From: Zeimonas arvi
GTDB lineage: Bacteria > Pseudomonadota > Gammaproteobacteria > Burkholderiales > Burkholderiaceae_E
Direction of reading: 5' to 3'
NCBI RefSeq assembly: GCF_008039575.1
Contig: NZ_VDUY01000003.1
Location: forward strand, 186,001-250,000
Length of the DNA stretch: 64,000 nt
Below are positions 1 to 64,000 of the stretch, piece by piece (position 1 is the first letter of the stretch; each line of letters starts with the position of its first letter). Under the pieces are notes generated by a model that saw only the letters and a program-made list of their open reading frames with translations, ran no database searches and was not told where the DNA came from. The position numbers and the translations under genes are program-made.

Positions 1-858
1 GAAGAAAATCAGCGGGAACAGCAGCTTGAGCGGAATCTTGGCCGCCGCCTCTTCCGCGCGCAGCCGGCGCCGCGTGCGCAACATGTCGGCGTGCACCCGC
101 AGGGACTCGGCCAGGCTGGTGCCGAAGCGGTCGGCCTGGATCAGCATGGTCGCGAACGTGGAGATCTCGTCCAGTCCGGTGCGCAGGGCCAGATTGCGCA
201 GCGCGCGCTCGCGGCTGGAGCCCACCCGCAGCTCGAGCGCCATCATCTCGAGCTCTTCGGCCAGCTCGGGGCTGCGCAGCTTCATTTCCTCGGCGGTCTT
301 GTTGATCGCCATGTCCAGCCCCAGGCCGGCCTCCACGCACACGATGATCAGGTCGAGCGCGTCCGGAAAGGCCTCGAACAGGTTGAGCTGCCGCGCCGCG
401 GTCATCCGCGACAGCACCACGTTCGGCAGGTAGTAGCCGATGGCCGCGCACAGCAGCAGCAGCGCGGTGGACACCTGCGTGCTCAGCTTCCAGTCGAAGC
501 TGCGGCTGAAGAACACCAGCAGCATGGGCAGCAGCAGGGCGAGCAGAGCCTTGGCCGCGAAGAACAGCACGGGAGCCGAAGTCGAGCGTATGCCCGCGTG
601 CAGGAAGCGTGCGCGCAGGTTCGAGACGTCTTCTTCGCTGGTGGGCGTCGCCAGCCTGGCCACGGGCGCTGCGGCCTTCACCACCCTCTCGGTCCAGGCG
701 CTCGCCTCGGGCGGTTGCTCGAGCACCGTCTCGCCGCCCAGCCCACGCAGGCGCTGCCGCATGTCGGAACCGCGGGTGAGCACCATGCCGATGCCCATCA
801 CCCCCGCGACCACCGCCACGAAGATCAGGCCAAGGTAGAGAATCTGTTCATTGCTCAT
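1..858 (-). CDS. tadC: Tad pilus inner-membrane platform protein TadC (partial)
   Basis: Type II secretion system F-domain protein, one of the paired inner-membrane platform proteins that work with the TadA ATPase in Flp pilus assembly. The gene starts with ATG at 858 and runs off the left edge, leaving about 286 codons of a protein usually near 310-320 residues. It has an N-terminal membrane segment, a central pair of hydrophobic stretches, then the cytoplasmic T2SSF helical region with a conserved EAGLGLD-like segment. It lies 10 bp downstream of tadB on the same strand, as in most tad loci. The C-terminal membrane segment is only just reached at the edge. Confidence 0.9.
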   Translation of the reverse strand, partial: MSNEQILYLGLIFVAVVAGVMGIGMVLTRGSDMRQRLRGLGGETVLEQPPEASAWTERVVKAAAPVARLATPTSEEDVSNLRARFLHAGIRSTSAPVLFFAAKALLALLLPMLLVFFSRSFDWKLSTQVSTALLLLCAAIGYYLPNVVLSRMTAARQLNLFEAFPDALDLIIVCVEAGLGLDMAINKTAEEMKLRSPELAEELEMMALELRVGSSRERALRNLALRTGLDEISTFATMLIQADRFGTSLAESLRVHADMLRTRRRLRAEEAAAKIPLKLLFPLIFF

Positions 859-868
859 GGCCGCGCTC

Positions 869-1843
869 TCATACCCGGATCTTCACGATGCGCCACATCC
901 AGAAGGCGCCCAGGATCATCATCACGACGGCGGCGAACACCATCGACAGGCCGGCCGGGTCGGTCCACAGCACGCTCATGAACTGCGGGTTCACCAGGAA
1001 GATCATTCCCGCGGTCACGAAGGGCAGGCCGATCAGGATGTAGGCCGACAGCTTGCCCTCGGCCGACAGCACCCGGATCTTGCCCAGCAGCTTGAAGCGC
1101 TCGCGGATCAGGTTGGAGAGATTGTCGAGGAGCTCGGACAGGTTGCCGCCGGTCTCGCGTTGCAGCAGCACCGAGATCACGAAGTAGCGCAGGTCGATGC
1201 TGGGCACGCGGGTGGCCAGGTTGAGCATGGCGTCGCCCACCGACACGCCGTAGTTGATCTCCTCGAAGGTGATCTGGAACTCGCTGGCGATCGGGTCGGC
1301 GGCCTCGGTGGCCACCATCTGCATGCCCGACGGAAACGCGTGACCGGCCCTGAGCGCGCGCGAAAGCAAGTCCAGCGCCTCGGGCAGCTGCTCGTCAAAC
1401 TTGTTCAGGCGTTTGGAGCGCATCCGCAGCACGAGCAGCAACGGCACCAGCATCGCGAACACCGCCATGATCAGCGTGAAGAAGAAGGGCGCGCGGAGCA
1501 CCAGCAGCACCAGGAAGGTGGCCGCGCCCGCCAGCAGGGTCACCAGGATGAAGCGCGACACGGTCATCGACGACCCGGCCTGTACCAACAGCCTGTCGAG
1601 CGAGGACACGCGCGGAAACGCAAGCAGCAGCCGGTCGACCCAGGGCGTGTCGCTCAGGTGGCGCTGCTTGAGCAAGGAGCCGACCTCGGTGCCGTGCTGG
1701 CCGGCCGACAGGCTGCGCAACCGCTTCTCCAGGCGCTCGACCTCCGGGCCCTTGGTGTCGTTCCAGAGCAGGTAGGCGCCCTCGATCAGCAGCACCACGG
1801 CCACGAAGGTGACCAGGATGAACATGCTCAGGCCGAGATCCAT
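869..1843 (-). CDS. tadB: Tad pilus inner-membrane platform protein TadB
   Basis: Type II secretion F-domain protein of 324 residues, partner of TadC in the Tad pilus platform. An N-terminal membrane helix (about residues 5-25) is followed by a charged cytoplasmic stretch, two further hydrophobic segments near 90-140, the T2SSF domain with a RAGHAFPSGMQ-type segment, and C-terminal membrane segments. The start at 1843 is preceded by a GGGGGAG ribosome binding site; an in-frame upstream ATG would overlap tadA and is less likely. tadA lies 31 bp upstream and tadC 10 bp downstream, so all three are probably cotranscribed. Confidence 0.92.
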   Translation of the reverse strand: MDLGLSMFILVTFVAVVLLIEGAYLLWNDTKGPEVERLEKRLRSLSAGQHGTEVGSLLKQRHLSDTPWVDRLLLAFPRVSSLDRLLVQAGSSMTVSRFILVTLLAGAATFLVLLVLRAPFFFTLIMAVFAMLVPLLLVLRMRSKRLNKFDEQLPEALDLLSRALRAGHAFPSGMQMVATEAADPIASEFQITFEEINYGVSVGDAMLNLATRVPSIDLRYFVISVLLQRETGGNLSELLDNLSNLIRERFKLLGKIRVLSAEGKLSAYILIGLPFVTAGMIFLVNPQFMSVLWTDPAGLSMVFAAVVMMILGAFWMWRIVKIRV

Positions 1844-1874
1844 CAGCGCTCCCCCTTCCTTGCCCGCGCGCCGC

Positions 1875-3230
1875 TCATTCGTAAGTCCGGCTGGGGTCGA
1901 ACAGCGTGTCCGGCAAGGCAATGCCGAAGGCCCTGATGCGGTCCAGGAACTTCGGCCGCACGCCGGTCGCCTTGAAGTGCCCCGCCACCGAACCGTCCGC
2001 GTTGATGCCGGTCTGATGGAACACGAAAATTTCCTGCATCGTGATGATGTCGCCTTCCATGCCGGTGATCTCGGACAGGCTCACGATCTTGCGCTTGCCG
2101 TCGGACAGTCGGGACACCTGCACCACCGCATTGATCGCCGAGGCGATCTGCTGGCGCATGGCCTTGGGCGGCATGGTCATGCCCGCCATGCCCAGCATGT
2201 TCTCCAGGCGCGTGAGCGCATCGCGCGGCGTGTTCGCGTGCACCGTGGCCATCGAGCCCTCGTGGCCGGTGTTCATCGCCTGCAGCATGTCGAAGGCCTC
2301 GCCGCCGCGCACCTCGCCCAGGATGATTCGGTCGGGGCGCATCCGCAGGCTGTTGCGAACCAGCGAACGCTGGGTGATCTCGCCCTTGCCCTCGATGTTG
2401 GGCGGGCGGGTCTCCAGACGAACCACGTGCGGCTGCTGCAATTGAAGCTCGGCCGCGTCTTCGATGGTCACGATCCGCTCGCGGGCCGGAATGTACGAAG
2501 ACAGGATGTTCAGCAGCGTGGTCTTGCCCGAACCGGTACCACCCGATATCAGCACGTTCAGCTTGGCCTTGACCATGGCGCCCAGCAGCTCGGCGAGCTG
2601 CGGCGTCATGGACTTGAACTTGACCAGGTCGTCGACCTTCAGCGGCACCACCGCGAAGCGCCGGATCGACAGCAGCGGCCCGTCGATAGCCAGCGGGGGA
2701 ATGATCGCGTTGACCCGCGAGCCGTCGGGCAGGCGCGCGTCGACCATGGGGCTGGATTCGTCGATGCGCCGGCCCACCCGCGACACGATCTTGTCGATGA
2801 TCTTCAGCAGGTGCGCATCGTCGGCAAAGCGCACGTCGGTGCGCTCGAGCTGGCCGCGCCGCTCCACGTAAACGGTCTTGTAGGTGTTGACCAGGATGTC
2901 GGAGATCGTGGGGTCGGCCAGCAGCGACTCGAGCGGACCCAGGCCCATGACCTCGTTCTGCACATCGGCCACGATCTGCTTGCGCTCGTTGGCATTCAGC
3001 GCCAGGCCAGCCTCGCCGATCAACTTCTCGACCAGCAGCCGCAGTTCCTCGCGCAGGCGATCGGGCGGCAGCTTGCCCATCACGTCGAGGTCGATCCGGT
3101 CCAGCAACTGCCGGTGCAGGTCGCTGGCGATCTTGCGGTAGGCGCCGCCCGCGGCGTCGCCGGCCGCAGCCGGCCGCGTCACGCCGGCAGCGACCTGAAC
3201 GTCCTGGAGGTTGTCGCGCAGGGAGGACAT
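1875..3230 (-). CDS. tadA: Tad pilus assembly ATPase TadA/CpaF
   Basis: Secretion ATPase of the VirB11/GspE superfamily that powers Flp pilus extension, 451 residues, normal for CpaF. The N-terminal third is an all-alpha/N-domain region. The ATPase core shows Walker A (GGTGSGKT), an Asp-box region, Walker B ([12 protein letters not shown]) and the His-box segment (GSMATVHAN). The start at 3230 was chosen because the family begins shortly before the helical N-domain; the longer frame would run into cpaE. The order cpaE-tadA-tadB-tadC is the canonical Tad arrangement. Confidence 0.94.
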
Positions 3231-3258
3231 GCTTCGGATGCTCCTGGTGGGTCCTGTA

Positions 3259-4422
3259 TCAACCGAACATGCCGCGCAACCAGCCGCCGCGGCGCCCCGT
3301 ATCGGGCGCCAGCGTGGAGGCCATGTCGGCCAGGCTGCGCGCCACCGGGTCCCGGGGCGCATGCTTCGTCAGCGACAGGCCGTGATTGATCGAGTAGGCC
3401 ACCGCCGCATAGCTGTTGGGCACCTGGATCTCGACCTTTGCGCCCAGCGTCTTCTCGATCTCGGTCACGCCGATCTCGTCGCTCTTCACGTAGCGGTTCA
3501 GCAGCACCTTGATCTTGTCGCGGTCGTAGCCGAGGCCCGTCAGCACGCCGATCAGGCGCTTGGCGTTGTGCAGGTAAGGCAGCGTGGACTGGATCACCAC
3601 GTAGATCGTGTCGGCTTCGTCGAGCGCGCGCACGGTGACCTTGTCGAGCACCCGGCCCACGTCGACCAGCACGAAGTCGTAGCGCGTGCGGGCCAGACCG
3701 AAGATGCGCTCGACCGTTTCCGGTTTCACGTCGATGGCCCGCTCGGGCGTCTCGGGCGCCGCGAGCACGCAGTAGCCGGTCTGCGGATGCATCATGTTCG
3801 CTTCGAGGAACGCCGGGTCCAGGCGCCCGATCTCGCGCGCCACGTCGGCGATGCTGCGGGTGGCCCGCTGGTCGGACACGAAGAGCGACGCATCGCCGAA
3901 CTGCAGGTTCAGGTCGAACAACGCCACCTTGCGCTCGCGCGAGGCCAGCGCAAAGCCCAGGTTGGTGGCGAGGAAGGTGGCGCCGCCGCCGCCCTTGGCC
4001 GAGAGGAAGGCGATGGTGCGCGCCTTGCGCGCCGGTCCGGCGGCCGTCGCGTGGCGATCGAGCTGTCGCTCGAAGGCCTTGGCGAGCGAGTCGGCCGGCG
4101 AGTTCGGCAACACGATCTCGCGGATGCCCGCACGCATCGCGCGCAGCAGGAACTCCGACGAATTGTCGTTGCAGACCAGGATCAGCGTGGTGCGCGGGTG
4201 GGAGGCCAGCGTCGCCTCGATCAGCGACAGCTCCGCATCGCCCACCATGGGCAGCTCGGCCACCGCCACGTCCACCTCGTCGCGCAGGATCGCGGCGCTG
4301 AGCTCGGCCGCGCCGCCGATCTGCGAAGCGATCTGCGTGGCCTCACCGCGCGGCGGCAATGCGCTCGACAGCATCGAGAGCATTTCGGTGGTGGGGGCGA
4401 GGAGGAGAACGCGTAGTGTCAT
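3259..4422 (-). CDS. cpaE: Pilus localisation ATPase TadZ/CpaE
   Basis: MinD/ParA-superfamily protein that places the Tad pilus machine at the cell pole, 387 residues. Residues 1-125 look like the receiver-like atypical domain of TadZ/CpaE; residues 133-387 form the P-loop domain. The deviant Walker A reads KGGGGAT (143-149), so the usual second lysine of KGGxGK[TS] is replaced by alanine, as I recall seeing in other TadZ/CpaE proteins. Downstream motifs such as [10 protein letters not shown] and a YDFVLVDVG Walker B remain. It sits 28 bp before tadA and 19 bp after the second TadE-like gene. Confidence 0.9.
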
Positions 4423-4441
4423 CTTGCTCTACTTGTACGGG

Positions 4442-4951
4442 TCAATTGCAGACCGAATTCACGCTCGGTCCGCCGGACACCTCGGACAGCGATGTCGCCA
4501 TGCTTTCCCGCGGCAGAGTCACCTTGAACGGAGGGATGGATACCTGGGGAAAAAATGGCGAGATCGGCTGTAAAGTGACTCCGCTGACGGTCACACTGAC
4601 ACCCGTGCAAACCGTCGCCGGATCACTGCCGTAGGGATCGCAACTATTTGACGGGAAGGACTCGAATGTCACGTTCGCCGGCTGCAGAGTCGGAACGAAT
4701 GCCTGCATCTTCGCAACCAAGCTGGTCGACCAGGAGGCAGGACTGCACACTACCGCGAGCCGGGCGCCGAGTCGGGCAGCTTCGGAGGCTGCGTTTGCCG
4801 TGAAAAACCAGCGTCCCAGATCCGTTATGGCGATCAACAGGAAGAGAAAAATGATCGCGACGAGGGCGAACTCCACCACTGTCGCGCCAGTCTGTCGAGA
4901 TGCATCGCCTTTGAACGTGGCTGGAACCGATCCCGGTCGCTTGATCTTCAT
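4442..4951 (-). CDS. TadE-like minor pseudopilin (TadF position)
   Basis: Small pilus-assembly protein of 169 residues with a TadE-type N-terminus: a basic leader, then GATVVEFALV leading into one membrane helix (about residues 23-45), followed by a periplasmic domain with several cysteines. TadE/TadF are pseudopilins processed by the TadV peptidase. The start ATG overlaps the stop of the preceding TadE gene by four bases (ATGA), indicating translational coupling. Base composition is visibly less GC-rich than tadA or cpaE. It occupies the TadF slot, but the two TadE-like proteins cannot be told apart with certainty. Confidence 0.8.
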   Translation of the reverse strand: MKIKRPGSVPATFKGDASRQTGATVVEFALVAIIFLFLLIAITDLGRWFFTANAASEAARLGARLAVVCSPASWSTSLVAKMQAFVPTLQPANVTFESFPSNSCDPYGSDPATVCTGVSVTVSGVTLQPISPFFPQVSIPPFKVTLPRESMATSLSEVSGGPSVNSVCN

Positions 4952-5457
4952 GCGCCGAGCCTCACCATAGACGCCGCAATCGGATCGAAGGTCGTGACCG
5001 CGGGGACAAACGGCAACAAGAAGCTCCGATACTGGTAGTTCCGAAGTACGACAGCGACCATGTCGACCGAACCTTGGCCCGTAAGGACACTCTGCAACCC
5101 GGGCGAGTTCCCTTCCCATAACACATCGACTTGGGCGGCAGTCAGAGACTGTAGCCAAGGCGCCGGAGCAGGGTTGGTCGAGGGAGACGGAACAAAGCAA
5201 GTAGCGTAGGGATCAGCCGCTTTCACGATACAAATTGCTCGATCTCGGTTCGCTTGCAGTGAGGGGTCGACCGTAGACAGATAGCGGGTCGCCGCGCGCA
5301 CATTCTTCACGAGCGAATCGTATTCGTACATGGCCCGCGCGAACTCTGCGATCCCGAAGGCGATCATCAGGAGGATTGGTAGAACCAGCGCGAACTCGAC
5401 AGCCGCGACACCAGTTACTCGACCTCGTCGGTTCATCCTGACAATCACGCTACCCAT
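4948..5457 (-). CDS. tadE: TadE-like minor pseudopilin
   Basis: Minor pseudopilin of 169 residues. A short basic leader is followed by GVAAVEFALV and a single membrane helix (roughly residues 18-40) with the conserved glutamate at the +5-type position, then a periplasmic domain with a pair of nearby cysteines. The start at 5457 lies 2 bp after the TadG stop; an ATG nine codons further in is an alternative. Its stop overlaps the next gene's start. Like its neighbours it has a lower GC content than the rest of the Tad locus. Confidence 0.82.
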   Translation of the reverse strand: MGSVIVRMNRRGRVTGVAAVEFALVLPILLMIAFGIAEFARAMYEYDSLVKNVRAATRYLSTVDPSLQANRDRAICIVKAADPYATCFVPSPSTNPAPAPWLQSLTAAQVDVLWEGNSPGLQSVLTGQGSVDMVAVVLRNYQYRSFLLPFVPAVTTFDPIAASMVRLGA

Positions 5458-5459
5458 GA

Positions 5460-6785
5460 CTACTGCACCAGGACCGGCACCAACGGGCCGCTGCCGGTCG
5501 ACCCACCCACCGCGCCCGCGCTTCGGCATGCTTCAATTTCGTCCGCACGGCCAAGGAACTCGATGGAAGCGTCCTTAGGCACCGAGATCGGGTGCACCAG
5601 GAGGACGCACGCGAAGGCGTTCTTGATCGACTTGGCGGTACCCGGCGTCGAAGTGCAATCGAACACCGGGACTGGAACAATCCTGCGGGTTCTACCGTGC
5701 TTCGCGTGATCGGTGGCCGTTTTTGCGTAGCCATTCAGCGAGTACTGAAATGCGGCGCGACTTGCCGACGTACCTTCGTAGTTCGGCTCTGTGGCCCCTC
5801 CTCTGGAGTTCTGATCCGTGCCGCGAAACGCATTGATTACCAGCTTGGGATCGGACTCCCAGCCATCGGGAGCCCAGTTATCGGCTGGTTTGTTTTCATT
5901 CGTCAGGTCCCGATAGCTATAGCCAGTGAAGTCGGGGGGAGAATCTGACTCGCTAGGCAAGCCAGCCCCCTTCTTGTAAACACCAAAGCGGGAGTTCCAC
6001 TGAACCTCAACGCCTTGTTTTGCGCCAGGCTTCAACTCGTCCGACACTGGCCCGCAATACCCCTCGCCGCCAATCCACTCCTTCAGTTCGGCGGAGCCGT
6101 TCGCATTACCGTTCAGATCGAGCCATCCAAATCGACCACTTCCAAATTCGTTGCTCTTCTCGACTGCTCGCTGCCACTGACCAGCCGTAAGCCCCCACCG
6201 CTGTGCCGGGTCAGTGTTTCCGTCCAGATTGCACATGGCGACCGGGAAGATGCAGGACGGCCCGATTGACTCCTTCAACGTAGCCGTAGCTGTCGCACCA
6301 ACGCTGGCGACGGTCGCCCCGCCCAATACGCGCATGAAGTAGACAGCGACGCCGTCCAGCGGGTAGGAGCATCGTGCATAGCGTGCCGTGTTGACGTCCG
6401 TCCAGGAGGGCCTGACGTCATCGAGACGGCTGCCGAACGCGAACTCGATCTTCTGCGGATCGAGGTTCGCATCCTGAAAGTTCACCTGATTGACGCTCTC
6501 ACCCCGCCCCGTACCAGAAGACGAAGTCGCTCCGGGATCAACAGGCGCACGGCCGAAGGCTCTGGCTCGAGCGAGTGAATTGGCATCATTCATGCCCGGC
6601 CTCAGGCCCGACGCTGCGGCTAACGCGCAGGAATCCATCGCAGTTTGCAGCTCCGCCTTCACGACAAACAGCCGGCCGAGATCGACCGAGATGCCGAGGA
6701 AGCCGATCAGCACCGCGATCGTGATGCCGGTGATCACCGCCACCGATCCCCGCTGTGAGCGCCTCGCGGCGACTGCGCACTTCAT
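5460..6785 (-). CDS. TadG-like pilus assembly protein
   Basis: Protein of 441 residues with a TadG/TadE-type N-terminus: basic leader, QRGSVAVITGI, and one membrane helix (about residues 18-40) followed by GRLFVVKAELQTAMDSCALAAA, typical of the Flp-associated TadG N-terminal domain. The rest is a large extracytoplasmic region rich in Gly, Asn and Asp with several cysteines and no von Willebrand motif that I can identify. Start ATG at 6785. The gene is less GC-rich than its neighbours, in keeping with fast-evolving surface-exposed pilus components. It is translationally close to the following tadE gene. Confidence 0.78.
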   Translation of the reverse strand: MKCAVAARRSQRGSVAVITGITIAVLIGFLGISVDLGRLFVVKAELQTAMDSCALAAASGLRPGMNDANSLARARAFGRAPVDPGATSSSGTGRGESVNQVNFQDANLDPQKIEFAFGSRLDDVRPSWTDVNTARYARCSYPLDGVAVYFMRVLGGATVASVGATATATLKESIGPSCIFPVAMCNLDGNTDPAQRWGLTAGQWQRAVEKSNEFGSGRFGWLDLNGNANGSAELKEWIGGEGYCGPVSDELKPGAKQGVEVQWNSRFGVYKKGAGLPSESDSPPDFTGYSYRDLTNENKPADNWAPDGWESDPKLVINAFRGTDQNSRGGATEPNYEGTSASRAAFQYSLNGYAKTATDHAKHGRTRRIVPVPVFDCTSTPGTAKSIKNAFACVLLVHPISVPKDASIEFLGRADEIEACRSAGAVGGSTGSGPLVPVLVQ

Positions 6786-6834
6786 TGCTGCCACTCCTGC
6801 GACTCGGCGTGAGCACCCGTAGCCGCGACCAGAC

Positions 6835-7122
6835 TCACTGCCCAGACAGGCCACCACCGATGTCGAACACCTCGAAGCTCCTCGGCGGCGTGCGGAAGCT
6901 CTCCTGGTACCTATCGATCGCCGCCTTGCCCGACTCGCCGTCGATGCCGGTCACCGGGTCGCTGTTCTTGCCGGCGTCGGGGTTCAGGGTCTGCAGCGCC
7001 TGGGCCTGGCGCACCGCCTCGCCGAACTTTGCGTCGTAGCTGGGCGTGGCGGGAATCGCGCATCCGCCGAGCAGCGCCGCGAAGGCCGCGAGCACGGCAA
7101 CTCCGGGAATCGTCCGTTTCAT
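6835..7122 (-). CDS. Small lipoprotein of the Tad locus
   Basis: Predicted lipoprotein of 95 residues. The N-terminus (KRTIPGVAVLAAFAALLGGC) is a signal peptide with a lipobox LGGC, so mature protein would start at that cysteine. The remainder is short and polar and has no domain I recognise. It lies between the secretin gene (14 bp upstream) and the TadG-like gene. Small lipoproteins at this position can act as secretin pilotins or as RcpB/TadD-like accessory factors, but here that is only positional inference. An upstream ATG six codons earlier overlaps the secretin stop. Confidence 0.75.
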   Translation of the reverse strand: MKRTIPGVAVLAAFAALLGGCAIPATPSYDAKFGEAVRQAQALQTLNPDAGKNSDPVTGIDGESGKAAIDRYQESFRTPPRSFEVFDIGGGLSGQ

Positions 7123-7136
7123 CGCTCGCACTCCCT

Positions 7137-8687
7137 TCACTTGAGCTGGAAGCCGCCGGTGCCGGCTGGCGTGGTCGGCCCTTCGTTCATCATTTGCTGT
7201 TGCTGGCGCTCGGTCGGCGGCACGTCGGGGTGGCCGCTGCCCTCGAGCTGGCCGTTGGTGAAGAACTCGGCGCGGCTGGGCGGCACGAAGTTGTCGGTGG
7301 GCAGCGTGAGCTGGCCGGCCGGCAAGGGCTTCACCAGGCGTGCGGTGACCACGAACATCAGCTCCGATCGGTCGGTCTGGAACTCGCTGCTGCGGAACAG
7401 CGCGCCGAGGATCGGTATCTCGCCCAACCCGGGGAAGCGGTTGACCGACTCGGTCACGTTGTTCTTGATCAGGCCCGCGATCGCGAAGCTCTGCCCGTCC
7501 ATCAGCTGCACCGTGGTCTGGGCGCGGCGGGTGGTGAAGCTCGGCAGGATCGCGGTCTGCCCCCCCACCGTGGTGAAGGGCGAGCCGGTCTGCGAAAGCT
7601 CGGAGACCTCGGGCGCCACCCGCAGGTTGATGCGCCCGCCGTCCAGAACCGTGGGCGTGAACTTCAGGCCCACGCCGAACTCCTTTTCCTCGAGCGTGAT
7701 CGTGGGGATGCCGGTGGCCACATTGGTGCGCGAGACCGGGATGAAGATCTTGCCGCCCGCCAGGAAGCTGGCCTCCTGGCCGCTGATCGACACGATGTTC
7801 GGCTCGGCCAGCACCCGCACCAGACCGTCACGCTTCTCGGCGTCGAGCTGGAAGCGGTTGCCGCTGCCGGTGGTCAGGCCGAGCACGCCGGCGGAATCGG
7901 TGAGGAAATTGCTCAGGATGCTGTAGCGCCAGTCGCCGCCCAGGCGGGAGGCGTCCATCCCCACGCCGAGCTTGTCGAGCAGCGTCTTGGAGATCTCGGC
8001 CACCTTGACCTCGAGCATGACCTGCTGGGGCTGGGCGATCCGCATCATGTTGACGATGCGCGGACCCTGCTGGGCGCCGCCCATGCCCTGTTGCCGGGAC
8101 GGGGTGATCGCAAGCGCCTGCCCGGGCTGTGCCTGCGGATTGCCGGCGGTGATCGGCGCCTGCAGCCCCGTCGCGTAACTGCGCGCGAAGGCCTCGGCGA
8201 TCGAGACGGCGTACTCGGCCTGCACGGCGCTGGACACCTCGCCTGCCAGCACGACCGAATCCGCCGCGGTCCGCACCACGATGCCTTTCTCGTTGGGCAA
8301 CAGCTCGTGCAACCGGCCCTGGAGCGCCCCGGAATCGATGGCCACCGACACGTCGATGATCGTGGTGGGCCCGTTGCGGCTCCACATGATCACGTTGGTC
8401 GAGCCGTAGGTCTTGCCGAGCAGGTACAGCTCGCGCGGGCTGATCAAGGTGACGTCGGCCACCGTGGGGTTGCCCACCGAAATCCGCGAGATGGGCGCGG
8501 GCAGGCGCACCAGCGTGGACTTCCCGATGGTGAGGTTCATGGCCGGGCCGATCTCGGCCGGACCGGCCGTTTCGTACGGCACGGCCGCGTTGGCAACCGG
8601 GGCCGGCGCAGCTTTCTGTTGCGCAAGCGCAGGCGAGGCAAGCGCCGCAAGCAGCGAGAGCGTGAGGATCCTCGAACGCCGATTCAT
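7137..8687 (-). CDS. cpaC: Tad pilus outer-membrane secretin RcpA/CpaC
   Basis: Outer-membrane secretin that forms the channel for the Flp pilus, 516 residues. A cleavable signal peptide (to about residue 22, ending ALAQQ) is followed by an N-terminal pilus/BON-like domain with the VGNPTVADVTL segment typical of CpaC, a second BON-like region, and the C-terminal secretin domain with the VPGLG-like motif (FPGLGEIPILGALFRS). The C-terminal tail is proline- and glutamine-rich. It is downstream of cpaB and 14 bp before the lipoprotein gene. Confidence 0.93.
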   Translation of the reverse strand: MNRRSRILTLSLLAALASPALAQQKAAPAPVANAAVPYETAGPAEIGPAMNLTIGKSTLVRLPAPISRISVGNPTVADVTLISPRELYLLGKTYGSTNVIMWSRNGPTTIIDVSVAIDSGALQGRLHELLPNEKGIVVRTAADSVVLAGEVSSAVQAEYAVSIAEAFARSYATGLQAPITAGNPQAQPGQALAITPSRQQGMGGAQQGPRIVNMMRIAQPQQVMLEVKVAEISKTLLDKLGVGMDASRLGGDWRYSILSNFLTDSAGVLGLTTGSGNRFQLDAEKRDGLVRVLAEPNIVSISGQEASFLAGGKIFIPVSRTNVATGIPTITLEEKEFGVGLKFTPTVLDGGRINLRVAPEVSELSQTGSPFTTVGGQTAILPSFTTRRAQTTVQLMDGQSFAIAGLIKNNVTESVNRFPGLGEIPILGALFRSSEFQTDRSELMFVVTARLVKPLPAGQLTLPTDNFVPPSRAEFFTNGQLEGSGHPDVPPTERQQQQMMNEGPTTPAGTGGFQLK

Positions 8688-8710
8688 GTCGAACTCCCTT
8701 CTCGTTCTTC

Positions 8711-9547
8711 TTAGAACTGCGCGCTCGAGCGCTGCACGCCGCGGATCACTTCTACGGTCTCGGGCTGCTTCGGCGGCTGCCGCACGATGCGGGGCCGCGG
8801 CTTGGGCGCAGGCGCCGGCGCGGGTGCCACGGCAGCGACCGGCGGCTCCGGGGGCGGCGTCTGACCCAGCAACTCGCGCTTGGTGATCCCGTCGGTGGCG
8901 GCCGAATTGTTGTCGATCTGGTTTCGCAGCACCAGGGACAGGGTGCCCACGCTGCGCGCCAGGTCGAGGCGCTCGGCCTGCTCGGGCGAAACCTCGAGCG
9001 TGACCGCATTGACCACGCGCGGCTTGGTGTCGTCGCGGCTGGCTTCCTGCGCCACGGCCAGCACCAGGATGCGTTCCAGAACGATCTTGGAGATTGGCTT
9101 GTCCTTTTCGTCCTGCGTGTTGACCATCACGTCCACGTAGTTGCCGGGCAAGGCGAAACCGGCCACGCCGACGACCTCGTTCACCCGCACCGTGATGGCG
9201 CGCTTGCCTTCGGGAATGACTGCGGACAGGCCGCCGCGGGTCCCGATCGGCGCCAGCCGGCTTTCCAGGATGGGCTCACCCCGTTGCACGCTGGTGAGCA
9301 ACACCCGGCCATCGAGTTCCGCGAGGTTGCGGAAGGCACCGGTGGGTACCGCGCCCGACGGCCAGGGCACCACCTCGAGCATCGTGGCGTTCAGCGCCGT
9401 GCCCAGGTTGACCTCGCGCGACGCGACGATCACCGACTCGGTTCCGGTGGCAGTCTGCTGCGAGAGCCATCGTGCCGCCAGGACGACTGCCGCAAGGCCG
9501 GCCACCAACGCCAGCACCAGCATGATCACCGCTCGTGAGCCCCTCAT
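8711..9547 (-). CDS. cpaB: Flp pilus assembly protein RcpC/CpaB
   Basis: Periplasmic/inner-membrane Tad component of 278 residues. It has an N-terminal membrane anchor (about residues 8-26), a SAF-like domain (about 40-105; REVNLGTALNATML and GEPILESRL), and the RcpC C-terminal domain with a GFALPGNYVDVMV segment, followed by a proline/alanine-rich tail. CpaB is thought to interact with the CpaC secretin, which lies 23 bp downstream here. The gene follows the AAA ATPase gene by 9 bp, so it is part of the same operon. Confidence 0.92.
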   Translation of the reverse strand: MRGSRAVIMLVLALVAGLAAVVLAARWLSQQTATGTESVIVASREVNLGTALNATMLEVVPWPSGAVPTGAFRNLAELDGRVLLTSVQRGEPILESRLAPIGTRGGLSAVIPEGKRAITVRVNEVVGVAGFALPGNYVDVMVNTQDEKDKPISKIVLERILVLAVAQEASRDDTKPRVVNAVTLEVSPEQAERLDLARSVGTLSLVLRNQIDNNSAATDGITKRELLGQTPPPEPPVAAVAPAPAPAPKPRPRIVRQPPKQPETVEVIRGVQRSSAQF

Positions 9548-9556
9548 TTGTCCACC

Positions 9557-10891
9557 TCAGTCGTCCAGAGAACGGGCGCCGCCGAGATCTTCGTCAGGCG
9601 CGAAGTACAGGTCCCAAGCCCACCGCAGCGAATCCGGATCGAGCCTGGGCTGCTCGCCCAGGAAGGTCGCGCGGTCGCGCAGCTTGCTGATGACATCGTA
9701 CGGAATGGTTGCATACAGAGGTAGGGAGTTTTCCGCATGAAGCACACGAATCAGGAAGTCGGCCGCGTACTCGTCGTAGGGAAGATCCGCCCTGGCACAC
9801 GCCTGCCGGAAGACTTCCCGGTATCCGACCTCATCTAGCGCCCCGATGTGGATCTTGTAACCGAGCCGGCGGAGGAACGCAGGATCTCCGATGTCGGACG
9901 GCGACAGATTCGACGAGAAAACAACAGTCACGTCGAAGGGCACCTGGAACTTGGTGCCGGTGTGCAGCGCCATGTAATCCACGTGGCGGTCGAGCGGAAC
10001 GATCCAGCGGTTGAGCAACTCGCGCACCGGAATGCGCTGCCTGCCCAGGTCGTCCAGGATCATCATCCCGTTGTTGGCCTTCATCTGGGGCGGGGCGATG
10101 TAGAAGCGCGAATGCGACTCGAACTGCAGGTCGAGCATGTCAACCGTGAGCTCGCCCCCGGTGACCACCACCGGCCGCCGCGTGCGCACCCAGCGACGAT
10201 CGCCCACGGACAGGCGGTCGAGCTTGCTTGCCGCGGCGGGCTCCTCCAACAGGTGATGAACGATGGGGTCGAAAACCTGCACGATCTCGCCGTCCACATG
10301 CACCGCATGAGGCACGAACACCGCGCCGCGGGCGGTGCGCACCATGCGCTCGGCCAGGTAGGTCTTGCCGGTGCCGCTGGCGCCGTACATCAGGATGGAC
10401 CGGCCCGAGTTCAGCGCCGCGCCCAGCCGCGAGACCAGCGACTCGGCCACCACCGCATCGCCCAGCGCGGCGCCGATCTGCTCGCGATCCACCCGCAGGC
10501 CCTTCACGCTCTGGCGCTCCACCTGGGCCAGGTAGTCGGCCAGGGACACCGGCGCCGGGCCCACGTAGCGGCACTTGTCGAAGGCCTCGCCGGCGCGCTG
10601 CCGACCCAGGTCGGTGAGCGCGTAGGACACGTCGGCATCGAAGCTGCCGCGGCGCGGCACCTCGACCACCTTCTCGATCCTCAGGAAATTCAGCGTCGGC
10701 TCGATGACCGAGAGCGCCACGCCCAGCCGCCAGGCCAGCTCGCCGGCCTTCAGCTCCCCTGCCCGCGCCAGATGGCGCAGAAGCAGCTCGATGAGCATCG
10801 GTTCTGGAAGATGCGCCTCGTCGAGCGTGCGCGGCGGCACCGGCGCGTGGCCGGTGGAAGTGTCTACAAGACCGTGATCCATCCTGCCCAT
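9557..10891 (-). CDS. Winged-helix AAA ATPase encoded in the Tad locus
   Basis: Protein of 444 residues that I cannot assign to a named Tad component. Residues 28-105 look like a winged-helix domain (helices then YALTDLGRQRAGEAF). An AAA domain follows with Walker A GASGTGKT (170-177), Walker B MMILDDLG (276-283, Asp-Asp where many AAA proteins have Asp-Glu) and a sensor-1-like VVFSSNLS near 320. No signal peptide or membrane segment is visible, so it should be cytoplasmic. The start at 10891 overlaps the prepilin peptidase stop; an ATG at 10882 is an alternative. Possible roles are regulation or remodelling of the pilus machine; this is inference from location only. Confidence 0.8.
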   Translation of the reverse strand: MGRMDHGLVDTSTGHAPVPPRTLDEAHLPEPMLIELLLRHLARAGELKAGELAWRLGVALSVIEPTLNFLRIEKVVEVPRRGSFDADVSYALTDLGRQRAGEAFDKCRYVGPAPVSLADYLAQVERQSVKGLRVDREQIGAALGDAVVAESLVSRLGAALNSGRSILMYGASGTGKTYLAERMVRTARGAVFVPHAVHVDGEIVQVFDPIVHHLLEEPAAASKLDRLSVGDRRWVRTRRPVVVTGGELTVDMLDLQFESHSRFYIAPPQMKANNGMMILDDLGRQRIPVRELLNRWIVPLDRHVDYMALHTGTKFQVPFDVTVVFSSNLSPSDIGDPAFLRRLGYKIHIGALDEVGYREVFRQACARADLPYDEYAADFLIRVLHAENSLPLYATIPYDVISKLRDRATFLGEQPRLDPDSLRWAWDLYFAPDEDLGGARSLDD

Positions 10892-11481
10892 TTGGCCACC
10901 AGGTAGAGGAGAGTTCCGGTTGCGATGGCCACGGCATAGGGCATGCGGTCAGCCGAATCGGTTCGGGGGTCGAAGGAGGGAGCGGGCATGCCGAGCGCGC
11001 GGCCGGCGTAGCCGGAGAAGATGAGCCGAAGATTGGCGAGCACAGCCGCGCTGGAACGGGTGGCCAGCATCCGAGCCGCGGCGAGCAGGCCGCCGGCCGC
11101 GAGCACGAACAGGGAGACGCCGATCAGTTGCGTCCAGGCATCGCCGCTGACGCCGAAGAACATGCCGACGACCGACATGAGCTTCACGTCGCCGGCGCCC
11201 ATGATGCGAAGCAGGTAGAAGGGTATGAAGGCTGCCAGCATGGCCGAGCCGGCGAGGAGCGCGCCCGGGAGGCCGACACTGCCCGGCGACACCGGGTCGA
11301 AAGCCCAGGCTCCGGGCGCGGCAAGCACGTGCCATGCCAGTGCGACGCACCAGCTGGCCAGGATCAGATTGTTGGGAATTCGGCGGCAGCGAAGGTCGCT
11401 AGACACGGCGACCAGCAGTAACGAAAGAAGGAGGATCGCCGGGAACAGGGCCGCGAGCACATCGTTATCGGGCAGGGCCAA
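10864..11481 (-). CDS. cpaA: Type IV prepilin peptidase TadV/CpaA
   Basis: Integral membrane aspartic protease of 205 residues that removes the leader from Flp pilins and TadE-type pseudopilins. About five to six hydrophobic segments are seen; the first catalytic aspartate lies in AVSSDLRCRRIPN (A24 family DxRxxxIPN motif) and the second in GAGDVKLM (GxGDxK). Length is normal for the short TadV type, which lacks the methylase domain. It overlaps the start of the AAA ATPase gene by 28 bp and follows the second Flp pilin by 25 bp. Confidence 0.93.
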   Translation of the reverse strand: MALPDNDVLAALFPAILLLSLLLVAVSSDLRCRRIPNNLILASWCVALAWHVLAAPGAWAFDPVSPGSVGLPGALLAGSAMLAAFIPFYLLRIMGAGDVKLMSVVGMFFGVSGDAWTQLIGVSLFVLAAGGLLAAARMLATRSSAAVLANLRLIFSGYAGRALGMPAPSFDPRTDSADRMPYAVAIATGTLLYLVAKWAGWITVL

Positions 11482-11506
11482 GGGGCAGTCCTCGTTCGCG
11501 CGCTAA

Positions 11507-11701
11507 CTAGTTTCCAGCTGCCGCTGCGGCTTTTGCGACTTCGCCTGAGACGAAGTTGAAGAAATCGCTGACCGAGATTCCCAGCGACGTGACTGTACCC
11601 ACGATCACCGCGGCAATTAGCGCCCCAAACAGGGCGTATTCGATCGACGTCACACCCCGCTGAGAATGGCAGCTACCGCCCCACGCCGAGCCGCGAAACA
11701 T
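11507..11701 (-). CDS. Flp-type pilin (second copy)
   Basis: Flp/Fap pilin of 64 residues. After a 16-residue leader ending QRG comes VTSIEYALFGALIAAV, the processing and hydrophobic motif of Flp pilins, with the conserved Glu-Tyr pair at +5/+6 after the cleavage glycine. The C-terminus is Ala-rich. An in-frame ATG at 11743 has a slightly better ribosome binding site and would give a 30-residue leader. The leader is longer and more irregular than that of the neighbouring pilin, and two pilin genes in tandem suggest major and minor forms. It is divergent enough from the other copy that this is not a recent duplication. Confidence 0.85.
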   Translation of the reverse strand: MFRGSAWGGSCHSQRGVTSIEYALFGALIAAVIVGTVTSLGISVSDFFNFVSGEVAKAAAAAGN

Positions 11702-11826
11702 CTGCGAACCGAGTTCGCACACCGCAGGCTTCACTTTGCACATCTCTATACCCAGGCGGCCGAACAAAGCATAAGGAGGGCCGCCCGATGCCAACACTCC
11801 ACCTGGCGACCCTTCCCATCGAGCTT

Positions 11827-12003
11827 TCAGTTCAGCGCGGTGTTGAGTGCGGTAGCGATCTTGTTGAATACAGCATTGAGGTTCGTGCCGACAGCGGTAA
11901 CCGCCGTGATGATGACCACCGCAATCAGCGCTGCGATCAGGCCGTACTCGATCGCCGTAACGCCTTCTTCCTCCAGCCAGAAATTCTTGATGAACTGAGT
12001 CAT
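11827..12003 (-). CDS. flp: Flp major pilin
   Basis: Short pilin of 58 residues, the first gene of the Tad operon. The leader MTQFIKNFWLEEEG ends in the processing glycine, followed by VTAIEYGLIAALIAVVII, the Flp hallmark with Glu-Tyr after the cleavage site and a long hydrophobic helix. The C-terminal part (LNAVFNKIATALNTALN) is typical of Flp1. A clear GGAGAG ribosome binding site precedes ATG 12003. It was found by reading the minus strand directly. The strong match and first position argue for the major fibre subunit. Confidence 0.92.
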   Translation of the reverse strand: MTQFIKNFWLEEEGVTAIEYGLIAALIAVVIITAVTAVGTNLNAVFNKIATALNTALN

Positions 12004-12374
12004 GGTATCTCTCCGATTTCCAAAAAAATGTCGTCAGACCGGCCACCCCGCCGCCAGACCGGCAATCGGCCTTACGGCACCCCTACCAAGGCCGCCCGCA
12101 TCCACGGTAGCCCTCCCTGCCGGTGGAGCCCGCCCCGGGAGTTTCCTTTCCCCCGTCGGGCGATCCCCTACCGAGCACGTGTCGACACATTAGCGAGCGC
12201 CGCACCGGCCGGCAATCCCTCGAAGGGGGGAATTTGGGCGAGTCTTTGCAGTATTTGGCGTCGCCGGAATTGACAGTGGCCGGATGGCGTGAAGGAGATC
12301 ACGAACGGCGACCCAGAGTGTCTCGATCACGACCTCTGCCAACCATTTCCTAGAAACGTTGCCGCATCACAACA
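12004..12374. other. Tad operon leader and promoter region, no gene seen
   Basis: About 370 bp separate flp from the membrane-protein gene. The flp ribosome binding site and a run of seven T residues on the minus strand lie next to 12004. No convincing sigma-70 or sigma-54 pair, no conserved open frame and no strong hairpin was found by eye. It must hold the Tad promoter on the minus strand unless transcription enters from the upstream minus-strand gene. Confidence 0.5.
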
Positions 12375-13874
12375 TCAGTGCACCCGCCAGAGGCGCCAGC
12401 CCGCCTGGGTCGCGTCCAGCGTCAGGCAGGGCAGGCTTGCGCCCGTGAGCGTGTTCTCGATCAGGTGCGTGAAAGCCAGACCGTTCAACGTACCGCAGTC
12501 CAACCGGCCCTGACTGAGCCCCTGCACCAACTCCTGCACACGGGCCGAAGCCGCGCCGATCTCGAAGGCCGGCGCCACCTTCACTTTGCCGGGGTTGACG
12601 AAGAGCGTGCTGTAGGTCGCCTCGGAGAAGCCAGTCAGTACGACGCTTCCCTCGGGCAGATCGAACCTGGGCAGCATCTGGTAGCGAGGAATGCCATTGG
12701 AGAGCAGCGACAGCGAGACCGTCGCCATGGCCACGACGACCGACCGCCAGGGCGCCGACAGCGGAACTGCCGCCGTGCGCAGCGCCGACAACAGATGCAG
12801 CGCGAACAGCGGCGCCACAATGCCGCCATAGCGGGCCTGGTTGGATAGCAGAAAGTACAGCGCGAGCCAGAGCAAGCGGTTGTCGGCGGTCGCCCGAGTT
12901 GCGGCCCATGCGGAACCGAGCGCCAGCGCGAGCATCTGCGGCGCCAGCAGCACGTTGACGATGCTCATGTTCTCGGACACCGCCATGCCGGGAATGCGGT
13001 TGGCGACCTGGGCGAAGGTCCAGAGGGCCGCGTCGACGATCGCCCCGCCGGTCATCAAGCCCCATAGGGTGGCCCAGCCAGCCAGCAGAAAGGCCAGAAC
13101 TCCCAGGCGGGCCCGCCAGGAGGCGGCGATCAGCAAGACCGCTGGGAAATAGAGCGGCGCCAGCCAATAGGCGCTGCCCGAGGCGAGGCCGGTTGCGAGC
13201 CAGGCGGCCAGACCAACCCGCCCGCTCACCAGCAGCCCGGCCAGCGCCCAGGTGGTCATGAAGATTTCGGGGCGCGCGAGCATCAACCGTCCCGCCATGA
13301 TCTCGAGCACCAGCACGAGCGCCACGAGCGTAAGCACCGAGGCGGCCGGATGGCCGCCCAGCAGACGCCTTGCCGCCGCCACGAACACCCAGACGAAGGC
13401 GCCGAAGGCGAGCGCCTGCATCAGCCACATCGTGGGCGCCGGCCCCAGGGACCGCGCCAGACCGCCGACGAACCAGTCGAAGGCCGGGTACAGTTCCACC
13501 GGCGGCAGGGCTGTGTGGACGTACATGTCGGCATACCCGCCGGGCCAGAAGGCCGAGGCAATGTGGCGCAGGAGATCGTCGGACGCCGTGGGTGGAACCA
13601 TAAGCATCTTGGCCACGAACACTCCCAGCGGCACCGCGAGCACGAACCAGCCATGGCGCTCGAAGAGACCATCCAGCGTGGCCAGGAAGCGCTCGTGATT
13701 GGCCCACACGAGCAGCAGGAACGGTAGCGCTCCGATTCCGGACCCGGTGGACACCGCCCCGGCGAGCAGCACCACGCCCAGCGCCATCGTGACGAGCACC
13801 ACCACCCGCGAAACGGGGCTCGGCGAGTACATGTCGAAAAGCGAGCGCAGTCGCGCCAGCGGTGTCGGGCTCAT
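12375..13874 (-). CDS. Polytopic membrane protein of unknown function
   Basis: Integral membrane protein of 499 residues with around ten hydrophobic segments, including a first-loop PPTASDDLLRHIASAFWPGG stretch after the third helix. This overall shape (many helices, an early acidic pair DD in the first large loop, a soluble C-terminal tail) resembles membrane glycosyltransferases of the GT-C fold, but I recognise no family-defining motif. It is divergent from the GT2 glycosyltransferase gene, 83 bp away, which supports an envelope-glycan role. The start at 13874 was chosen because residues just upstream lack coding character. Confidence 0.6.
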   Translation of the reverse strand: MSPTPLARLRSLFDMYSPSPVSRVVVLVTMALGVVLLAGAVSTGSGIGALPFLLLVWANHERFLATLDGLFERHGWFVLAVPLGVFVAKMLMVPPTASDDLLRHIASAFWPGGYADMYVHTALPPVELYPAFDWFVGGLARSLGPAPTMWLMQALAFGAFVWVFVAAARRLLGGHPAASVLTLVALVLVLEIMAGRLMLARPEIFMTTWALAGLLVSGRVGLAAWLATGLASGSAYWLAPLYFPAVLLIAASWRARLGVLAFLLAGWATLWGLMTGGAIVDAALWTFAQVANRIPGMAVSENMSIVNVLLAPQMLALALGSAWAATRATADNRLLWLALYFLLSNQARYGGIVAPLFALHLLSALRTAAVPLSAPWRSVVVAMATVSLSLLSNGIPRYQMLPRFDLPEGSVVLTGFSEATYSTLFVNPGKVKVAPAFEIGAASARVQELVQGLSQGRLDCGTLNGLAFTHLIENTLTGASLPCLTLDATQAGWRLWRVH

Positions 13875-13957
13875 GCGGATCTCCGTGAATTCCGGCAGCG
13901 ACGGATTCTGCCCAGACGGGCAGCATCGGGCAAAATGAATTTCACACGCACCCGCCC

Positions 13958-14935
13958 ATGACCACGATGCCCCTGCCGCTCGACGCCGTGCGCGCCATTG
14001 ACCGCGAGGTCGCACCGCGCGTCGCGGTGCTCGTGCCCTGCCACAACGAGGCGCCCACGGTGGCGGCCGTGGTGGCGGACTTCCGCCGCGCCCTGCCTTC
14101 GGCCACGGTGTACGTTTACGACAACCGTTCCACCGACGACACCGCCCGCGTGGCGGCCGCGGCGGGCGCCGTGGTCCGGAAGGAACCCTGGGCGGGCAAG
14201 GGCAACGTAGTGCGGCGTATGTTCGCCGACGTCGATGCTGACGTCTACCTACTGGTCGACGGCGACGGCACCTACGCGCCGGGCGCGGCGCAGGGGATGA
14301 TCGACCTGTTGCTGCGCGACGAGCTCGACATGGTCGTCGCCGCAAGGCGAAGCGTGTTCCTGGACGCACACCGGCGCGGGCACGCGTTCGGTAACCGACT
14401 CTTCAACGGCCTGTACAAGGCAGTTTTCGGCCCCGAGTTCCGGGACATCTTTTCCGGCTACCGGGCATTCTCTCGGCGATTCGTGAAATCGTTCCCGGCG
14501 ATGTCGCGAGGCTTCGAGATCGAGACCGAGATGTCGGTCCACGCCAGCCAGCTCCGCCTGCCGGTGGCCGAGATCGAGGCAGAGTACGGCGCTCGCCCGG
14601 CCGGTTCGACCAGCAAGCTCAACACCTTCCGGGACGCTTTCCGCATCTCGCGGATGATGCTGCTGCTGTACAAGGACATCCGTCCCGCGCGCTTCTTCGG
14701 CTACGTGGCCACCGTGCTGGCGGGGGCGGCAGTCGGTCTGGGCCTGCCCCTGGTGGAAACCTTCCTCGAGACCGGGCTGGTGCCCCGGTTCCCGACGGCT
14801 ATCCTCGTGACCGGGCTGCTGGTGCTCTCGGGTATCGCGGTGACCTGCGGCCTGATCCTGGACAGCGTGGCCCGAGGGCGGCTGGAGCAGAAGCGGCTTG
14901 CCTATCTTGCGCTGGGCACTCGCCGAGCGGACTGA
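13958..14935 (+). CDS. Family 2 glycosyltransferase, DPM1/DPG synthase-like
   Basis: GT-A glycosyltransferase of 325 residues. The N-terminal domain has the nucleotide-sugar signature VLVPCHNEAPTV (about 25-36), YVYDNRSTDDT and LLVDGDGTY (the DxD-like metal site near residue 95), followed by the QXXRW-region equivalent. Two hydrophobic segments at about 245-270 and 280-305 anchor it in the membrane, as in polyprenyl-phosphate glycosyltransferases (dolichyl-phosphate mannose synthase type). Its stop overlaps the start of the methyltransferase gene (TGATG). A GtrA protein lies nearby, a common partner of such enzymes in flipping lipid-linked sugars. Confidence 0.88.
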   Translation: MTTMPLPLDAVRAIDREVAPRVAVLVPCHNEAPTVAAVVADFRRALPSATVYVYDNRSTDDTARVAAAAGAVVRKEPWAGKGNVVRRMFADVDADVYLLVDGDGTYAPGAAQGMIDLLLRDELDMVVAARRSVFLDAHRRGHAFGNRLFNGLYKAVFGPEFRDIFSGYRAFSRRFVKSFPAMSRGFEIETEMSVHASQLRLPVAEIEAEYGARPAGSTSKLNTFRDAFRISRMMLLLYKDIRPARFFGYVATVLAGAAVGLGLPLVETFLETGLVPRFPTAILVTGLLVLSGIAVTCGLILDSVARGRLEQKRLAYLALGTRRAD

Positions 14936-15627
14936 TGGCCGAGACGCGCTTCAGCTACTCGGGCAAGGACAACCTGGAAGCAATGCGCCTTGCCACGCGT
15001 TACAACGCGTTTCTCGTGGGGCTGATCGAGAGGCACGCGCTGCCCGACGATCGCATCCTCGACTTCGGAGCGGGTCTCGGTCTTTTTGCACAGGCGTTGC
15101 GCGACCGCGGGCATCGAGTGTCCTGTCTCGAAGCAGACGCAGACCTGAAAAATCGCCTGACCGAGCAAGATTTCGAGGCCGTACAGTTTCCATCCGAACT
15201 CGCTGACGACAGCGTCGATTACCTGTACTCCCTGAATGTGCTCGAGCACATCGATGACGATGTCGCCGCACTGACCGCGCTCATTCCCAAGTTGAGGGCA
15301 GGCGCCCGGCTCCTCGTCTACGTGCCGGCATTTCCAGTGCTTTTCAGTGCGATGGACCGCTTGGTTGGCCACCACCGACGCTATACGTCGGGCTCCTTGC
15401 GCGGACTGCTCGAGAAGGTCGGGCTGCAGGTCGAACGCATCGAGTACGCTGACAGTCTGGGATTTCCTGCGTCACTCGCGTACCGACTCCTTGGCGGGAG
15501 CGGTGTTCTCGACGCGTCATCCGTTGTCACTTATGACCGCTGGATGTTTCCGTTGAGCCGAAGGATCGATCGCCTAACACGGCGCTTCGTAGGGAAAAAC
15601 GTGTTCGCGGTTGCCCGCAAGCCTTGA
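14935..15627 (+). CDS. Class I SAM-dependent methyltransferase
   Basis: Methyltransferase of 230 residues. Motif I is ILDFGAGLGLFAQAL (about 41-55), the acidic post-I residue lies in VSCLEADADL, and motif IV/V is YLYSLNVLEHIDDD, which places it with methyltransferase domain 11/12-type enzymes of glycan and lipid loci. A VGHHRRYT segment typical of this subgroup follows. It is translationally coupled to the glycosyltransferase gene. GC content is lower than in the housekeeping genes of the window, suggesting acquisition with the rest of this cluster. The acceptor is unknown. Confidence 0.85.
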   Translation: MAETRFSYSGKDNLEAMRLATRYNAFLVGLIERHALPDDRILDFGAGLGLFAQALRDRGHRVSCLEADADLKNRLTEQDFEAVQFPSELADDSVDYLYSLNVLEHIDDDVAALTALIPKLRAGARLLVYVPAFPVLFSAMDRLVGHHRRYTSGSLRGLLEKVGLQVERIEYADSLGFPASLAYRLLGGSGVLDASSVVTYDRWMFPLSRRIDRLTRRFVGKNVFAVARKP

Positions 15628-15648
15628 TGCTCGAAAACGCCGAGAGCC

Positions 15649-16032
15649 TCAGCGTCCGAAGACCAACAGTCGGAAGCCCGCAAAACTCACGATCATCGAG
15701 ATCGCCGTGGCTACGACTACGGCAAGCAACATGGACCCGAGCGGCTGGAAGAGGGCAAGAAACACTCCGAGATTCACGGCTGCGGCGGCCGCAGCCACGA
15801 GCAGGTAAGGCACGAATGTTGCGGCTGGCGCCCAACCGCCCCGGCGAAAGGTGAAACGCCCGTTCGCCAGCCAGGTGCCGACCATGGCCACGGCGATCGC
15901 CACCAGTCGTGCCAGCCAGGGAGGGCTGCCGAGCTCTACGAGCAGCAAGGTCGTGCCGACGTCGATCACGAAGCCGGTCAGGCCCACGCCCAGAAAGCGA
16001 GCGAGCTGCGAGACCAGGGAGCGGGTGGACAT
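15649..16032 (-). CDS. GtrA family membrane protein
   Basis: Small membrane protein of about 127 residues with four predicted helices and the GtrA signature FLGVGLTGFVIDVGTTLLL at the N-terminus, then ANGRFTF in the loop after helix 2 (usually WxxNRxxTF). GtrA proteins are thought to flip polyprenyl-phosphate-linked sugars made by a GT2 enzyme such as the one at 13958. It is convergent with the methyltransferase, 21 bp apart. The ATG at 16032 gives the family's usual length; an ATG 23 codons further upstream overlaps the neighbouring gene fragment. Confidence 0.86.
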   Translation of the reverse strand: MSTRSLVSQLARFLGVGLTGFVIDVGTTLLLVELGSPPWLARLVAIAVAMVGTWLANGRFTFRRGGWAPAATFVPYLLVAAAAAAVNLGVFLALFQPLGSMLLAVVVATAISMIVSFAGFRLLVFGR

Positions 16033-16051
16033 CTGCGCGGCGTTGGCGGGC

Positions 16052-16255
16052 TCAGCGCCAGGCGGCATCGAACTGACTGACGACGAGATCAGAATACGCA
16101 CAACCAGCCCAAAGCGCCAACTGGAAGAACAACATGCAGGTCGTCCAGACCGCCGCCGACCCGCCGAACCAAGGCAGGATCTGCCGTGCCACGATCGGCT
16201 GCACCAGGAAGAGCAGGAAGGCCGAGAGCGCGATCGTGAAGGCGTAGACGGGCAA
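16052..16255 (-). pseudogene. N-terminal fragment of a membrane-fused spermidine synthase-like protein
   Basis: An open frame of 67 codons reads TIALSAFLLFLVQPIVARQI, LPWFGGSAAVWTTCM and LFFQLALWAG, which as I recall is the N-terminus of the large fused transporter/spermidine-synthase-like membrane proteins (about 700-900 residues). The frame stops soon after the second hydrophobic stretch, so the remaining protein, including the synthase domain, is missing. It begins with TTG where the family has its start. It lies directly upstream of gtrA. I read it as a remnant left by a deletion or rearrangement, not a functional gene. Confidence 0.72.
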
Positions 16256-16290
16256 GCTGCGTCACCGGTGGCGGGATAGTCAGCGATTAT

Positions 16291-16371
16291 TCCAATCCAC
16301 CCGATGCGGCGTCACCCCCCTCCAGCAATTCCCGCACGCAATCCGTGAACACCTGCACCTTTGCCGAAAGA
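16291..16371 (-). pseudogene. Relic of a LysR regulator 3' end, duplicated
   Basis: About 80 bases match the 3' end of the LysR gene at 17450-18376 (17462-17544) with only a few changes and a two-base deletion in the relic. The shared stretch encodes the C-terminal VFTDCVRELLEG-type end in LysR. In the relic the deletion breaks the frame and a different stop follows at about 16280. The two copies are in the same orientation and flank the PAP2 gene, so this is either a partial duplication or the last trace of a second LysR paralogue. Confidence 0.75.
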
Positions 16372-16418
16372 ATTTTCTACGCGGGCAGCCGCTTCTTCGC
16401 CTTCAGGGCTCCGTCGCG

Positions 16419-17405
16419 ATGATGCAGGCACCGCTCGTTTCGTTGCTGGCGGTGACAGGGCTCCTCAGCCTCGCCGCACGACTAACCGCCGGCCCCTTGG
16501 CCCTTCCTGCTTTCGGCCTTTCCGTAATTGCCGTGCAGCTGGGGCTTCTGATGTTCTTCGGAATCGCCCTTTCTCTTCAGCTCGCGACTGACTCCATCCG
16601 CTTGGCACCGCGCTTCGTACGTGCAGACGACGGACACGTTGACATCCGCTCGCTCGTGCGCTCACTTGACAAGCCCTGCGGCAAATCGATCCTTATCGTG
16701 CTGATCGCCGGTTACGGTATTGCCGCCACGGCGAATCTCGCTGAGGTCTACCGAGTCTCCAGCTCTCGCTGGCACGACCACCTACTCTGGAACCTCGAAG
16801 AGCCCATATTCACAGCACTTCTCGCGTCCTCTTTCAACTCGCCTCGATTCTGGGACGCCGTCTATCAGGCTCTCTGGCTCGTCCTATTCATGGGCCTCGG
16901 GGGTCTGGCCCGGACTGGGCGACTAAGGCAAATGGTGGAAGCGCTATGCGCAGTGGTCATTGCGTTCCACCTGACTCGATACATCGCCATAGCTTTCCCC
17001 ACCGCGGGACCCGTGTTTCACCGACCGGAGTTATTCGACCTTGCGGGTACTGGTAGCGCTGCCTTCGTTGAACTCCTTCGCGATTACATGGCAGGTCGCG
17101 TGTCTCAGAACAGCTTGCTGCCTGGCACACAAGCGCTGCCAAGTTTGCACGTCGGACTTGCCTGGTGCGCCGTCCTCGTCATGGCGCGTGAGTGGAAATG
17201 GACACTCTGGCTCACGCTTCCGTGGTTTGTTCTCAACTGGTTGGCGACAATGTTCCTCGGCTGGCATTACTTCGTCGATGGCATCGGCGGTATCTTCGTG
17301 ATGTCAACTGCTCTTTGGACGTCGCGTAGGCTGATAAGTTACGTATGCGACCGAGCGTCACGGCGACAGCTCGAACGCCGCTCTGGGGCTGGACCATTCG
17401 AGTAA
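16419..17405 (+). CDS. PAP2-family phosphatase / phosphotransferase membrane protein
   Basis: Polytopic membrane protein of 328 residues. The C-terminal half holds the PAP2 superfamily signature of the inositolphosphotransferase-like branch: LPSLHVGLA (about residue 238) and GWHYFVDGIGG (about residue 280), supplying the two catalytic histidines and aspartate. Six or more hydrophobic segments are seen. Likely substrates are phospholipids or polyprenyl pyrophosphate. GC content is clearly lower than in flanking genes, and the gene is flanked by same-orientation copies of a LysR 3' end, suggesting it arrived as an insertion. Confidence 0.78.
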   Translation: MMQAPLVSLLAVTGLLSLAARLTAGPLALPAFGLSVIAVQLGLLMFFGIALSLQLATDSIRLAPRFVRADDGHVDIRSLVRSLDKPCGKSILIVLIAGYGIAATANLAEVYRVSSSRWHDHLLWNLEEPIFTALLASSFNSPRFWDAVYQALWLVLFMGLGGLARTGRLRQMVEALCAVVIAFHLTRYIAIAFPTAGPVFHRPELFDLAGTGSAAFVELLRDYMAGRVSQNSLLPGTQALPSLHVGLAWCAVLVMAREWKWTLWLTLPWFVLNWLATMFLGWHYFVDGIGGIFVMSTALWTSRRLISYVCDRASRRQLERRSGAGPFE

Positions 17406-17449
17406 AGATGACCCGATAGTCGGCCGCGGATCATCCGTCCGCAGACCGC

Positions 17450-18376
17450 TCATCCCCCATCCCAATCCACCCGATACGGCGTCACCCTCCCCTCCAGCAA
17501 CTCCCGCACGCAATCCGTGAACACCTGCACCTTCGGCGAAAGAAACCGGTTGGGCAGGTGCATCGCCCCGATGGGCGGGCCGGTCCAGCTCCAGTCGTCG
17601 AGCACCGGCACCAGGTCGCCGCTCTCGATCATGTCCTGCACCGCGTAGTGGGCGCCCTGGCAGATGCCGCCGCCGGCCTTGGCGGCGGCGCGCTGGGCGT
17701 CGCCCGAGTCGGCCACCAGACGGCATTCGAAGTCGCGGGTGATGGGCTTGCCGTCTTGCTGGAAGCGCCAGGTGGAGAACAGGTGGCCGGGGCTCACACG
17801 CACGCCGACCAGGTCGTGGCCGGCCAGGTCGTCCGGGGTGGCCGGCACGCCGCGGCGCGCCAGATAGTCGGGGGAGGCCAGGGTGCGGATGGCCGCCAGC
17901 CCGAGCGGGCGGAACACCACGCCCGGATCGGGCTTCGGCGTCACGCAGATGGCCAGGTCCAGCCCCTCGCCCACCAGGTCGGGGGTGTGCACCGCCAGGG
18001 TGATCTCCACCCTCATGTCCGGGTAGCGCTGCAGGAAGGCCGGCATGGCCGGAATCACGATCAGCGTGCCCAGAAGCGGCGGCATCAGCACGCGCAGCGT
18101 GCCGCGGGGCGACTCGCGCTGCGCGGCCAGCATGCCGTCGGCCTCGTCCAGGTGCTGCAGGATCTGCTTGCAGTGCGCGTAGTAGGCGGCGCCCTCGTCG
18201 GTGGGCGCCACCCGGCGCGTGGTGCGGTTGAGCAGCCGGGTCTTCAGGCGCGCTTCGAGCGCCTTCACGTGCCCGCTGACCGACGCGGGCGAGAGGTCCA
18301 GGTCGTCCGCCGCGCCGGCGAAGCTGCCGCGCTCGACGACCTTGGCGAATACGGTCAGGGTCAGGAACCGGTCCAT
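17450..18376 (-). CDS. LysR-family transcriptional regulator
   Basis: LysR-type regulator of 308 residues: an N-terminal winged helix-turn-helix (residues 1-60; FAGAADDLDLSPASVSGHVKALE) and a type 2 periplasmic-binding-like effector domain (about 88-295). The subgroup resembles the CrgA/DmlR-like regulators common in Burkholderiales. ATG 18376 matches the family start; the longer frame adds 17 residues of no homology. It is divergent from the cytochrome c gene 136 bp away, so that gene is a possible target. Its last about 80 bases recur at 16291-16371. Confidence 0.9.
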   Translation of the reverse strand: MDRFLTLTVFAKVVERGSFAGAADDLDLSPASVSGHVKALEARLKTRLLNRTTRRVAPTDEGAAYYAHCKQILQHLDEADGMLAAQRESPRGTLRVLMPPLLGTLIVIPAMPAFLQRYPDMRVEITLAVHTPDLVGEGLDLAICVTPKPDPGVVFRPLGLAAIRTLASPDYLARRGVPATPDDLAGHDLVGVRVSPGHLFSTWRFQQDGKPITRDFECRLVADSGDAQRAAAKAGGGICQGAHYAVQDMIESGDLVPVLDDWSWTGPPIGAMHLPNRFLSPKVQVFTDCVRELLEGRVTPYRVDWDGG

Positions 18377-18512
18377 TGTTAACCCCCGCCGAAGAATCTC
18401 TTCGGATTCCAGGCGTTTATTTTGCACTCATCGGCGCCCAGAATCCGCCCCTTCGGAGCACTGCTTCGGAGGAGGCGAGCAGCGTTCCAACCTCGTATGC
18501 CTCCTGGGAGAC

Positions 18513-19226
18513 ATGACGATGAAAGACGATTCCTTCGGGCGAGACGCCTCTTGCGGCCGAGACCCTTCCCGCAGGCGAGACGCCGCCTGCGCCCCCCTTC
18601 CGCTCGGGGCGCTGCTGGCCCTGGTGCTGGGCTCGCTGGCCAGCGCGGTGCTGACGGTGGGCACCGCGGCCACCTTCCTGATGGCGCTGATGCTGACCGC
18701 AGGCGAGGCGCGGGCGGCGCAGCCAGGCGAGCGGGCAGCGGCGGCTCCGGGCGCCCCGGCGGCCACGGCTGCACGGGCTGCCCAGGTTGCGCAAACCGCG
18801 CCGAGCGGCAAGGCGGCCGCGCCCCGGCACGATCCGGCCCTGATCGCCCGCGGCCGCTACCTGGTGCAGACCGCCGGCTGCAACGACTGCCATACGCCTG
18901 GTTACGCCGAGGCGGGCGGCCAGGTGCCCGAGAAGGCGTGGCTCACCGGCGATCGGCTGGGCTGGCGCGGCCCCTGGGGGACCACCTACCCCACCAATCT
19001 GCGGCTGCGCCTGGCCGAGATGAGCCGCGACGAATGGCTGCGCTTCGCCCGCGCCATGCAGCCCCGCCCGCCGATGCCCTGGTTCAACGTGCGCGCGATG
19101 AGCGACCAGGACCTGACGGCGATCTGGGCCTGGGTGAAGGCGATGGGGCCGGCGGGCGAGCCGGCGCCTCAGGCGCTTCCGCCGGGGCAGGCGCCGGTGG
19201 GGCCGGTGGTGATGTTTCCGCAGTAG
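18513..19226 (+). CDS. Monohaem cytochrome c
   Basis: Exported c-type cytochrome of 237 residues. An unusually long, Arg-rich N-terminus (about 25 residues) precedes a membrane or signal segment (about 30-65) and an Ala-rich linker. The cytochrome domain starts near 105 (ARGRYLVQTAGC) and holds one CNDCH haem motif (CxxCH); the axial methionine probably lies in PPMPWFNV. Electron-transfer partner unknown. ATG 18519 is an alternative start with better ribosome-binding-site spacing. Divergent LysR gene upstream. Confidence 0.82.
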   Translation: MTMKDDSFGRDASCGRDPSRRRDAACAPLPLGALLALVLGSLASAVLTVGTAATFLMALMLTAGEARAAQPGERAAAAPGAPAATAARAAQVAQTAPSGKAAAPRHDPALIARGRYLVQTAGCNDCHTPGYAEAGGQVPEKAWLTGDRLGWRGPWGTTYPTNLRLRLAEMSRDEWLRFARAMQPRPPMPWFNVRAMSDQDLTAIWAWVKAMGPAGEPAPQALPPGQAPVGPVVMFPQ

Positions 19227-19310
19227 GGGAGCCACGCCGGCAAGCGACGTTGCCTGGGAGTTCGCAAATTGCCAACCTGCGTCGTCGCGGTCGACGCGCA
19301 GGTTTCCCCC

Positions 19311-19685
19311 ATGACCAGCATTCAGATCATCGAGAAGGACGGCCAGCCCGCCTTCGCGGTCGTCCCCATCGAAATCTGGGAGCGCGTTCGCGTTCTGGTC
19401 GAGGATCTCGACGACGTGGCGACCTTCGATGCGGCCCTGTCCGCCCACGACGAATTCAGGATTCCCTTCGCGGTCGTGAAGGCCGAGTTCGAGGAGGGTC
19501 TGCATCCGGTTCGCGCGTCGCGGGAGCATCGCCGACTGACGCAGGATCGACTCGCGCAGCGAGCGAGAATCAGCAAGGCGTACCTTAGCCAGATCGAGGG
19601 CGGGAAGCGCGCAGGCTCCACGGCAACCCTGCGCAAGCTCGCGGGAGCACTCCAGGTGCCGGCGGGGGTGCTGCTCGAGCGGTGA
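19311..19685 (+). CDS. XRE-family antitoxin-like regulator, orphan
   Basis: DNA-binding protein of 124 residues. Residues 1-60 form a Phd/prevent-host-death-like or toxin-neutralising N-domain (IQIIEKDGQPAFAVVPIEIW), and residues 65-124 a Cro/CI helix-turn-helix (LTQDRLAQRARISKAYLSQIEGG). This two-part arrangement is common in antitoxins of RelE-type modules. No toxin gene is adjacent: upstream is the cytochrome gene, and the toxin 172 bp downstream has its own antitoxin. It could act as a stand-alone repressor or anti-addiction protein. Confidence 0.8.
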   Translation: MTSIQIIEKDGQPAFAVVPIEIWERVRVLVEDLDDVATFDAALSAHDEFRIPFAVVKAEFEEGLHPVRASREHRRLTQDRLAQRARISKAYLSQIEGGKRAGSTATLRKLAGALQVPAGVLLER

Positions 19686-19828
19686 GCGGTCGTTCTCGAG
19701 GACCGGAGCGCAGGTTGCCGAAGCAAGGCAGGCCCTGCGGCGGCCTAAGACTTCTGTCGAATTGCCCTTCTCTTGTTAGGTTCGCGAAGATGCACCTACA
19801 TGACCGTCCGCGCCTCGCGCGACGATCT

Positions 19829-19852
19829 TATGGTAACATTTGCGTATCCATA
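19829..19852 (+). promoter_or_regulatory. Candidate operator of the HigBA-type module
   Basis: An inverted repeat TATGG-N14-CCATA lies just before the toxin start codon and includes a possible -10 element. TA operons are usually repressed by the antitoxin or the complex at such sites. No good -35 element was seen, so the promoter is not assigned. Confidence 0.4.
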
Positions 19853-19857
19853 AAGGC

Positions 19858-20196
19858 ATGCTCTACAAGATCGAAGAACTGCTGCGCGAAGACGGCGCGA
19901 GCCCGTTCGCAGAGTGGTTCGACTCACTGGAAGCCGTTGCCGCTGCAAAGGTGCGGGTGGCGGTGGGCCGAATGGAACAGGGGAACCTCTCGAGAGTCGA
20001 GTGGTTCCGCGGCATTGGCGAATACAAGATCGACTGGGGCCCAGGGCTACGCGTCTACCTTGCGCGAGACGGCTTGACGGTCATCCTCTTGATCGGCGGC
20101 GGCACCAAGAGACACCAGCAACGCGACATCGATCACGCGGTTGCGCTTTGGGATGACTACAAGCCCCGCAAGGCATGCGCCTGGAAGGGAGATTGA
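19858..20196 (+). CDS. HigB-type RelE/ParE toxin
   Basis: Toxin of 112 residues in the RelE/ParE superfamily, phage-derived Gp49-like (HigB) branch: MLYKIEELLREDGASPFAEWFDSL at the start, a conserved RVEWFRGIGEYKIDWGPGLRVYLA core and C-terminal RDIDHAVALWDDYK. Members cut mRNA at the ribosome. ATG 19858 is preceded by an AAAGG ribosome binding site; an in-frame TTG at 19840 is possible. The antitoxin gene begins 1 bp after its stop, in the toxin-first order typical of HigBA. Confidence 0.88.
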   Translation: MLYKIEELLREDGASPFAEWFDSLEAVAAAKVRVAVGRMEQGNLSRVEWFRGIGEYKIDWGPGLRVYLARDGLTVILLIGGGTKRHQQRDIDHAVALWDDYKPRKACAWKGD

Positions 20197-20197
20197 C

Positions 20198-20518
20198 ATG
20201 GCACTGACACGTGAGTTCAAGGAAACCGTTGCCGCACGCGTGCGGAACGATCCCGCTTTTGCCCGAGCGCTTCTGGACGAGGCCATCACGCTGTTCGTCG
20301 ATGGCGAGCCCGATTCGGCCAAGCTCGTCCTGCGCGACCTGGTCAATGCAACGGTGGGATTCGAGGCACTGGCCGAGGAGATACACAAGCCGGCCAAAAG
20401 CCTGCATCGGATGCTCTCGGCATCCGGCAACCCCACCATGAGCAACATTTCGGCGGTGTTCGCCGCAGTCAAACGGGCACTGGGGGTCGAGGTGCGTGCG
20501 CAGGTGGTGGCGGCCTGA
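20198..20518 (+). CDS. HigA-type antitoxin, addiction module antidote
   Basis: Antitoxin of 106 residues with an N-terminal interaction part (TREFKETVAARVRNDPAFARALL) and a C-terminal helix-turn-helix (KSLHRMLSASGNPTMSNISAVFAAVKRALG) of the 'addiction module antidote protein' family. It should bind and neutralise the preceding HigB-type toxin and repress the operon. It follows the toxin stop with one base between, so the two are translationally coupled. Confidence 0.88.
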   Translation: MALTREFKETVAARVRNDPAFARALLDEAITLFVDGEPDSAKLVLRDLVNATVGFEALAEEIHKPAKSLHRMLSASGNPTMSNISAVFAAVKRALGVEVRAQVVAA

Positions 20519-20609
20519 GTTCCGAGCTACGCCTTCCCGCCGCCCGCGGACGCGCCGAGAATCTCGCGGCGCAATAGCTCATTCACGCGGGTTTGCCATC
20601 CCCTCCCGC

Positions 20610-20732
20610 GCCGCGCTGACTGAAGTCGATTCGCTGATGACCGCCCAGCCCGGCACTACCGAGGGCGACCGGCTCGAGGTGCTCGTGACGCTTATCAATG
20701 CCTGCGAGCGGCGAGACTTTCCGACGGTCTGG
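20610..20732 (+). pseudogene. Fragment of a COG5499 HigA-type antitoxin
   Basis: In the otherwise empty 310 bp between the TA pair and clpB, one frame reads ALTEVDSLMTAQPGTTEGD then RLEVLVTLINACERRDFP, which closely resembles the N-terminal domain of HigA proteins of the COG5499 type (ALAEIDxLMxAxPGTPEGDRLDVLVTLVEAYE, from memory). There is no helix-turn-helix after it and no start codon in context before it, so it is a relic. Outside this fragment the stretch 20519-20828 shows nothing recognisable. Confidence 0.7.
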
Positions 20733-20828
20733 CCCCACGCGGGCGATGCCAGCGACGCGCGATAACAGACCGGCGATTAAAGCAACGGATCGCCCGGGCC
20801 TGTACACCCGGGCGGTCCGCGCGCCTCG

Positions 20829-23441
<2,613 letters not shown>

Positions 23442-23513
23442 GGGCGGAGGATCCTGATGAGCGATCGAATGGTCGGATTCCGGGCGACGCGGGCGGTCGC
23501 CGGGTTGATCTCG

Positions 23514-23542
23514 ATCTGGGGGCCGGCGGTTCCGGTTTCAAG
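23514..23542 (-). promoter_or_regulatory. Sigma-32-like heat-shock promoter of clpB
   Basis: On the minus strand, CTTGAAA (23536-23542) is followed after 13 bp by CCCCCAGAT (23514-23522). This fits the RpoH consensus CTTGAAA-N13-17-CCCCATNT with one change. It lies about 70 bp before the clpB start, as expected for a heat-shock gene. Confidence 0.8.
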
Positions 23543-23547
23543 GCCTC

Positions 23548-23584
23548 TTGCGATCGGACCGGTAAAGGACTAAATTTGGTCCTT
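23548..23584 (+). promoter_or_regulatory. Promoter and operator of the Phd/ParE-type module
   Basis: TTGCGA (23548-23553), a 17-bp spacer and TAAATT (23571-23576) make a sigma-70-like promoter. Its -10 element lies between the arms of a perfect inverted repeat AAGGAC-N8-GTCCTT (23565-23584), the expected position for an autorepressing antitoxin operator. The start codon is 17 bp downstream of the repeat. Confidence 0.7.
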
Positions 23585-23601
23585 CACAATCAGGGCACCC
23601 C

Positions 23602-23877
23602 ATGCGCTACTCGACCCGCATCAAGCCGATCAGCTACCTGAAGGCCAACGCCGCCGAGGTGCTCGACAACCTGCTCGAGGCGCGCGAGCCGCTCATCATC
23701 ACGCAGAACGGCGAGGCCAAGGCGGTCATCCAGGACATCGTCTCGTACGAGGAAACCCAGGAAACGCTGGCGTTGCTGAAGATCCTGGCGTTGGCGAACA
23801 AGGAGCTCGACGAAGGGGCTACCTCCCCGGCAAGCGAGGTATACGAGCGCATTCGCGCCGGCCCGGCAGCGCGCTGA
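23602..23877 (+). CDS. Phd/YefM-family antitoxin
   Basis: Antitoxin of 91 residues. The N-terminal DNA-binding Phd/YefM fold is seen in IKPISYLKANAAEVLDNL and EPLIITQNGEAKAVIQDIVSYEE; the C-terminal part (about 55-91) is the flexible toxin-binding region. It should repress its own promoter at the palindrome just upstream. The toxin gene begins 20 bp after its stop. Its start region is back to back with the clpB promoter. Confidence 0.9.
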   Translation: MRYSTRIKPISYLKANAAEVLDNLLEAREPLIITQNGEAKAVIQDIVSYEETQETLALLKILALANKELDEGATSPASEVYERIRAGPAAR

Positions 23878-23897
23878 CTGCCGGCCCCGGGCCACAG

Positions 23898-24224
23898 ATG
23901 TCGTTCGAAGTCCGGTTCGCCAGAGGGGCCGAGCGCGACCTCGTCGAGATTCACGACTACATTTCGTCCTTCGACTCGCCGGCGAACGCCAGTCGGATGC
24001 TCCGAAGGCTTCAGGAAGCAACCGACACCCTCGCCGAGTTTCCGGAGCGGGGCTCGCACCCCAGGGAGCTGCTCGAGCTCGGCATTCGCGAGTACCGGCA
24101 GCTCGTCGCCACCCCTTACCGAATCGTCTATCGAATCGTCGATCGAAAAGTGATGATCCTGCTGATCGCCGACGGCCGCCGCGACATGCGCTCACTGCTC
24201 GCCCGGCGCCTGCTCGGCGCCTGA
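23898..24224 (+). CDS. ParE/RelE-family toxin
   Basis: Toxin of 108 residues of the ParE-like branch: SFEVRFARGAERDLVEIHDYI, a central LAEFPERGSHPRELLELGIREYRQ and C-terminal PYRIVYRIVDRKVMILLIADGRRDM. ParE members poison gyrase while RelE members cleave mRNA; the sequence fits the plasmid-stabilisation (ParE-like) family best. It pairs with the upstream Phd-type antitoxin. Confidence 0.9.
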   Translation: MSFEVRFARGAERDLVEIHDYISSFDSPANASRMLRRLQEATDTLAEFPERGSHPRELLELGIREYRQLVATPYRIVYRIVDRKVMILLIADGRRDMRSLLARRLLGA

Positions 24225-24265
24225 TCGGCGACAATCCCCGCATATCCAACACACCGCAAGCACCC

Positions 24266-25393
24266 ATGTCCCACCTGTTCACCCCGCTCGAGCTGCGCTC
24301 GCTCACCCTGCCCAACCGCATCGTCGTTTCCCCCATGTGCCAGTACTCGGCCGTCGAGGGCCGCGTCCAGCCCTGGCACCATGCCCACCTGGGCTCCCTG
24401 GCGCTGAGCGGCGCCGGCATGCTGATCGTCGAGGCCACCGCGGTGGAGCCGGCGGGCCGCATTACCCCGGGCTGCGTGGGCCTGTACGACGACGCCACCG
24501 AGCAGGCCCTGGCCGGCCTGGTGCGCGCCCTGCGCAGCGTGAGCCCCGTGCCGCTGGCCATCCAGATCGGTCATGCCGGCCGCAAGGCCTCCAGTGGCCG
24601 GCCCTGGGAGGGCGGCAGGCTGATCCCCGCGTCGGCCGGCGGCTGGACCCCGGTGGGCCCCAGCGCCGCGCCGATCACCGTCGACGAGCCGCCGCCCCAC
24701 GCCCTGAGCCTGGCCGAGCTCGATGCGCTGAAGGAGCGCTTCGTGCAGGCCACGCTGCGCGCCGACCGGCTCGGCTTCGACGCCATCGAGGTCCACGGGG
24801 CACACGGCTACCTGCTGCACCAGTTCCTGTCGCCCATCGCCAACAAGCGCACCGACCTGTACGGCGGCTCGCTCGAGAACCGGATGCGCTGGCCGCTCGA
24901 AGTCTTCGAGGCCATGCGCTCGGCGTGGCCCGCGCACAAGCCGCTGGGCATGCGGATCTCGGCCACCGACTGGCGCAACGACCTGCCCGCGGGCGAGCGC
25001 TGGGACACGCCCGACGCCATCGTGTTCGCGCAGAAGTGCGAGAAGATCGGCGCCGACTGGATCGACGTGTCCAGCGGCGGGGTATCGCCGCTGCAGAAGA
25101 TCACCCTCGGCCCGGGCTACCAGGTGCCCTTCGCCGAGGCGGTGCGCAAGGAAGTCAGGATCCCGGTCATGGCCGTGGGCCTGATCACCGAGCCCCGGCA
25201 GGCCGAAGAGATCCTGGCCGGCGGGAAGGCCGACATGGTCGCCCTGGCCCGGGGCCTGCTGTGGAACCCGCGCTGGCCATGGCACGCTGCCGCCGAGCTC
25301 GACGGCACCGTCGACGCGCCGCGCCAGTACTGGCGCAGCCAGCCGCGCGACTTCAAGGCGCTGTTCGGGCAGACGACGTTCGGGCAGCGATGA
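24266..25393 (+). CDS. NADH:flavin oxidoreductase, YqjM-like old yellow enzyme
   Basis: FMN-dependent ene-reductase of 375 residues with a TIM-barrel fold. Class-defining marks of the YqjM/NamA group are visible: the redox-sensing cysteine in [10 protein letters not shown] (about residue 27), HAGRKAS, and the substrate-binding His pair in [13 protein letters not shown] (about 175-185), followed by the [16 protein letters not shown] signature. Members reduce activated C=C bonds of enones or act in detoxification. The stop overlaps the start of the HAD gene (ATGA). Confidence 0.92.
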
Positions 25394-26058
25394 ACAGCTG
25401 CAGGGCCGTCGTCTTCGACATGGACGGCCTGATGCTCGACACCGAACGCGTCGCACTCGAGTGCTGGCTCGACACGGCCCGGGCGACCGGCTGGGCCTTG
25501 TCGCGCGACGACTGCCTGGCCATGGTCGGGCTGGACCAGCAGGCCTCTGAGCGGGTGCTGCGCGAGCGCGCGGGGCCCGGGTTCCCCCTGCGCGAAATCT
25601 CCGATCGCGCCAAGGACGTCTACCTGGACCGTCTGCGCACCGAGGGCATCCGCCTGAAGCCGGGTCTGGTCGAGCTGCTCGACTGGCTGGCCGAGCGCGA
25701 GGTGCCGGTCGCGGTGGCCACCTCGAGCCGGCACCTGATGGCCATGGAGAAGTTGGCGCTGGCTGGCCTGTGCGAGCGCTTCCCGGTGATCGTCTGCGGC
25801 GACCAGGTGCCCCAAGGCAAGCCCGCGCCCTTCGTCTATCGCGAGGCGGTGACGCAGCTCGGCGCCGACCCCGCCGAGTGCATCGCGCTCGAGGACTCCG
25901 ACATCGGCCTGCGGGCGGCCCACGCGGCGGGGCTGCGCTGCATCGTGGTGCCCGACCTGCGGCCGCCGGCAGTCGAATACGCGCCGCTCGCCCACGCGAT
26001 CTTGCCCTCGTTGCGCGAGGCGCATGCGCTGATCGAACGGTTCCTCGGCCAGGCGTGA
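25390..26058 (+). CDS. HAD-superfamily phosphatase (beta-phosphoglucomutase-like)
   Basis: HAD hydrolase of 222 residues, subfamily IA. Motif I VFDMDGLMLDTE (8-19) holds both catalytic aspartates, motif II is VAVATSS (about 113), motif III lysine lies in PQGKPAPFVY, and motif IV is ALEDSDIGLRAA. The helical cap between motifs I and II marks the sugar-phosphate mutase/phosphatase group. The substrate cannot be told. It is translationally coupled to the flavin oxidoreductase. Confidence 0.9.
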   Translation: MNSCRAVVFDMDGLMLDTERVALECWLDTARATGWALSRDDCLAMVGLDQQASERVLRERAGPGFPLREISDRAKDVYLDRLRTEGIRLKPGLVELLDWLAEREVPVAVATSSRHLMAMEKLALAGLCERFPVIVCGDQVPQGKPAPFVYREAVTQLGADPAECIALEDSDIGLRAAHAAGLRCIVVPDLRPPAVEYAPLAHAILPSLREAHALIERFLGQA

Positions 26059-26105
26059 GGAAGCGTCATTCTCGAACGCATGGCCCACGCATTCCCGGAG
26101 CCACC

Positions 26106-26948
26106 ATGAGTTTTTCCCGGAACGACATCCAGCGGCTTTCAACGATCCTTTCGGAAGCCGCCAAGGCCGAGATCCTGCCCCGCTTCAACCGGCTGCGCGC
26201 GGGCGCGGTGCGCATGAAGACCTCGGCGATCGACCTGGTCACCGACGCCGACGAAGCCGCCGAGCGGGTCATCTCCGCCGGGCTGCTGCGCGCCTTCCCG
26301 GGCGCGGTGGTCATCGGCGAAGAAGCCGCGGCCGCCGACCCCGCGCTGCTCGATGCCCTGGACAGCGCCGAGCTGGCCTTCGTGGTGGACCCGATCGACG
26401 GCACGCGAAATTTCGCGGCCGGCATGCCGCTGTTCGGCGTGATGGCGGCGGCCACGATCCGCGGCGAGATCGTTGCTGGCGTGATCCACGATCCGCTGGG
26501 GCGCAACACGGCGATGGCGCTGCGCGACGGCGGCGCCTGGCTGCAGGACGAAGATGGACAGGCGCAGCCGCTGCGCGTGGCCGAGCCTGCCGACGACGCG
26601 GCCCAGATGGACGGCTTCGTCGGCATCACCTACCTGCCGGAGCCGCTGCGCAGCCGGGTGGCCGGCAACCTTTCGCGCCTGCGTTCGCCGGCCAATCTGC
26701 GCTGCGCGGCGCACGAGTACCGGATGGCCGCCGCCGGCCATTGCCAGGTGCTGCTCTACCACAAGCTCATGCCCTGGGACCACGCACCGGGCTGGCTGAT
26801 CCACCGCGAGGCGGGCGGCCATTCGGCGCACTTCGACGGCACGCCCTACCGGCCCACCCGGCGCGACGGCGGTCTGCTCTGCGCGCCCGACGAAGCCAGC
26901 TGGCGCGTCGCGCACGCGGCCCTGCTGGGGGCGCCTACTCCAGCCTGA
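26106..26948 (+). CDS. Inositol monophosphatase family protein
   Basis: Mg-dependent phosphatase of 280 residues in the IMPase/CysQ/FBPase superfamily. Motifs: IGEEAAAADP (metal-binding glutamate), VDPIDGTRNFAAGMPLFGV (DPxDGTxNF, about 97-115) and C-terminal WDHAPGWLIHREAGG. Length matches inositol-1-monophosphatase. Possible substrates include inositol phosphate, PAP or histidinol phosphate. It starts 47 bp after the HAD gene, so it is probably cotranscribed. Confidence 0.9.
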   Translation: MSFSRNDIQRLSTILSEAAKAEILPRFNRLRAGAVRMKTSAIDLVTDADEAAERVISAGLLRAFPGAVVIGEEAAAADPALLDALDSAELAFVVDPIDGTRNFAAGMPLFGVMAAATIRGEIVAGVIHDPLGRNTAMALRDGGAWLQDEDGQAQPLRVAEPADDAAQMDGFVGITYLPEPLRSRVAGNLSRLRSPANLRCAAHEYRMAAAGHCQVLLYHKLMPWDHAPGWLIHREAGGHSAHFDGTPYRPTRRDGGLLCAPDEASWRVAHAALLGAPTPA

Positions 26949-26977
26949 CCCCGGCGTCCCTGCCCCGGCGTCCTTGA

Positions 26978-27955
26978 TCAGCTCGCGCCCAGCAACAGCG
27001 CAACCAGCCCGCCGATCATCATCGCCATGCCGATGGCCTCGCGCCGCGTGGTGCCTTGCGCGAACAGCCGGTGCGACACCGCCTGCGCGAACAGGATCTC
27101 GACCAGCCCGAGCGTGCGCACGGCCGCCGCGCTCTGCAACGAGAACGCCAGGAACCACATCTGCGAGGCCAGCGCGCCGGCGGCGCCGGCCAGCAGCGAC
27201 GGCCGCCAGAGCCGGAAGATCTCCGCGAGCACGCGGCGGTCGCGCCACACCAGCCAGGTGCTGAGCAGCGCAGTCTGCATCAGCAGCGACGTGGCCAGCG
27301 TGGCGGTGGCGCGCGCATAGAACGGCGCGTCGCCCAGCGTCAGGATCGCGCCGCGGAACCCCACCGCCGAGAGTGCGAACATCGCGCCGGACGCGATGCC
27401 GAGCAAGGCCGCGCGCGGCAGCAGGCGTCCGAGCGCGAGGCCACGACCGGCCGCGGAATCCGGACCGGCCGTGCCGGCGTCGGCCGGCGCCTTGTGTTGC
27501 GCCCCACTCCCCGCCGGCATCGACATCAACAACACGCCCACCGTGGCGACGATCACCGCCGCGCTGGCGAGCAGGCCCAGGCGTTCGCCGAGGAACACCA
27601 GCCCGAACAACGCGATCTGCACCGGCTCGGTCTTCACGTAGGCGATCGACACGACGAAGGAGCGCTCGCGCATCGCCGCGAGCATCAGGCCGGTGCCCAG
27701 GATCTGGAACACGCCGCCCATGGAGGCCCAGGCGACGAAAACCCAGGACGGCTGCAGCCGCGAGAGATCGCTGACCCAGGCCATGCCCGCCAGGAACAGC
27801 AAGCCGAAGGGCAGGCCGAACAGGAAGCGCACGTGGGTCGCGCCCACGGTGCCGACCCGTTCGGTGAGGCTGCGCTGCATCGCGTTGCGCAGCGTCTGGA
27901 CGGCCGCGGCGGCAACGGTGCAGGCGATCCAGAGCCAGGCGGGCGGGTCGGACAT
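26978..27955 (-). CDS. EamA/DMT-family transporter
   Basis: Drug/metabolite-superfamily transporter of 325 residues with about ten hydrophobic segments in two EamA repeats (roughly 5-135 and 175-320). A glycine-rich, charged loop of about 35 residues between them is longer than usual. No substrate can be assigned. It is convergent with the IMPase gene and follows crcB on the minus strand by 48 bp. Confidence 0.85.
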   Translation of the reverse strand: MSDPPAWLWIACTVAAAAVQTLRNAMQRSLTERVGTVGATHVRFLFGLPFGLLFLAGMAWVSDLSRLQPSWVFVAWASMGGVFQILGTGLMLAAMRERSFVVSIAYVKTEPVQIALFGLVFLGERLGLLASAAVIVATVGVLLMSMPAGSGAQHKAPADAGTAGPDSAAGRGLALGRLLPRAALLGIASGAMFALSAVGFRGAILTLGDAPFYARATATLATSLLMQTALLSTWLVWRDRRVLAEIFRLWRPSLLAGAAGALASQMWFLAFSLQSAAAVRTLGLVEILFAQAVSHRLFAQGTTRREAIGMAMMIGGLVALLLGAS

Positions 27956-28003
27956 CTTCTGGGAGAGGAGAAGGGGGAGGGAGAATCTGGCGGTTCGGCG
28001 GGC

Positions 28004-28390
28004 TCAGCTTGCGAGGCGGTAGCCGATGGCGGCGGCAGCCAGGGAGCCCAGCAGGTGCAGCGCGGTGTGCGCAAGGGCCAGGCCGAAGGCGCCGCGCTGG
28101 ATCAGGCCCAGCGATTCCACCGAGAAGCTCGAGAAGGTGGTCAACGCCCCCAGGAAACCAGTGATGCCGAACAACCGCCAGGCGGGGTCGAGATCGGGGT
28201 GGCGGGCGAACCATGCAAGCGCCGCGCCGATCAGCAGGCCGCCCGCGAGATTGGCGGCCAGCGTGCCCCAGGGCAGCAGCCGCTCGCCGCTGCTCAGCCA
28301 GATTCCCAGCGCCCAACGGCCCCAGGCGCCCAGCACCGCGCCGAGACCGACCGCGGCGAAGCCCGCGAGATTGAAAGCGGGCGCGCTCAC
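28004..28390 (-). CDS. crcB: Fluoride ion channel Fluc/CrcB
   Basis: Small dual-topology fluoride channel of 128 residues with four hydrophobic segments. The family signature is clear: LGAVLGAWGRWALG at the start, NLAGGLLIG (the pore Asn), and GFLGALTTFSSFSVE (the TM3 break and Phe-box region). Its start overlaps the moaE stop (ATGA), so it is cotranscribed with the molybdenum-cofactor genes; no fluoride riboswitch precedes it because the upstream sequence is coding. Confidence 0.93.
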   Translation of the reverse strand: MSAPAFNLAGFAAVGLGAVLGAWGRWALGIWLSSGERLLPWGTLAANLAGGLLIGAALAWFARHPDLDPAWRLFGITGFLGALTTFSSFSVESLGLIQRGAFGLALAHTALHLLGSLAAAAIGYRLAS

Positions 28391-28833
28391 CAGCGCGCAG
28401 CCGCCTGGTCGTCGGAGGCTCGGGCCTCGACCCAGCGATCACCGGCGGGCGTGCGCTCCTTCTTCCAGAACGGCGCCTGGGTCTTCAGGTAGTCCATGAT
28501 GAACTCGCAGGCCGCGAAGGCCTCGCCGCGATGCGCCGAGGTAACGACGACCAGCACGATCTGGTCGCCGGGCGCGAGGTCGCCGACGCGGTGAACGACC
28601 GTGGTGTCGATGATGTCCCAGCGCTGCCGCGCCTGCGCGCAGATGTCCTCGAGCGCACGCTCGGTCATGCCCGGATAGTGCTCGAGGGTCATGGCTGCGA
28701 CGCCCTCGCCTTCGTTGAGGTCGCGCACCGTGCCCACGAAGCTCGCGATCGCACCCACGCGGCGGTTGCCGGCGCGCAGCGCGGAGATCTCCGCGCCGAC
28801 GTCGAAATCCTGTTGCTGCACGCGTACGGACAT
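28387..28833 (-). CDS. moaE: Molybdopterin synthase large subunit MoaE
   Basis: Catalytic subunit of molybdopterin synthase, 148 residues; with MoaD it inserts two sulfurs into cPMP. Family marks: VGAIASFVGTVRD (about 27-39), LEHYPGMTE, VVHRVGDLAPGD, SAHRGEAFAACEFIMDYLK and the active-site lysine region PFWKKE. ATG 28833 gives the normal length. It lies 4 bp after ccdB, not next to moaD, because the CcdAB module lies between them. Confidence 0.95.
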   Translation of the reverse strand: MSVRVQQQDFDVGAEISALRAGNRRVGAIASFVGTVRDLNEGEGVAAMTLEHYPGMTERALEDICAQARQRWDIIDTTVVHRVGDLAPGDQIVLVVVTSAHRGEAFAACEFIMDYLKTQAPFWKKERTPAGDRWVEARASDDQAAARW

Positions 28834-28837
28834 GGGT

Positions 28838-29152
28838 TCAGGCTCCGCTGATGATGACGTCGAGCGCGGCCACGATTTCGTGCCGGCGCGGCGCAAGCGA
28901 TTCCACTCTCGGCCCGAGCGCCTTGCGCGCAACGCCGGCCAGTTCCGCGGTGTGCATCGCCACCCTGCGCCCGTCGACCTCGAAGACCGGCATCAAGCGC
29001 GAGATGGTCGGCGACCGCTCCCCGACCTCGGCCAGCGGGACGACGACGCGCGTGCCCAGCGACTCTAGGATGTCGGCCTGGACGTCGAGCAGCAACGGAT
29101 ACCGCTTGCGGGAGCCTGGGTCGGCGTTGCGATGGACATCGAACTGCGCCAT
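28838..29152 (-). CDS. ccdB: CcdB-family gyrase toxin
   Basis: Toxin of 104 residues homologous to CcdB, which traps DNA gyrase. The N-terminus AQFDVHRNADPGSRKRYPLLLDVQADIL and VVVPLAE are diagnostic, and the C-terminal helix RHEIVAALDVIISGA occupies the place of the gyrase-contacting end, though the E. coli terminal Trp-Gly-Ile is not conserved. It is 14 bp downstream of ccdA and ends 4 bp before moaE. An in-frame upstream start would overlap ccdA. Confidence 0.92.
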   Translation of the reverse strand: MAQFDVHRNADPGSRKRYPLLLDVQADILESLGTRVVVPLAEVGERSPTISRLMPVFEVDGRRVAMHTAELAGVARKALGPRVESLAPRRHEIVAALDVIISGA

Positions 29153-29166
29153 GGCCGCGACTCGCG

Positions 29167-29433
29167 CTAGAAGCGTCGAAGGGAATCGGCGAAACAGCCG
29201 CTTTCTTCGACCTGGCGGTTGTAGGCGTCGATGGCGTCGCGGTTTTCGCTCAACCATCGCTGTCGCGCGCGTTCCGCGACCGCGTGCACGAGGGCCTCCT
29301 CGAGCGTCTGGGAGAGATTGATGTCGAGTTCCCGGGCGCGCCGGAGCAGGTCGGCATTCACCGTGACATTGGCCGGGCGCTTGCCTGCCTCGACGTCGTA
29401 GAGAACGCTGCGCTCGCGAGCCTCATGTTTCAT
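29167..29433 (-). CDS. ccdA: CcdA-family antitoxin
   Basis: Antitoxin of 88 residues (90 if ATG 29439 is used). Residues 1-45 form a ribbon-helix-helix domain (RPANVTVNADLLRRARELDINLSQTLEEAL); residues 46-88 are the CcdB-binding tail (RARQRWLSENRDAIDAYN). The predicted promoter has its -10 immediately before the ATGs, so the message may be leaderless. It begins about 25 bp after the moaD stop. Confidence 0.9.
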   Translation of the reverse strand: MKHEARERSVLYDVEAGKRPANVTVNADLLRRARELDINLSQTLEEALVHAVAERARQRWLSENRDAIDAYNRQVEESGCFADSLRRF

Positions 29434-29468
29434 GCGCATAAACTACGCGCATCGAGATCCGCAGTCAA
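29432..29468 (-). promoter_or_regulatory. ccdAB promoter with inverted-repeat operator
   Basis: On the minus strand, TTGACT (29463-29468, overlapping the moaD stop codon), a 17-bp spacer and TAGTTT (29440-29445) form a good sigma-70 promoter. The perfect inverted repeat ATGCGC-N9-GCGCAT (29432-29452) spans the -10 element and the first start codons. Transcription would begin at or next to an ATG, leaving little or no leader. Confidence 0.72.
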
Positions 29469-29722
29469 CCGCCCGTCACCGGCGGAAAGAACGCCACCTC
29501 CGCGTCCTCCGACAGCGGGGTCGCCGGATCGGCCATCGCCTGCGCCACCGACGTGCGCACCGCCCTCCCCTCGGCCAGTTGCTCGGCCCAGACGCCGCCG
29601 CGCTCGCGCAGCCAGGCGCGCAGCTCGCCCGCGGTGGCGACCGCGGTCGGCAGCTCGACCGTTTCGCCGGCCTTGCCGAGCGCCTCGCGCAGCCCGGCGA
29701 AGTAAAGCACCCTGATCTTCAT
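29465..29722 (-). CDS. moaD: Molybdopterin synthase small subunit MoaD
   Basis: Ubiquitin-like sulfur carrier of 85 residues. MKIRVLYFAGLREALG is the typical MoaD start and the protein ends in PPVTGG, the C-terminal Gly-Gly that is activated by MoeB and carries the thiocarboxylate. It follows moeA by 26 bp. The -35 element of the ccdAB promoter overlaps its stop codon. Confidence 0.95.
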   Translation of the reverse strand: MKIRVLYFAGLREALGKAGETVELPTAVATAGELRAWLRERGGVWAEQLAEGRAVRTSVAQAMADPATPLSEDAEVAFFPPVTGG

Positions 29723-29748
29723 TCCGTCTTTCCTCCCCTGCCCCACCG

Positions 29749-31047
29749 TCAGCCCAGCAGCGCCGCGAAGGGCAGGAAACGCACCATGTCGCCGCGCCGG
29801 ATCGCATGGCCCGGCGGGTTGTCGACGAGTCCGTCGGCCCAGACCGTGGAAGTCAGCACCGCCGACCCCTGGTTGCGGAAGAGTTCCAGCCGCCCCGAGT
29901 CCGCGATGCGTGCGCGCAGGAACTCTCGGCGCCGGTCCGGCTTCGGCCAGTCGAAATCCGCCGCCATCGGCATGGCCTGCGGCATGACGTCCTGCACGCC
30001 CGACAGCCGCAACAGGAACGGCCGCACGAACAGCAGGAAGGTCACGAAGGCCGACACCGGGTTGCCGGGCAGCCCCACGAACTGCGCCTCGCCCGGCAGC
30101 GCCGCCGGCACCGCCATCGGGATGCCGCTCAACGCCGATGCCGCCAGCGCGGCCGCCGACATGCCGCCCCGACGCACGCGCCCGTGGGCGAGCGGCTTGC
30201 CCGGCTTGATCGCGATCTGCCACATGGTCAACTCGCCTTCGGCCTGGAGCGCGGCGCGGACATGGTCTTCCTCGCCGACCGACATGCCGCCCGAGGTCAC
30301 GATCAGGTCGTTGTCGACGGCCGCCGAGCGCAGCGCTTCGCGCGTGGCGTCGAGCGAATCGGGGACGTTGCCGAGGTCGCTGACCTCGCAGCCCAGGCCG
30401 CGCAGCAGCGACACCAGCACGTAGCGGTTGCTGTCGTAGATCGCCCCGGGCGCGAGCGGCTCGCCGGGCCGCGCGAGCTCGTCCCCGGTGAAGAAGCAGG
30501 CCGCCCGGATCCGGCGGCGCACCGGCAACTGCGCCAGGCCCACCGAAGCGGCCAGGCCGACCGCCTGCGGGGTGAGTCGCGTGCCCGCCGGCAGGATCAC
30601 GCTGTCGGCGCGGATGTCCTCGCCCGCGCGTCGCACCCATTCGCCGGGCTGCGCGGCGTGCATGACCAGCACCTCGTCGCCCTCGGCCCGGGTGTCCTCC
30701 TGCATGACCACCGCATCGGCCCCTTCGGGGATCATCGCGCCGGTGAAGATCCGCGCGGCCGCGCCGGCTGCGAGCGGCTCGCCGACGTGGCCAGCCGGGA
30801 TCCGCTGGGCGACGCGCAGCCGCACCGGCCGCTCCGGACCGGCGCCGGCCACGTCGGCGCTGCGCAGCGCGTAGCCGTCCATCTGCGTGTTGTCCATCGG
30901 CGGCACGTCGAGCGCGCTGCGGATGTCCTCGGCCAGCACTCGGCCGGCGGCGTGCAGCGTGTCGATGCGCTCCACGCCCGATATCGTTTCCGCCTGCGCG
31001 AGCAGCGCGGCGAGCGCGTCATCGAACGGCAGCAGTCCGGGTTTCAT
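29749..31047 (-). CDS. moeA: Molybdopterin molybdotransferase MoeA
   Basis: Inserts molybdate into adenylylated molybdopterin; 432 residues. Domains: N-terminal linker and beta domain (1-170, with MDNTQMDGYALR-like segment PPMDNTQMDGYAL), MPT-binding/MogA-like domain (about 180-330, with GDELARPGE, DSNRYVL, TSGGMSVGEEDH) and C-terminal domain IV. GLPGNPVSAFVTF is the conserved motif near 320. It overlaps the end of mobB by 29 bp. Confidence 0.95.
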   Translation of the reverse strand: MKPGLLPFDDALAALLAQAETISGVERIDTLHAAGRVLAEDIRSALDVPPMDNTQMDGYALRSADVAGAGPERPVRLRVAQRIPAGHVGEPLAAGAAARIFTGAMIPEGADAVVMQEDTRAEGDEVLVMHAAQPGEWVRRAGEDIRADSVILPAGTRLTPQAVGLAASVGLAQLPVRRRIRAACFFTGDELARPGEPLAPGAIYDSNRYVLVSLLRGLGCEVSDLGNVPDSLDATREALRSAAVDNDLIVTSGGMSVGEEDHVRAALQAEGELTMWQIAIKPGKPLAHGRVRRGGMSAAALAASALSGIPMAVPAALPGEAQFVGLPGNPVSAFVTFLLFVRPFLLRLSGVQDVMPQAMPMAADFDWPKPDRRREFLRARIADSGRLELFRNQGSAVLTSTVWADGLVDNPPGHAIRRGDMVRFLPFAALLG

Positions 31048-31549
31048 GGCGCGATTCCAGGTACTCGATGATGAATGCGGCGACGGCGTCCGGGTCGTTC
31101 AGGTCCAGCAGCGGCACGCCGCTGGCCAGCGGCGCGTCGGCGGCGATCGCCACGATGTTCGGGTCGTCCGGGTGCAACAGGGGCTTTCCGGTCGAGGGTC
31201 GGTGCACCTCGAGCTTGGGAATGTCGGCATGCTTGTAGCCCTCGACCAGGATCAGGTCGCAGGGCGAGAAGCGCTCGAGCTGGCGTTTCAGGTCAGGCTC
31301 GGCCTCGTCGCGCAACTCGTGCATCAGCACCCAGCGCTGGTCGGAGGTGATCAGCACCTCGGAGGCGCCCGCCTCCCGATGCCGCCAGGAGTCCTTGCCG
31401 GGCCGGTCGATGTCGAACAAGTGGTGCGCGTGCTTGATCAGCGAGACCTTCAGGCCCCTGAGCACGAAGCGCGGGATCAGCTGCTCGATCAGCGTCGTCT
31501 TGCCCGACCCCGACCAGCCTGCGAATCCGAAAACCCTCGTCGGCGGCAT
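31019..31549 (-). CDS. mobB: Molybdopterin-guanine dinucleotide biosynthesis adaptor MobB
   Basis: GTP-binding adaptor of 176 residues that assists MobA. Walker A is GWSGSGKTTLIEQL (about 10-23), followed by GLKVSLIKHAHH, DSWRHREAGA and LILVEGYKHADIPKLEVHR, all typical of MobB. ATG 31549 lies 14 bp after the EamA gene on the same strand. Confidence 0.93.
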   Translation of the reverse strand: MPPTRVFGFAGWSGSGKTTLIEQLIPRFVLRGLKVSLIKHAHHLFDIDRPGKDSWRHREAGASEVLITSDQRWVLMHELRDEAEPDLKRQLERFSPCDLILVEGYKHADIPKLEVHRPSTGKPLLHPDDPNIVAIAADAPLASGVPLLDLNDPDAVAAFIIEYLESRHETRTAAVR

Positions 31550-31563
31550 GCGTCTCCTCTCGG

Positions 31564-32493
31564 CTAGCCTTTCGTCGGCCCGAGTGTACCCCCACGCATC
31601 GCCCCGGGGGACCGCGGCACGTGGGTCACCAGCCTGCTGCCCGCCACGATCAGGGCCAGCCCCAGGAAGGCGCCTGCGCCGAGCCGCTCGTCGAGGAACA
31701 GCGCGCCGAAGGCGATGGCGAAGAAAGGCATCAGGAACATGCCCAGCGAGGCGCGCGTGGCCCCGACCCGCTGCAGCAGCAGGTAGTTCAGCGCCGCGGG
31801 GAAGATCGTGCCGATCACGGCGAGCGCGAGCAGTCCCCCCAGGATCGATGCGTCGAAGGCCAGCGTCCACGGGCGATCGACGAGCAAGGCGATCGGCGTG
31901 AGCACGAGCGCCGCCGACAGAAACAGCCCGGCGGTCAGCGCGACCGGATCCAGGTGTCGGGAGCGGCGCATCAGCACGGTGGCGATGGCATAGGCCAGCG
32001 GCCCGAGCAGCGTGATCAGTTCGGCAATCAGGTGCCCGCCCAGCCCACCCAACAGCGAGGGGCCGATCACCGCCACCACGCCGGCCATGCCCAGCCCGAT
32101 GCCGGCCAGCTTGCGGGCGCCGAGCTTCTCGTCGGGCAGCATCAGGTGCGCCGCCAGAAGCGTGAACAAGGGCATCGTGGAATACAGGATTCCGCTCAGG
32201 CCGCCTTCGATCGTCTGCTGGCCGATGGCCAGCGCGCAGTACGGGATCGCGATGACACCCAGCGAGACCTTGAAGACGGTGAGCCGGTCGTCGCGATCGC
32301 GCGGCAGCTTCGAGCCGCTCAGCCACAGCGCGGCCAGGCAGAAGGGCAGCGCGAGCAGCACCCGCGCGGCCGCCAGCGTGAGCGGCGGCAAGTGGCCCAC
32401 CAGCATCTTGTTCAGCACCACCGAGCTGGCGAAGCTCGCCGCGGTGGCCACCAGCAGCGCCCAGTTGGCGGGCGTCATCGGACGGTGAGGCAT
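31564..32493 (-). CDS. EamA/DMT-family transporter
   Basis: Drug/metabolite transporter of 309 residues with ten hydrophobic segments in two EamA repeats (about 8-140 and 150-290); typical repeats include the IPYCALAIGQQ and GTIFPAALNYLLLQRVGATRA-type C-terminal half. It may export amino acids or metabolites. It lies 40 bp after thrC and 14 bp before mobB, so it links the threonine and molybdenum-cofactor genes in one transcription unit. Confidence 0.85.
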   Translation of the reverse strand: MPHRPMTPANWALLVATAASFASSVVLNKMLVGHLPPLTLAAARVLLALPFCLAALWLSGSKLPRDRDDRLTVFKVSLGVIAIPYCALAIGQQTIEGGLSGILYSTMPLFTLLAAHLMLPDEKLGARKLAGIGLGMAGVVAVIGPSLLGGLGGHLIAELITLLGPLAYAIATVLMRRSRHLDPVALTAGLFLSAALVLTPIALLVDRPWTLAFDASILGGLLALAVIGTIFPAALNYLLLQRVGATRASLGMFLMPFFAIAFGALFLDERLGAGAFLGLALIVAGSRLVTHVPRSPGAMRGGTLGPTKG

Positions 32494-32533
32494 GTCGGGA
32501 ACTTCTCGCCGCGCGGGCGCACGCGGGCGCCGA

Positions 32534-33958
32534 TCAGGCCGCCAGCGAAGCGACGACCCGCTCGGCGATGTACTGTTTCAGCAGCCGGACGTCGGCCGGC
32601 ATCAGCGTGAACCGCTGCGCGTGCGCCTCGATGCCCTGGTAGGCGGCAGGACGCGGCGGTTCCACGCCGAGGGCCTCGCGGATCGTGTCGGCGAACTTTG
32701 CCGGCTGCGCGGTTTCCAGGCACAGCATCGGCACGCCCGGTTCGCGCCACTGGCGCGCCACGAACAGCCCGTCGGCGGTGTGCGTGTCGACGACCACGCC
32801 GTAGCGCTGCATCGTGTCGCGGATCGTGGCCACGCGGTCGGCGTGAAGGCTGCGGCCCGAGACGAAACCGAAGTCGGCGATGCCCGCGAACTCGGGCGTG
32901 CCGGACAGGTCGAACTCGCCGCGCGTCTCGAGGTCTTTCCACAGCCCGGCCACCTGCCCGGTGGCGCCCGCCAGCAGGTCGTGGACGAAGCGCTCGAAGT
33001 TCGAGGCCTTGGAAATGTCCATCGAGGGGCTGCTGGTCTGCCGGGTCTCGGCGGAGCTGCGCGGGCGATAGCGGCCGGTGCGGAAGAACTCGTCCAGCAC
33101 GTCGTTCTCGTTGGTGGCGACAACCAGCCGCGAGATCGGCAGGCCCATCATGCGCGCGATGTGGCCGGCGAGCACGTTGCCGAAGTTGCCCGAGGGCACC
33201 GCGAACGAGACCTTCTGGTCGTTGCTCGCGGTGGCTGCGAAGTAGCCGCGGAAGTAGTAGACGACCTGCGCCACCACCCGGGCCCAGTTGATCGAGTTGA
33301 CCGTTCCGATCGCCCACCGCTCCTTGAAGGCGAGATCGCCGGACACCGCCTTGACCATGTCCTGGCAGTCGTCGAACACGCCCTGCACCGCGATGTTGAA
33401 GATGTTCGGGTCGGCAAGCGAGAACATCTGCGCGGTCTGGAACGGGCTCATCCGGCCGTGCGGAGACAGCATGAACACGCGCACGCCGCGCTTGCCGCGC
33501 ATCGCGTACTCGGCCGCGCTGCCGGTGTCGCCCGAGGTGGCGCCCAGGATGTTCAGCTCGCGGCCGTCGCGCGCCAGCACGTACTCGAACAGGTTGCCGA
33601 GCAGCTGCATCGCCACGTCCTTGAAGGCGAGCGTGGGACCGTTGGACAGGCGCAGCAGGTGAAGGTCGGTGTCGAGCCGGCGCAGCGGCGTGATGTCGTC
33701 GGCCCCGAAGACTTGCGCGGTGTAGGTGCGCGCGCAGAGCTCGCGCAGGTCGGCCTCGGGGATGTCGTCGGCGTAGCGCCGCAGGACCTCGAAGGCCAGC
33801 TCCGCGTAGGGCAGCGCGCGCCAGCGCGTCAGCGTGGCATCGTCGATGCGCGGGTAGGACTGGGGCAGCACCAGGCCGCCGTCGGGCGCCAGTCCGCCCA
33901 GCAGGATCTCGGAGAAGGTCGCCGGCGGCATGCCGCCGCGCGTGGACACGTAGCGCAT
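32534..33958 (-). CDS. thrC: Threonine synthase
   Basis: PLP enzyme of 474 residues that converts O-phosphohomoserine to threonine. The N-terminal MRYVSTRGG and the PLP-lysine motif LAFKDVAMQLLGN (about 108-120) are clear, with LNILGATSGDTGSAA downstream; the length places it in the long class of proteobacterial/yeast ThrC. Its ATG overlaps the hom stop by one base (TGATG), giving translational coupling for threonine synthesis. Confidence 0.96.
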   Translation of the reverse strand: MRYVSTRGGMPPATFSEILLGGLAPDGGLVLPQSYPRIDDATLTRWRALPYAELAFEVLRRYADDIPEADLRELCARTYTAQVFGADDITPLRRLDTDLHLLRLSNGPTLAFKDVAMQLLGNLFEYVLARDGRELNILGATSGDTGSAAEYAMRGKRGVRVFMLSPHGRMSPFQTAQMFSLADPNIFNIAVQGVFDDCQDMVKAVSGDLAFKERWAIGTVNSINWARVVAQVVYYFRGYFAATASNDQKVSFAVPSGNFGNVLAGHIARMMGLPISRLVVATNENDVLDEFFRTGRYRPRSSAETRQTSSPSMDISKASNFERFVHDLLAGATGQVAGLWKDLETRGEFDLSGTPEFAGIADFGFVSGRSLHADRVATIRDTMQRYGVVVDTHTADGLFVARQWREPGVPMLCLETAQPAKFADTIREALGVEPPRPAAYQGIEAHAQRFTLMPADVRLLKQYIAERVVASLAA

Positions 33959-35301
33959 CAGACCAGTTCCTCCAGGCGGATGCGGATCGCCTTCGAGAGC
34001 ACGGTGGGCAGCGCCTCGATCCGCGCGATCGCCGCATCCACCTGCTGCTCGATCGTGCGGTGCGTGAGCAGGATGATGTCGGTCTGGTTCTCGCCCTCGG
34101 CCGGCTCGCGCTGCAGCACCGCGTCGATCGAGATGCGCTCGTCGGCCAGGATGCGCGTGATGTCGGCCAGCACGCCGGGCTCGTCGGAAACGCGCAGGCG
34201 CAGGTAGTACGCGGTCTCGATCCGCTCGACCGGCAGGATCGGCAGGTCGGACATCGCTTCGGCCTGGAAGGCCAGGTGCGGCACGCGATTCTCCGGATCG
34301 GAGGTCAGCATACGCGACACGTCGACCAGGTCGGCGACCACCGCGCTCGCGGTCGGCTCGGCGCCGGCCCCCTTGCCGTAGTACATCGTGTGGCCGACCG
34401 CGTCGCCCTTGACCCATACCGCGTTCATCGCGCCCTCGACGCTGGCGATCAGGCGCCTGGCGGGGATCAGCGTCGGATGCACGCGCAGCTCGATGCCGAA
34501 GGGCCTGCCGGCGGCGTCGGCACGCAGCCGCGTGATGCCCAGCAGCTTGATCCGGTAGCCGAGCTGCTCGGCATAGCGGATATCCTCGCCCTGCAGCGCG
34601 GTGATGCCCTCGACATGGGCGCGATCGAACTGCACCGGCACCCCGAAGGCGATCGCCGACAGGATGGTGATCTTGTGCGCGGCGTCGATGCCTTCGATGT
34701 CGAAGGTCGGGTCGGCCTCGGCATAGCCGAGCCGCTGCGCCTCCTTCAATACCTGGTCGAAGGGCAGGCCCTTGTCGCGCATCTCGGACAGGATGAAGTT
34801 GGTCGTGCCGTTGATGATCCCGGCGATCCACTCGATCCGGTTGGCGGTGAGCCCCTCGCGCAGCGCCTTGATGATCGGGATGCCCCCGGCCACCGCCGCC
34901 TCGAAGGCGACCATCACGCCCTTGCGCGAGGCGGCGAGGAAGATCTCGCTCCCATGCACCGCCAGCAGCGCCTTGTTGGCGGTGACCACGTGCTTGCCGT
35001 TCTCGATCGCCGCCAGCACCATCTCGCGCGCGATGCCGTAGCCGCCGATCAGCTCGATCACGACATCGATGTCCGGATCGTTCACCACCTCGCGCGCGTC
35101 GGCCACCACCTGCACGCCAGGCCCCACGATCTCCTGCGCCCGCGCGACGTTCAGGTCCGCGACCTTGGTGATCAGGATGCTGCGCCCCGCCCGACGCCGG
35201 ATCTCGTCCTGGTTGCGCCGAAGCACCTCGAAGGTGCCGCCCCCCACCGTGCCGATGCCAAGCAGGCCCACGCGGACCGGACCGAATTTTTCGTTAGCCA
35301 T
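33958..35301 (-). CDS. hom: Homoserine dehydrogenase
   Basis: NAD(P)-dependent enzyme of 447 residues making homoserine from aspartate semialdehyde. Rossmann fold with VGLLGIGTVGGGTFEVL (about 11-27), catalytic domain with INGTTNFILSEM and the YAEADPTFDIEGIDAAHK signature (about 215-232), and a C-terminal ACT domain (about 360-447; LRVSDEPGVLADITRIL) for threonine feedback control. It precedes thrC in the usual hom-thrC operon. Confidence 0.96.
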   Translation of the reverse strand: MANEKFGPVRVGLLGIGTVGGGTFEVLRRNQDEIRRRAGRSILITKVADLNVARAQEIVGPGVQVVADAREVVNDPDIDVVIELIGGYGIAREMVLAAIENGKHVVTANKALLAVHGSEIFLAASRKGVMVAFEAAVAGGIPIIKALREGLTANRIEWIAGIINGTTNFILSEMRDKGLPFDQVLKEAQRLGYAEADPTFDIEGIDAAHKITILSAIAFGVPVQFDRAHVEGITALQGEDIRYAEQLGYRIKLLGITRLRADAAGRPFGIELRVHPTLIPARRLIASVEGAMNAVWVKGDAVGHTMYYGKGAGAEPTASAVVADLVDVSRMLTSDPENRVPHLAFQAEAMSDLPILPVERIETAYYLRLRVSDEPGVLADITRILADERISIDAVLQREPAEGENQTDIILLTHRTIEQQVDAAIARIEALPTVLSKAIRIRLEELV

Positions 35302-35389
35302 GTTTGTGTTTCAGCTCGCGGAGAAAGCCCGAGGAGAGAGGATGCCGGCCGATCGAGGGCGGGGCCGGTCACATGCCGCTGAGGCGTCT

Positions 35390-35468
35390 CGACGGGGCCG
35401 GTCCGGGACCTCGTCGACCAAGCGAGTATCGGGGAGCGACTCGACGAGGTCCCGGACCGGCCCCGTCG
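35390..35468. repeat. Perfect 28-bp inverted repeat between alaC and hom
   Basis: Arms 35390-35417 and 35441-35468 are perfect reverse complements, separated by 23 bp. The GC-rich stem would be extremely stable in RNA or single-stranded DNA. No T-run follows on the minus strand, so it is not a textbook terminator; it may be an attenuator, a processing site, or a dispersed repeat element. Confidence 0.85.
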
Positions 35469-35493
35469 CCGCAGCACCAGAAAATGCGACCGG

Positions 35494-36699
35494 TCAGGCC
35501 GCGACCTTGATCAGCCCGTCCTTGCGGAACATCTCCTTGATTCCGCGAACGGCCTGCCGGATCCGGTGTTCGTTCTCGATCAACGCAAACCGCACATGGT
35601 CGTCGCCGAACTCGCCGAAGCCGATGCCCGGCGAGACCGCCACCTTGGCCTCGATCAGCAGCTTCTTGGCGAACTCGAGCGAGCCCAGCGCGCGATAGGG
35701 TCCGGGGATCTGCGCCCAGATGTACATCGAGGCGCGCGGCACCTCGACCGCCCAGCCTGCCTCCTGCAGGCCCTTGGCCAGCACGTTGCGGCGCAGCTGG
35801 TACTTCTGGCGGGCCTCCTCGACGCAGTCCTGCGGACCGTCGAGCGCCGCGATCGCCGCGACCTGGATCGGCGTGAAGGTGCCGTAGTCGTGGTAGCTCT
35901 TCATGCGGGCGAGCGCGCCGACCAGCTCGGCATTGCCGACCATGAAGCCGATCCGCCAGCCGGCCATGTTGTAGCTCTTGCTCATCGTGAAGAATTCGAC
36001 GGCCACCTCGCGCGCGCCGGGAACTTCCATGATGGAGGGCGCGCGGTAGTCGTCGAACACGATGTCGGCGTAGGCGAGATCGTGCACGACGATGATGTCG
36101 TGCTCCTTCGCGAGCTCGACCACCCGCTCGAAGAAGGAGAGGTCGACGCACTTGGCGGTGGGATTGCTCGGGAAGCCGATGATCATCATCTTCGGCTTGG
36201 GCGAGGTCTCGCGGACCGCGCGCTCGAGCTCTTCGAGGAAATCGACACCGGGCGTCATGCGCACCGGGATGGTCTCGGCGCCGGCGATCACCGCGCCGTA
36301 GATGTGGATCGGGTAGCTGGGATTGGGCACCAGCACGGTGTCGCCACGATCGAGGGTGGCGAGCATCAGGTGCGCGATGCCCTCCTTGGAGCCGATGGTG
36401 ACGATCGCCTCGGTCTCGGGATCGATGTCGACCTGATAGCGGCGCTTGTACCAGTCCGAGATGGCCTTGCGCAGCCGCGGGATACCCTTGGACACCGAAT
36501 AGCCGTGCGTGTGCGGACGCTGCGAGGCCTCGACCAGCTTGTCGATGATGTGCTGCGGAGCCGGGCCGTCGGGGTTGCCCATGCTCATGTCGATGATGTC
36601 TTCGCCGCGCCGGCGCTCGGCCATCTTGAGCTCGGCCGTGATGTTGAAGACGTAGGGGGGCAGGCGCTTGATTCGCGAAAACTCGCGTCGAGAATTCAT
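35494..36699 (-). CDS. alaC: AlaC-type aminotransferase
   Basis: Class I/II PLP aminotransferase of 401 residues, close to AlaC/AlaA glutamate-pyruvate enzymes. Seen motifs: [63 protein letters not shown] and the PLP lysine in [19 protein letters not shown] 36699 has GGAG upstream; an ATG at 36720 is possible. This alaC-hom-thrC order is common in Burkholderiales and links alanine and aspartate-family synthesis. Confidence 0.92.
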
Positions 36700-36724
36700 G
36701 TTGGACTCCGCTGAGCCCATTAAT

Positions 36725-36745
36725 GTAACATTTTCAGTGAGTTAC
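36725..36745. promoter_or_regulatory. Inverted repeat in the alaC / Mth938-gene divergent region
   Basis: GTAAC-N11-GTTAC lies in the 86 bp between two divergent genes, in the most AT-rich part of it. It has the size of a dimeric repressor or LysR-type binding site. No regulator is encoded next to it, and no promoter pair was assigned. Confidence 0.35.
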
Positions 36746-36785
36746 CTGAGCGCGAACGGAGCGCGAACCGCATGGACGGAACCCG

Positions 36786-37157
36786 ATGAAGCTGCATGCC
36801 GACATGCCGTCGCCGCTGAACACCGTCACGGCCTACGGACCGGACTGGATCGAGATCAACCGCCGGCGCTTCGACGGCGCGGTGGTGGTCATGCCCGAGG
36901 GCGAGGTGACCGCCTGGTCGGCGCAGCGCTTCGAGACGCTTTCTGCCGCGGATTTCGAGTCGCTGCTCGCCCGGGCGCCCGAGCTCGTGCTGCTCGGCAC
37001 CGGGCAGAAGCAGCGATTCCCCCACCCCCGCCTGACCGCGGCGCTGACGGCCGCCGGCGTCGGCGTCGACGTCATGAACACGCACGCCGCCTGCCGCACC
37101 TACAACATCCTGATGGCCGAAGGCCGCAGGGTCCTGGCGGCGCTCCTGCCCGATTGA
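36786..37157 (+). CDS. Mth938-like (DUF498) domain protein
   Basis: Small protein of 123 residues with the Mth938/NDUFAF3-like fold: YGPDWIEINRRRFDGAVVVMP at the start, LLARAPELVLLGTGQKQRFP in the middle and VDVMNTHAACRTYNILMAEGRRV at the end. The mitochondrial relative helps complex I assembly, but the bacterial role is not settled. It is followed by the bcp gene on the same strand. Confidence 0.88.
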   Translation: MKLHADMPSPLNTVTAYGPDWIEINRRRFDGAVVVMPEGEVTAWSAQRFETLSAADFESLLARAPELVLLGTGQKQRFPHPRLTAALTAAGVGVDVMNTHAACRTYNILMAEGRRVLAALLPD

Positions 37158-37279
37158 AACCCGGTCCGGCAACGCGCGGCGCGCCTCCGCGGGCATGAAT
37201 CCTGCCTGCAATCCGCCTGTGTTAATGTGAACCGAGACCCTCGCCCGGCACTCGGCCGGGCCGACCCAAGGAGGTGCGA

Positions 37280-37741
37280 TTGAGCGTGACCATTGGCCAG
37301 AAGCTGCCCGATTTCAGGGCGGCGTCCACGGGCGGCGAATTCTCGCTGTCCTCGACGAAGGGCCGCAAGCTCGTCCTGTATTTCTACCCGAAGGACAACA
37401 CCCCGGGTTGCACGAACGAGAGCATCGACTTCCGCGACCGGATCGACGCGTTCGAGAAGGCCGGCGCAACGATCGTCGGCGTCTCGCGCGACAGCCTGAA
37501 GTCGCACGAAGGCTTCCGCGCGAAGCATGCGCTGCCCTTCGAGCTGATCTCCGATCCCGACGAAGCACTCTGCGGACTGTTCGACGTCATGAAGATGAAG
37601 AACATGTACGGCCGGCAGGTCCGCGGCGTGGAACGGTCCACATTCGTGATCGGCAGCGACGGCACGCTGGCCCGCGAGTGGCGCGGCGTCAAGGTCCCCG
37701 GCCACGCCGCCGAAGTCCTCGACTTCGTCCGCTCGATCTGA
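37280..37741 (+). CDS. bcp: Thioredoxin-dependent peroxiredoxin Bcp
   Basis: Peroxiredoxin of 153 residues that reduces hydroperoxides. Peroxidatic cysteine lies in YPKDNTPGCTNE (about residue 45); the resolving cysteine five residues later in many Bcp proteins is absent, so it would act as a 1-Cys type. Start is TTG 37280, five bases after a strong AAGGAGG at 37268-37274; a GTG at 37286 is the alternative. No hydrophobic leader is seen, so it is cytosolic. Confidence 0.9.
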   Translation: MSVTIGQKLPDFRAASTGGEFSLSSTKGRKLVLYFYPKDNTPGCTNESIDFRDRIDAFEKAGATIVGVSRDSLKSHEGFRAKHALPFELISDPDEALCGLFDVMKMKNMYGRQVRGVERSTFVIGSDGTLAREWRGVKVPGHAAEVLDFVRSI

Positions 37742-37778
37742 CCGCGGGCGACCCCAGCGCTCCGGCCTCCGTCGGCCC

Positions 37779-37822
37779 CCCGCCCTTCGGCCGCCCGCCC
37801 CCCGCCCTTCGGCCGCCCGCCC
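37779..37822. repeat. Perfect 22-bp tandem duplication
   Basis: Two adjacent identical 22-bp units (37779-37800 and 37801-37822), very C-rich, lie between bcp and phoH. Copy number two only. Probably a slippage product; it may vary between strains. Confidence 0.85.
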
Positions 37823-37857
37823 CCTCCTCCCTGCACGGCCTCGCCATCCTCGACATC

Positions 37858-39540
37858 ATGCCGCTTCCCAAGCCGCCCACCCGACCCGCCACGCTGATCG
37901 ACCTGAGCACTGCAACGCGAGCGCGCGCGACGCGCCCCCGCGTCAAGAAGACCGAAGCGATGGCGCAGCCCGCCGAAGCCGTACTGGCCGAGGCCGCCGC
38001 GCCCTCGGCGCACGCGGAACCGGTCGTGGCCCGGGCCGCGCCGGCGGCGCCGACCGTGCCGCCCGCGGCAAGCGCAAGGCCGCCGACAAGCGCACAGCCC
38101 GCCGCAATGCCTGCCCTGGCGCCGGCGGCCCGCAATCGCCGCAAGCGGCAATCGGCCGAGTCGCCGCGGCTCTTCGTGCTCGACACCAACGTGCTGATGC
38201 ACGACCCGAGCAGCCTGTTCCGTTTCGCCGAGCACGACGTCTTCCTCCCGATGATGGTGCTCGAGGAGCTCGACCACCACAAGAAGGGGATGTCCGAGGT
38301 CTCGCGCAACGTGCGGCAGGTCAGCCGCGCGCTCGACGAGATGATCGCCACGGTCGACGGCGACATCGACGACGGCATCCCGCTGGCGGCGCTCGGCAGC
38401 AAGGAAGCCACCGGCAGGCTCTACTTCCAGACGCAGGCGGTGGCCTCGATGCTGCCGGCCAGCCTGCCCATGGGCAAGGCCGACAACCAGATCCTCGGCG
38501 TGGTCCGCGCCATGCAGGACCAGCACCCCGAGCGCAAGGTCGTGCTGGTGTCCAAGGACATCAACATGCGGATCAAGGCCCGGACCATGGGCCTGCCCGC
38601 AGAGGACTACTTCAACGACCAGGTCATCGAGGACACCGACCTGCTCTACGCCGGCACGCTCCAGTTGCCGGCCGACTTCTGGGAACGGCACGGCAAGGGC
38701 GTCGAGTCGTGGCAGCAGGGCGGGCAGACCTTCTACCGGATCACCGGCCCGCTGGTGTCCTCGCTGCTGCTCAACCAGTTCGTCTGGTCCGACGGCGAAC
38801 TGCCGCTGACCGCCAAGGTCAGGGAGATCGCCGGGCGCACCGCGGTGCTGCAGACGCTGCGCGACTACGGTCACCTGAAGAACGCGGTCTGGGGCGTCAC
38901 CGCGCGCAACCGCGAGCAGAACTTCGCGCTGAACCTGCTGATGGATCCCGAGATCGACTTCGTGACGTTGCTCGGCCAGGCGGGCACCGGCAAGACGCTG
39001 CTGGCGCTGGCCGCCGGCCTGGTGCAGGTGCTCGAGACCCGGCGCTACACCGACATCATCATGACCCGCGCCACGGTGCCGGTCGGCGAGGACATCGGAT
39101 ACCTGCCGGGTACCGAGGAAGAGAAGATGCAGCCCTGGATGGGCGCGCTCGAGGACAATCTCGAAGTGCTCAACCAGACCGACGCAGGCGCCGGCGAGTG
39201 GGGGCGCAGCACGACCAACGACCTGATTCGCAGCCGGGTCAAGGTCAAGGCCATGTCCTTCATGCGCGGGCGCACCTTCATCAACAAGTTCCTCATCGTC
39301 GACGAGGCGCAGAACCTGACGCCCAAGCAGATGAAGACCCTGGTCACGCGCGCCGGCCCGGGCACCAAGGTGGTCTGCCTGGGCAACATCGCGCAGATCG
39401 ACACGCCCTATCTGACCGAGGGCTCGTCGGGCCTGACCTACGTGGTCGACCGCTTCAAGGGCTGGGCGCACGCGGGCCACGTGACCCTGCAGCGCGGCGA
39501 GCGTTCGCGCCTGGCCGACTTCGCCGCCGACGCCCTCTAG
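37858..39540 (+). CDS. PhoH-PIN ATPase (PhoH2 type)
   Basis: Protein of 560 residues with an N-terminal PIN ribonuclease domain fused to a PhoH helicase-like ATPase. After an Ala/Pro-rich low-complexity leader (about 1-95), PIN starts at LFVLDTNVLMHDP (about 102) with acidic residues at VLEELD; the PhoH domain starts near 345 and has LLGQAGTGKTLLALA (Walker A, about 372-386) and FLIVDEAQNLTPKQ (Walker B). PhoH2 proteins unwind and cut RNA. The gene overlaps the stop of the DUF2817 gene on the other strand by 4 bp. Confidence 0.92.
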   Translation: MPLPKPPTRPATLIDLSTATRARATRPRVKKTEAMAQPAEAVLAEAAAPSAHAEPVVARAAPAAPTVPPAASARPPTSAQPAAMPALAPAARNRRKRQSAESPRLFVLDTNVLMHDPSSLFRFAEHDVFLPMMVLEELDHHKKGMSEVSRNVRQVSRALDEMIATVDGDIDDGIPLAALGSKEATGRLYFQTQAVASMLPASLPMGKADNQILGVVRAMQDQHPERKVVLVSKDINMRIKARTMGLPAEDYFNDQVIEDTDLLYAGTLQLPADFWERHGKGVESWQQGGQTFYRITGPLVSSLLLNQFVWSDGELPLTAKVREIAGRTAVLQTLRDYGHLKNAVWGVTARNREQNFALNLLMDPEIDFVTLLGQAGTGKTLLALAAGLVQVLETRRYTDIIMTRATVPVGEDIGYLPGTEEEKMQPWMGALEDNLEVLNQTDAGAGEWGRSTTNDLIRSRVKVKAMSFMRGRTFINKFLIVDEAQNLTPKQMKTLVTRAGPGTKVVCLGNIAQIDTPYLTEGSSGLTYVVDRFKGWAHAGHVTLQRGERSRLADFAADAL

Positions 39541-40667
39541 CGCCAGGCGGCAAGCCCGGCCAGCGTGGCGTGCTGGATCCCGATCGCGTGGCCCAGCACG
39601 CTTCGCTGCCAGTCGAGCGACTGCGGCGAAAAGGCTTCGCGCACCTGCTCGCGCAGGGCGGCGCGTCGCGGATCGGCTGCCGCCGCGTCGCCGAAGCGCA
39701 GCCAGCGGTCGGCCTGCAGCGCCCGCCGCGCGTCGTCCATGTCCACGGTGCCGAACTCGATGACCGCGCCGGTGACATCAGCCTGGGCAGCGTAGCGCTG
39801 CACGCCGTGGAACAGCAGGCCGGTGTATTTCGGGCGCGCCGCGCCGCCGAAGCCGCCGCGGGTCTCGACCTGCTCGCGACCCCACCAGTCGCCGGCGCGC
39901 TCCCAGCCCGGGCCTCCGGGCTCGTTGAAGCACAGGAAGAAAGGCTGGCCGCGCTCGCCGAGCGCGGTGTGCCAGTCGATCAACGCGATTCGCCCGGCCG
40001 ATGACAGGTGCCGGCGGACGATCGCCTCGAGCGTGCGGTTCGACCACTCGGGCCCGATTCCTCCGTAGTTCAGGCCATCGGCGTGCGTGTACTGCCCGCG
40101 GCTGGTCATGTCGACGAAGGCGTCCTGGCCATTGCGCCCGATCCAGTCGATTCGCGCCGCATCGGCCGCGGCGAGCGCCTCGGGCGTCCACACCGACGGG
40201 CACAGTGCCGCGTGCAGCTCGACGTAAGCCGGGTTGCCTGGCGCGCCCGCCGACCAGTCGATGAAGTTCCGGTTCAGGTCGACGTTGTTCTCGGTGGTCC
40301 GCGTGATGTGCGCGAAGCCGTAGGGATTGATCGCGTGAACGAGCACCACGCGCACCGGCGGCACGGGCGCGCCGGTCGCGATCGCGTCGAGCAGCGCGAC
40401 CTGCGCAGCCGAACCGACGAAGCCCTCCGGCCCGTGCGTGCCGCTGACCAGCAGCAAGGCACGATCCGCCCGGTCGGGACCCAGCACCGCCACGTCGGTC
40501 GTCAACGAGCCGCCATCCGGTGCGACGGCCGCATCGTTGACGAAGACATCCAGGCGCGCCCCGGCGCGGGCCGCCGCGGCAAGGAAACGGGCCCGGGCGC
40601 TGGCGTAGTCCGGCGCGAAGCAGGCGCCCGCCAGCGCCTCGGAAACCGGTTGCGCAACGAAGCCCAT
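39537..40667 (-). CDS. DUF2817 / M14-like metallopeptidase
   Basis: Protein of 376 residues in the DUF2817 family, related to zinc carboxypeptidases. GTHGPEGF (about 78-85) holds the HxxE zinc pair, with HAINPYGFAH and the DLNRNF arginine motif following; later histidine LIDWHTALG (about 228) would be the third ligand. No signal peptide is seen. It is the last gene of the tight cluster with the ABC transporter and hydrolase, starting 2 bp after the hydrolase stop. Likely acts on a peptide or amide imported by that transporter. Confidence 0.82.
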   Translation of the reverse strand: MGFVAQPVSEALAGACFAPDYASARARFLAAAARAGARLDVFVNDAAVAPDGGSLTTDVAVLGPDRADRALLLVSGTHGPEGFVGSAAQVALLDAIATGAPVPPVRVVLVHAINPYGFAHITRTTENNVDLNRNFIDWSAGAPGNPAYVELHAALCPSVWTPEALAAADAARIDWIGRNGQDAFVDMTSRGQYTHADGLNYGGIGPEWSNRTLEAIVRRHLSSAGRIALIDWHTALGERGQPFFLCFNEPGGPGWERAGDWWGREQVETRGGFGGAARPKYTGLLFHGVQRYAAQADVTGAVIEFGTVDMDDARRALQADRWLRFGDAAAADPRRAALREQVREAFSPQSLDWQRSVLGHAIGIQHATLAGLAAWR

Positions 40668-40669
40668 GC

Positions 40670-41204
40670 TCAGCCCCCTCGCTTCGCGGCGCCGGCGTCG
40701 CTTCCGCCCTCGTCCTCGTAGGTATAGCGGAAGTCGCAGTGGCTTGCGCCCTGCATGATGGTCTGCGTGCGCTTCATCTTCAGCTTCGGGTCGTAGCCTT
40801 CGCAAAAGCTGCCATCGCGCTGGCAGGACAGCAGGTGCCCGATCTCGCCGAGGCCCATCTCGCGATACATCTCGGCGTAACGACAGCGGACCACGTCGAA
40901 GTCGTACTCGGTGTCGGTCTTGCGGCGCACCTCGATCTTCAGCGCGTCCTCTTTCTGCCAGAGCTTGCTCATGTCCACGAAGTGCTGCAGCGAGGTGCCC
41001 TGCTCCGTTTCGGCAGCGAAGCGCCGGGCCTGCTCGATCGCCGACTGGCGCACGGCGTCGCCGACCGTCTTCATCGCGACCTCCTTGCCGTGGCTGGCCT
41101 TCAGCACCTGGTAGACGTGACCGAGGATCTCGGCCTCGATGCGCCGCTTGGCGAGCATCGACAGGTTCTCGGGATGAGCCGGCATCGCTGGCCGGGTCTG
41201 CTTG

Positions 41205-41215
<11 letters not shown>
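40670..41215 (-). CDS. L-2-amino-thiazoline-4-carboxylic acid hydrolase family protein
   Basis: Protein of 181 residues that fits the ATC hydrolase family, whose known members open L-2-amino-thiazoline-4-carboxylate to N-carbamoyl-cysteine. Family-like segments are SMLAKRRIEAEILG, MYREMGLGEIGHLLSCQRDGSFCEGY and the C-terminal TQTIMQGASHCDFRY. Three conserved cysteines are visible (about 129, 137, 159). Its start overlaps the end of the ABC ATPase gene by 11 bp. The exact substrate is inferred only from the family. Confidence 0.82.
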
Positions 41216-42913
<1,698 letters not shown>

Positions 42914-42917
<4 letters not shown>

Positions 42918-43744
42918 CGCGACCTCAGACGTGGGTTCAGCGCGTCGTTCAGGCCCTGCCCGACCAGTGACACCGCCAGCACGGTCAGCAGGATGGCCAC
43001 GCCGGGAATCGCCGACACGTACCACTGCGTGCGCAGCACGCCGCGGCCATGGCCGATCAGGTTGCCCCAGGAGGCCACGTTCGGGTCCGACAGGTTCAGG
43101 AAGGCCAGCGCGCTCTCCATCAGGATGGCCAGCGCCATGACCACGCTGGCATAGACGATCAGCGGCGGCATCGCGTTGGGCAGGATCTCGCGGAAGATGA
43201 TCGCGCCGTCGCGCAGGCCGATGGTGCGGCAGGCCTGGACGAACTCGCGATTGCGCAGCGACAGGAACTCGGCTCGGGTGAGGCGCGCGGGCGCTGGCCA
43301 GGAGACCAGGCCGATCGCCAGCATCACGGTGGTCAGGCCGGAGCCGAACACCGCCACCAGCACCAGCAGCAGCAGGAAGTTCGGAACGGTCTGGAAAGCC
43401 TCGGTGATCCGCATCAGCAGGTTGTCGACCCAGCCGCCGTAGTAGCCGGCCACCGCGCCGACCACGATGCCGAGCGCGATCGCGACCATCGTGGCCACGA
43501 AGCCGATCAGCAGCGAGATGCGCGCGCCGTGGAAGATCTGCGCGGCGATGTCGCGTCCCGATGCGTCGGTTCCCAGCAGGAAGCGATCGGTCGCGAACGG
43601 CCACTGCAGCGGCCGCCCCGCCAGGCTCAGCGGATCGCGGGGGTACAGCATGTCGGCGCTGGCGGCCATCACGAGGACCAGCACCAGAAGCACCAGCCCG
43701 ATCACGGCGCCGGGGTTTCGAACGTAAAGACGAAGGAAGGCCAT
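42914..43744 (-). CDS. Dipeptide ABC transporter permease (DppC type)
   Basis: Inner-membrane permease of 276 residues with an N-terminal OppC_N helix (about 12-32) and five more segments of the BPD_transp_1 fold. LGTDASGRDIAAQIFHGARISL is the DppC-type pre-motif; the EAA-loop is FVQACRTIGLRDGAIIFREILPNAMPP. It lies 4 bp after the DppB-type gene. Confidence 0.93.
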
Positions 43745-43748
43745 GGCT

Positions 43749-44726
43749 TCAGTGCCCGGTGCCGATGCGCGGGTCGAGCCGGGCATAGGCGAGGTCGACG
43801 ATGAAGTTGATCACGATGACCAGGAGCGCCGAGATGAAGACGATGCCCAGCAGCGTGTTGAGGTCGCGCTGGACCACCGAGTCGTAGGCCAGCCGCCCGA
43901 GCCCGGGCAGCGCGAACACGCTCTCGACGACCACCGAGCCGCCCAGCATCGCGCCGGCCTGCAGGCCGATCAGCGTGACCATCGGCAGCAGCGCATTGCG
44001 CAGCACGTGGCGCACGACGACCGCGGTTTCGTTGAGCCCCTTGGCGCGCGCGGTGCGCACGAAATCGAGCGTGAGCACCTCCAGCATCGACGCGCGCATG
44101 ATGCGCAGGTAGATCGCCAGGAAGATCAGCGCCAGCGTGACCGTGGGCAGCAAGAGGTGGCGGGCGATGTCGAGCACCCGGGCAAGGCCCGTGTAGCCGG
44201 CACCGATGGACTCGAAGCCGCCGGGCGGCAGCCAGGACAGCCGCACCGCGAACACCACGATGCCCATCAGGCCGAACCAGAACGAGGGCGTGGCGTAGAA
44301 AACCAGGCCCAATGTGGAGATGGCGGTGTCGGGCCACTTGTTGACCCGGCGCGCCGCGATCACGCCCAGCGCCATGCCGGCCGCGAACGCGAAGGAAAGC
44401 GCCGAAACCATCAGAAGCAGCGTGGCCGGCAGCCGCTCGAGGATCACGTCGACCACCGGCTTGCCGTAGATCGCCGAATGGCCGAGGTCGAAGCTGACCA
44501 GCCGCCACAGGTAGTTGCCGAGCTGCACCGCCACCGGCAGGTCGAGCCCGTAGTGGCGGCGCAGTTCCTCGATCATCGCGGCGTCGCCGCCGCCCATCTG
44601 CGCGACCAGCGCGTCGACCGTATCGCCGGGCGCGAGCTGCAGCAGCAGGAAGAGCCCCGCCAGGATGATCAGGAGCGTCGGCAGGCTGGCCGCCAGCCGA
44701 CGCAGCGCGAGCGAGAGGACCCTCAC
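43749..44726 (-). CDS. Dipeptide ABC transporter permease (DppB type)
   Basis: Inner-membrane permease of 325 residues: N-terminal helix with LQLAPGDTVDAL, six hydrophobic segments, and the EAA-loop TARAKGLNETAVVVRHVLRNALLP (about 228-251). LGLVFYATPSFWFG is typical of DppB. Its start lies 1 bp after the binding-protein stop. Confidence 0.93.
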   Translation of the reverse strand: MRVLSLALRRLAASLPTLLIILAGLFLLLQLAPGDTVDALVAQMGGGDAAMIEELRRHYGLDLPVAVQLGNYLWRLVSFDLGHSAIYGKPVVDVILERLPATLLLMVSALSFAFAAGMALGVIAARRVNKWPDTAISTLGLVFYATPSFWFGLMGIVVFAVRLSWLPPGGFESIGAGYTGLARVLDIARHLLLPTVTLALIFLAIYLRIMRASMLEVLTLDFVRTARAKGLNETAVVVRHVLRNALLPMVTLIGLQAGAMLGGSVVVESVFALPGLGRLAYDSVVQRDLNTLLGIVFISALLVIVINFIVDLAYARLDPRIGTGH

Positions 44727-44727
44727 G

Positions 44728-46332
44728 TCAGGCCGAGAGCCACAGGTCGTGCCAGCTGCTCGAGATCCAGCGCGGCTGATTGTGGTGGTTCTGCAGCGAG
44801 TTGTTGGTCACCGAAATCAGCAGGCGCTCGATGGCCATCCATAGCGGGATCTCCTCGTTGACGCGCTTGACCCAGTCGGCGTACAGCTGGCGCCGCTTGA
44901 CCGGGTCGGTCTCGAAGGCGGCCGCGTCGATCAGCTTGTCGACCTGTTCGGACTGCCAGCCCCACTGGTTGGTCCAGGGCGCGCCCTTGGGGCTGCCCGA
45001 GCGGTACCAGACGGTGGTGGACACGGCCGGGTCGCCGCGATACTGGTGCCAGCCGGTGGCCAGGTCGAAGTTCCAGTCCTTGTACACATTGCTCAGGAAA
45101 CCGGCGGCGTCGTAGCGGACGATCTCCACGCCGATGCCGACCTGCTGCAGCGACTGCTGGATGAAGGTCGACCACAGCGAGATGTCCTCGCCCCAGGGCG
45201 CCGGCACCAGACGGATGCTGAAGCGCTTGCCGTCGGCGCCCTTCTTGTAGCCGGCCTCGTCGAGGAGCGCCTCGGCCTTGCGCTTGTCGAAGGGGTACTT
45301 CGGCGCGTCCTTGGGGAAGAACTTCGGCGCGCTGCTGGGAATCGGGCCTGCGGCCGGCTTGGCGAAGCCGTAGAGGAAGTTCTCGCAGAAGAATTCCACG
45401 TCGAGCGCGCGCACGATCGCCTCGCGCACGCGGCGATCGGCGAGCTCCTTGCGGCGGAAATTGAACTCGATCGTGTTCATCACCGCGTTGCCCTCGTTGC
45501 CGCGGCTCGACACCTCGAACTTCGGGTCCTTCTTCAGGCGGTCGAGGTCGGCCAGCGGCAGCGCGCCTTCCGCGCTGATCTGGATCTGTCCCGACTCGAT
45601 GGCCGCCACCGCCGCGGCCGGGTCGGGGATGAAGCGCCAGACGATCTGGTCGAGGTAGGGGAAGCCCTTGCGCCAGTAGTTCTCGTTGCGCACCGCAATC
45701 ACGTACTGGCCGCGCTCGTACTTCGAGAACTTGAACGGGCCGGTGCCGATCGGCGCGGTGTTGGCCGGGTTCTCGAGCACGTTGGTGCCCTCGTAGACGT
45801 GCTTCGGCGCGATGTATCCGAGGTCGGACATCGCGCGCAGCATCAGGTCCATCGGCATCGGCCGGGAATACCGGAACACGGCGGTGTGCGCATCGGGCGT
45901 GTCGACGCCCTCGAGATAGAGCTGCAGCGCTGTGCCGTAGTTCAGGTGCTTCTTCCACATCTCCATGGCCGTGTACTGGACGTCGGCCGAGGTGAAGGGC
46001 TTGCCGTCGTGCCAGTTCACGCCCTGGCGCAGCTTGAAGGTGATCGTCTTGCCGTCGGGCGACGTCTCCCACGACGTGGCGAGCACCGGTGTCGGCTCGC
46101 CCTTCGCATCGAGGTCGACCAGCGGCTCCATGATCTTGCCGCCGACCACGTAGACGCCGGTGGAGGCGCGCAGGGCCGGATTCAGGATGCGCTGCTCGCC
46201 CTGCATGTGGACGGTGACGGTGCCGCCGCGGCGCGGCTCGCCCTTGCCCTGCGCCTGGGCGAGGCCGGGAATCGAGGCGGTCAGCGCGACGGCCGGTGCG
46301 GTCTTCAGTGCGTCACGACGGGTAAAGCTCAT
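44728..46332 (-). CDS. Peptide/amine ABC transporter substrate-binding protein
   Basis: Periplasmic binding protein of 534 residues, SBP family 5 (DppA/OppA). The N-terminus FTRRDALKTAPAVALTA is a Tat-type twin-arginine signal ending near AQAQG. The family block TFKLRQGVNWHDGKPFTSADV (about 94-114) is clear. Family members bind di- and oligopeptides but also opines, nickel and sugars. A 125-bp gap with a small hairpin separates it from the oxidoreductase gene upstream. Confidence 0.93.
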   Translation of the reverse strand: MSFTRRDALKTAPAVALTASIPGLAQAQGKGEPRRGGTVTVHMQGEQRILNPALRASTGVYVVGGKIMEPLVDLDAKGEPTPVLATSWETSPDGKTITFKLRQGVNWHDGKPFTSADVQYTAMEMWKKHLNYGTALQLYLEGVDTPDAHTAVFRYSRPMPMDLMLRAMSDLGYIAPKHVYEGTNVLENPANTAPIGTGPFKFSKYERGQYVIAVRNENYWRKGFPYLDQIVWRFIPDPAAAVAAIESGQIQISAEGALPLADLDRLKKDPKFEVSSRGNEGNAVMNTIEFNFRRKELADRRVREAIVRALDVEFFCENFLYGFAKPAAGPIPSSAPKFFPKDAPKYPFDKRKAEALLDEAGYKKGADGKRFSIRLVPAPWGEDISLWSTFIQQSLQQVGIGVEIVRYDAAGFLSNVYKDWNFDLATGWHQYRGDPAVSTTVWYRSGSPKGAPWTNQWGWQSEQVDKLIDAAAFETDPVKRRQLYADWVKRVNEEIPLWMAIERLLISVTNNSLQNHHNQPRWISSSWHDLWLSA

Positions 46333-46363
46333 CTTTCATCTCCCTTTCATGTTGTTGCGACGA

Positions 46364-46381
46364 TGCCGATAGCCGTCGGCA
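46364..46381 (-). other. Small hairpin between oxidoreductase and binding-protein genes
   Basis: TGCCGA-N6-TCGGCA forms a short stem in the 125-bp gap inside the operon, 32 bp before the binding-protein start. Hairpins at such positions can raise expression of the binding protein relative to upstream genes by shielding the mRNA end. The rest of the gap shows nothing. Confidence 0.4.
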
Positions 46382-46457
46382 AACCTCTCTTATTACGCCC
46401 GGGGCGCGCCCGAGTCGATCGAATCCGTTCTGCGCATATCGTTATCGCGTCGCGGTT

Positions 46458-47771
46458 TCAGATTTCGCGCCGGTCGAGTTGCCGGTAGTGCAGCAGCATC
46501 AGCGGGGCGACCCGACGCGCCAGCGAATGCAGGGGCAGCGGCGCCGGCTCGCTGAGCGGCAGGGCAAGCTCGTTGACCGGAACGCCTCTGACCGCCTTGG
46601 CGAACTCGCCGCCCAGCGCCATCGACAGGGCCACTGCCCGCCCGTTGCAGCCCACCCAGGCCCAGCCGTCGGGACCCAGCCGGTGAAAGCGCGGCATGAA
46701 GTCCGCCGTCATCCCCACATAGCCGTTCCAGACGTGATCGAAGCGCACCTCCCCGATCTGCGGCCACAGGCGCCGCAGGCGATCGCCGATCATCGCCTCG
46801 AGCCGCCTGACCCGGTTGAAGGGCGCGATGATCGCGCCGCCGGTCACCAGCCGGTTGCGCGCGTCCCAGCGCCCGAAATGCAGGTCTCCATGGGTGTCGG
46901 ACATCGCCTGGCGGCCCGGGATCACGGTGGCGCGGACCGCCTCGGGCAAGGGCAGCGTGGCCATCTGCCAGGACAGCACCGGCACCACCTGGCGAGCGAT
47001 CCGAGGCGCCAGCGTGGGCGAGAACTCGCCGGTATAGGCGTTGGTGGCCAGCACCAGCGCCCGGGCCCGCATCTGGCCGGCGGGCGTGCGCACCACCCAT
47101 TGATCGCCCTGGCGGGCAAAATCGAGCACCGGCGTGTGCCCGAAGATCCGGCCGCCGGCCTCGACCACCGCCTGCGCCAGTCCGCGGGCCAGCGCCAGCG
47201 GGTTGACATGGCCGCCGCTGCGGTTCCAGAAACCACCGTGCCAGGCATCGGAGCCGAGCATCTCGCGCACCTGCGCAGTGCCCAGCAACTCGACCTGCGC
47301 GCCGCGCTTGCCCCACTGTCGCACCCGTCGCTCGGAGATCGCGATGCGGCCCGGGGTATGCACGGGCTGCACCCAGCCGGTCTGCTCCGCCTCGGCCGCG
47401 ATCGCATGCTCGCGAACCGTGTCGAACAGCGTGTTCGCACTGTCGCGCAACAACGCGACGAAGCGTTCCCCCGCTTCGCCGTGACGGGCCTCGATGTCGT
47501 CCGGGTCGGGGCGAGTGAGCGTGGGAATGACCTGGCCGTTGTTGCGCCCCGATCCGCCCCAGCCCGGCTCGACCGCCTCCAGAACCGCGACATCGACGCC
47601 CGACTTGCGCAGGTTCAGCGCGGTGGACAGGCCGGTGAAGCCGGCGCCGATCACGACCACGTCGGCACTCGCGCTGCCGTCCAGCGCCGGACACGGCGCA
47701 CCGGCCGGCGTGACCGTCGACCACAGCGACGCGAGATCGGCGACTGAGGCCGACCGAGACTCGGATACCAT
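46458..47771 (-). CDS. FAD-dependent amine/amino-acid oxidoreductase (DAO family)
   Basis: Flavoprotein of 437 residues of the DAO family (glycine oxidase, DadA, gamma-glutamylputrescine oxidase PuuB branch). Rossmann motif ADVVVIGAGFTGLSTALNLRK (about 37-56), GGSGRNNGQVIPTL (PuuB-like) and C-terminal GWAWVGCNGRAVALSMALG, FAD-binding. It should oxidise an amine or amino acid with an imine product. It begins 26 bp after the beta-lyase gene. Confidence 0.88.
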   Translation of the reverse strand: MVSESRSASVADLASLWSTVTPAGAPCPALDGSASADVVVIGAGFTGLSTALNLRKSGVDVAVLEAVEPGWGGSGRNNGQVIPTLTRPDPDDIEARHGEAGERFVALLRDSANTLFDTVREHAIAAEAEQTGWVQPVHTPGRIAISERRVRQWGKRGAQVELLGTAQVREMLGSDAWHGGFWNRSGGHVNPLALARGLAQAVVEAGGRIFGHTPVLDFARQGDQWVVRTPAGQMRARALVLATNAYTGEFSPTLAPRIARQVVPVLSWQMATLPLPEAVRATVIPGRQAMSDTHGDLHFGRWDARNRLVTGGAIIAPFNRVRRLEAMIGDRLRRLWPQIGEVRFDHVWNGYVGMTADFMPRFHRLGPDGWAWVGCNGRAVALSMALGGEFAKAVRGVPVNELALPLSEPAPLPLHSLARRVAPLMLLHYRQLDRREI

Positions 47772-47797
47772 CGTTTGCTCCTTGCGAACAGGTCGGT

Positions 47798-49060
47798 TCA
47801 GGCCTGTTCCTCGATGCAATCGATTGTACGGGGAACGACGAGGCCGCTGCCCGGCCCGGTTCCGGTACGAAGGGTCTGGTCGGCGGCCTCGAGGCCGCGC
47901 ATCAGGTCGGCGGCAAGATCGTCGGCGTCTTCCAGCCCTGCGTGGATGCGCACCAGCGGCCCCTGCATCGGCCAGGCGCGCGTGTTGCGGCGCGGCGTGT
48001 CCATGGGCAGCACAAGGCTCTCGTAGCCGCCCCAGGACAGGCCGATGCCGAAAAGCTGCAGGGTGTCGAAGAAGGCCGCGAGCGCCTCCCTGGGCATCGG
48101 CCGCAGCGCGATCGCGAACAGGCCGCTGGCGCCGGTGAAGTCGCGCCGCCACAGCGCATGACCGGGATCGTCGGGCAGCGCCGGGTGCATCACCCGCTCC
48201 ACCAGCGGATGCCCGGAGAGCAGGTGGGCCAGGCGCAGACCGGTCTCCCAGTGCTGGCGCAGCCGCAGCGCAAGCGTTCGCATGCCGCGCATCGCGAGAA
48301 AGACGTCATCGGGCCCGATGGTCTGCCCGAAATCCTGGACGCCCTTGCGAAGAAGGGGCCAGGCACGCTCATTGGCCGTCGCCACGCCCAGGATCGCATC
48401 CGAATGGCCGACCAGGTACTTGGTGCCGGCCTGGATCGAGACGTCGACCCCGTGCACGAAGGGCTTGAAGTACAGCGGCGTGGCCCAGGTATTGTCCATG
48501 ACCACGAACGCGCCGGCCTGTCGGGCCTGTTGCGCGATCGCGGGAATGTCCTGCATCTCGAAGGTGCCCGAACCCGGCGCCTCGACATAGACGACGCGGG
48601 TTCTCGGGCACAGCAGGCGCGCGATGTCGGCGCCGACGCCCGGATCGTAGAACTCGGCCTCGATTCCGAATCTCGCGAGCACCGCTTCGGCGAACGCGCG
48701 GACCGGGCCATAGACGCTGTCGCAGATCAGCACGTGATCGCCGGTGCGCACCAGGGCGAGGATGGCGTGGGTGCAGGCCGCCAGCCCGGAAGGCAGCACG
48801 ATCGAGCCGTACCCGCCCTCGACCTCGGCCACCATTTCTTCCAGGGCAGCCGTGGTCGGCGTGCCGAAGCGGCAGTAGGAGGCGTAGGGGTTGTCCGGGG
48901 TCTTGCGGTTTTCCCACTCCTGGAGGGTCGACGACAGGATCGTGGAACCCCGGTAGATCGGCGTGTTGACCATGCCGTGGTGCTGGGCGGGCCGGCGCGC
49001 CGCGTGGGTCAGGACGGTCGACGGTCGAAGGGCCTGGGGCGCGGGCGGTTTGGGCGGCAT
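47798..49060 (-). CDS. metC: Cystathionine beta-lyase-like PLP enzyme
   Basis: Cys/Met-metabolism PLP enzyme of 420 residues, MetC branch. Motifs: NTPIYRGSTILSSTL, the YCRFGTPTTAALEE activation site (with Arg and Tyr), PSGLAACTHAIL, VVMDNTWATPLYFKP and the PLP lysine in SIQAGTKYLVGHSD (about 218). It cleaves C-S bonds of cystathionine or related sulfur amino acids; in this operon it may act on the imported substrate, not on methionine synthesis. It is divergent from the Lrp gene by 128 bp. Confidence 0.88.
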   Translation of the reverse strand: MPPKPPAPQALRPSTVLTHAARRPAQHHGMVNTPIYRGSTILSSTLQEWENRKTPDNPYASYCRFGTPTTAALEEMVAEVEGGYGSIVLPSGLAACTHAILALVRTGDHVLICDSVYGPVRAFAEAVLARFGIEAEFYDPGVGADIARLLCPRTRVVYVEAPGSGTFEMQDIPAIAQQARQAGAFVVMDNTWATPLYFKPFVHGVDVSIQAGTKYLVGHSDAILGVATANERAWPLLRKGVQDFGQTIGPDDVFLAMRGMRTLALRLRQHWETGLRLAHLLSGHPLVERVMHPALPDDPGHALWRRDFTGASGLFAIALRPMPREALAAFFDTLQLFGIGLSWGGYESLVLPMDTPRRNTRAWPMQGPLVRIHAGLEDADDLAADLMRGLEAADQTLRTGTGPGSGLVVPRTIDCIEEQA

Positions 49061-49153
49061 GGACTGGCTGGGCAATCTTGTCGGGAGGACTCCCAGTATA
49101 GGAATGCGGACCCGAAAAATGGCTCCAAAATTCGCCCCTGGACGCCTGTTCAT

Positions 49154-49168
49154 GGCAAAATTTTTCTA
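49154..49168 (+). promoter_or_regulatory. Candidate Lrp/AsnC binding site
   Basis: GGCAAAATTTTTCTA agrees with the E. coli Lrp consensus YAGHAWATTWTDCTR at 12 of 15 positions, all mismatches being in the first three. It sits between the divergent metC and lrp-like genes, the expected place for an autoregulating local regulator. Confidence 0.5.
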
Positions 49169-49188
49169 CTCCGGTCAGTCAAGATGGA

Positions 49189-49683
49189 ATGAACGTTTCG
49201 ATGGACAAGATCGACAAGGTGATACTTTCACTCCTCCAAGAGGACGCGACCCTGTCCCTGCAGCAGCTCAGCGAAGCGGTGCATCTTTCGCCCACCCCCT
49301 GCTGGCGCCGGCTGCAGCGCCTGGAACAGGAGGGCTACATCCTGCGCAAGGTGGCGCTGCTGTCGCCGCAGAAGCTCGGGGTCGGCGTGACCGTGTTCGT
49401 GGCGATCCGCACGACCCAGCACAACGACCGCTGGATGCACAAGCTGCGCAAGGTCGTCGACGAGATCCCGGAGATCGTCGAGTTCTACCGGATGAGCGGC
49501 GAGATCGACTACCTGCTGCGTGTGGTGGTGCCCGACGTAAACGGCTACGACGCAGTGTACAAACGCCTGGTGAGCGGCATCGAGCTCTCGGGCGTGTCGT
49601 CCAGCTTCGCGATGGAGCAGATCAAGTGGACCACCGCGCTTCCGCTCGACTACCTGCCCGCCGACAAGCCCGGCCGGCGCTGA
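49189..49683 (+). CDS. Lrp/AsnC-family transcriptional regulator
   Basis: Regulator of 164 residues: N-terminal helix-turn-helix (about 5-65; ATLSLQQLSEAVHLSPTPCWRRLQRLE) and C-terminal RAM/ACT-like domain binding an amino acid (MSGEIDYLLRVVVPDVNGYD). ATG 49201 is an alternative start. It is divergent from the operon that begins with metC, so it probably controls it in response to an amino acid. Confidence 0.93.
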   Translation: MNVSMDKIDKVILSLLQEDATLSLQQLSEAVHLSPTPCWRRLQRLEQEGYILRKVALLSPQKLGVGVTVFVAIRTTQHNDRWMHKLRKVVDEIPEIVEFYRMSGEIDYLLRVVVPDVNGYDAVYKRLVSGIELSGVSSSFAMEQIKWTTALPLDYLPADKPGRR

Positions 49684-49722
49684 CCGACGAACCGGACCGA
49701 GCCCGGGGACCCTGCTGCCGGG

Positions 49723-52389
49723 TCAGCTCTGCTCGAACCCGCCGCCGGCGAAGTTCTCGAACTTGGTGTACTGACCCACGAAGGTCAGCCGCACCGTGCC
49801 GATCGGGCCGTTGCGCTGCTTGCCGATGATGATCTCGGCCGTGCCCTTGTCGGGCGAGTCGGGGTTGTAGACCTCGTCGCGATAGATGAACAGGATCACG
49901 TCGGCGTCCTGTTCTATCGCGCCCGAGTTGTGGCTCACGATCCCGTCGGCGAGCCACGAGGCGGGACCGGGCACCGTCAGGTCGAAAACTTCTTCCTCGC
50001 CATCTGCCTCGATCGCCACGACGCGGTCCCAGAACAGGTCCGACTCGGCCCAGGTACGCAGCGCGTCGTCGTCGAGCAGCTCGGCGTAGTGGCCCAAGGT
50101 GGCACGCGACGGCGCGAAGCGGAAGTGCGAACTGCCGCCATACGAGGTGCCGCGCAGCGAAGCCATTTCACGTTGCGTGACCCCGCGATCGCCCATGACC
50201 GCGCGCACCTGCGTGAAGAGTTCTCGCGGCAACGTGTCGACGTTCGCGTTCGCCCGCGGCAGCAGCGCATCGAGGCGCGCAGCCAGCTGCCGCGCAGGCT
50301 CGGCGCGAGGCCCGAAGGCGCCGACGCTCGAAAGAAATGCTCGCTGCTGCTCGCTGCCCGACACGTCGACATTCCACACCGTCCTGCCGGTGGCGGGCTT
50401 CATCGCCCGAATCCGGGCCACGATCCCGAAGCGCAACAACAGCGCAGCCACGTCGCGCGCAAGCCCCTCGCTCGCGGTCGCGAAATACACGCGGGCCGCA
50501 CCCCGCTGATCGGCGGGGCGCAGATGGATGGAGCCGTCGGTGGCCCACAGGTGGCGCAGCAGCAGCGCAAGCTGGGCGTTCGCAAGCGCGAACGCCTCGG
50601 CCGGGATGCGCTTCTCGTGCGAGCGCTGGCCGAAGATACCGAGCTGGCGCAGCCAGGCATTCACGCCCTTCGGATGCCAGCGGTCACCGTTGCCGGAAAT
50701 GACGAGCTGGTGCCAGTTGCCGCGACCCGCGTGGCGGCTCACCGTGCAGCCGAATGACTCCGCCGCCCGCCTGACGGCCTCGGAGTTCTCCTCGGACGCG
50801 GTCGTGTAGCGCATCGGCTGGCCGGAAAGGTAGCTGCCGTCGCCGATCAGGTGACCGAGCAACACCAGCTGCTCTTCACGCCACGCCGGCGCCATGGATG
50901 GCTCCGGAACGCGCCGCGCGATCGCGACCCTGTCCCCGATCTGCATCTCTCCGACGGTCCGCCAACCCGTGCCGGTGAAGACACGATGCCCCGCCGTGGC
51001 GCGCAGCGAACGGCCGCTGGCCAGCAAGAGCCTGAAGACCGGCTTGCACCCGACCGGCCAGACACGGTCGCTGCGGGCCGCGACGACCCGCTGCGAGGCA
51101 TCCATCGCCAGGACCTCGGGCTCGGTGCCCACGAGGCTCGCGATCGGCGCGCGGCGGCCATTGGCCAGCATGACCAGGGTGTCGCCGGGCACGCATTCAC
51201 GGAGATCGGACATCACCGGCCGCTTGTTCGGCCGCTGCTCGAGCGAGCGGTTGAGCTGCGACAGTGCGATCACCGGGCAGTTCAGCTCCTTGGCCAGCCC
51301 TTTCAGGCCGCGCGAGATCTCGGAGATCTCGGTGGCGCGGTTCTCGCCGGAGGAAGACCCCGCCATCAGCTGCAGGTAGTCGATGATGACCAGGCCGAGC
51401 TGGCCGCACTGGCGCGAAAGCCTCCGCGCGCGAGCGCGCAGCTCGAGCGCGCTGAGCGCCGGCGTCTCGTCGATGAAGAGCTGCGTGTCCTGCATCTTCT
51501 GCATCGCGTTGGTCAGCCGCGGCCAGTCATCGTCGAGCAGCCGTCCGGTGCGCAGCCGCTGCTGGTCGAGCCGTCCGACCGAGCACACCAGGCGCATGGC
51601 CAGTTGCGTGGCGCCCATCTCCATCGAGAAGACCGCCACCGGCAGTCCCTGTTCGACGGCCACGTGCTCGCCGATGTTCAGACTGAATGCGGTCTTGCCC
51701 ATCGACGGGCGACCGGCCACGATGATCAGGTCGCCCTGCTGCAGCCCCGAGGTCATCCGGTCGAGGTCGACGAAGCCGGTCGGCACACCGGTCACGTCGT
51801 TCGGGTTGTTCTGGTTGTAGAGCTCGTCGATGCGCTCGACGACCTTGCCGAGCAGGTCGGGCAGCTGGTGGAAGCCGGCCTGGCCGCGGGCACCCTCCTC
51901 GGAAATCTGGAAGATCTTCGATTCGGCCTGGTCGAGCAGCTGGCGGGTGTCCTTGCCCTGCGGACTCAGCGCCGCCGACGAGATCTCGTCGGCGGTGGTG
52001 ATCAGCCGGCGCAGGATGCCGCGGTCGCGGACGATCTCGGCGTAACGGCGAATGTTGGCCGCCGAGGGCGTCTCCTGGGCCAGCGCGTTCAGGTAGACCA
52101 GCCCGCCCGCCTCGTCGGCCTTGCCGGCCGTCTGCAGCGCCTCGAGCACGGTGACCACGTCGGCCGGCTGGCCGCGCTCGATCAGCCGGGCCACCTGGTG
52201 CCAGATCAGCCGATGGTCGTGGCGATAGAAGTCGTCCTCGCGCAGCACGTCGGCCACGCGGTCGAAGGCGTTGTTGTCGAGCAGCAGCCCGCCGAGCACC
52301 GCCTGCTCGGCCTCGATCGAATGCGGCGGCACGCGCAGCGCGGCGATCTGCGGGTCGAGCGGCGGACGGCTTTCGGAGACTGAGGACAT
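49723..52389 (-). CDS. dnaB: Replicative DNA helicase DnaB with intein
   Basis: Precursor of 888 residues: N-extein 1-398, intein 399-821, C-extein 822-888. The joined exteins give 465 residues, the usual DnaB length. DnaB N-domain (about 17-120), linker, then RecA-like ATPase with Walker A GRPSMGKT (226-233) and VIIDYLQLM (Walker B). The intein interrupts SDLRE | SGAIEQDADV, a strongly conserved DNA-binding loop, so splicing is required for function. Start ATG 52389. It follows the rplI gene, separated by hairpins, as in many betaproteobacteria. Confidence 0.96.
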   Translation of the reverse strand: MSSVSESRPPLDPQIAALRVPPHSIEAEQAVLGGLLLDNNAFDRVADVLREDDFYRHDHRLIWHQVARLIERGQPADVVTVLEALQTAGKADEAGGLVYLNALAQETPSAANIRRYAEIVRDRGILRRLITTADEISSAALSPQGKDTRQLLDQAESKIFQISEEGARGQAGFHQLPDLLGKVVERIDELYNQNNPNDVTGVPTGFVDLDRMTSGLQQGDLIIVAGRPSMGKTAFSLNIGEHVAVEQGLPVAVFSMEMGATQLAMRLVCSVGRLDQQRLRTGRLLDDDWPRLTNAMQKMQDTQLFIDETPALSALELRARARRLSRQCGQLGLVIIDYLQLMAGSSSGENRATEISEISRGLKGLAKELNCPVIALSQLNRSLEQRPNKRPVMSDLRECVPGDTLVMLANGRRAPIASLVGTEPEVLAMDASQRVVAARSDRVWPVGCKPVFRLLLASGRSLRATAGHRVFTGTGWRTVGEMQIGDRVAIARRVPEPSMAPAWREEQLVLLGHLIGDGSYLSGQPMRYTTASEENSEAVRRAAESFGCTVSRHAGRGNWHQLVISGNGDRWHPKGVNAWLRQLGIFGQRSHEKRIPAEAFALANAQLALLLRHLWATDGSIHLRPADQRGAARVYFATASEGLARDVAALLLRFGIVARIRAMKPATGRTVWNVDVSGSEQQRAFLSSVGAFGPRAEPARQLAARLDALLPRANANVDTLPRELFTQVRAVMGDRGVTQREMASLRGTSYGGSSHFRFAPSRATLGHYAELLDDDALRTWAESDLFWDRVVAIEADGEEEVFDLTVPGPASWLADGIVSHNSGAIEQDADVILFIYRDEVYNPDSPDKGTAEIIIGKQRNGPIGTVRLTFVGQYTKFENFAGGGFEQS
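49927..51195 (-). mobile_element. DnaB intein with LAGLIDADG homing endonuclease
   Basis: In-frame element of 423 codons. Splicing residues: Cys1 (CVPGDTLVML), block B ATAGH (66-70), block F VFDLTVPG (403-410) and end ADGIVSHN with His-Asn, followed by Ser+1. Endonuclease motifs: LLGHLIGDGSY (112-122) and LLRHLWATDGSIH (212-224), both with the catalytic aspartate; a helix-turn-helix (VTQREMASLRGTSYGG) lies near 340-354. All expected residues are present, so both splicing and homing look intact. Confidence 0.95.
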
Positions 52390-52464
52390 CGGTCGGGGGG
52401 AACTCGCTGGGTTCACCGGCACGCTGGGTTCGCCGGCAAGAAGCCGATGGTATTTCAAATGCGA

Positions 52465-52587
52465 GCGGGGCACCGAAGCGCCCCGGAAGCACAACGGGGC
52501 GCCGAAGCGCCCCGCGGGGAAGCGCCGCCCCGGGCGCGAGGGTCGCGACCCGGAGCGGCTCGCCCCGGCGGCTTGCGCCGCCGGGGC
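52465..52587 (-). terminator. Three GC-rich hairpins after rplI
   Basis: Read on the minus strand after rplI: a hairpin with an 11-bp stem and 4-base loop (52562-52587), then GGGGCGC-TTCG-GCGCCCC (52496-52513), then a near copy with one mismatch (52467-52484). The last two have UUCG tetraloops and the final one is followed by a weak T-containing stretch. They likely terminate or attenuate the ribosomal-protein transcript before dnaB. Confidence 0.6.
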
Positions 52588-52592
52588 CTGGA

Positions 52593-53045
52593 TCAGGCGG
52601 TTTCGCCGATCACCGTCACCTTGATGTTGGCCAGCACGTCGGTGTGCAGAGCCACTTCGACTTCGTACTCGCCGATCGCCTTGAGCGGGCCGTTGGGCAT
52701 GCGCACCATGGCCTTCTCGACCGCGAAGCCCTTCTTCTTCAGGGCCTCGGCGATGTCGAAGTTGCCCACCGAACCGAACAGGCGACCGTCGACACCGGCC
52801 TTCTCGGTGATCTCGACGGCCATGCCCTCGAGCTGCTGGCCCAGCGCCTGGGCGGCAGCGAGCTTGTCGGCCTGGATCTTCTCGAGTTCGGCGCGACGCG
52901 TCTCGAATTCCTGGATCGCGACCTGGGTGGCGCGGCGCGCCTTTCCGGTCGGGATCAGGAAGTTGCGCGCATAGCCGTCCTTCACGCGGACGACGTCGCC
53001 CAGCTGGCCGAGGTTGACGACTTTTTCGAGCAGGATGATCTGCAT
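52593..53045 (-). CDS. rplI: 50S ribosomal protein L9
   Basis: Ribosomal protein of 150 residues: [31 protein letters not shown]-domain (split here by function, residues 1-50), a long connecting helix (about 45-75) and the C-terminal rRNA-binding domain. The length is normal. Last gene of the rpsF-priB-rpsR-rplI operon, 19 bp after rpsR. Confidence 0.97.
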
Positions 53046-53064
53046 GTTCTCGTTCTCCCGCGGC

Positions 53065-53340
53065 TCAGTGGTTGTCGGTGAACGGCAGCAGGGCGAGGAA
53101 GCGCGCGCGCTTGATCGCGACCTGCAGCTGGCGCTGGTAGCGCGCCTTCGTGCCCGTGAGACGGGACGGGATGATCTTTCCGTTGTCGGTGATGAAGTCC
53201 TTCAGCAGGTCGACGTCCTTGTAGTCGATCTGCTCGATCTTCTCGGCCGTGAAACGGCAGAACTTCTTGCGCTTGAACAGCGCAGCCTGCGCCGGACGGC
53301 GCGTCTTCTTGTCCTTGGAACCACGACGGGCAAAAGCCAT
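53065..53340 (-). CDS. rpsR: 30S ribosomal protein S18
   Basis: Ribosomal protein of 91 residues with the S18 core ([44 protein letters not shown]). ATG 53340 is spaced 7 bases from AAAGGGG; an ATG two codons upstream is too close to it. It binds S6, encoded two genes earlier in the same operon. Confidence 0.97.
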
Positions 53341-53353
53341 GTCCATACCCCTT

Positions 53354-53734
53354 TCAATTCGAATTCGGTTCGTGCGATGCCGGATCGATCGCGGCGTAGC
53401 GGGTCACGTGCAGCGTCAGCGACTTCGACTGCCTGCGACGCGGGGCGAGAAAGCCGATCGCGTCGATTGCCTGCCCCAGCCTCAGGCCGTCCGCGCGCTG
53501 CGCGAGCGGCCCCGAGAAACTCAGGGCGATGTCGAACTCCACCTGCCTGCGATGTCCTGCCTGGGTCACCTCGCAACGATGCGCAAGCCTGGCGTCGAGG
53601 ATCGGGATGCCCGCCGGCGTGTAGCGCAGCGTTTCCTTCCCGACCAGCTCGCCTGTCAGCCTCACCTGGTTGACCGGATCGAATCCCGATTCCGCCAACC
53701 GCGGCTCGACGACCGGCCCTGCCCGGCTATCCAC
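53354..53734 (-). CDS. priB: Primosomal replication protein N (PriB)
   Basis: Single-strand-binding OB-fold protein that helps restart replication with PriA. The core [24 protein letters not shown] and [12 protein letters not shown] (about 21-75) is typical of PriB of this order. Length is 126 residues from GTG 53734; no clear ribosome binding site is seen, and a TTG at 53698 would give a start closer to the family's usual one. It sits between rpsF and rpsR, its normal place in proteobacteria. Confidence 0.88.
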
Positions 53735-53773
53735 CCGATTGCGTCGATTGCGCGATGAGCCCTGCCGCTACGA

Positions 53774-54139
53774 TCAGCCTTGCTGCGGCTCGGAAACGGC
53801 CTTGCGGGCCTCTTCCTTCTGGATCTGCTTGAGCATCGGCGAAGCGCCGGTCTCGGCCTTCTTCATCGACACGACCAGATGGCGCAGCACGGCGTCGTTG
53901 AAGCGGAAGGCGTGCTCGAGCTCGTCGAGCGTGGGCTGCCCGCACTCGATGTTCAGAAGCACATAATGGGCCTTGGCCATCTTCTGGATCGGGTAGGTCA
54001 GCTGGCGGCGACCCCAATCCTCGAGCCGGTGGATCTTGCCTTCCTGGCTCTCGATCAGCGTCTTGTAGCGCTCGATCATGGCCGGAACCTGCTCGCTCTG
54101 ATCGGGATGCACGATCAGGACGATCTCGTAATGACGCAT
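53774..54139 (-). CDS. rpsF: 30S ribosomal protein S6
   Basis: Ribosomal protein of 121 residues. [34 protein letters not shown] and [10 protein letters not shown] are the S6 signature. ATG 54139 is preceded by AGGAGA. First gene of the ribosomal-protein operon, with a good sigma-70 promoter about 170 bp upstream. Confidence 0.97.
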
Positions 54140-54310
54140 CGTTTCTCCTTGTGTTCGCACGAACGCTGCATCGCCCCTCCCGAGAAGGAAGAGAGATCCG
54201 GAAAGCCCGGTTCGGATGCCGGCCGCCGGAAGGCGATGCGACGCGCTGTGCCTCGTGGACGAAGGCCGCCGGCGACAAGCGTCGATTCACCGTGCGGCGA
54301 GGAACCCGAG

Positions 54311-54339
54311 ATAATAGCGGATGACCAGAGTTTGCTCAA
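54311..54339 (-). promoter_or_regulatory. Sigma-70 promoter of the rpsF operon
   Basis: On the minus strand TTGAGC (54334-54339), a 17-bp spacer and TATTAT (54311-54316) form a strong sigma-70 promoter, giving a leader of about 165 nt before rpsF. Such a leader could hold the S6:S18 autoregulatory RNA motif known upstream of rpsF in many bacteria; I did not resolve its fold. Confidence 0.78.
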
Positions 54340-54364
54340 GCGCCGAACCCGGCGCCGGCCCGCG

Positions 54365-55345
54365 ATGATCGCCTGGCTGGTCCGAGCGATCCTGGCCGGC
54401 GAACTGCTGGCGGCCCTGGCAGCCGGATGGTGGCTGTCGAGCGCCGCCGGCTGGCCGCCGCTGGCCGCCGGGCTCGTGGCGGCAGGCCTGCCCGCCCTGC
54501 TGCACGCCGCGGTGATCGGCCTGCAATCGCTGAGCGGCGCCTGGCATCGCGCCCGTTTTGCCCGGCAGACGGGCGGCGCCCCGCTTCCGCCGGGGCCGGC
54601 CGTTCGCGCCTGGCTGGGCGAGACCGCCGCCTCGCTGCGCAGCTTCGCGCTGCTGATGCCATGGTTCGGCGACACCCCCCTGCCGACGGGCCGGGATCCC
54701 GGCCGGGTGCCGGTCGTTCTGGTGCACGGCTACTTCTGCAACCGGGCCGTCTGGCGGCCGCTCTCCCGCTGGCTGGCGGCCCGGGGCCATCCGGTGGAAT
54801 CGGTCAACCTGGAACCGCCCTTCGCCCCGGTCGAAAGCTACCTGCCCGGTCTGGAGAAGGCGGTCGAGCGGCTGCGCGCCCGCACCGGCGCGCGGCGGGT
54901 CGCGCTGATCGGGCACAGCATGGGCGGCCTGGTGATCCGGGCCTGGATCGCCCGGCATGGCGACCGCCGGGTCGCGGCGGTCGTCACGCTCGGCAGTCCT
55001 CACCAGGGCACCTGGAGCGCGCGTTTCGGCATGGGCCGCAACGTGGCGCAGATGCAGCCGGGCAGCCGCTTCCTTGCCGGGCTCGACGCTGTGGAAACGC
55101 CCTCGGTCCGCGCGCTCTTCACCGTGATCCTGACCTTGCACGACAACATCGTGATGCCGCAAGCCGCGCAGACGCTGGACGGCGCTCGCCATCGCGTGCT
55201 GCACGGGGTGGGCCACATGGCGCTCGTCCATGCGAAGCAGGTGCGCCCGCACCTGGCCGAGGCCCTCCAACAAGCCGAGGCGCGGGGCGAGGCGATCGAA
55301 CGAGACGAGGCGGGCGTTCCGATCGCGCCCGTACGGCAGCCATGA
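54365..55345 (+). CDS. Alpha/beta hydrolase, lipase-like, membrane-anchored
   Basis: Hydrolase of 326 residues. Two N-terminal hydrophobic segments (about 2-60) anchor it; the catalytic domain shows oxyanion-loop VVLVHGYFCNR (about 117-127), nucleophile elbow LIGHSMGGLV (about 182-191) and a late GVGHMALVH with the catalytic histidine. LGSPHQGTWSA resembles triacylglycerol lipases and PGAP1-like hydrolases. The ATG was chosen because the longer frame upstream crosses the rpsF promoter. Its stop overlaps the TetR start (ATGA). Confidence 0.86.
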   Translation: MIAWLVRAILAGELLAALAAGWWLSSAAGWPPLAAGLVAAGLPALLHAAVIGLQSLSGAWHRARFARQTGGAPLPPGPAVRAWLGETAASLRSFALLMPWFGDTPLPTGRDPGRVPVVLVHGYFCNRAVWRPLSRWLAARGHPVESVNLEPPFAPVESYLPGLEKAVERLRARTGARRVALIGHSMGGLVIRAWIARHGDRRVAAVVTLGSPHQGTWSARFGMGRNVAQMQPGSRFLAGLDAVETPSVRALFTVILTLHDNIVMPQAAQTLDGARHRVLHGVGHMALVHAKQVRPHLAEALQQAEARGEAIERDEAGVPIAPVRQP

Positions 55346-55986
55346 CCAGGACGCCTCGCCGCACCCGGGAGCGGATCCTCGAGCGCTCGCTTCAGCTCTT
55401 CAACGAGCTCGGCGAGCCGGGCGTGACGGTCGCCGCGATCGCCGACGACCTCCGGATCAGTCCCGGCAATCTCTACTACCACTTCGCGAACAAGGAAGCG
55501 ATCGTCACCGCGCTGTTCGAGCGCTTCGACGCCGAGATCGGCGCGCTGCTCGACGAAGCCGCCCGCAGGGAGATCCGGCTCGAGGACGTGGCCCCCTTCC
55601 TGAGGCTGCTCTTCGAGTCGATCTGGCGGAATCGCTTCGTCTACCGGGACATCAACGACCTGCTGTCGCGGCACCGCTCGCTCGAGCTCGGATTGCAGGC
55701 GATCGTACGGCGCAAGGCCGATGCGGCGACCCTGCTCTGCCGGGCGCTCGCCGAGGCCGGCGAGCTGTCGGCCACCCCCGCCGAGGCGGAGGCGCTGGCC
55801 ACCAACATGGTCGTCGTGGCGACCGGCTGGCTGCCCTACGAGTACATCGGCGGCGCGCGCCGATTCGGCGACCCCGATTTCGCCCGGGGCTGCGTCGAGC
55901 GCGGCGTGACGCAGTTGCTCGCGCTGTTGCGGCCGTGGCTCTCGTCGGCGGGCCGCGAGCGCCTGTCCGCCGCGCGGGCGGCGTGA
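55342..55986 (+). CDS. TetR-family transcriptional regulator
   Basis: Regulator of 214 residues: N-terminal TetR helix-turn-helix (about 9-50; ERILERSLQLFNELGEPGVTVAAIADDLRISPGNLYYHFANK) and an all-helical ligand domain. This variant (ISPGNLYYHFxNKEAIV) is common near lipid-metabolism genes. It is translationally coupled to the hydrolase, so it likely senses a lipid-like ligand and controls that operon. Confidence 0.9.
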   Translation: MTRTPRRTRERILERSLQLFNELGEPGVTVAAIADDLRISPGNLYYHFANKEAIVTALFERFDAEIGALLDEAARREIRLEDVAPFLRLLFESIWRNRFVYRDINDLLSRHRSLELGLQAIVRRKADAATLLCRALAEAGELSATPAEAEALATNMVVVATGWLPYEYIGGARRFGDPDFARGCVERGVTQLLALLRPWLSSAGRERLSAARAA

Positions 55987-56149
55987 CCGGTCTTTCCTCG
56001 GTGCCTGGCTCGCTTCGTGTCCGACCGGGCGGTGCGGGCCGGCTGGCATCGCGCAAGCCCTGTTCAAGCGACACGCGGTGCGCCCGACCGTCGCCACGTG
56101 CCTTGGGTTCTGCAAGAATTCGACACCCGCAATGGCCACGACGTTTCGA

Positions 56150-56365
56150 GCGCCGGCCGGCAAAGCAGGCCTGGCGTTTCGTGCCCTTCGCGCAAGCCGA
56201 GCGCTGCCGCAGGAGCCGGCGATCAGGGAGGGCGCTGTCCGAGCGATTCCGAAGGAATCGCGAGTTGCGCCCGACCCGCCGGCGACGAGGCAGGCGAGGC
56301 TAGCCCCGCGCAGCGGGGCCGCAGCACAGGGCGCGAAACGCCAGGCCTGCTTTGCCGGCCGGCGC
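56150..56365. repeat. Structured intergenic element with 37-bp inverted ends
   Basis: Arms 56150-56186 and 56329-56365 are reverse complements with one mismatch (36 of 37). The 142 bp between hold a smaller palindrome (GATTCC-N3-GGAATC near 56245) and GC-rich stems. No transposase or ribosome binding site is seen. It occupies most of the 407-bp gap between the TetR gene and the dehydrogenase-like gene. It could be a small non-autonomous element or a REP/BIME-like repeat; the remaining gap sequence shows nothing. Confidence 0.75.
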
Positions 56366-56393
56366 CCGCCACAACGCACAGAGGAAGAAGAAC

Positions 56394-57752
56394 TTGAACC
56401 TGCACCGCATGCTCCAGCAACGCGCCGCCCGAGGCGCCCCGATCCGCGTCGGCCTGATCGGCGCCGGCAAGTTCGGCTCGATGTACCTGTCGCAGATCCG
56501 GCGCACGCCGGGCATGCACCTGGTCGGCGTCGCCGACCTGTCGCCGCCTCGCGCCAAGGCTTCGCTCAGACGCGTGGGCTGGCCCGCTGCCGCGCTCGGC
56601 GCGCGCAGCCTGGCCGACGCCGCGAAGAAGGGCACCACGCACGTCCACGACGATACGTTCGCGATGATCGCGAGCCCGCACGTCGACGTCGTCATCGACG
56701 CGACCGGCCATCCGGCGGCCGGCATCGCGCACGTGCTGGCCTGCTGCGAGCACGGCAAGCACATCGTGATGGTCAACGTCGAGGCCGATGCGCTGGCCGG
56801 CCCGCTGCTCGCCAGGAAGGCGCGCGAGGCCGGCATCGTCTATTCGCTCGCCTACGGCGATCAACCCGCGCTGATCTGCGAGATGGTCGACTGGGCGCGC
56901 ACCGCCGGCTTCGAGGTGGTGGCCGCCGGCAAGGGCACGAAGTACCTGCCCGAGTACCACGCGTCGACGCCGGCCACCGTCTGGCCGCACTACGGCATCA
57001 GCCCCGAAGACGCGAAGGCCGGGGGCATGAACCCGCAGATGTTCAACTCCTTCCTCGACGGCACGAAGTCGGCGATCGAGATGGCCGCAGTGGCCAACGC
57101 CACCGGCCTCGCGCCCGCACCGCAGGGCCTCGAGTTCCCGCCTTGCGGCGTCGACGACCTGGCCCAGGTGCTTCGGCCGGCAAGCGACGGGGGCCGCCTG
57201 CACCATCGCGGCCAGGTCGAGGTGATTTCGAGCGTCGAGCGCGACGGCCGGCCGGTGTTCCGCGACCTGCGCTGGGGCGTCTACGTGACCTTTGCCGGCG
57301 ACTCGGACTACGTTCGCCGCTGCTTCCGCGAATACGGGCTGGTCACCGACAAGTCGGGCAACTACACCGCGATGTACAAGCCCTACCACCTGATCGGGCT
57401 GGAGCTCGGGATCTCGGTGGCCTCGGTGGGCCTGCGCAACGAGCCCACCGGCGCGCCGGAGATGTGGCATGGCGACGTGGTGGCGACCGCCAAGCGCGAC
57501 CTGAAGGCGGGCGAGACCCTCGACGGCGAGGGCGGATTCACGGTCTACGGCAAGCTGATGCCCGCGGCCGATTCGCTGGCCGTCGGCGGCCTGCCACTGG
57601 GCCTGGCCCACGGCGTGACGCTCGAGCGTGCGGTGAAGGCCGGCCAGCCGGTTCGCTGGACCGACGTGGCCTTCGATGCGAACGCGCCGGCGGTGAAGTT
57701 CCGGCGCGAGATGGAGCGGGTGTTCGCGAAAGGCAAGCGCCGCGCGAAGTGA
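56394..57752 (+). CDS. Homoserine dehydrogenase-like NAD-binding protein with SAF domain
   Basis: Protein of 452 residues: a Rossmann NAD(P)-binding domain (RVGLIGAGKFGSMYLSQI, about 18-35; VDVVIDATGHP; KHIVMVNVEADAL) and a C-terminal SAF domain (about 350-450; RDLKAGETLDGEGGFTVYG). Often annotated as an oxidoreductase or 'flagellar FlgA-like'; relatives act on branched sugars or keto acids, but no function is clear. The start is TTG 56394, six bases after GAGGAAG, matching the family's N-terminus NLHRMLQ; ATG 56409 is the alternative. Confidence 0.82.
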   Translation: MNLHRMLQQRAARGAPIRVGLIGAGKFGSMYLSQIRRTPGMHLVGVADLSPPRAKASLRRVGWPAAALGARSLADAAKKGTTHVHDDTFAMIASPHVDVVIDATGHPAAGIAHVLACCEHGKHIVMVNVEADALAGPLLARKAREAGIVYSLAYGDQPALICEMVDWARTAGFEVVAAGKGTKYLPEYHASTPATVWPHYGISPEDAKAGGMNPQMFNSFLDGTKSAIEMAAVANATGLAPAPQGLEFPPCGVDDLAQVLRPASDGGRLHHRGQVEVISSVERDGRPVFRDLRWGVYVTFAGDSDYVRRCFREYGLVTDKSGNYTAMYKPYHLIGLELGISVASVGLRNEPTGAPEMWHGDVVATAKRDLKAGETLDGEGGFTVYGKLMPAADSLAVGGLPLGLAHGVTLERAVKAGQPVRWTDVAFDANAPAVKFRREMERVFAKGKRRAK

Positions 57753-57775
57753 GGAAGCCCGGCGGGCGGCCCCGC

Positions 57776-58750
57776 TCAGGCCGCCTTCGCCAGCGCGGCG
57801 ACCTCGTCGAGCCGCTTGCGGTACTCGCGGCGCAGGCGCTCGACCAGCTCGCCGGCCGGCAGGATCTCCTGCACCGCCCCGATGCCCTGCCCCGCGCCCC
57901 AGATCTGGCTCCAGGTCTTGGGCCTTTCGCGGTCGCTGCCGAAGTTCATCCGGTTCGCGCCCTCGCGGGCCAGCGCGTCGGGGTCCAGCCCGGCCGCGAC
58001 GATCGACGGCTTCAGGTAATTGCCGTGCACGCCCGAGAAATAATCGGTGTACAGGATGTCCTGCGCGCCGCTGTCGACGATCATCTGCTTGTACGCATCG
58101 GGGGCGTTGGCCTCCTTCGTCGCGATGAAGGGCGAGCCGATGTAGGCAAGATCGGCCCCCATGGCCAGCGCGGCGACGATCGCATCGCCGCGCGCGATGC
58201 AGCCCGACAGCAGCAGCGGCCCGTCGAACCACTGGCGGATCTCCTGGACCAGCGCGAAGGGCGACTGCACGCCGGCGTGGCCGCCGGCGCCCGCGGCCAC
58301 CGCGATCAATCCATCCGCCCCCTTCTCGATCGCCTTGCGCGCGAAGCTGTCGTTGATGACGTCGTGCAGCACGATGCCGCCGTACGAGTGCACCGCCTCG
58401 TTGACCTCGGGGCGCGCGCCCAGCGAGGTGATCACGATCGGCACCCGGTGCTTCACCAACACCTCGATGTCGTGATCCAGACGGTCGTTCGAGCGGTGGA
58501 CGATCATGTTGACCGCATACGGCGCCGAGGGCGCCTCCGGGTGCGCGCGATCGTGCGCGCCCAGTTCGCGCTCGATGCGCTCGAGCCACTGGGCGAAAGC
58601 CTCCTTGGGCCGGGCGTTCAGCGCCGGGAAGGACCCGACGACCCCGGCCTTGCACTGCGCGATGACCAGTTCGGGATTCGAGACGATGAACATCGGCGAA
58701 GCGACGACGGGCAGGCGCAGGCGGTCGCGCAGGATCGGAGGAAGCGACAT
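57776..58750 (-). CDS. Nitronate monooxygenase family protein (NPD-like)
   Basis: FMN enzyme of 324 residues with a TIM-barrel, 2-nitropropane dioxygenase family. Motifs: LPVVASPMFIVSNPEL (start, FMN-phosphate region), PYAVNMIVHRSN, AVAAGAGGHAG (about 164-174) and PLLLSGCIARGD then AYIGSPFIATKEA. It oxidises propionate-3-nitronate or acts as a quinone/NADH oxidoreductase in related forms. Convergent with the dehydrogenase-like gene. Confidence 0.9.
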   Translation of the reverse strand: MSLPPILRDRLRLPVVASPMFIVSNPELVIAQCKAGVVGSFPALNARPKEAFAQWLERIERELGAHDRAHPEAPSAPYAVNMIVHRSNDRLDHDIEVLVKHRVPIVITSLGARPEVNEAVHSYGGIVLHDVINDSFARKAIEKGADGLIAVAAGAGGHAGVQSPFALVQEIRQWFDGPLLLSGCIARGDAIVAALAMGADLAYIGSPFIATKEANAPDAYKQMIVDSGAQDILYTDYFSGVHGNYLKPSIVAAGLDPDALAREGANRMNFGSDRERPKTWSQIWGAGQGIGAVQEILPAGELVERLRREYRKRLDEVAALAKAA

Positions 58751-58787
58751 CGGTGACTCGGCTTGAGGGTGAATCGGGCCGGAGATC

Positions 58788-60575
58788 TTAACCCTTGCGG
58801 TCGCGAGCCGCCTGCGCGTCGGCCTGGCACTCGTAGAAGATCCGTGCAGTGCAACGCGCGCAGATCTCGCGGTCGAGCTGCTCGTAGATCGTGGCGATCG
58901 CCTGGTCCTTGGTGCGGAACAGGTTGTCCTCGCCGACCTGCGCCAGCGCGCCGCCGCGCCCCATCAGTTCCTGCGCATTGTGGCGCAGGCCGTGGATGTA
59001 GAGCCTGCCGCCCGCCGCGCGGCGGCGGATCGCCTCCTGCCCGAGCAGGGAGGCGCCGGCCACGTCGACGAAGTTCATGTTGCGGGCGAGCAGCAGCAGG
59101 TGCTTCTGGTCGGGCGAGATCTCGCGCAGGATGTCGAGGTGCGTCGCCACGTGGTCGACCGCCCCGAAGTAGATCGAGCCCTCGATCGTGAGCATCTTGA
59201 GCTGCGGGCACTCCGGCCGCTCCGCATCGATCGGCACGAAGGCGCGCGCCGGATCACGGACGTCGGGCACCTGGCCGCGCATGATCGGCCGCGAGGTGCG
59301 ATTGAGGTAGAAGACCAGCGACACCGCCACGCCGATCAGCACCGCGACATCGAGACGCAGCACCAGCGTGGCGGCCGTGGTGATCAGCAACACCCCGCCC
59401 TCGGAACGGCTGGCCGCGAGGGTCTGCCTGATGCGCGACAGGTCGATCAGCGAGAGCGACGCGAGCAGCAACACCGCGGCAATCGCGGGCGCCGGCAGCC
59501 AGCGCACCGCCGGCGCGAACAGCGCCACGATCGCCACGAGGATCACGGCGGAGAACACCGCGGCCAGCGGGGTCGCAGCGCCGGCCTCGAAGTTGGGCCC
59601 CGAGCGGTTGACCGACGCGCTGGTCGGGAAGCCCGAGAAGAAGCCGGCGGCGATGTTCGACAGGCCCTGCCCGATGAACTCCTGGTTGCCGTCGATCCGC
59701 TGGCCCGAGCGCAGGGCCACCGCCCGGGCGATCGACACCGACTGGGTCAGCGCCACGATCGAAAGCGCCACCGCGAGCCCGGACAGCTCGCTGAGGCTGG
59801 CCAGGTCGTGGATCGGCCAGGAAAGCGGCGGCAGTCCCCGCGGAATCGCATCGAGGTAGCGCAGCCCGGCGGACCTCCCCGCGACCGCGGCCAGTCCCTC
59901 GATCGCGAGCGCGCCCGCCGTGCCTGCCACCATCGCGACCACGATGTACGGCCAGCGCGGCCGCCAGCGCCGGCTCGCCAGCCCGGCCGCCAGCGTGACG
60001 GCGGCCACGCCCAGCGCCCAGGGATTCGCATCGGGCAGGCTGATCACGAGATGGCCGAGCGCGCCGAGGAAGCCGCCGCCCGGCGCCCCCGGGAGCCCGA
60101 ACAAGGCCGTCATCTGGCTGGCCACGATCAGCAGGCCGGCGCCCGCCATGAAGCCGACGATCACCGGCTGCGAGATGAAGTTGACCAGCGTGCCGAGCCG
60201 GAGCACCCCGAGCAGCAGCATGAACACGCCCATCAGGAAGGCCAGCGTGAAGGCCAGCCCCACGTATTCGGGGCTCCCCGGCGCGGCGAGCGGCGCCAGC
60301 GCCGCGAAGGTCATGATGGAGACCGCGTTCGTCGGGCCTGACACGGTGTGCAGCGAGGACCCGAACAGGGCGGCCACGGCGGTGGGCACCATGGCCGCGT
60401 ACAGCCCATACTGCGCCGGCAAGCCTGCCAGCGTGGCGAAGGCGATGCCCTGGGGCAGCACGACCAGCGCACCGACCAGGCCCGCCAACAGGTCGCGCGG
60501 CAGACTGTCCCGGTCGACCCGATGCCACCACCGGATCGGCGGGAACAGCCGCGCGAGGAGCATGCGGCGGCTCAT
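58788..60575 (-). CDS. SulP-family anion transporter with STAS domain
   Basis: Transporter of 595 residues: 10-12 membrane segments (about 25-420, with QGIAFATLAGLPAQYGLYAAMVP and GFSFGFPTS-like GFFSGFPTSASVNRSG) and a C-terminal STAS domain (about 445-560). Substrate may be sulfate, bicarbonate or dicarboxylate. The tail carries an ICARCTARIFYEC cysteine cluster not usual for the family. Its start overlaps the recD stop (ATGA), so it is the last gene of the recBD operon. Confidence 0.9.
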   Translation of the reverse strand: MSRRMLLARLFPPIRWWHRVDRDSLPRDLLAGLVGALVVLPQGIAFATLAGLPAQYGLYAAMVPTAVAALFGSSLHTVSGPTNAVSIMTFAALAPLAAPGSPEYVGLAFTLAFLMGVFMLLLGVLRLGTLVNFISQPVIVGFMAGAGLLIVASQMTALFGLPGAPGGGFLGALGHLVISLPDANPWALGVAAVTLAAGLASRRWRPRWPYIVVAMVAGTAGALAIEGLAAVAGRSAGLRYLDAIPRGLPPLSWPIHDLASLSELSGLAVALSIVALTQSVSIARAVALRSGQRIDGNQEFIGQGLSNIAAGFFSGFPTSASVNRSGPNFEAGAATPLAAVFSAVILVAIVALFAPAVRWLPAPAIAAVLLLASLSLIDLSRIRQTLAASRSEGGVLLITTAATLVLRLDVAVLIGVAVSLVFYLNRTSRPIMRGQVPDVRDPARAFVPIDAERPECPQLKMLTIEGSIYFGAVDHVATHLDILREISPDQKHLLLLARNMNFVDVAGASLLGQEAIRRRAAGGRLYIHGLRHNAQELMGRGGALAQVGEDNLFRTKDQAIATIYEQLDREICARCTARIFYECQADAQAARDRKG

Positions 60576-62359
60576 CCGCGAGCCTCCGTGCCGCCACCGC
60601 CCAAGCGCCCGCGCGCGATCCGGTCGGCGAGGCGGCCGTGCCGCTCGGTGCGCCGGGTCGCGCCGTCCTCGATCGCGTCGGCGCCGGCCCAGACCACGAG
60701 CGCGCTGCGTGCCCGCGTCGCCCCGGTGTAGAGCAGCTCGCGCGTGTTCAGGCCGTGTCCGACGGGCGCCGGCACCAGCGCCACCGTGTCGAACTCGGAG
60801 CCCTGAGACTTGTGGACCGTGATCGCGAAGGCGTCTTCGTGTGCGGGCATCTGCCGCACCGGCTGCCAGCGCAAGGCGCCGCCGGCATCGAAGGCCACCG
60901 CCGGCGCACCCGTCGGGTCGGGCAGGCAGATGCCGACATCGCCGTTGTACAGGCCGAGCTCCGGGCGGTTGCGGGTCACGATCACGATCCTTCCCGTATA
61001 CCAGATGGCACCGGGCGCCGCACCGACCCGGCGCCGGACCCGCGCGGCAACCGCCGCGTTGATCGCGGCCGCCCCCAGCGGCCCTTCGCGCAACGCGCAG
61101 AGCACGCGATGCCTGTCGAAGGCGGCGACGATCCGCTCGGCCGGCTCGCCGCCGGCCAGCGCGGCAAGCGCCGGCGACCAGGCCGCCAGCGAGCGGTCGG
61201 CGATCGCGCCCGCCGAAGCGGGCCCGGGGGCGGTCACCTCATTCGATCCCTCCGGGCCATCGGGGCCGGCGGGCATCGGCGCGCCGGGCTGCTGCCAGCG
61301 ATCGCGCAGCCAGCCCGCGAAGGCCGCGAGTCCGGGCGCAGCCGACTGGCGATAGTTGCGCTGCAACCGGACCACCGCCTGCAGCGGGCTCGCGCAAGCC
61401 TCGGCGAACACCGCCCCGGCCTCGACCGAGGCGAGCTGGTCGCGATCGCCCGCGAGCACCAGCCGTCCGCCCTCGGGAATCGACTCGACCAGCGCGCGGG
61501 CGAGCTCGAGATCCAGCATCGAGGCCTCGTCGACGATCAGCAGGTCGTGGCGGATCGCGCCGGGGGCCGGACCCGCCCTGTCGGCGCGCAAGCCCAGCAA
61601 GCGGTGCACGGTCATGCCGGAGACCGGCAGGCGGCCTGCCAGCGCATTGTCGGGGTCGAGCCGGACGAGCTGCGCCGCCAGCGCCTGGGCGAGACGTGCC
61701 GCCGCCTTGCCGGTCGGCGCGGCGATCGCGACGCGGGATTCGGGGGCCAGCCTCAGGAAGGCGACGAGGAGCCGAGCCATCGTCGTCGTCTTCCCGGTGC
61801 CCGGCCCGCCGGTCACGATTGCCAGCCTGCGAGAAAGCGCCATGCGCACCGCCTCGCGCTGCAGCGGGTCGACCTCGTCGTGCGGCGCGACCGCGTCGAG
61901 CGCGGCCTCCACGCGGGACGCGTCGGCAAGCGGCGCCGGCGCATCGAGCGCCGCCAGCCGCTCGGCGAGCACCGACTCCGCGCGCCAGAGTCGCTGCAGG
62001 TAGAGCGCGTCGCCGTCGACGACCAGCGGCGCGGCCGGCGGCTCGCCGCTCTGTCCGGATCCGGCGCTTGCCACCGCCGGACTGCCGGCCAGGCGGGCGC
62101 GCTCGAGCAGATCGGGGACCAGCACGAAGGCGTGCCCGTCTGCCGCGGCGAGCCAGACGCGGCGGGCCCAGCGCTCGAGCGGGGCTTCGACGTCGTCACG
62201 CTGCTCGCCGTCGCCGTCGGGGCCCGCGGGCGCGCGGTGCAGGCGCACGACCGCCCTCGCGAAGGCCTGGGCCACCTGCCCGCCGGACGCCCGATTCGGC
62301 TCGTGCCCGACGTCGCCCGATCCGGCCACCGCACCGCGGGGCTCGCGCGCGCCGCTCAC
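60572..62359 (-). CDS. recD: Exodeoxyribonuclease V alpha subunit RecD
   Basis: 5'-3' helicase subunit of RecBCD, 595 residues. Walker A GGPGTGKT (184-191), IAAPTGKAAARL (motif Ia), LLIVDEASMLDLELA (Walker B, about 275-290), LAGDRDQL, and C-terminal ITVHKSQGSEFD and LLYTGATRAR (motifs V/VI). It overlaps the recB stop by 4 bp. Some low-complexity Gly/Pro insertions lie before motif IV. Confidence 0.95.
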   Translation of the reverse strand: MSGAREPRGAVAGSGDVGHEPNRASGGQVAQAFARAVVRLHRAPAGPDGDGEQRDDVEAPLERWARRVWLAAADGHAFVLVPDLLERARLAGSPAVASAGSGQSGEPPAAPLVVDGDALYLQRLWRAESVLAERLAALDAPAPLADASRVEAALDAVAPHDEVDPLQREAVRMALSRRLAIVTGGPGTGKTTTMARLLVAFLRLAPESRVAIAAPTGKAAARLAQALAAQLVRLDPDNALAGRLPVSGMTVHRLLGLRADRAGPAPGAIRHDLLIVDEASMLDLELARALVESIPEGGRLVLAGDRDQLASVEAGAVFAEACASPLQAVVRLQRNYRQSAAPGLAAFAGWLRDRWQQPGAPMPAGPDGPEGSNEVTAPGPASAGAIADRSLAAWSPALAALAGGEPAERIVAAFDRHRVLCALREGPLGAAAINAAVAARVRRRVGAAPGAIWYTGRIVIVTRNRPELGLYNGDVGICLPDPTGAPAVAFDAGGALRWQPVRQMPAHEDAFAITVHKSQGSEFDTVALVPAPVGHGLNTRELLYTGATRARSALVVWAGADAIEDGATRRTERHGRLADRIARGRLGGGGTEARG

Positions 62360-64000
62360 CGTGCGCCTCCCGCCAAAAGCCGGTCGAGGCGCTCGATCAG
62401 GGCCCGGGAGGGTTTGCTCGCATGCACGCCGGGCGTGGGCTCGCCCGCCTGGCCGGGCCGCACACCGCGCAGGAAGACCCAGAAAGCGCCCCCGATGTCG
62501 CGGTCCCAGTCGTAGTCCGGCAACCGAAGCCTCAGGAATCGGTGCAACACCAGCAGATAGAGGCAGGCCTGCAGAGGGTAGGCGTGCTCGCGCATCGCCG
62601 CCTCGACGGCGGGCGCTTCGTAGTCCGAAAAGCGCCCGCCGAGGCGGTTGCTCTTCCAGTCGAGCACGTACCAGCGTCCGTCCTGCTCGAAGACCAGGTC
62701 GATGAAGCCGCGCAGGAATCCGCTCCAGCGCGAGCTCGCGGCCCAGGCGTCGAGCGGGTACTCGGCCGCGACCGCCTCGAGCAAGGCCCGGTCGTCGACG
62801 CCATCGCCGGGCAGCAGGAAGTCCATCTCTCGCACCAGCGCCCCGGGCGCCACGGCGCGCAGGGACACCAGGCGGCCGTCCGGCGCTCGCAGGCCGGTGT
62901 CGAGCACCGCGTCCAGCCAGCCCGCAAGGCCGTTCGACAGCGAGACGGCGAAGCCGGCCCGGGACAGCTGCGCGGCGACCAGCCGGCGATCGAGCGGCGC
63001 ATCGATGGCGCAGTGCTCGAGGATGCCGTGCAGGCAGCTGCCGGCGCGCGCGCCGGCCGGGAAGTCGAAGCGGATGTCGGGCACCGGCTCGTCGCCGGGA
63101 ACCTCGGCGAGGGAATCGAATTGGTCATGGTCGGGACGCTCGTCGTCCTGCGCGGCCCGGCCCGCATCGGCCGCCTCGCCTTCGGCGATCCGCTGCGCGA
63201 GCGCGCTGAAGCTGGTGCGTATCCACGGTGCCGGGATGCGCGCCGCGAAGGAACGCGCCAGGGGCTGCGGCACCGCCGACCGGGCCGCGTCGACCGCGAG
63301 CGGCGCCACCGGCCGCCCGCCGACCGTCCCCGACGCGGCCTCGGTGACATCGACGACCGCTACGCTTCCCGGCTCGGCCGCATCGCGCCAGGCATCGACC
63401 GCCCGGGCGAGCGCCTCGGGATCGGACGCCGGCTTCGGATCCTCCGGCAAGTCGGCGAGTACGGCGAGCCGGCGAGCGAGCGGGGTCGACGCGGCGGCGG
63501 CGACCGGCCCCCACAGGACATGGCAGCGCTGCTCGGCGCGGGTCAGCGCCACGTAGAGCCGCCGCACCGACTCCGCGTCGATCTCGAAGAGTCGCTGCCT
63601 CATCGCGCCGTCTGCCGGCCGGTCCGACAGTTCCAGCACCGGCTGCCAGTGACTCGCCGCGCCCGAGAGCGAATCCGGCCCGTGGTGGTGCACGAAGGGC
63701 GCTTCGGCCTTCGCCGCGCGGCCTTGCCACGCGAAGGGCAGGAACACGAAGGGAAACTCCAGTCCCTTGCTCTTGTGGACGGTGAGGATCCTGACCAGGT
63801 TCTCGTCGCTGTCGAGCCGCAGCTCGAAGGCCTGGCCCGACCGTTCGTCGCCGGCGCGCGCCCGCGCCAGCCACCGCCAGGCCTGGCGCGGGCCCTGCGA
63901 TGCCTCGTCGGACGCGGCGATCAGCTCGAACAGGTGCAGCAGGTTGGTGAGCCGCCTCTCGCCGTCGCCGAGCGCCGCGAGTCGGGCGGCGGCCCCGCTG
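62356..64000 (-). CDS. recB: Exodeoxyribonuclease V beta subunit RecB (C-terminal part)
   Basis: C-terminal about 547 residues of RecB; the gene runs off the right edge. Helicase motif V VHKSKGLEFPFVFLPF and motif VI VALTRAEQRCHVL lie in the left part of the protein shown, followed by the nuclease domain with EMDFLLPGDG, DLVFEQDGRWYVLDWKSN (active-site Asp and Lys) and the Tyr motif YPLQACLYLLVLHRFL. The reading frame is open to the edge. recC would be expected beyond 64000. Confidence 0.95.
   Translation of the reverse strand, partial: SGAAARLAALGDGERRLTNLLHLFELIAASDEASQGPRQAWRWLARARAGDERSGQAFELRLDSDENLVRILTVHKSKGLEFPFVFLPFAWQGRAAKAEAPFVHHHGPDSLSGAASHWQPVLELSDRPADGAMRQRLFEIDAESVRRLYVALTRAEQRCHVLWGPVAAAASTPLARRLAVLADLPEDPKPASDPEALARAVDAWRDAAEPGSVAVVDVTEAASGTVGGRPVAPLAVDAARSAVPQPLARSFAARIPAPWIRTSFSALAQRIAEGEAADAGRAAQDDERPDHDQFDSLAEVPGDEPVPDIRFDFPAGARAGSCLHGILEHCAIDAPLDRRLVAAQLSRAGFAVSLSNGLAGWLDAVLDTGLRAPDGRLVSLRAVAPGALVREMDFLLPGDGVDDRALLEAVAAEYPLDAWAASSRWSGFLRGFIDLVFEQDGRWYVLDWKSNRLGGRFSDYEAPAVEAAMREHAYPLQACLYLLVLHRFLRLRLPDYDWDRDIGGAFWVFLRGVRPGQAGEPTPGVHASKPSRALIERLDRLLAGGAR

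Follow-up and report, generated by a model that had tools for sequence, protein, structure and literature searches.

An in-frame insertion interrupts the replicative helicase gene dnaB in the window, a 64,000-nucleotide stretch of Zeimonas arvi DNA (contig NZ_VDUY01000003.1, positions 186,001 to 250,000), and its position raises the question of whether it belongs to the usual intein allele of the DnaB H4 loop or to another one, and what determines its place. Usually, each intein allele is defined by a single exact insertion site. The window junction reads SDLRE|C...HN|SGAIEQDAD, whereas the usual H4-loop register reads SDLRESG|C...HN|SIEQDAD. In the usual DnaB H4 allele the insertion follows SG and the third place of the SGx triplet is Ser+1; in the window the insertion follows E and the third place is Ala.

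The dnaB gene was read on the minus strand from the first ATG at 52389 to the stop at 49723-49725, and an NCBIfam profile search assigned the exteins to DnaB (Table 1). The intein reading (51195..49927) contained 423 codons and no stop, starting with CVPGDTLVML and ending with WLADGIVSHN. The codons upstream of it were ATG TCC GAT CTC CGT GAA (MSDLRE), and those downstream were TCG GGC GCG ATA GAA CAG GAC GCC GAC (SGAIEQDAD). The window dnaB was the sole full DnaB match in the genome, the one other match covering 124 query residues at 25% identity, so the cell presumably relies on splicing. The locus is an ordinary chromosomal setting, with rplI as the next gene upstream and, beyond it, a single-strand-binding protein gene (PF22657) that we take to be PriB-like. 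The GC content was 70% for the intein, 69% for the N-extein and 64% for the C-extein, and the base composition of the intein, compared with that of the exteins, gave no sign of foreign origin.

Table 1. Features of the interrupted dnaB locus in window coordinates (columns: feature, positions, strand, detail or basis).
dnaB with in-frame intein	49723..52389	-	precursor 888 aa, exteins together 465 aa; TIGR00665 7.2e-173
C-extein, begins SGAIEQDAD	49726..49926	-	Ser+1 at 49924-49926
Intein, 423 codons, Cys1 to Asn423	49927..51195	-	translation, profiles, predicted model
His422-Asn423, C-terminal splice junction	49927..49932	-	HN in 99/99 parsed inteins
Ala412, at the place of the block F histidine (F:13) of usual DnaB H4 inteins	49960..49962	-	alignment
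Block F EEEVFD, residues 400-405	49981..49998	-	Asp405 = F:4
Homing endonuclease region, about residues 101-378	50062..50895	-	Pfam LAGLIDADG_3, two stretches
Second LAGLIDADG motif LLRHLWATDG, residues 212-221	50533..50562	-	D220 invariant in 30 aligned rows
First LAGLIDADG motif LLGHLIGDG, residues 112-120	50836..50862	-	D119 invariant in 30 aligned rows
Block B TAGH, residues 67-70	50986..50997	-	H70 invariant in 30 rows of alignment
N-extein, ends MSDLRE, Glu at -1	51196..52389	-	translation
rplI (ribosomal protein L9)	52593..53045	-	Ribosomal_L9_C 2.7e-27; next gene upstream of dnaB

The first-pass annotation had described a 423-codon in-frame intein with Cys1, a TxxH motif, a His-Asn end, Ser+1 and two LAGLIDADG motifs with intact aspartates, and translation together with Pfam and NCBIfam profiles confirmed this description. 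Pfam analysis gave matches to Intein_splicing (4.9e-16) and, in two stretches, to LAGLIDADG_3 (6.9e-26), while the NCBIfam profiles TIGR01445 (intein_Nterm) and TIGR01443 (intein_Cterm) both matched. Three features of class 1 were found: Cys1, the Thr...His of block B, and the C-terminal His-Asn followed by Ser+1. The block F histidine at F:13, which is common in class 1 without being defining, was absent (Ala412); in the available part of PMC4031507, F:13 is listed among the positions that assist splicing and are less conserved. The intein did not have the features of class 3, as Cys1 was present and F:4 was Asp405, not Cys. The two motifs carried the acidic residues of a LAGLIDADG homing endonuclease (D119 and D220). 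The AlphaFold2 model had a mean pLDDT of 93.8, and its best Foldseek match in the PDB was the homing-endonuclease intein TliVMA (TM 0.73). The predicted model also matched the PI-PfuI and PI-SceI inteins, with a splicing fold and an endonuclease fold, and the splicing domains of the Ssp and Npu DnaB inteins. Judged by its residues, profiles and predicted fold, the window element is a full-length class 1 intein of the double-motif LAGLIDADG type, located in the motif H4 DNA-binding loop of DnaB.

The window intein was searched against one genome each of 84,980 species, and the best 80 of 106 relatives were kept. Among these 80 loci, 74 parsed as DnaB H4-loop inteins, with SDLRE|C...HN|SGx in 33 and SDLRESG|C...HN|S in 41; the latter count bears out the two-residue offset from the usual DnaB site that had been noted on first reading. 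Six loci were unparsed (L054, L072, L073, L079, L080 and L082). In L054, the SG|C...HN sequence is followed by an unread base; L079 contains only the C half, in the usual register; the junctions of L080 and L082 place them in other proteins, and the C-terminal context of L072 and L073 resembles that of these two. In a second relatives search, the best 80 of 103 were kept. The species scan was combined with loci from the genus, the family, Acidimicrobiia, viral contigs, a plasmid record and host neighbourhoods into a set of 103 non-identical H4-site inteins, a sampling centred on the window intein and excluding L228, whose N end is lost. These 103 parsed inteins comprised 62 of the usual SG|S register and 41 of the shifted E|SG register, proportions that, given such sampling, are no measure of how uncommon the shifted site is. 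No third register appeared in looser scans (the exact parser covered two registers). Shifted and usual inteins aligned over both the splicing and the endonuclease domains, and the window intein was 35-45% identical, end to end, to usual-register inteins. On the evidence of these junctions and alignments, E|SG constitutes a separate register, shifted by two residues towards the N terminus from the usual one, and has intein lineages of its own.

All 62 SG|S inteins were found in SGS hosts, a match forced by the +1 nucleophile chemistry and by the search expression. The 41 shifted inteins were found in SGA hosts in 40 cases and in an SGS host in one (L024, in a genome labelled Chloroflexi); thus Ala is not required, and SGS hosts can also harbour a shifted intein. 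Every parsed cyanobacterial intein (n=14) was in the usual register. Counts at position -1 are not independent evidence, as E or D, and G, were fixed there by the search expressions. The intein-free sites in relatives of Albibeggiatoa read SGS in 12 loci, SGA in 10, SGG in one and SGT in one (3 of 30 loci unparsed); two SG|S inteins of this group lay in SGS hosts and its single E|SG intein in an SGA host. The 30 loci from relatives of Wenzhouxiangella gave 24 SGA and four SGS intein-free sites, and both of their shifted inteins were in SGA. In the first relatives search, all 19 of the intein-free loci that were read had SGA, so the shifted half of the residue match is partly a matter of host ancestry. 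On supported branches of the host tree there were four independent pairs (median p 0.25), too few for significance. Co-conversion of flanking codons during homing could be an alternative source of the match between intein and host residue.

The occurrence of the E|SG register in SGA hosts would be explained by the need of the usual register for Ser at the third place of SGx. Most likely, Ala at this place excludes the usual insertion, and only inteins that use the preceding Ser persist in SGA hosts; the earlier view that Ala in the usual +1 place is unfit as a nucleophile was supported. Very probably, then, the window element is a homing class 1 intein in a distinct register two residues before the usual H4 site, which splices from a single DnaB and invades empty alleles, although splicing, cleavage and the nucleophile as the cause of the register are parts that we infer. 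The whole precursor would be translated, Cys1 would attack the Glu(-1)-Cys1 bond, and the N-extein would then pass to Ser+1. Asn423 would cyclise, and the exteins would join into an uninterrupted ...SDLRESGAIEQDAD... product. The endonuclease would cut intein-free dnaB at the SDLRESGAIEQDAD site, and repair would copy the intein in. The intein may move between lineages in this way, phage DnaB genes being one plausible carrier, and in hosts whose SGx triplet ends in Ala, the +1 residue would have to be the Ser that opens the triplet.

A broader proposal is that the host residue decides the intein site. There would be two H4 alleles six bp apart, one serving SGS hosts and the other SGA hosts; the register would have changed more than once, and the shifted allele would have been rebuilt for Glu(-1), without the block F histidine, and carried across phyla partly by phages. 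This proposal is tentative, and its chance of being right as a whole is put at somewhat less than even. If it is true, the shifted allele would be a natural DnaB intein tolerant of Glu(-1).

The first-pass annotation had suggested a distinct insertion class in betaproteobacteria; the distinct register was retained, and the taxonomic restriction was not. According to the record titles, the shifted register occurs in Pseudomonadota, Thermodesulfobacteriota, Myxococcota, Rokuibacteriota, Actinomycetota and Chloroflexota; beyond betaproteobacteria, its carriers include gammaproteobacteria and Desulfobulbia, several of the labels being metagenome-bin labels that are possibly wrong. Two phage-like contigs from IMG/VR (L123 and L130) also carry a shifted intein in DnaB. 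The intein of L123 was 61% identical to the window intein, and the DnaB of both contigs adjoins replication-initiation/helicase-loader-like genes. With carriers under six phylum labels and on phage-like contigs, a betaproteobacterial class is too narrow. The four other viral contigs read (L124-L127) had the usual register. A protein search of phage records gave two partial matches, covering 51-59% of the query, and a protein search of plasmid records gave two matches, of which the Nocardia one (L249) reads SG|S. In a random phylum sample of 398 genomes, with at most four candidates scored in each, only the genome of the window itself matched at E 1e-20. One relatives search found 58 matching genomes, with at most six candidates scored in each, and 30 loci were taken from it.

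Phylogenetic trees were compared with regard to the register. On the tree of H4 inteins only (66 rows), the register changed once (support 97/98; 96% of 200 bootstrap trees), whereas on the host DnaB extein tree (65 loci) it changed six times. A host DnaB tree built without the site residues and without the four viral rows, and with four loci added (65 rows), again required six changes, and one shifted clade was rejected on the host DnaB tree (p-AU 5.5e-94). Register is thus tied more closely to the intein than to its host, which points to horizontal movement. Two outcomes had been named at the outset as removing the novelty of the site, a standard position and an intein phylogeny identical with that of the host; the junction alignment showed that the window site is not the standard one, and the intein and host trees differed.

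A single origin of the shifted register, well supported on the H4-only tree, was not recovered on the splicing-domain tree or on a tree that included inteins of other proteins. On the splicing-domain tree (69 rows), there were two changes, with L081 (Acidimicrobiia) inside the usual side; one shifted clade was not rejected on it (p-AU 0.279). On the full-length tree, the joining of L081 and L228 to actinobacterial usual inteins was not rejected (p-AU 0.189). In the tree with inteins of other proteins (50 rows), the best topology had three changes, of which at least two were forced by supported branches, and the shifted class was divided into a main clade (100/99), the pair L081/L228 (98/82) and L130 apart. 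As the trees conflict (one, two and three changes) and the alternatives were not rejected, neither the number nor the direction of register shifts is claimed. The shifted register either arose two or three times or is older, with the usual register derived from it.

The same 50-row tree bears on the alternative that two already different inteins invaded neighbouring positions separately, with no register shift within one H4 lineage. The position of the phage-like L130 outside the other H4 inteins, and the three changes that the shifted label then needs, would agree with separate invasions, and the branch uniting the other H4 inteins was weak (83/46) and included the viral intein L128 of another protein. 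However, a grouping of all H4-site inteins was not rejected (p-AU 0.397), and the main shifted and usual groups fell together, apart from the outside inteins, which we take to be those of dCTP deaminase, DnaE, RNA-polymerase-like proteins and the P-loop site. Separate invasions are held to be unlikely.

Mobility was considered first within the genus. Nine of 18 genomes carried an H4 intein, one of them a 153-residue mini-intein, eight had DnaB with an empty H4 site, and one gave no DnaB. Four of the empty sites were read directly (L102-L105), and four were deduced from adjoining matches in genomes that bear an insertion at the P-loop position. The same-genus genome G057 carries a P-loop intein (L313), starting with Ala and ending in HN|T, beside an H4 intein. 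The dN/dS of the endonuclease region was 0.08-0.42, below 1 in all 13 pairs (12 shifted and one usual; the pairs overlap and are not independent).

The inteins of Electronema L018 and Desulfobulbaceae L020 were 95-99% identical in DNA from about base 250 to the end, against 75-82% in the dnaB flank just upstream; the bins farther upstream (40-47%) are not comparable, as the part of L020 preceding the site is longer by about 370 codons. This comparison of DNA identity leaves out L003/L089, where the second locus is on the other strand. The pattern suggests recent homing or another transfer, from which it would be expected. L026 was a mosaic of the L018 and L020 sequences, with one bin at 44%. 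Spread by homing, as had been supposed from the first, is likely, given the patchy occurrence, the endonuclease dN/dS below 1, the conflict between intein and host trees, and the near-identical core with diverged flanks.

Endonuclease-free mini-inteins that keep Cys1 and HN were also found, namely L058 (153 residues), L062 (168), L064 (149), L106 (146), L267 (140) and L307 (138), and they fit selection for splicing without homing. The mini-inteins of the shifted class, in which 8 of 41 inteins are under 300 aa, and the similar GC of the window intein and its N-extein would both agree with an intein that no longer homes, an ancient insert inherited vertically while its endonuclease decays. Against such decay, both LAGLIDADG aspartates are kept, the endonuclease dN/dS is below 1 in every pair compared, the occurrence within the genus is patchy, and the L018/L020 pattern suggests recent transfer in the class; this alternative is regarded as quite improbable.

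Shifted and usual inteins also differed within the splicing domain. The block F histidine was present in 60 of 62 usual inteins and in 1 of 41 shifted ones (58/60 and 1/39 in a smaller count). Unlike in the usual SG|S inteins, it was replaced in 40 of the 41 members of the shifted class, by Ala in 31, Ser in six, Glu in two and Gly in one. The -1 residue is Glu in the window intein and Gly in the usual register, and in the accessible text of PMC6333167 a split version of the wild-type Ssp DnaB intein, paired with a model C-extein, required Gly(-1) for efficient splicing. Taken together, these differences mean that the two-residue shift probably required catalytic adaptation. Slow splicing, caused by Glu(-1) and by the absence of the histidine in block F, might instead make the intein a conditional regulator of DnaB. 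The Gly(-1) need of Ssp and the assisting role of F:13 would be in line with this, as would the P-loop DnaB intein of M. smegmatis, which responds to oxidation; but the H4-site, endonuclease-bearing intein of the same species spliced fast and without response (both from the available part of PMC6195587), and a regulatory role of the window intein is considered very doubtful.

That the element is merely an ordinary H4-site DnaB intein of the same allele as the Ssp/Mtu type, with an offset due to alignment ambiguity, is extremely improbable: it does align end to end with usual-register inteins and matches NCBIfam NF005852 (replicative DNA helicase; intein at model positions 398-825) over the full length with 388 bits, but Cys1 and His-Asn fix both ends, E|C...HN|SGA against SG|C...HN|S is unambiguous, and the junction residues rule the ambiguity out.

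In the literature searched, which included the available parts of PMC6195587, PMC5050341, PMC10643990, PMC5784728, PMC8529194, PMC4031507 and PMC6333167, with InBase, supplements and most subscription papers outside its scope, no account was found of a DnaB intein lying two residues ahead of the usual H4 site. Homologous inteins six bp apart, with a register matching the +1 nucleophile of the host, bear on how a homing element inside an essential gene can move to another exact site. The shifted class further provides natural splicing domains with Glu(-1), unlike the Gly(-1) need of Ssp (PMC6333167, accessible text), and the short natural mini-inteins of the class are starting points.

Compared with known systems, the window intein shares its class 1 residues with the Ssp and Npu DnaB inteins (1MI8, 6FRG, 4O1R) and other H4 SG|S inteins, and it was 32-33% identical to the solved Ssp and Npu splicing domains. 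The SG|S loci have the same host protein and loop, with alignable splicing domains and, in full-length members, alignable endonuclease domains; the window intein lies two residues earlier than the Ssp/Npu type and has Glu(-1) in place of Gly(-1). The DnaB inteins of M. smegmatis (DnaBi2) and M. tuberculosis are, in the available part of PMC6195587, motif H4, endonuclease-bearing and class 1, like the window intein, and the G-1V mutant of DnaBi2 in the same text implies Gly(-1) there, a comparison made by description. The Nocardia relative L249 has the SG|S junction. Intein alleles are named by a site-letter scheme (PMC5784728, available part), and in PMC6195587, as far as its text is accessible, the H4 site is 'a' and the P-loop site 'b'; the label 'dnaB-b' used for the H4 site in the first-pass annotation conflicts with this. 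The P-loop DnaB inteins (class 3; M. smegmatis DnaBi1, 'site b') share the host protein with the window intein and differ from it in site and in the lack of Cys1.

Three natural mini-inteins of 138–146 residues were found in the shifted register SDLRE/C...HN/SG at the H4 site, the DNA-binding loop of DnaB. In the tree, the mini-inteins L106 and L307 formed long branches.

Mini-inteins in the shifted register and the DnaB locus carrying two inteins.
Locus	Genome or position	Insertion	Length (residues)
L106	G043	shifted-register mini-intein	146
L307	G847	shifted-register mini-intein	138
L267	G805	shifted-register mini-intein	140
L313	G057:C2:229500-234500	P-loop intein and shifted H4 intein	

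The H4 inteins of the Desulfobulbaceae (L018, L020, and L026) were mosaics. The N-terminal part and the flank were common to L018 and L026, and the core was common to L018 and L020; near base 1000, one stretch of L026 was just 43–44% like L018/L020.

Three genomes from the family or genus of the window (G046, G055, and G066) carried full-length inteins (L310, L311, and L312) with about 30% identity to the window intein. The host protein, presumably dCTP deaminase, was interrupted at LGK/C...HN/STYARCG, and these inteins formed a separate branch in the tree with inteins of other proteins added.

Besides the H4 intein, four loci had a second insertion at the P-loop position of DnaB: L043, labeled Actinomycetota, and L221, L222, and L227, which came from the class search around the Acidimicrobiia intein L081. 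The P-loop insertions bore a homing endonuclease and ended in HN/[ST]. That of L043, the only one of the four read from its start, began with Cys; therefore, inteins without Cys1 are not the sole occupants of the P-loop site.

Two inteins in one DnaB were also found in the genus of the window, in the closest relative by intein identity (L313). The P-loop intein read GK/A...HN/TAFS, without Cys1. The P-loop position carried an insertion in four other genomes of the genus (G059, G064, G065, and G066), and the H4 site of these was empty, judged from adjoining matches. Compared with M. smegmatis DnaB, L313 had its inteins in the same two regions.
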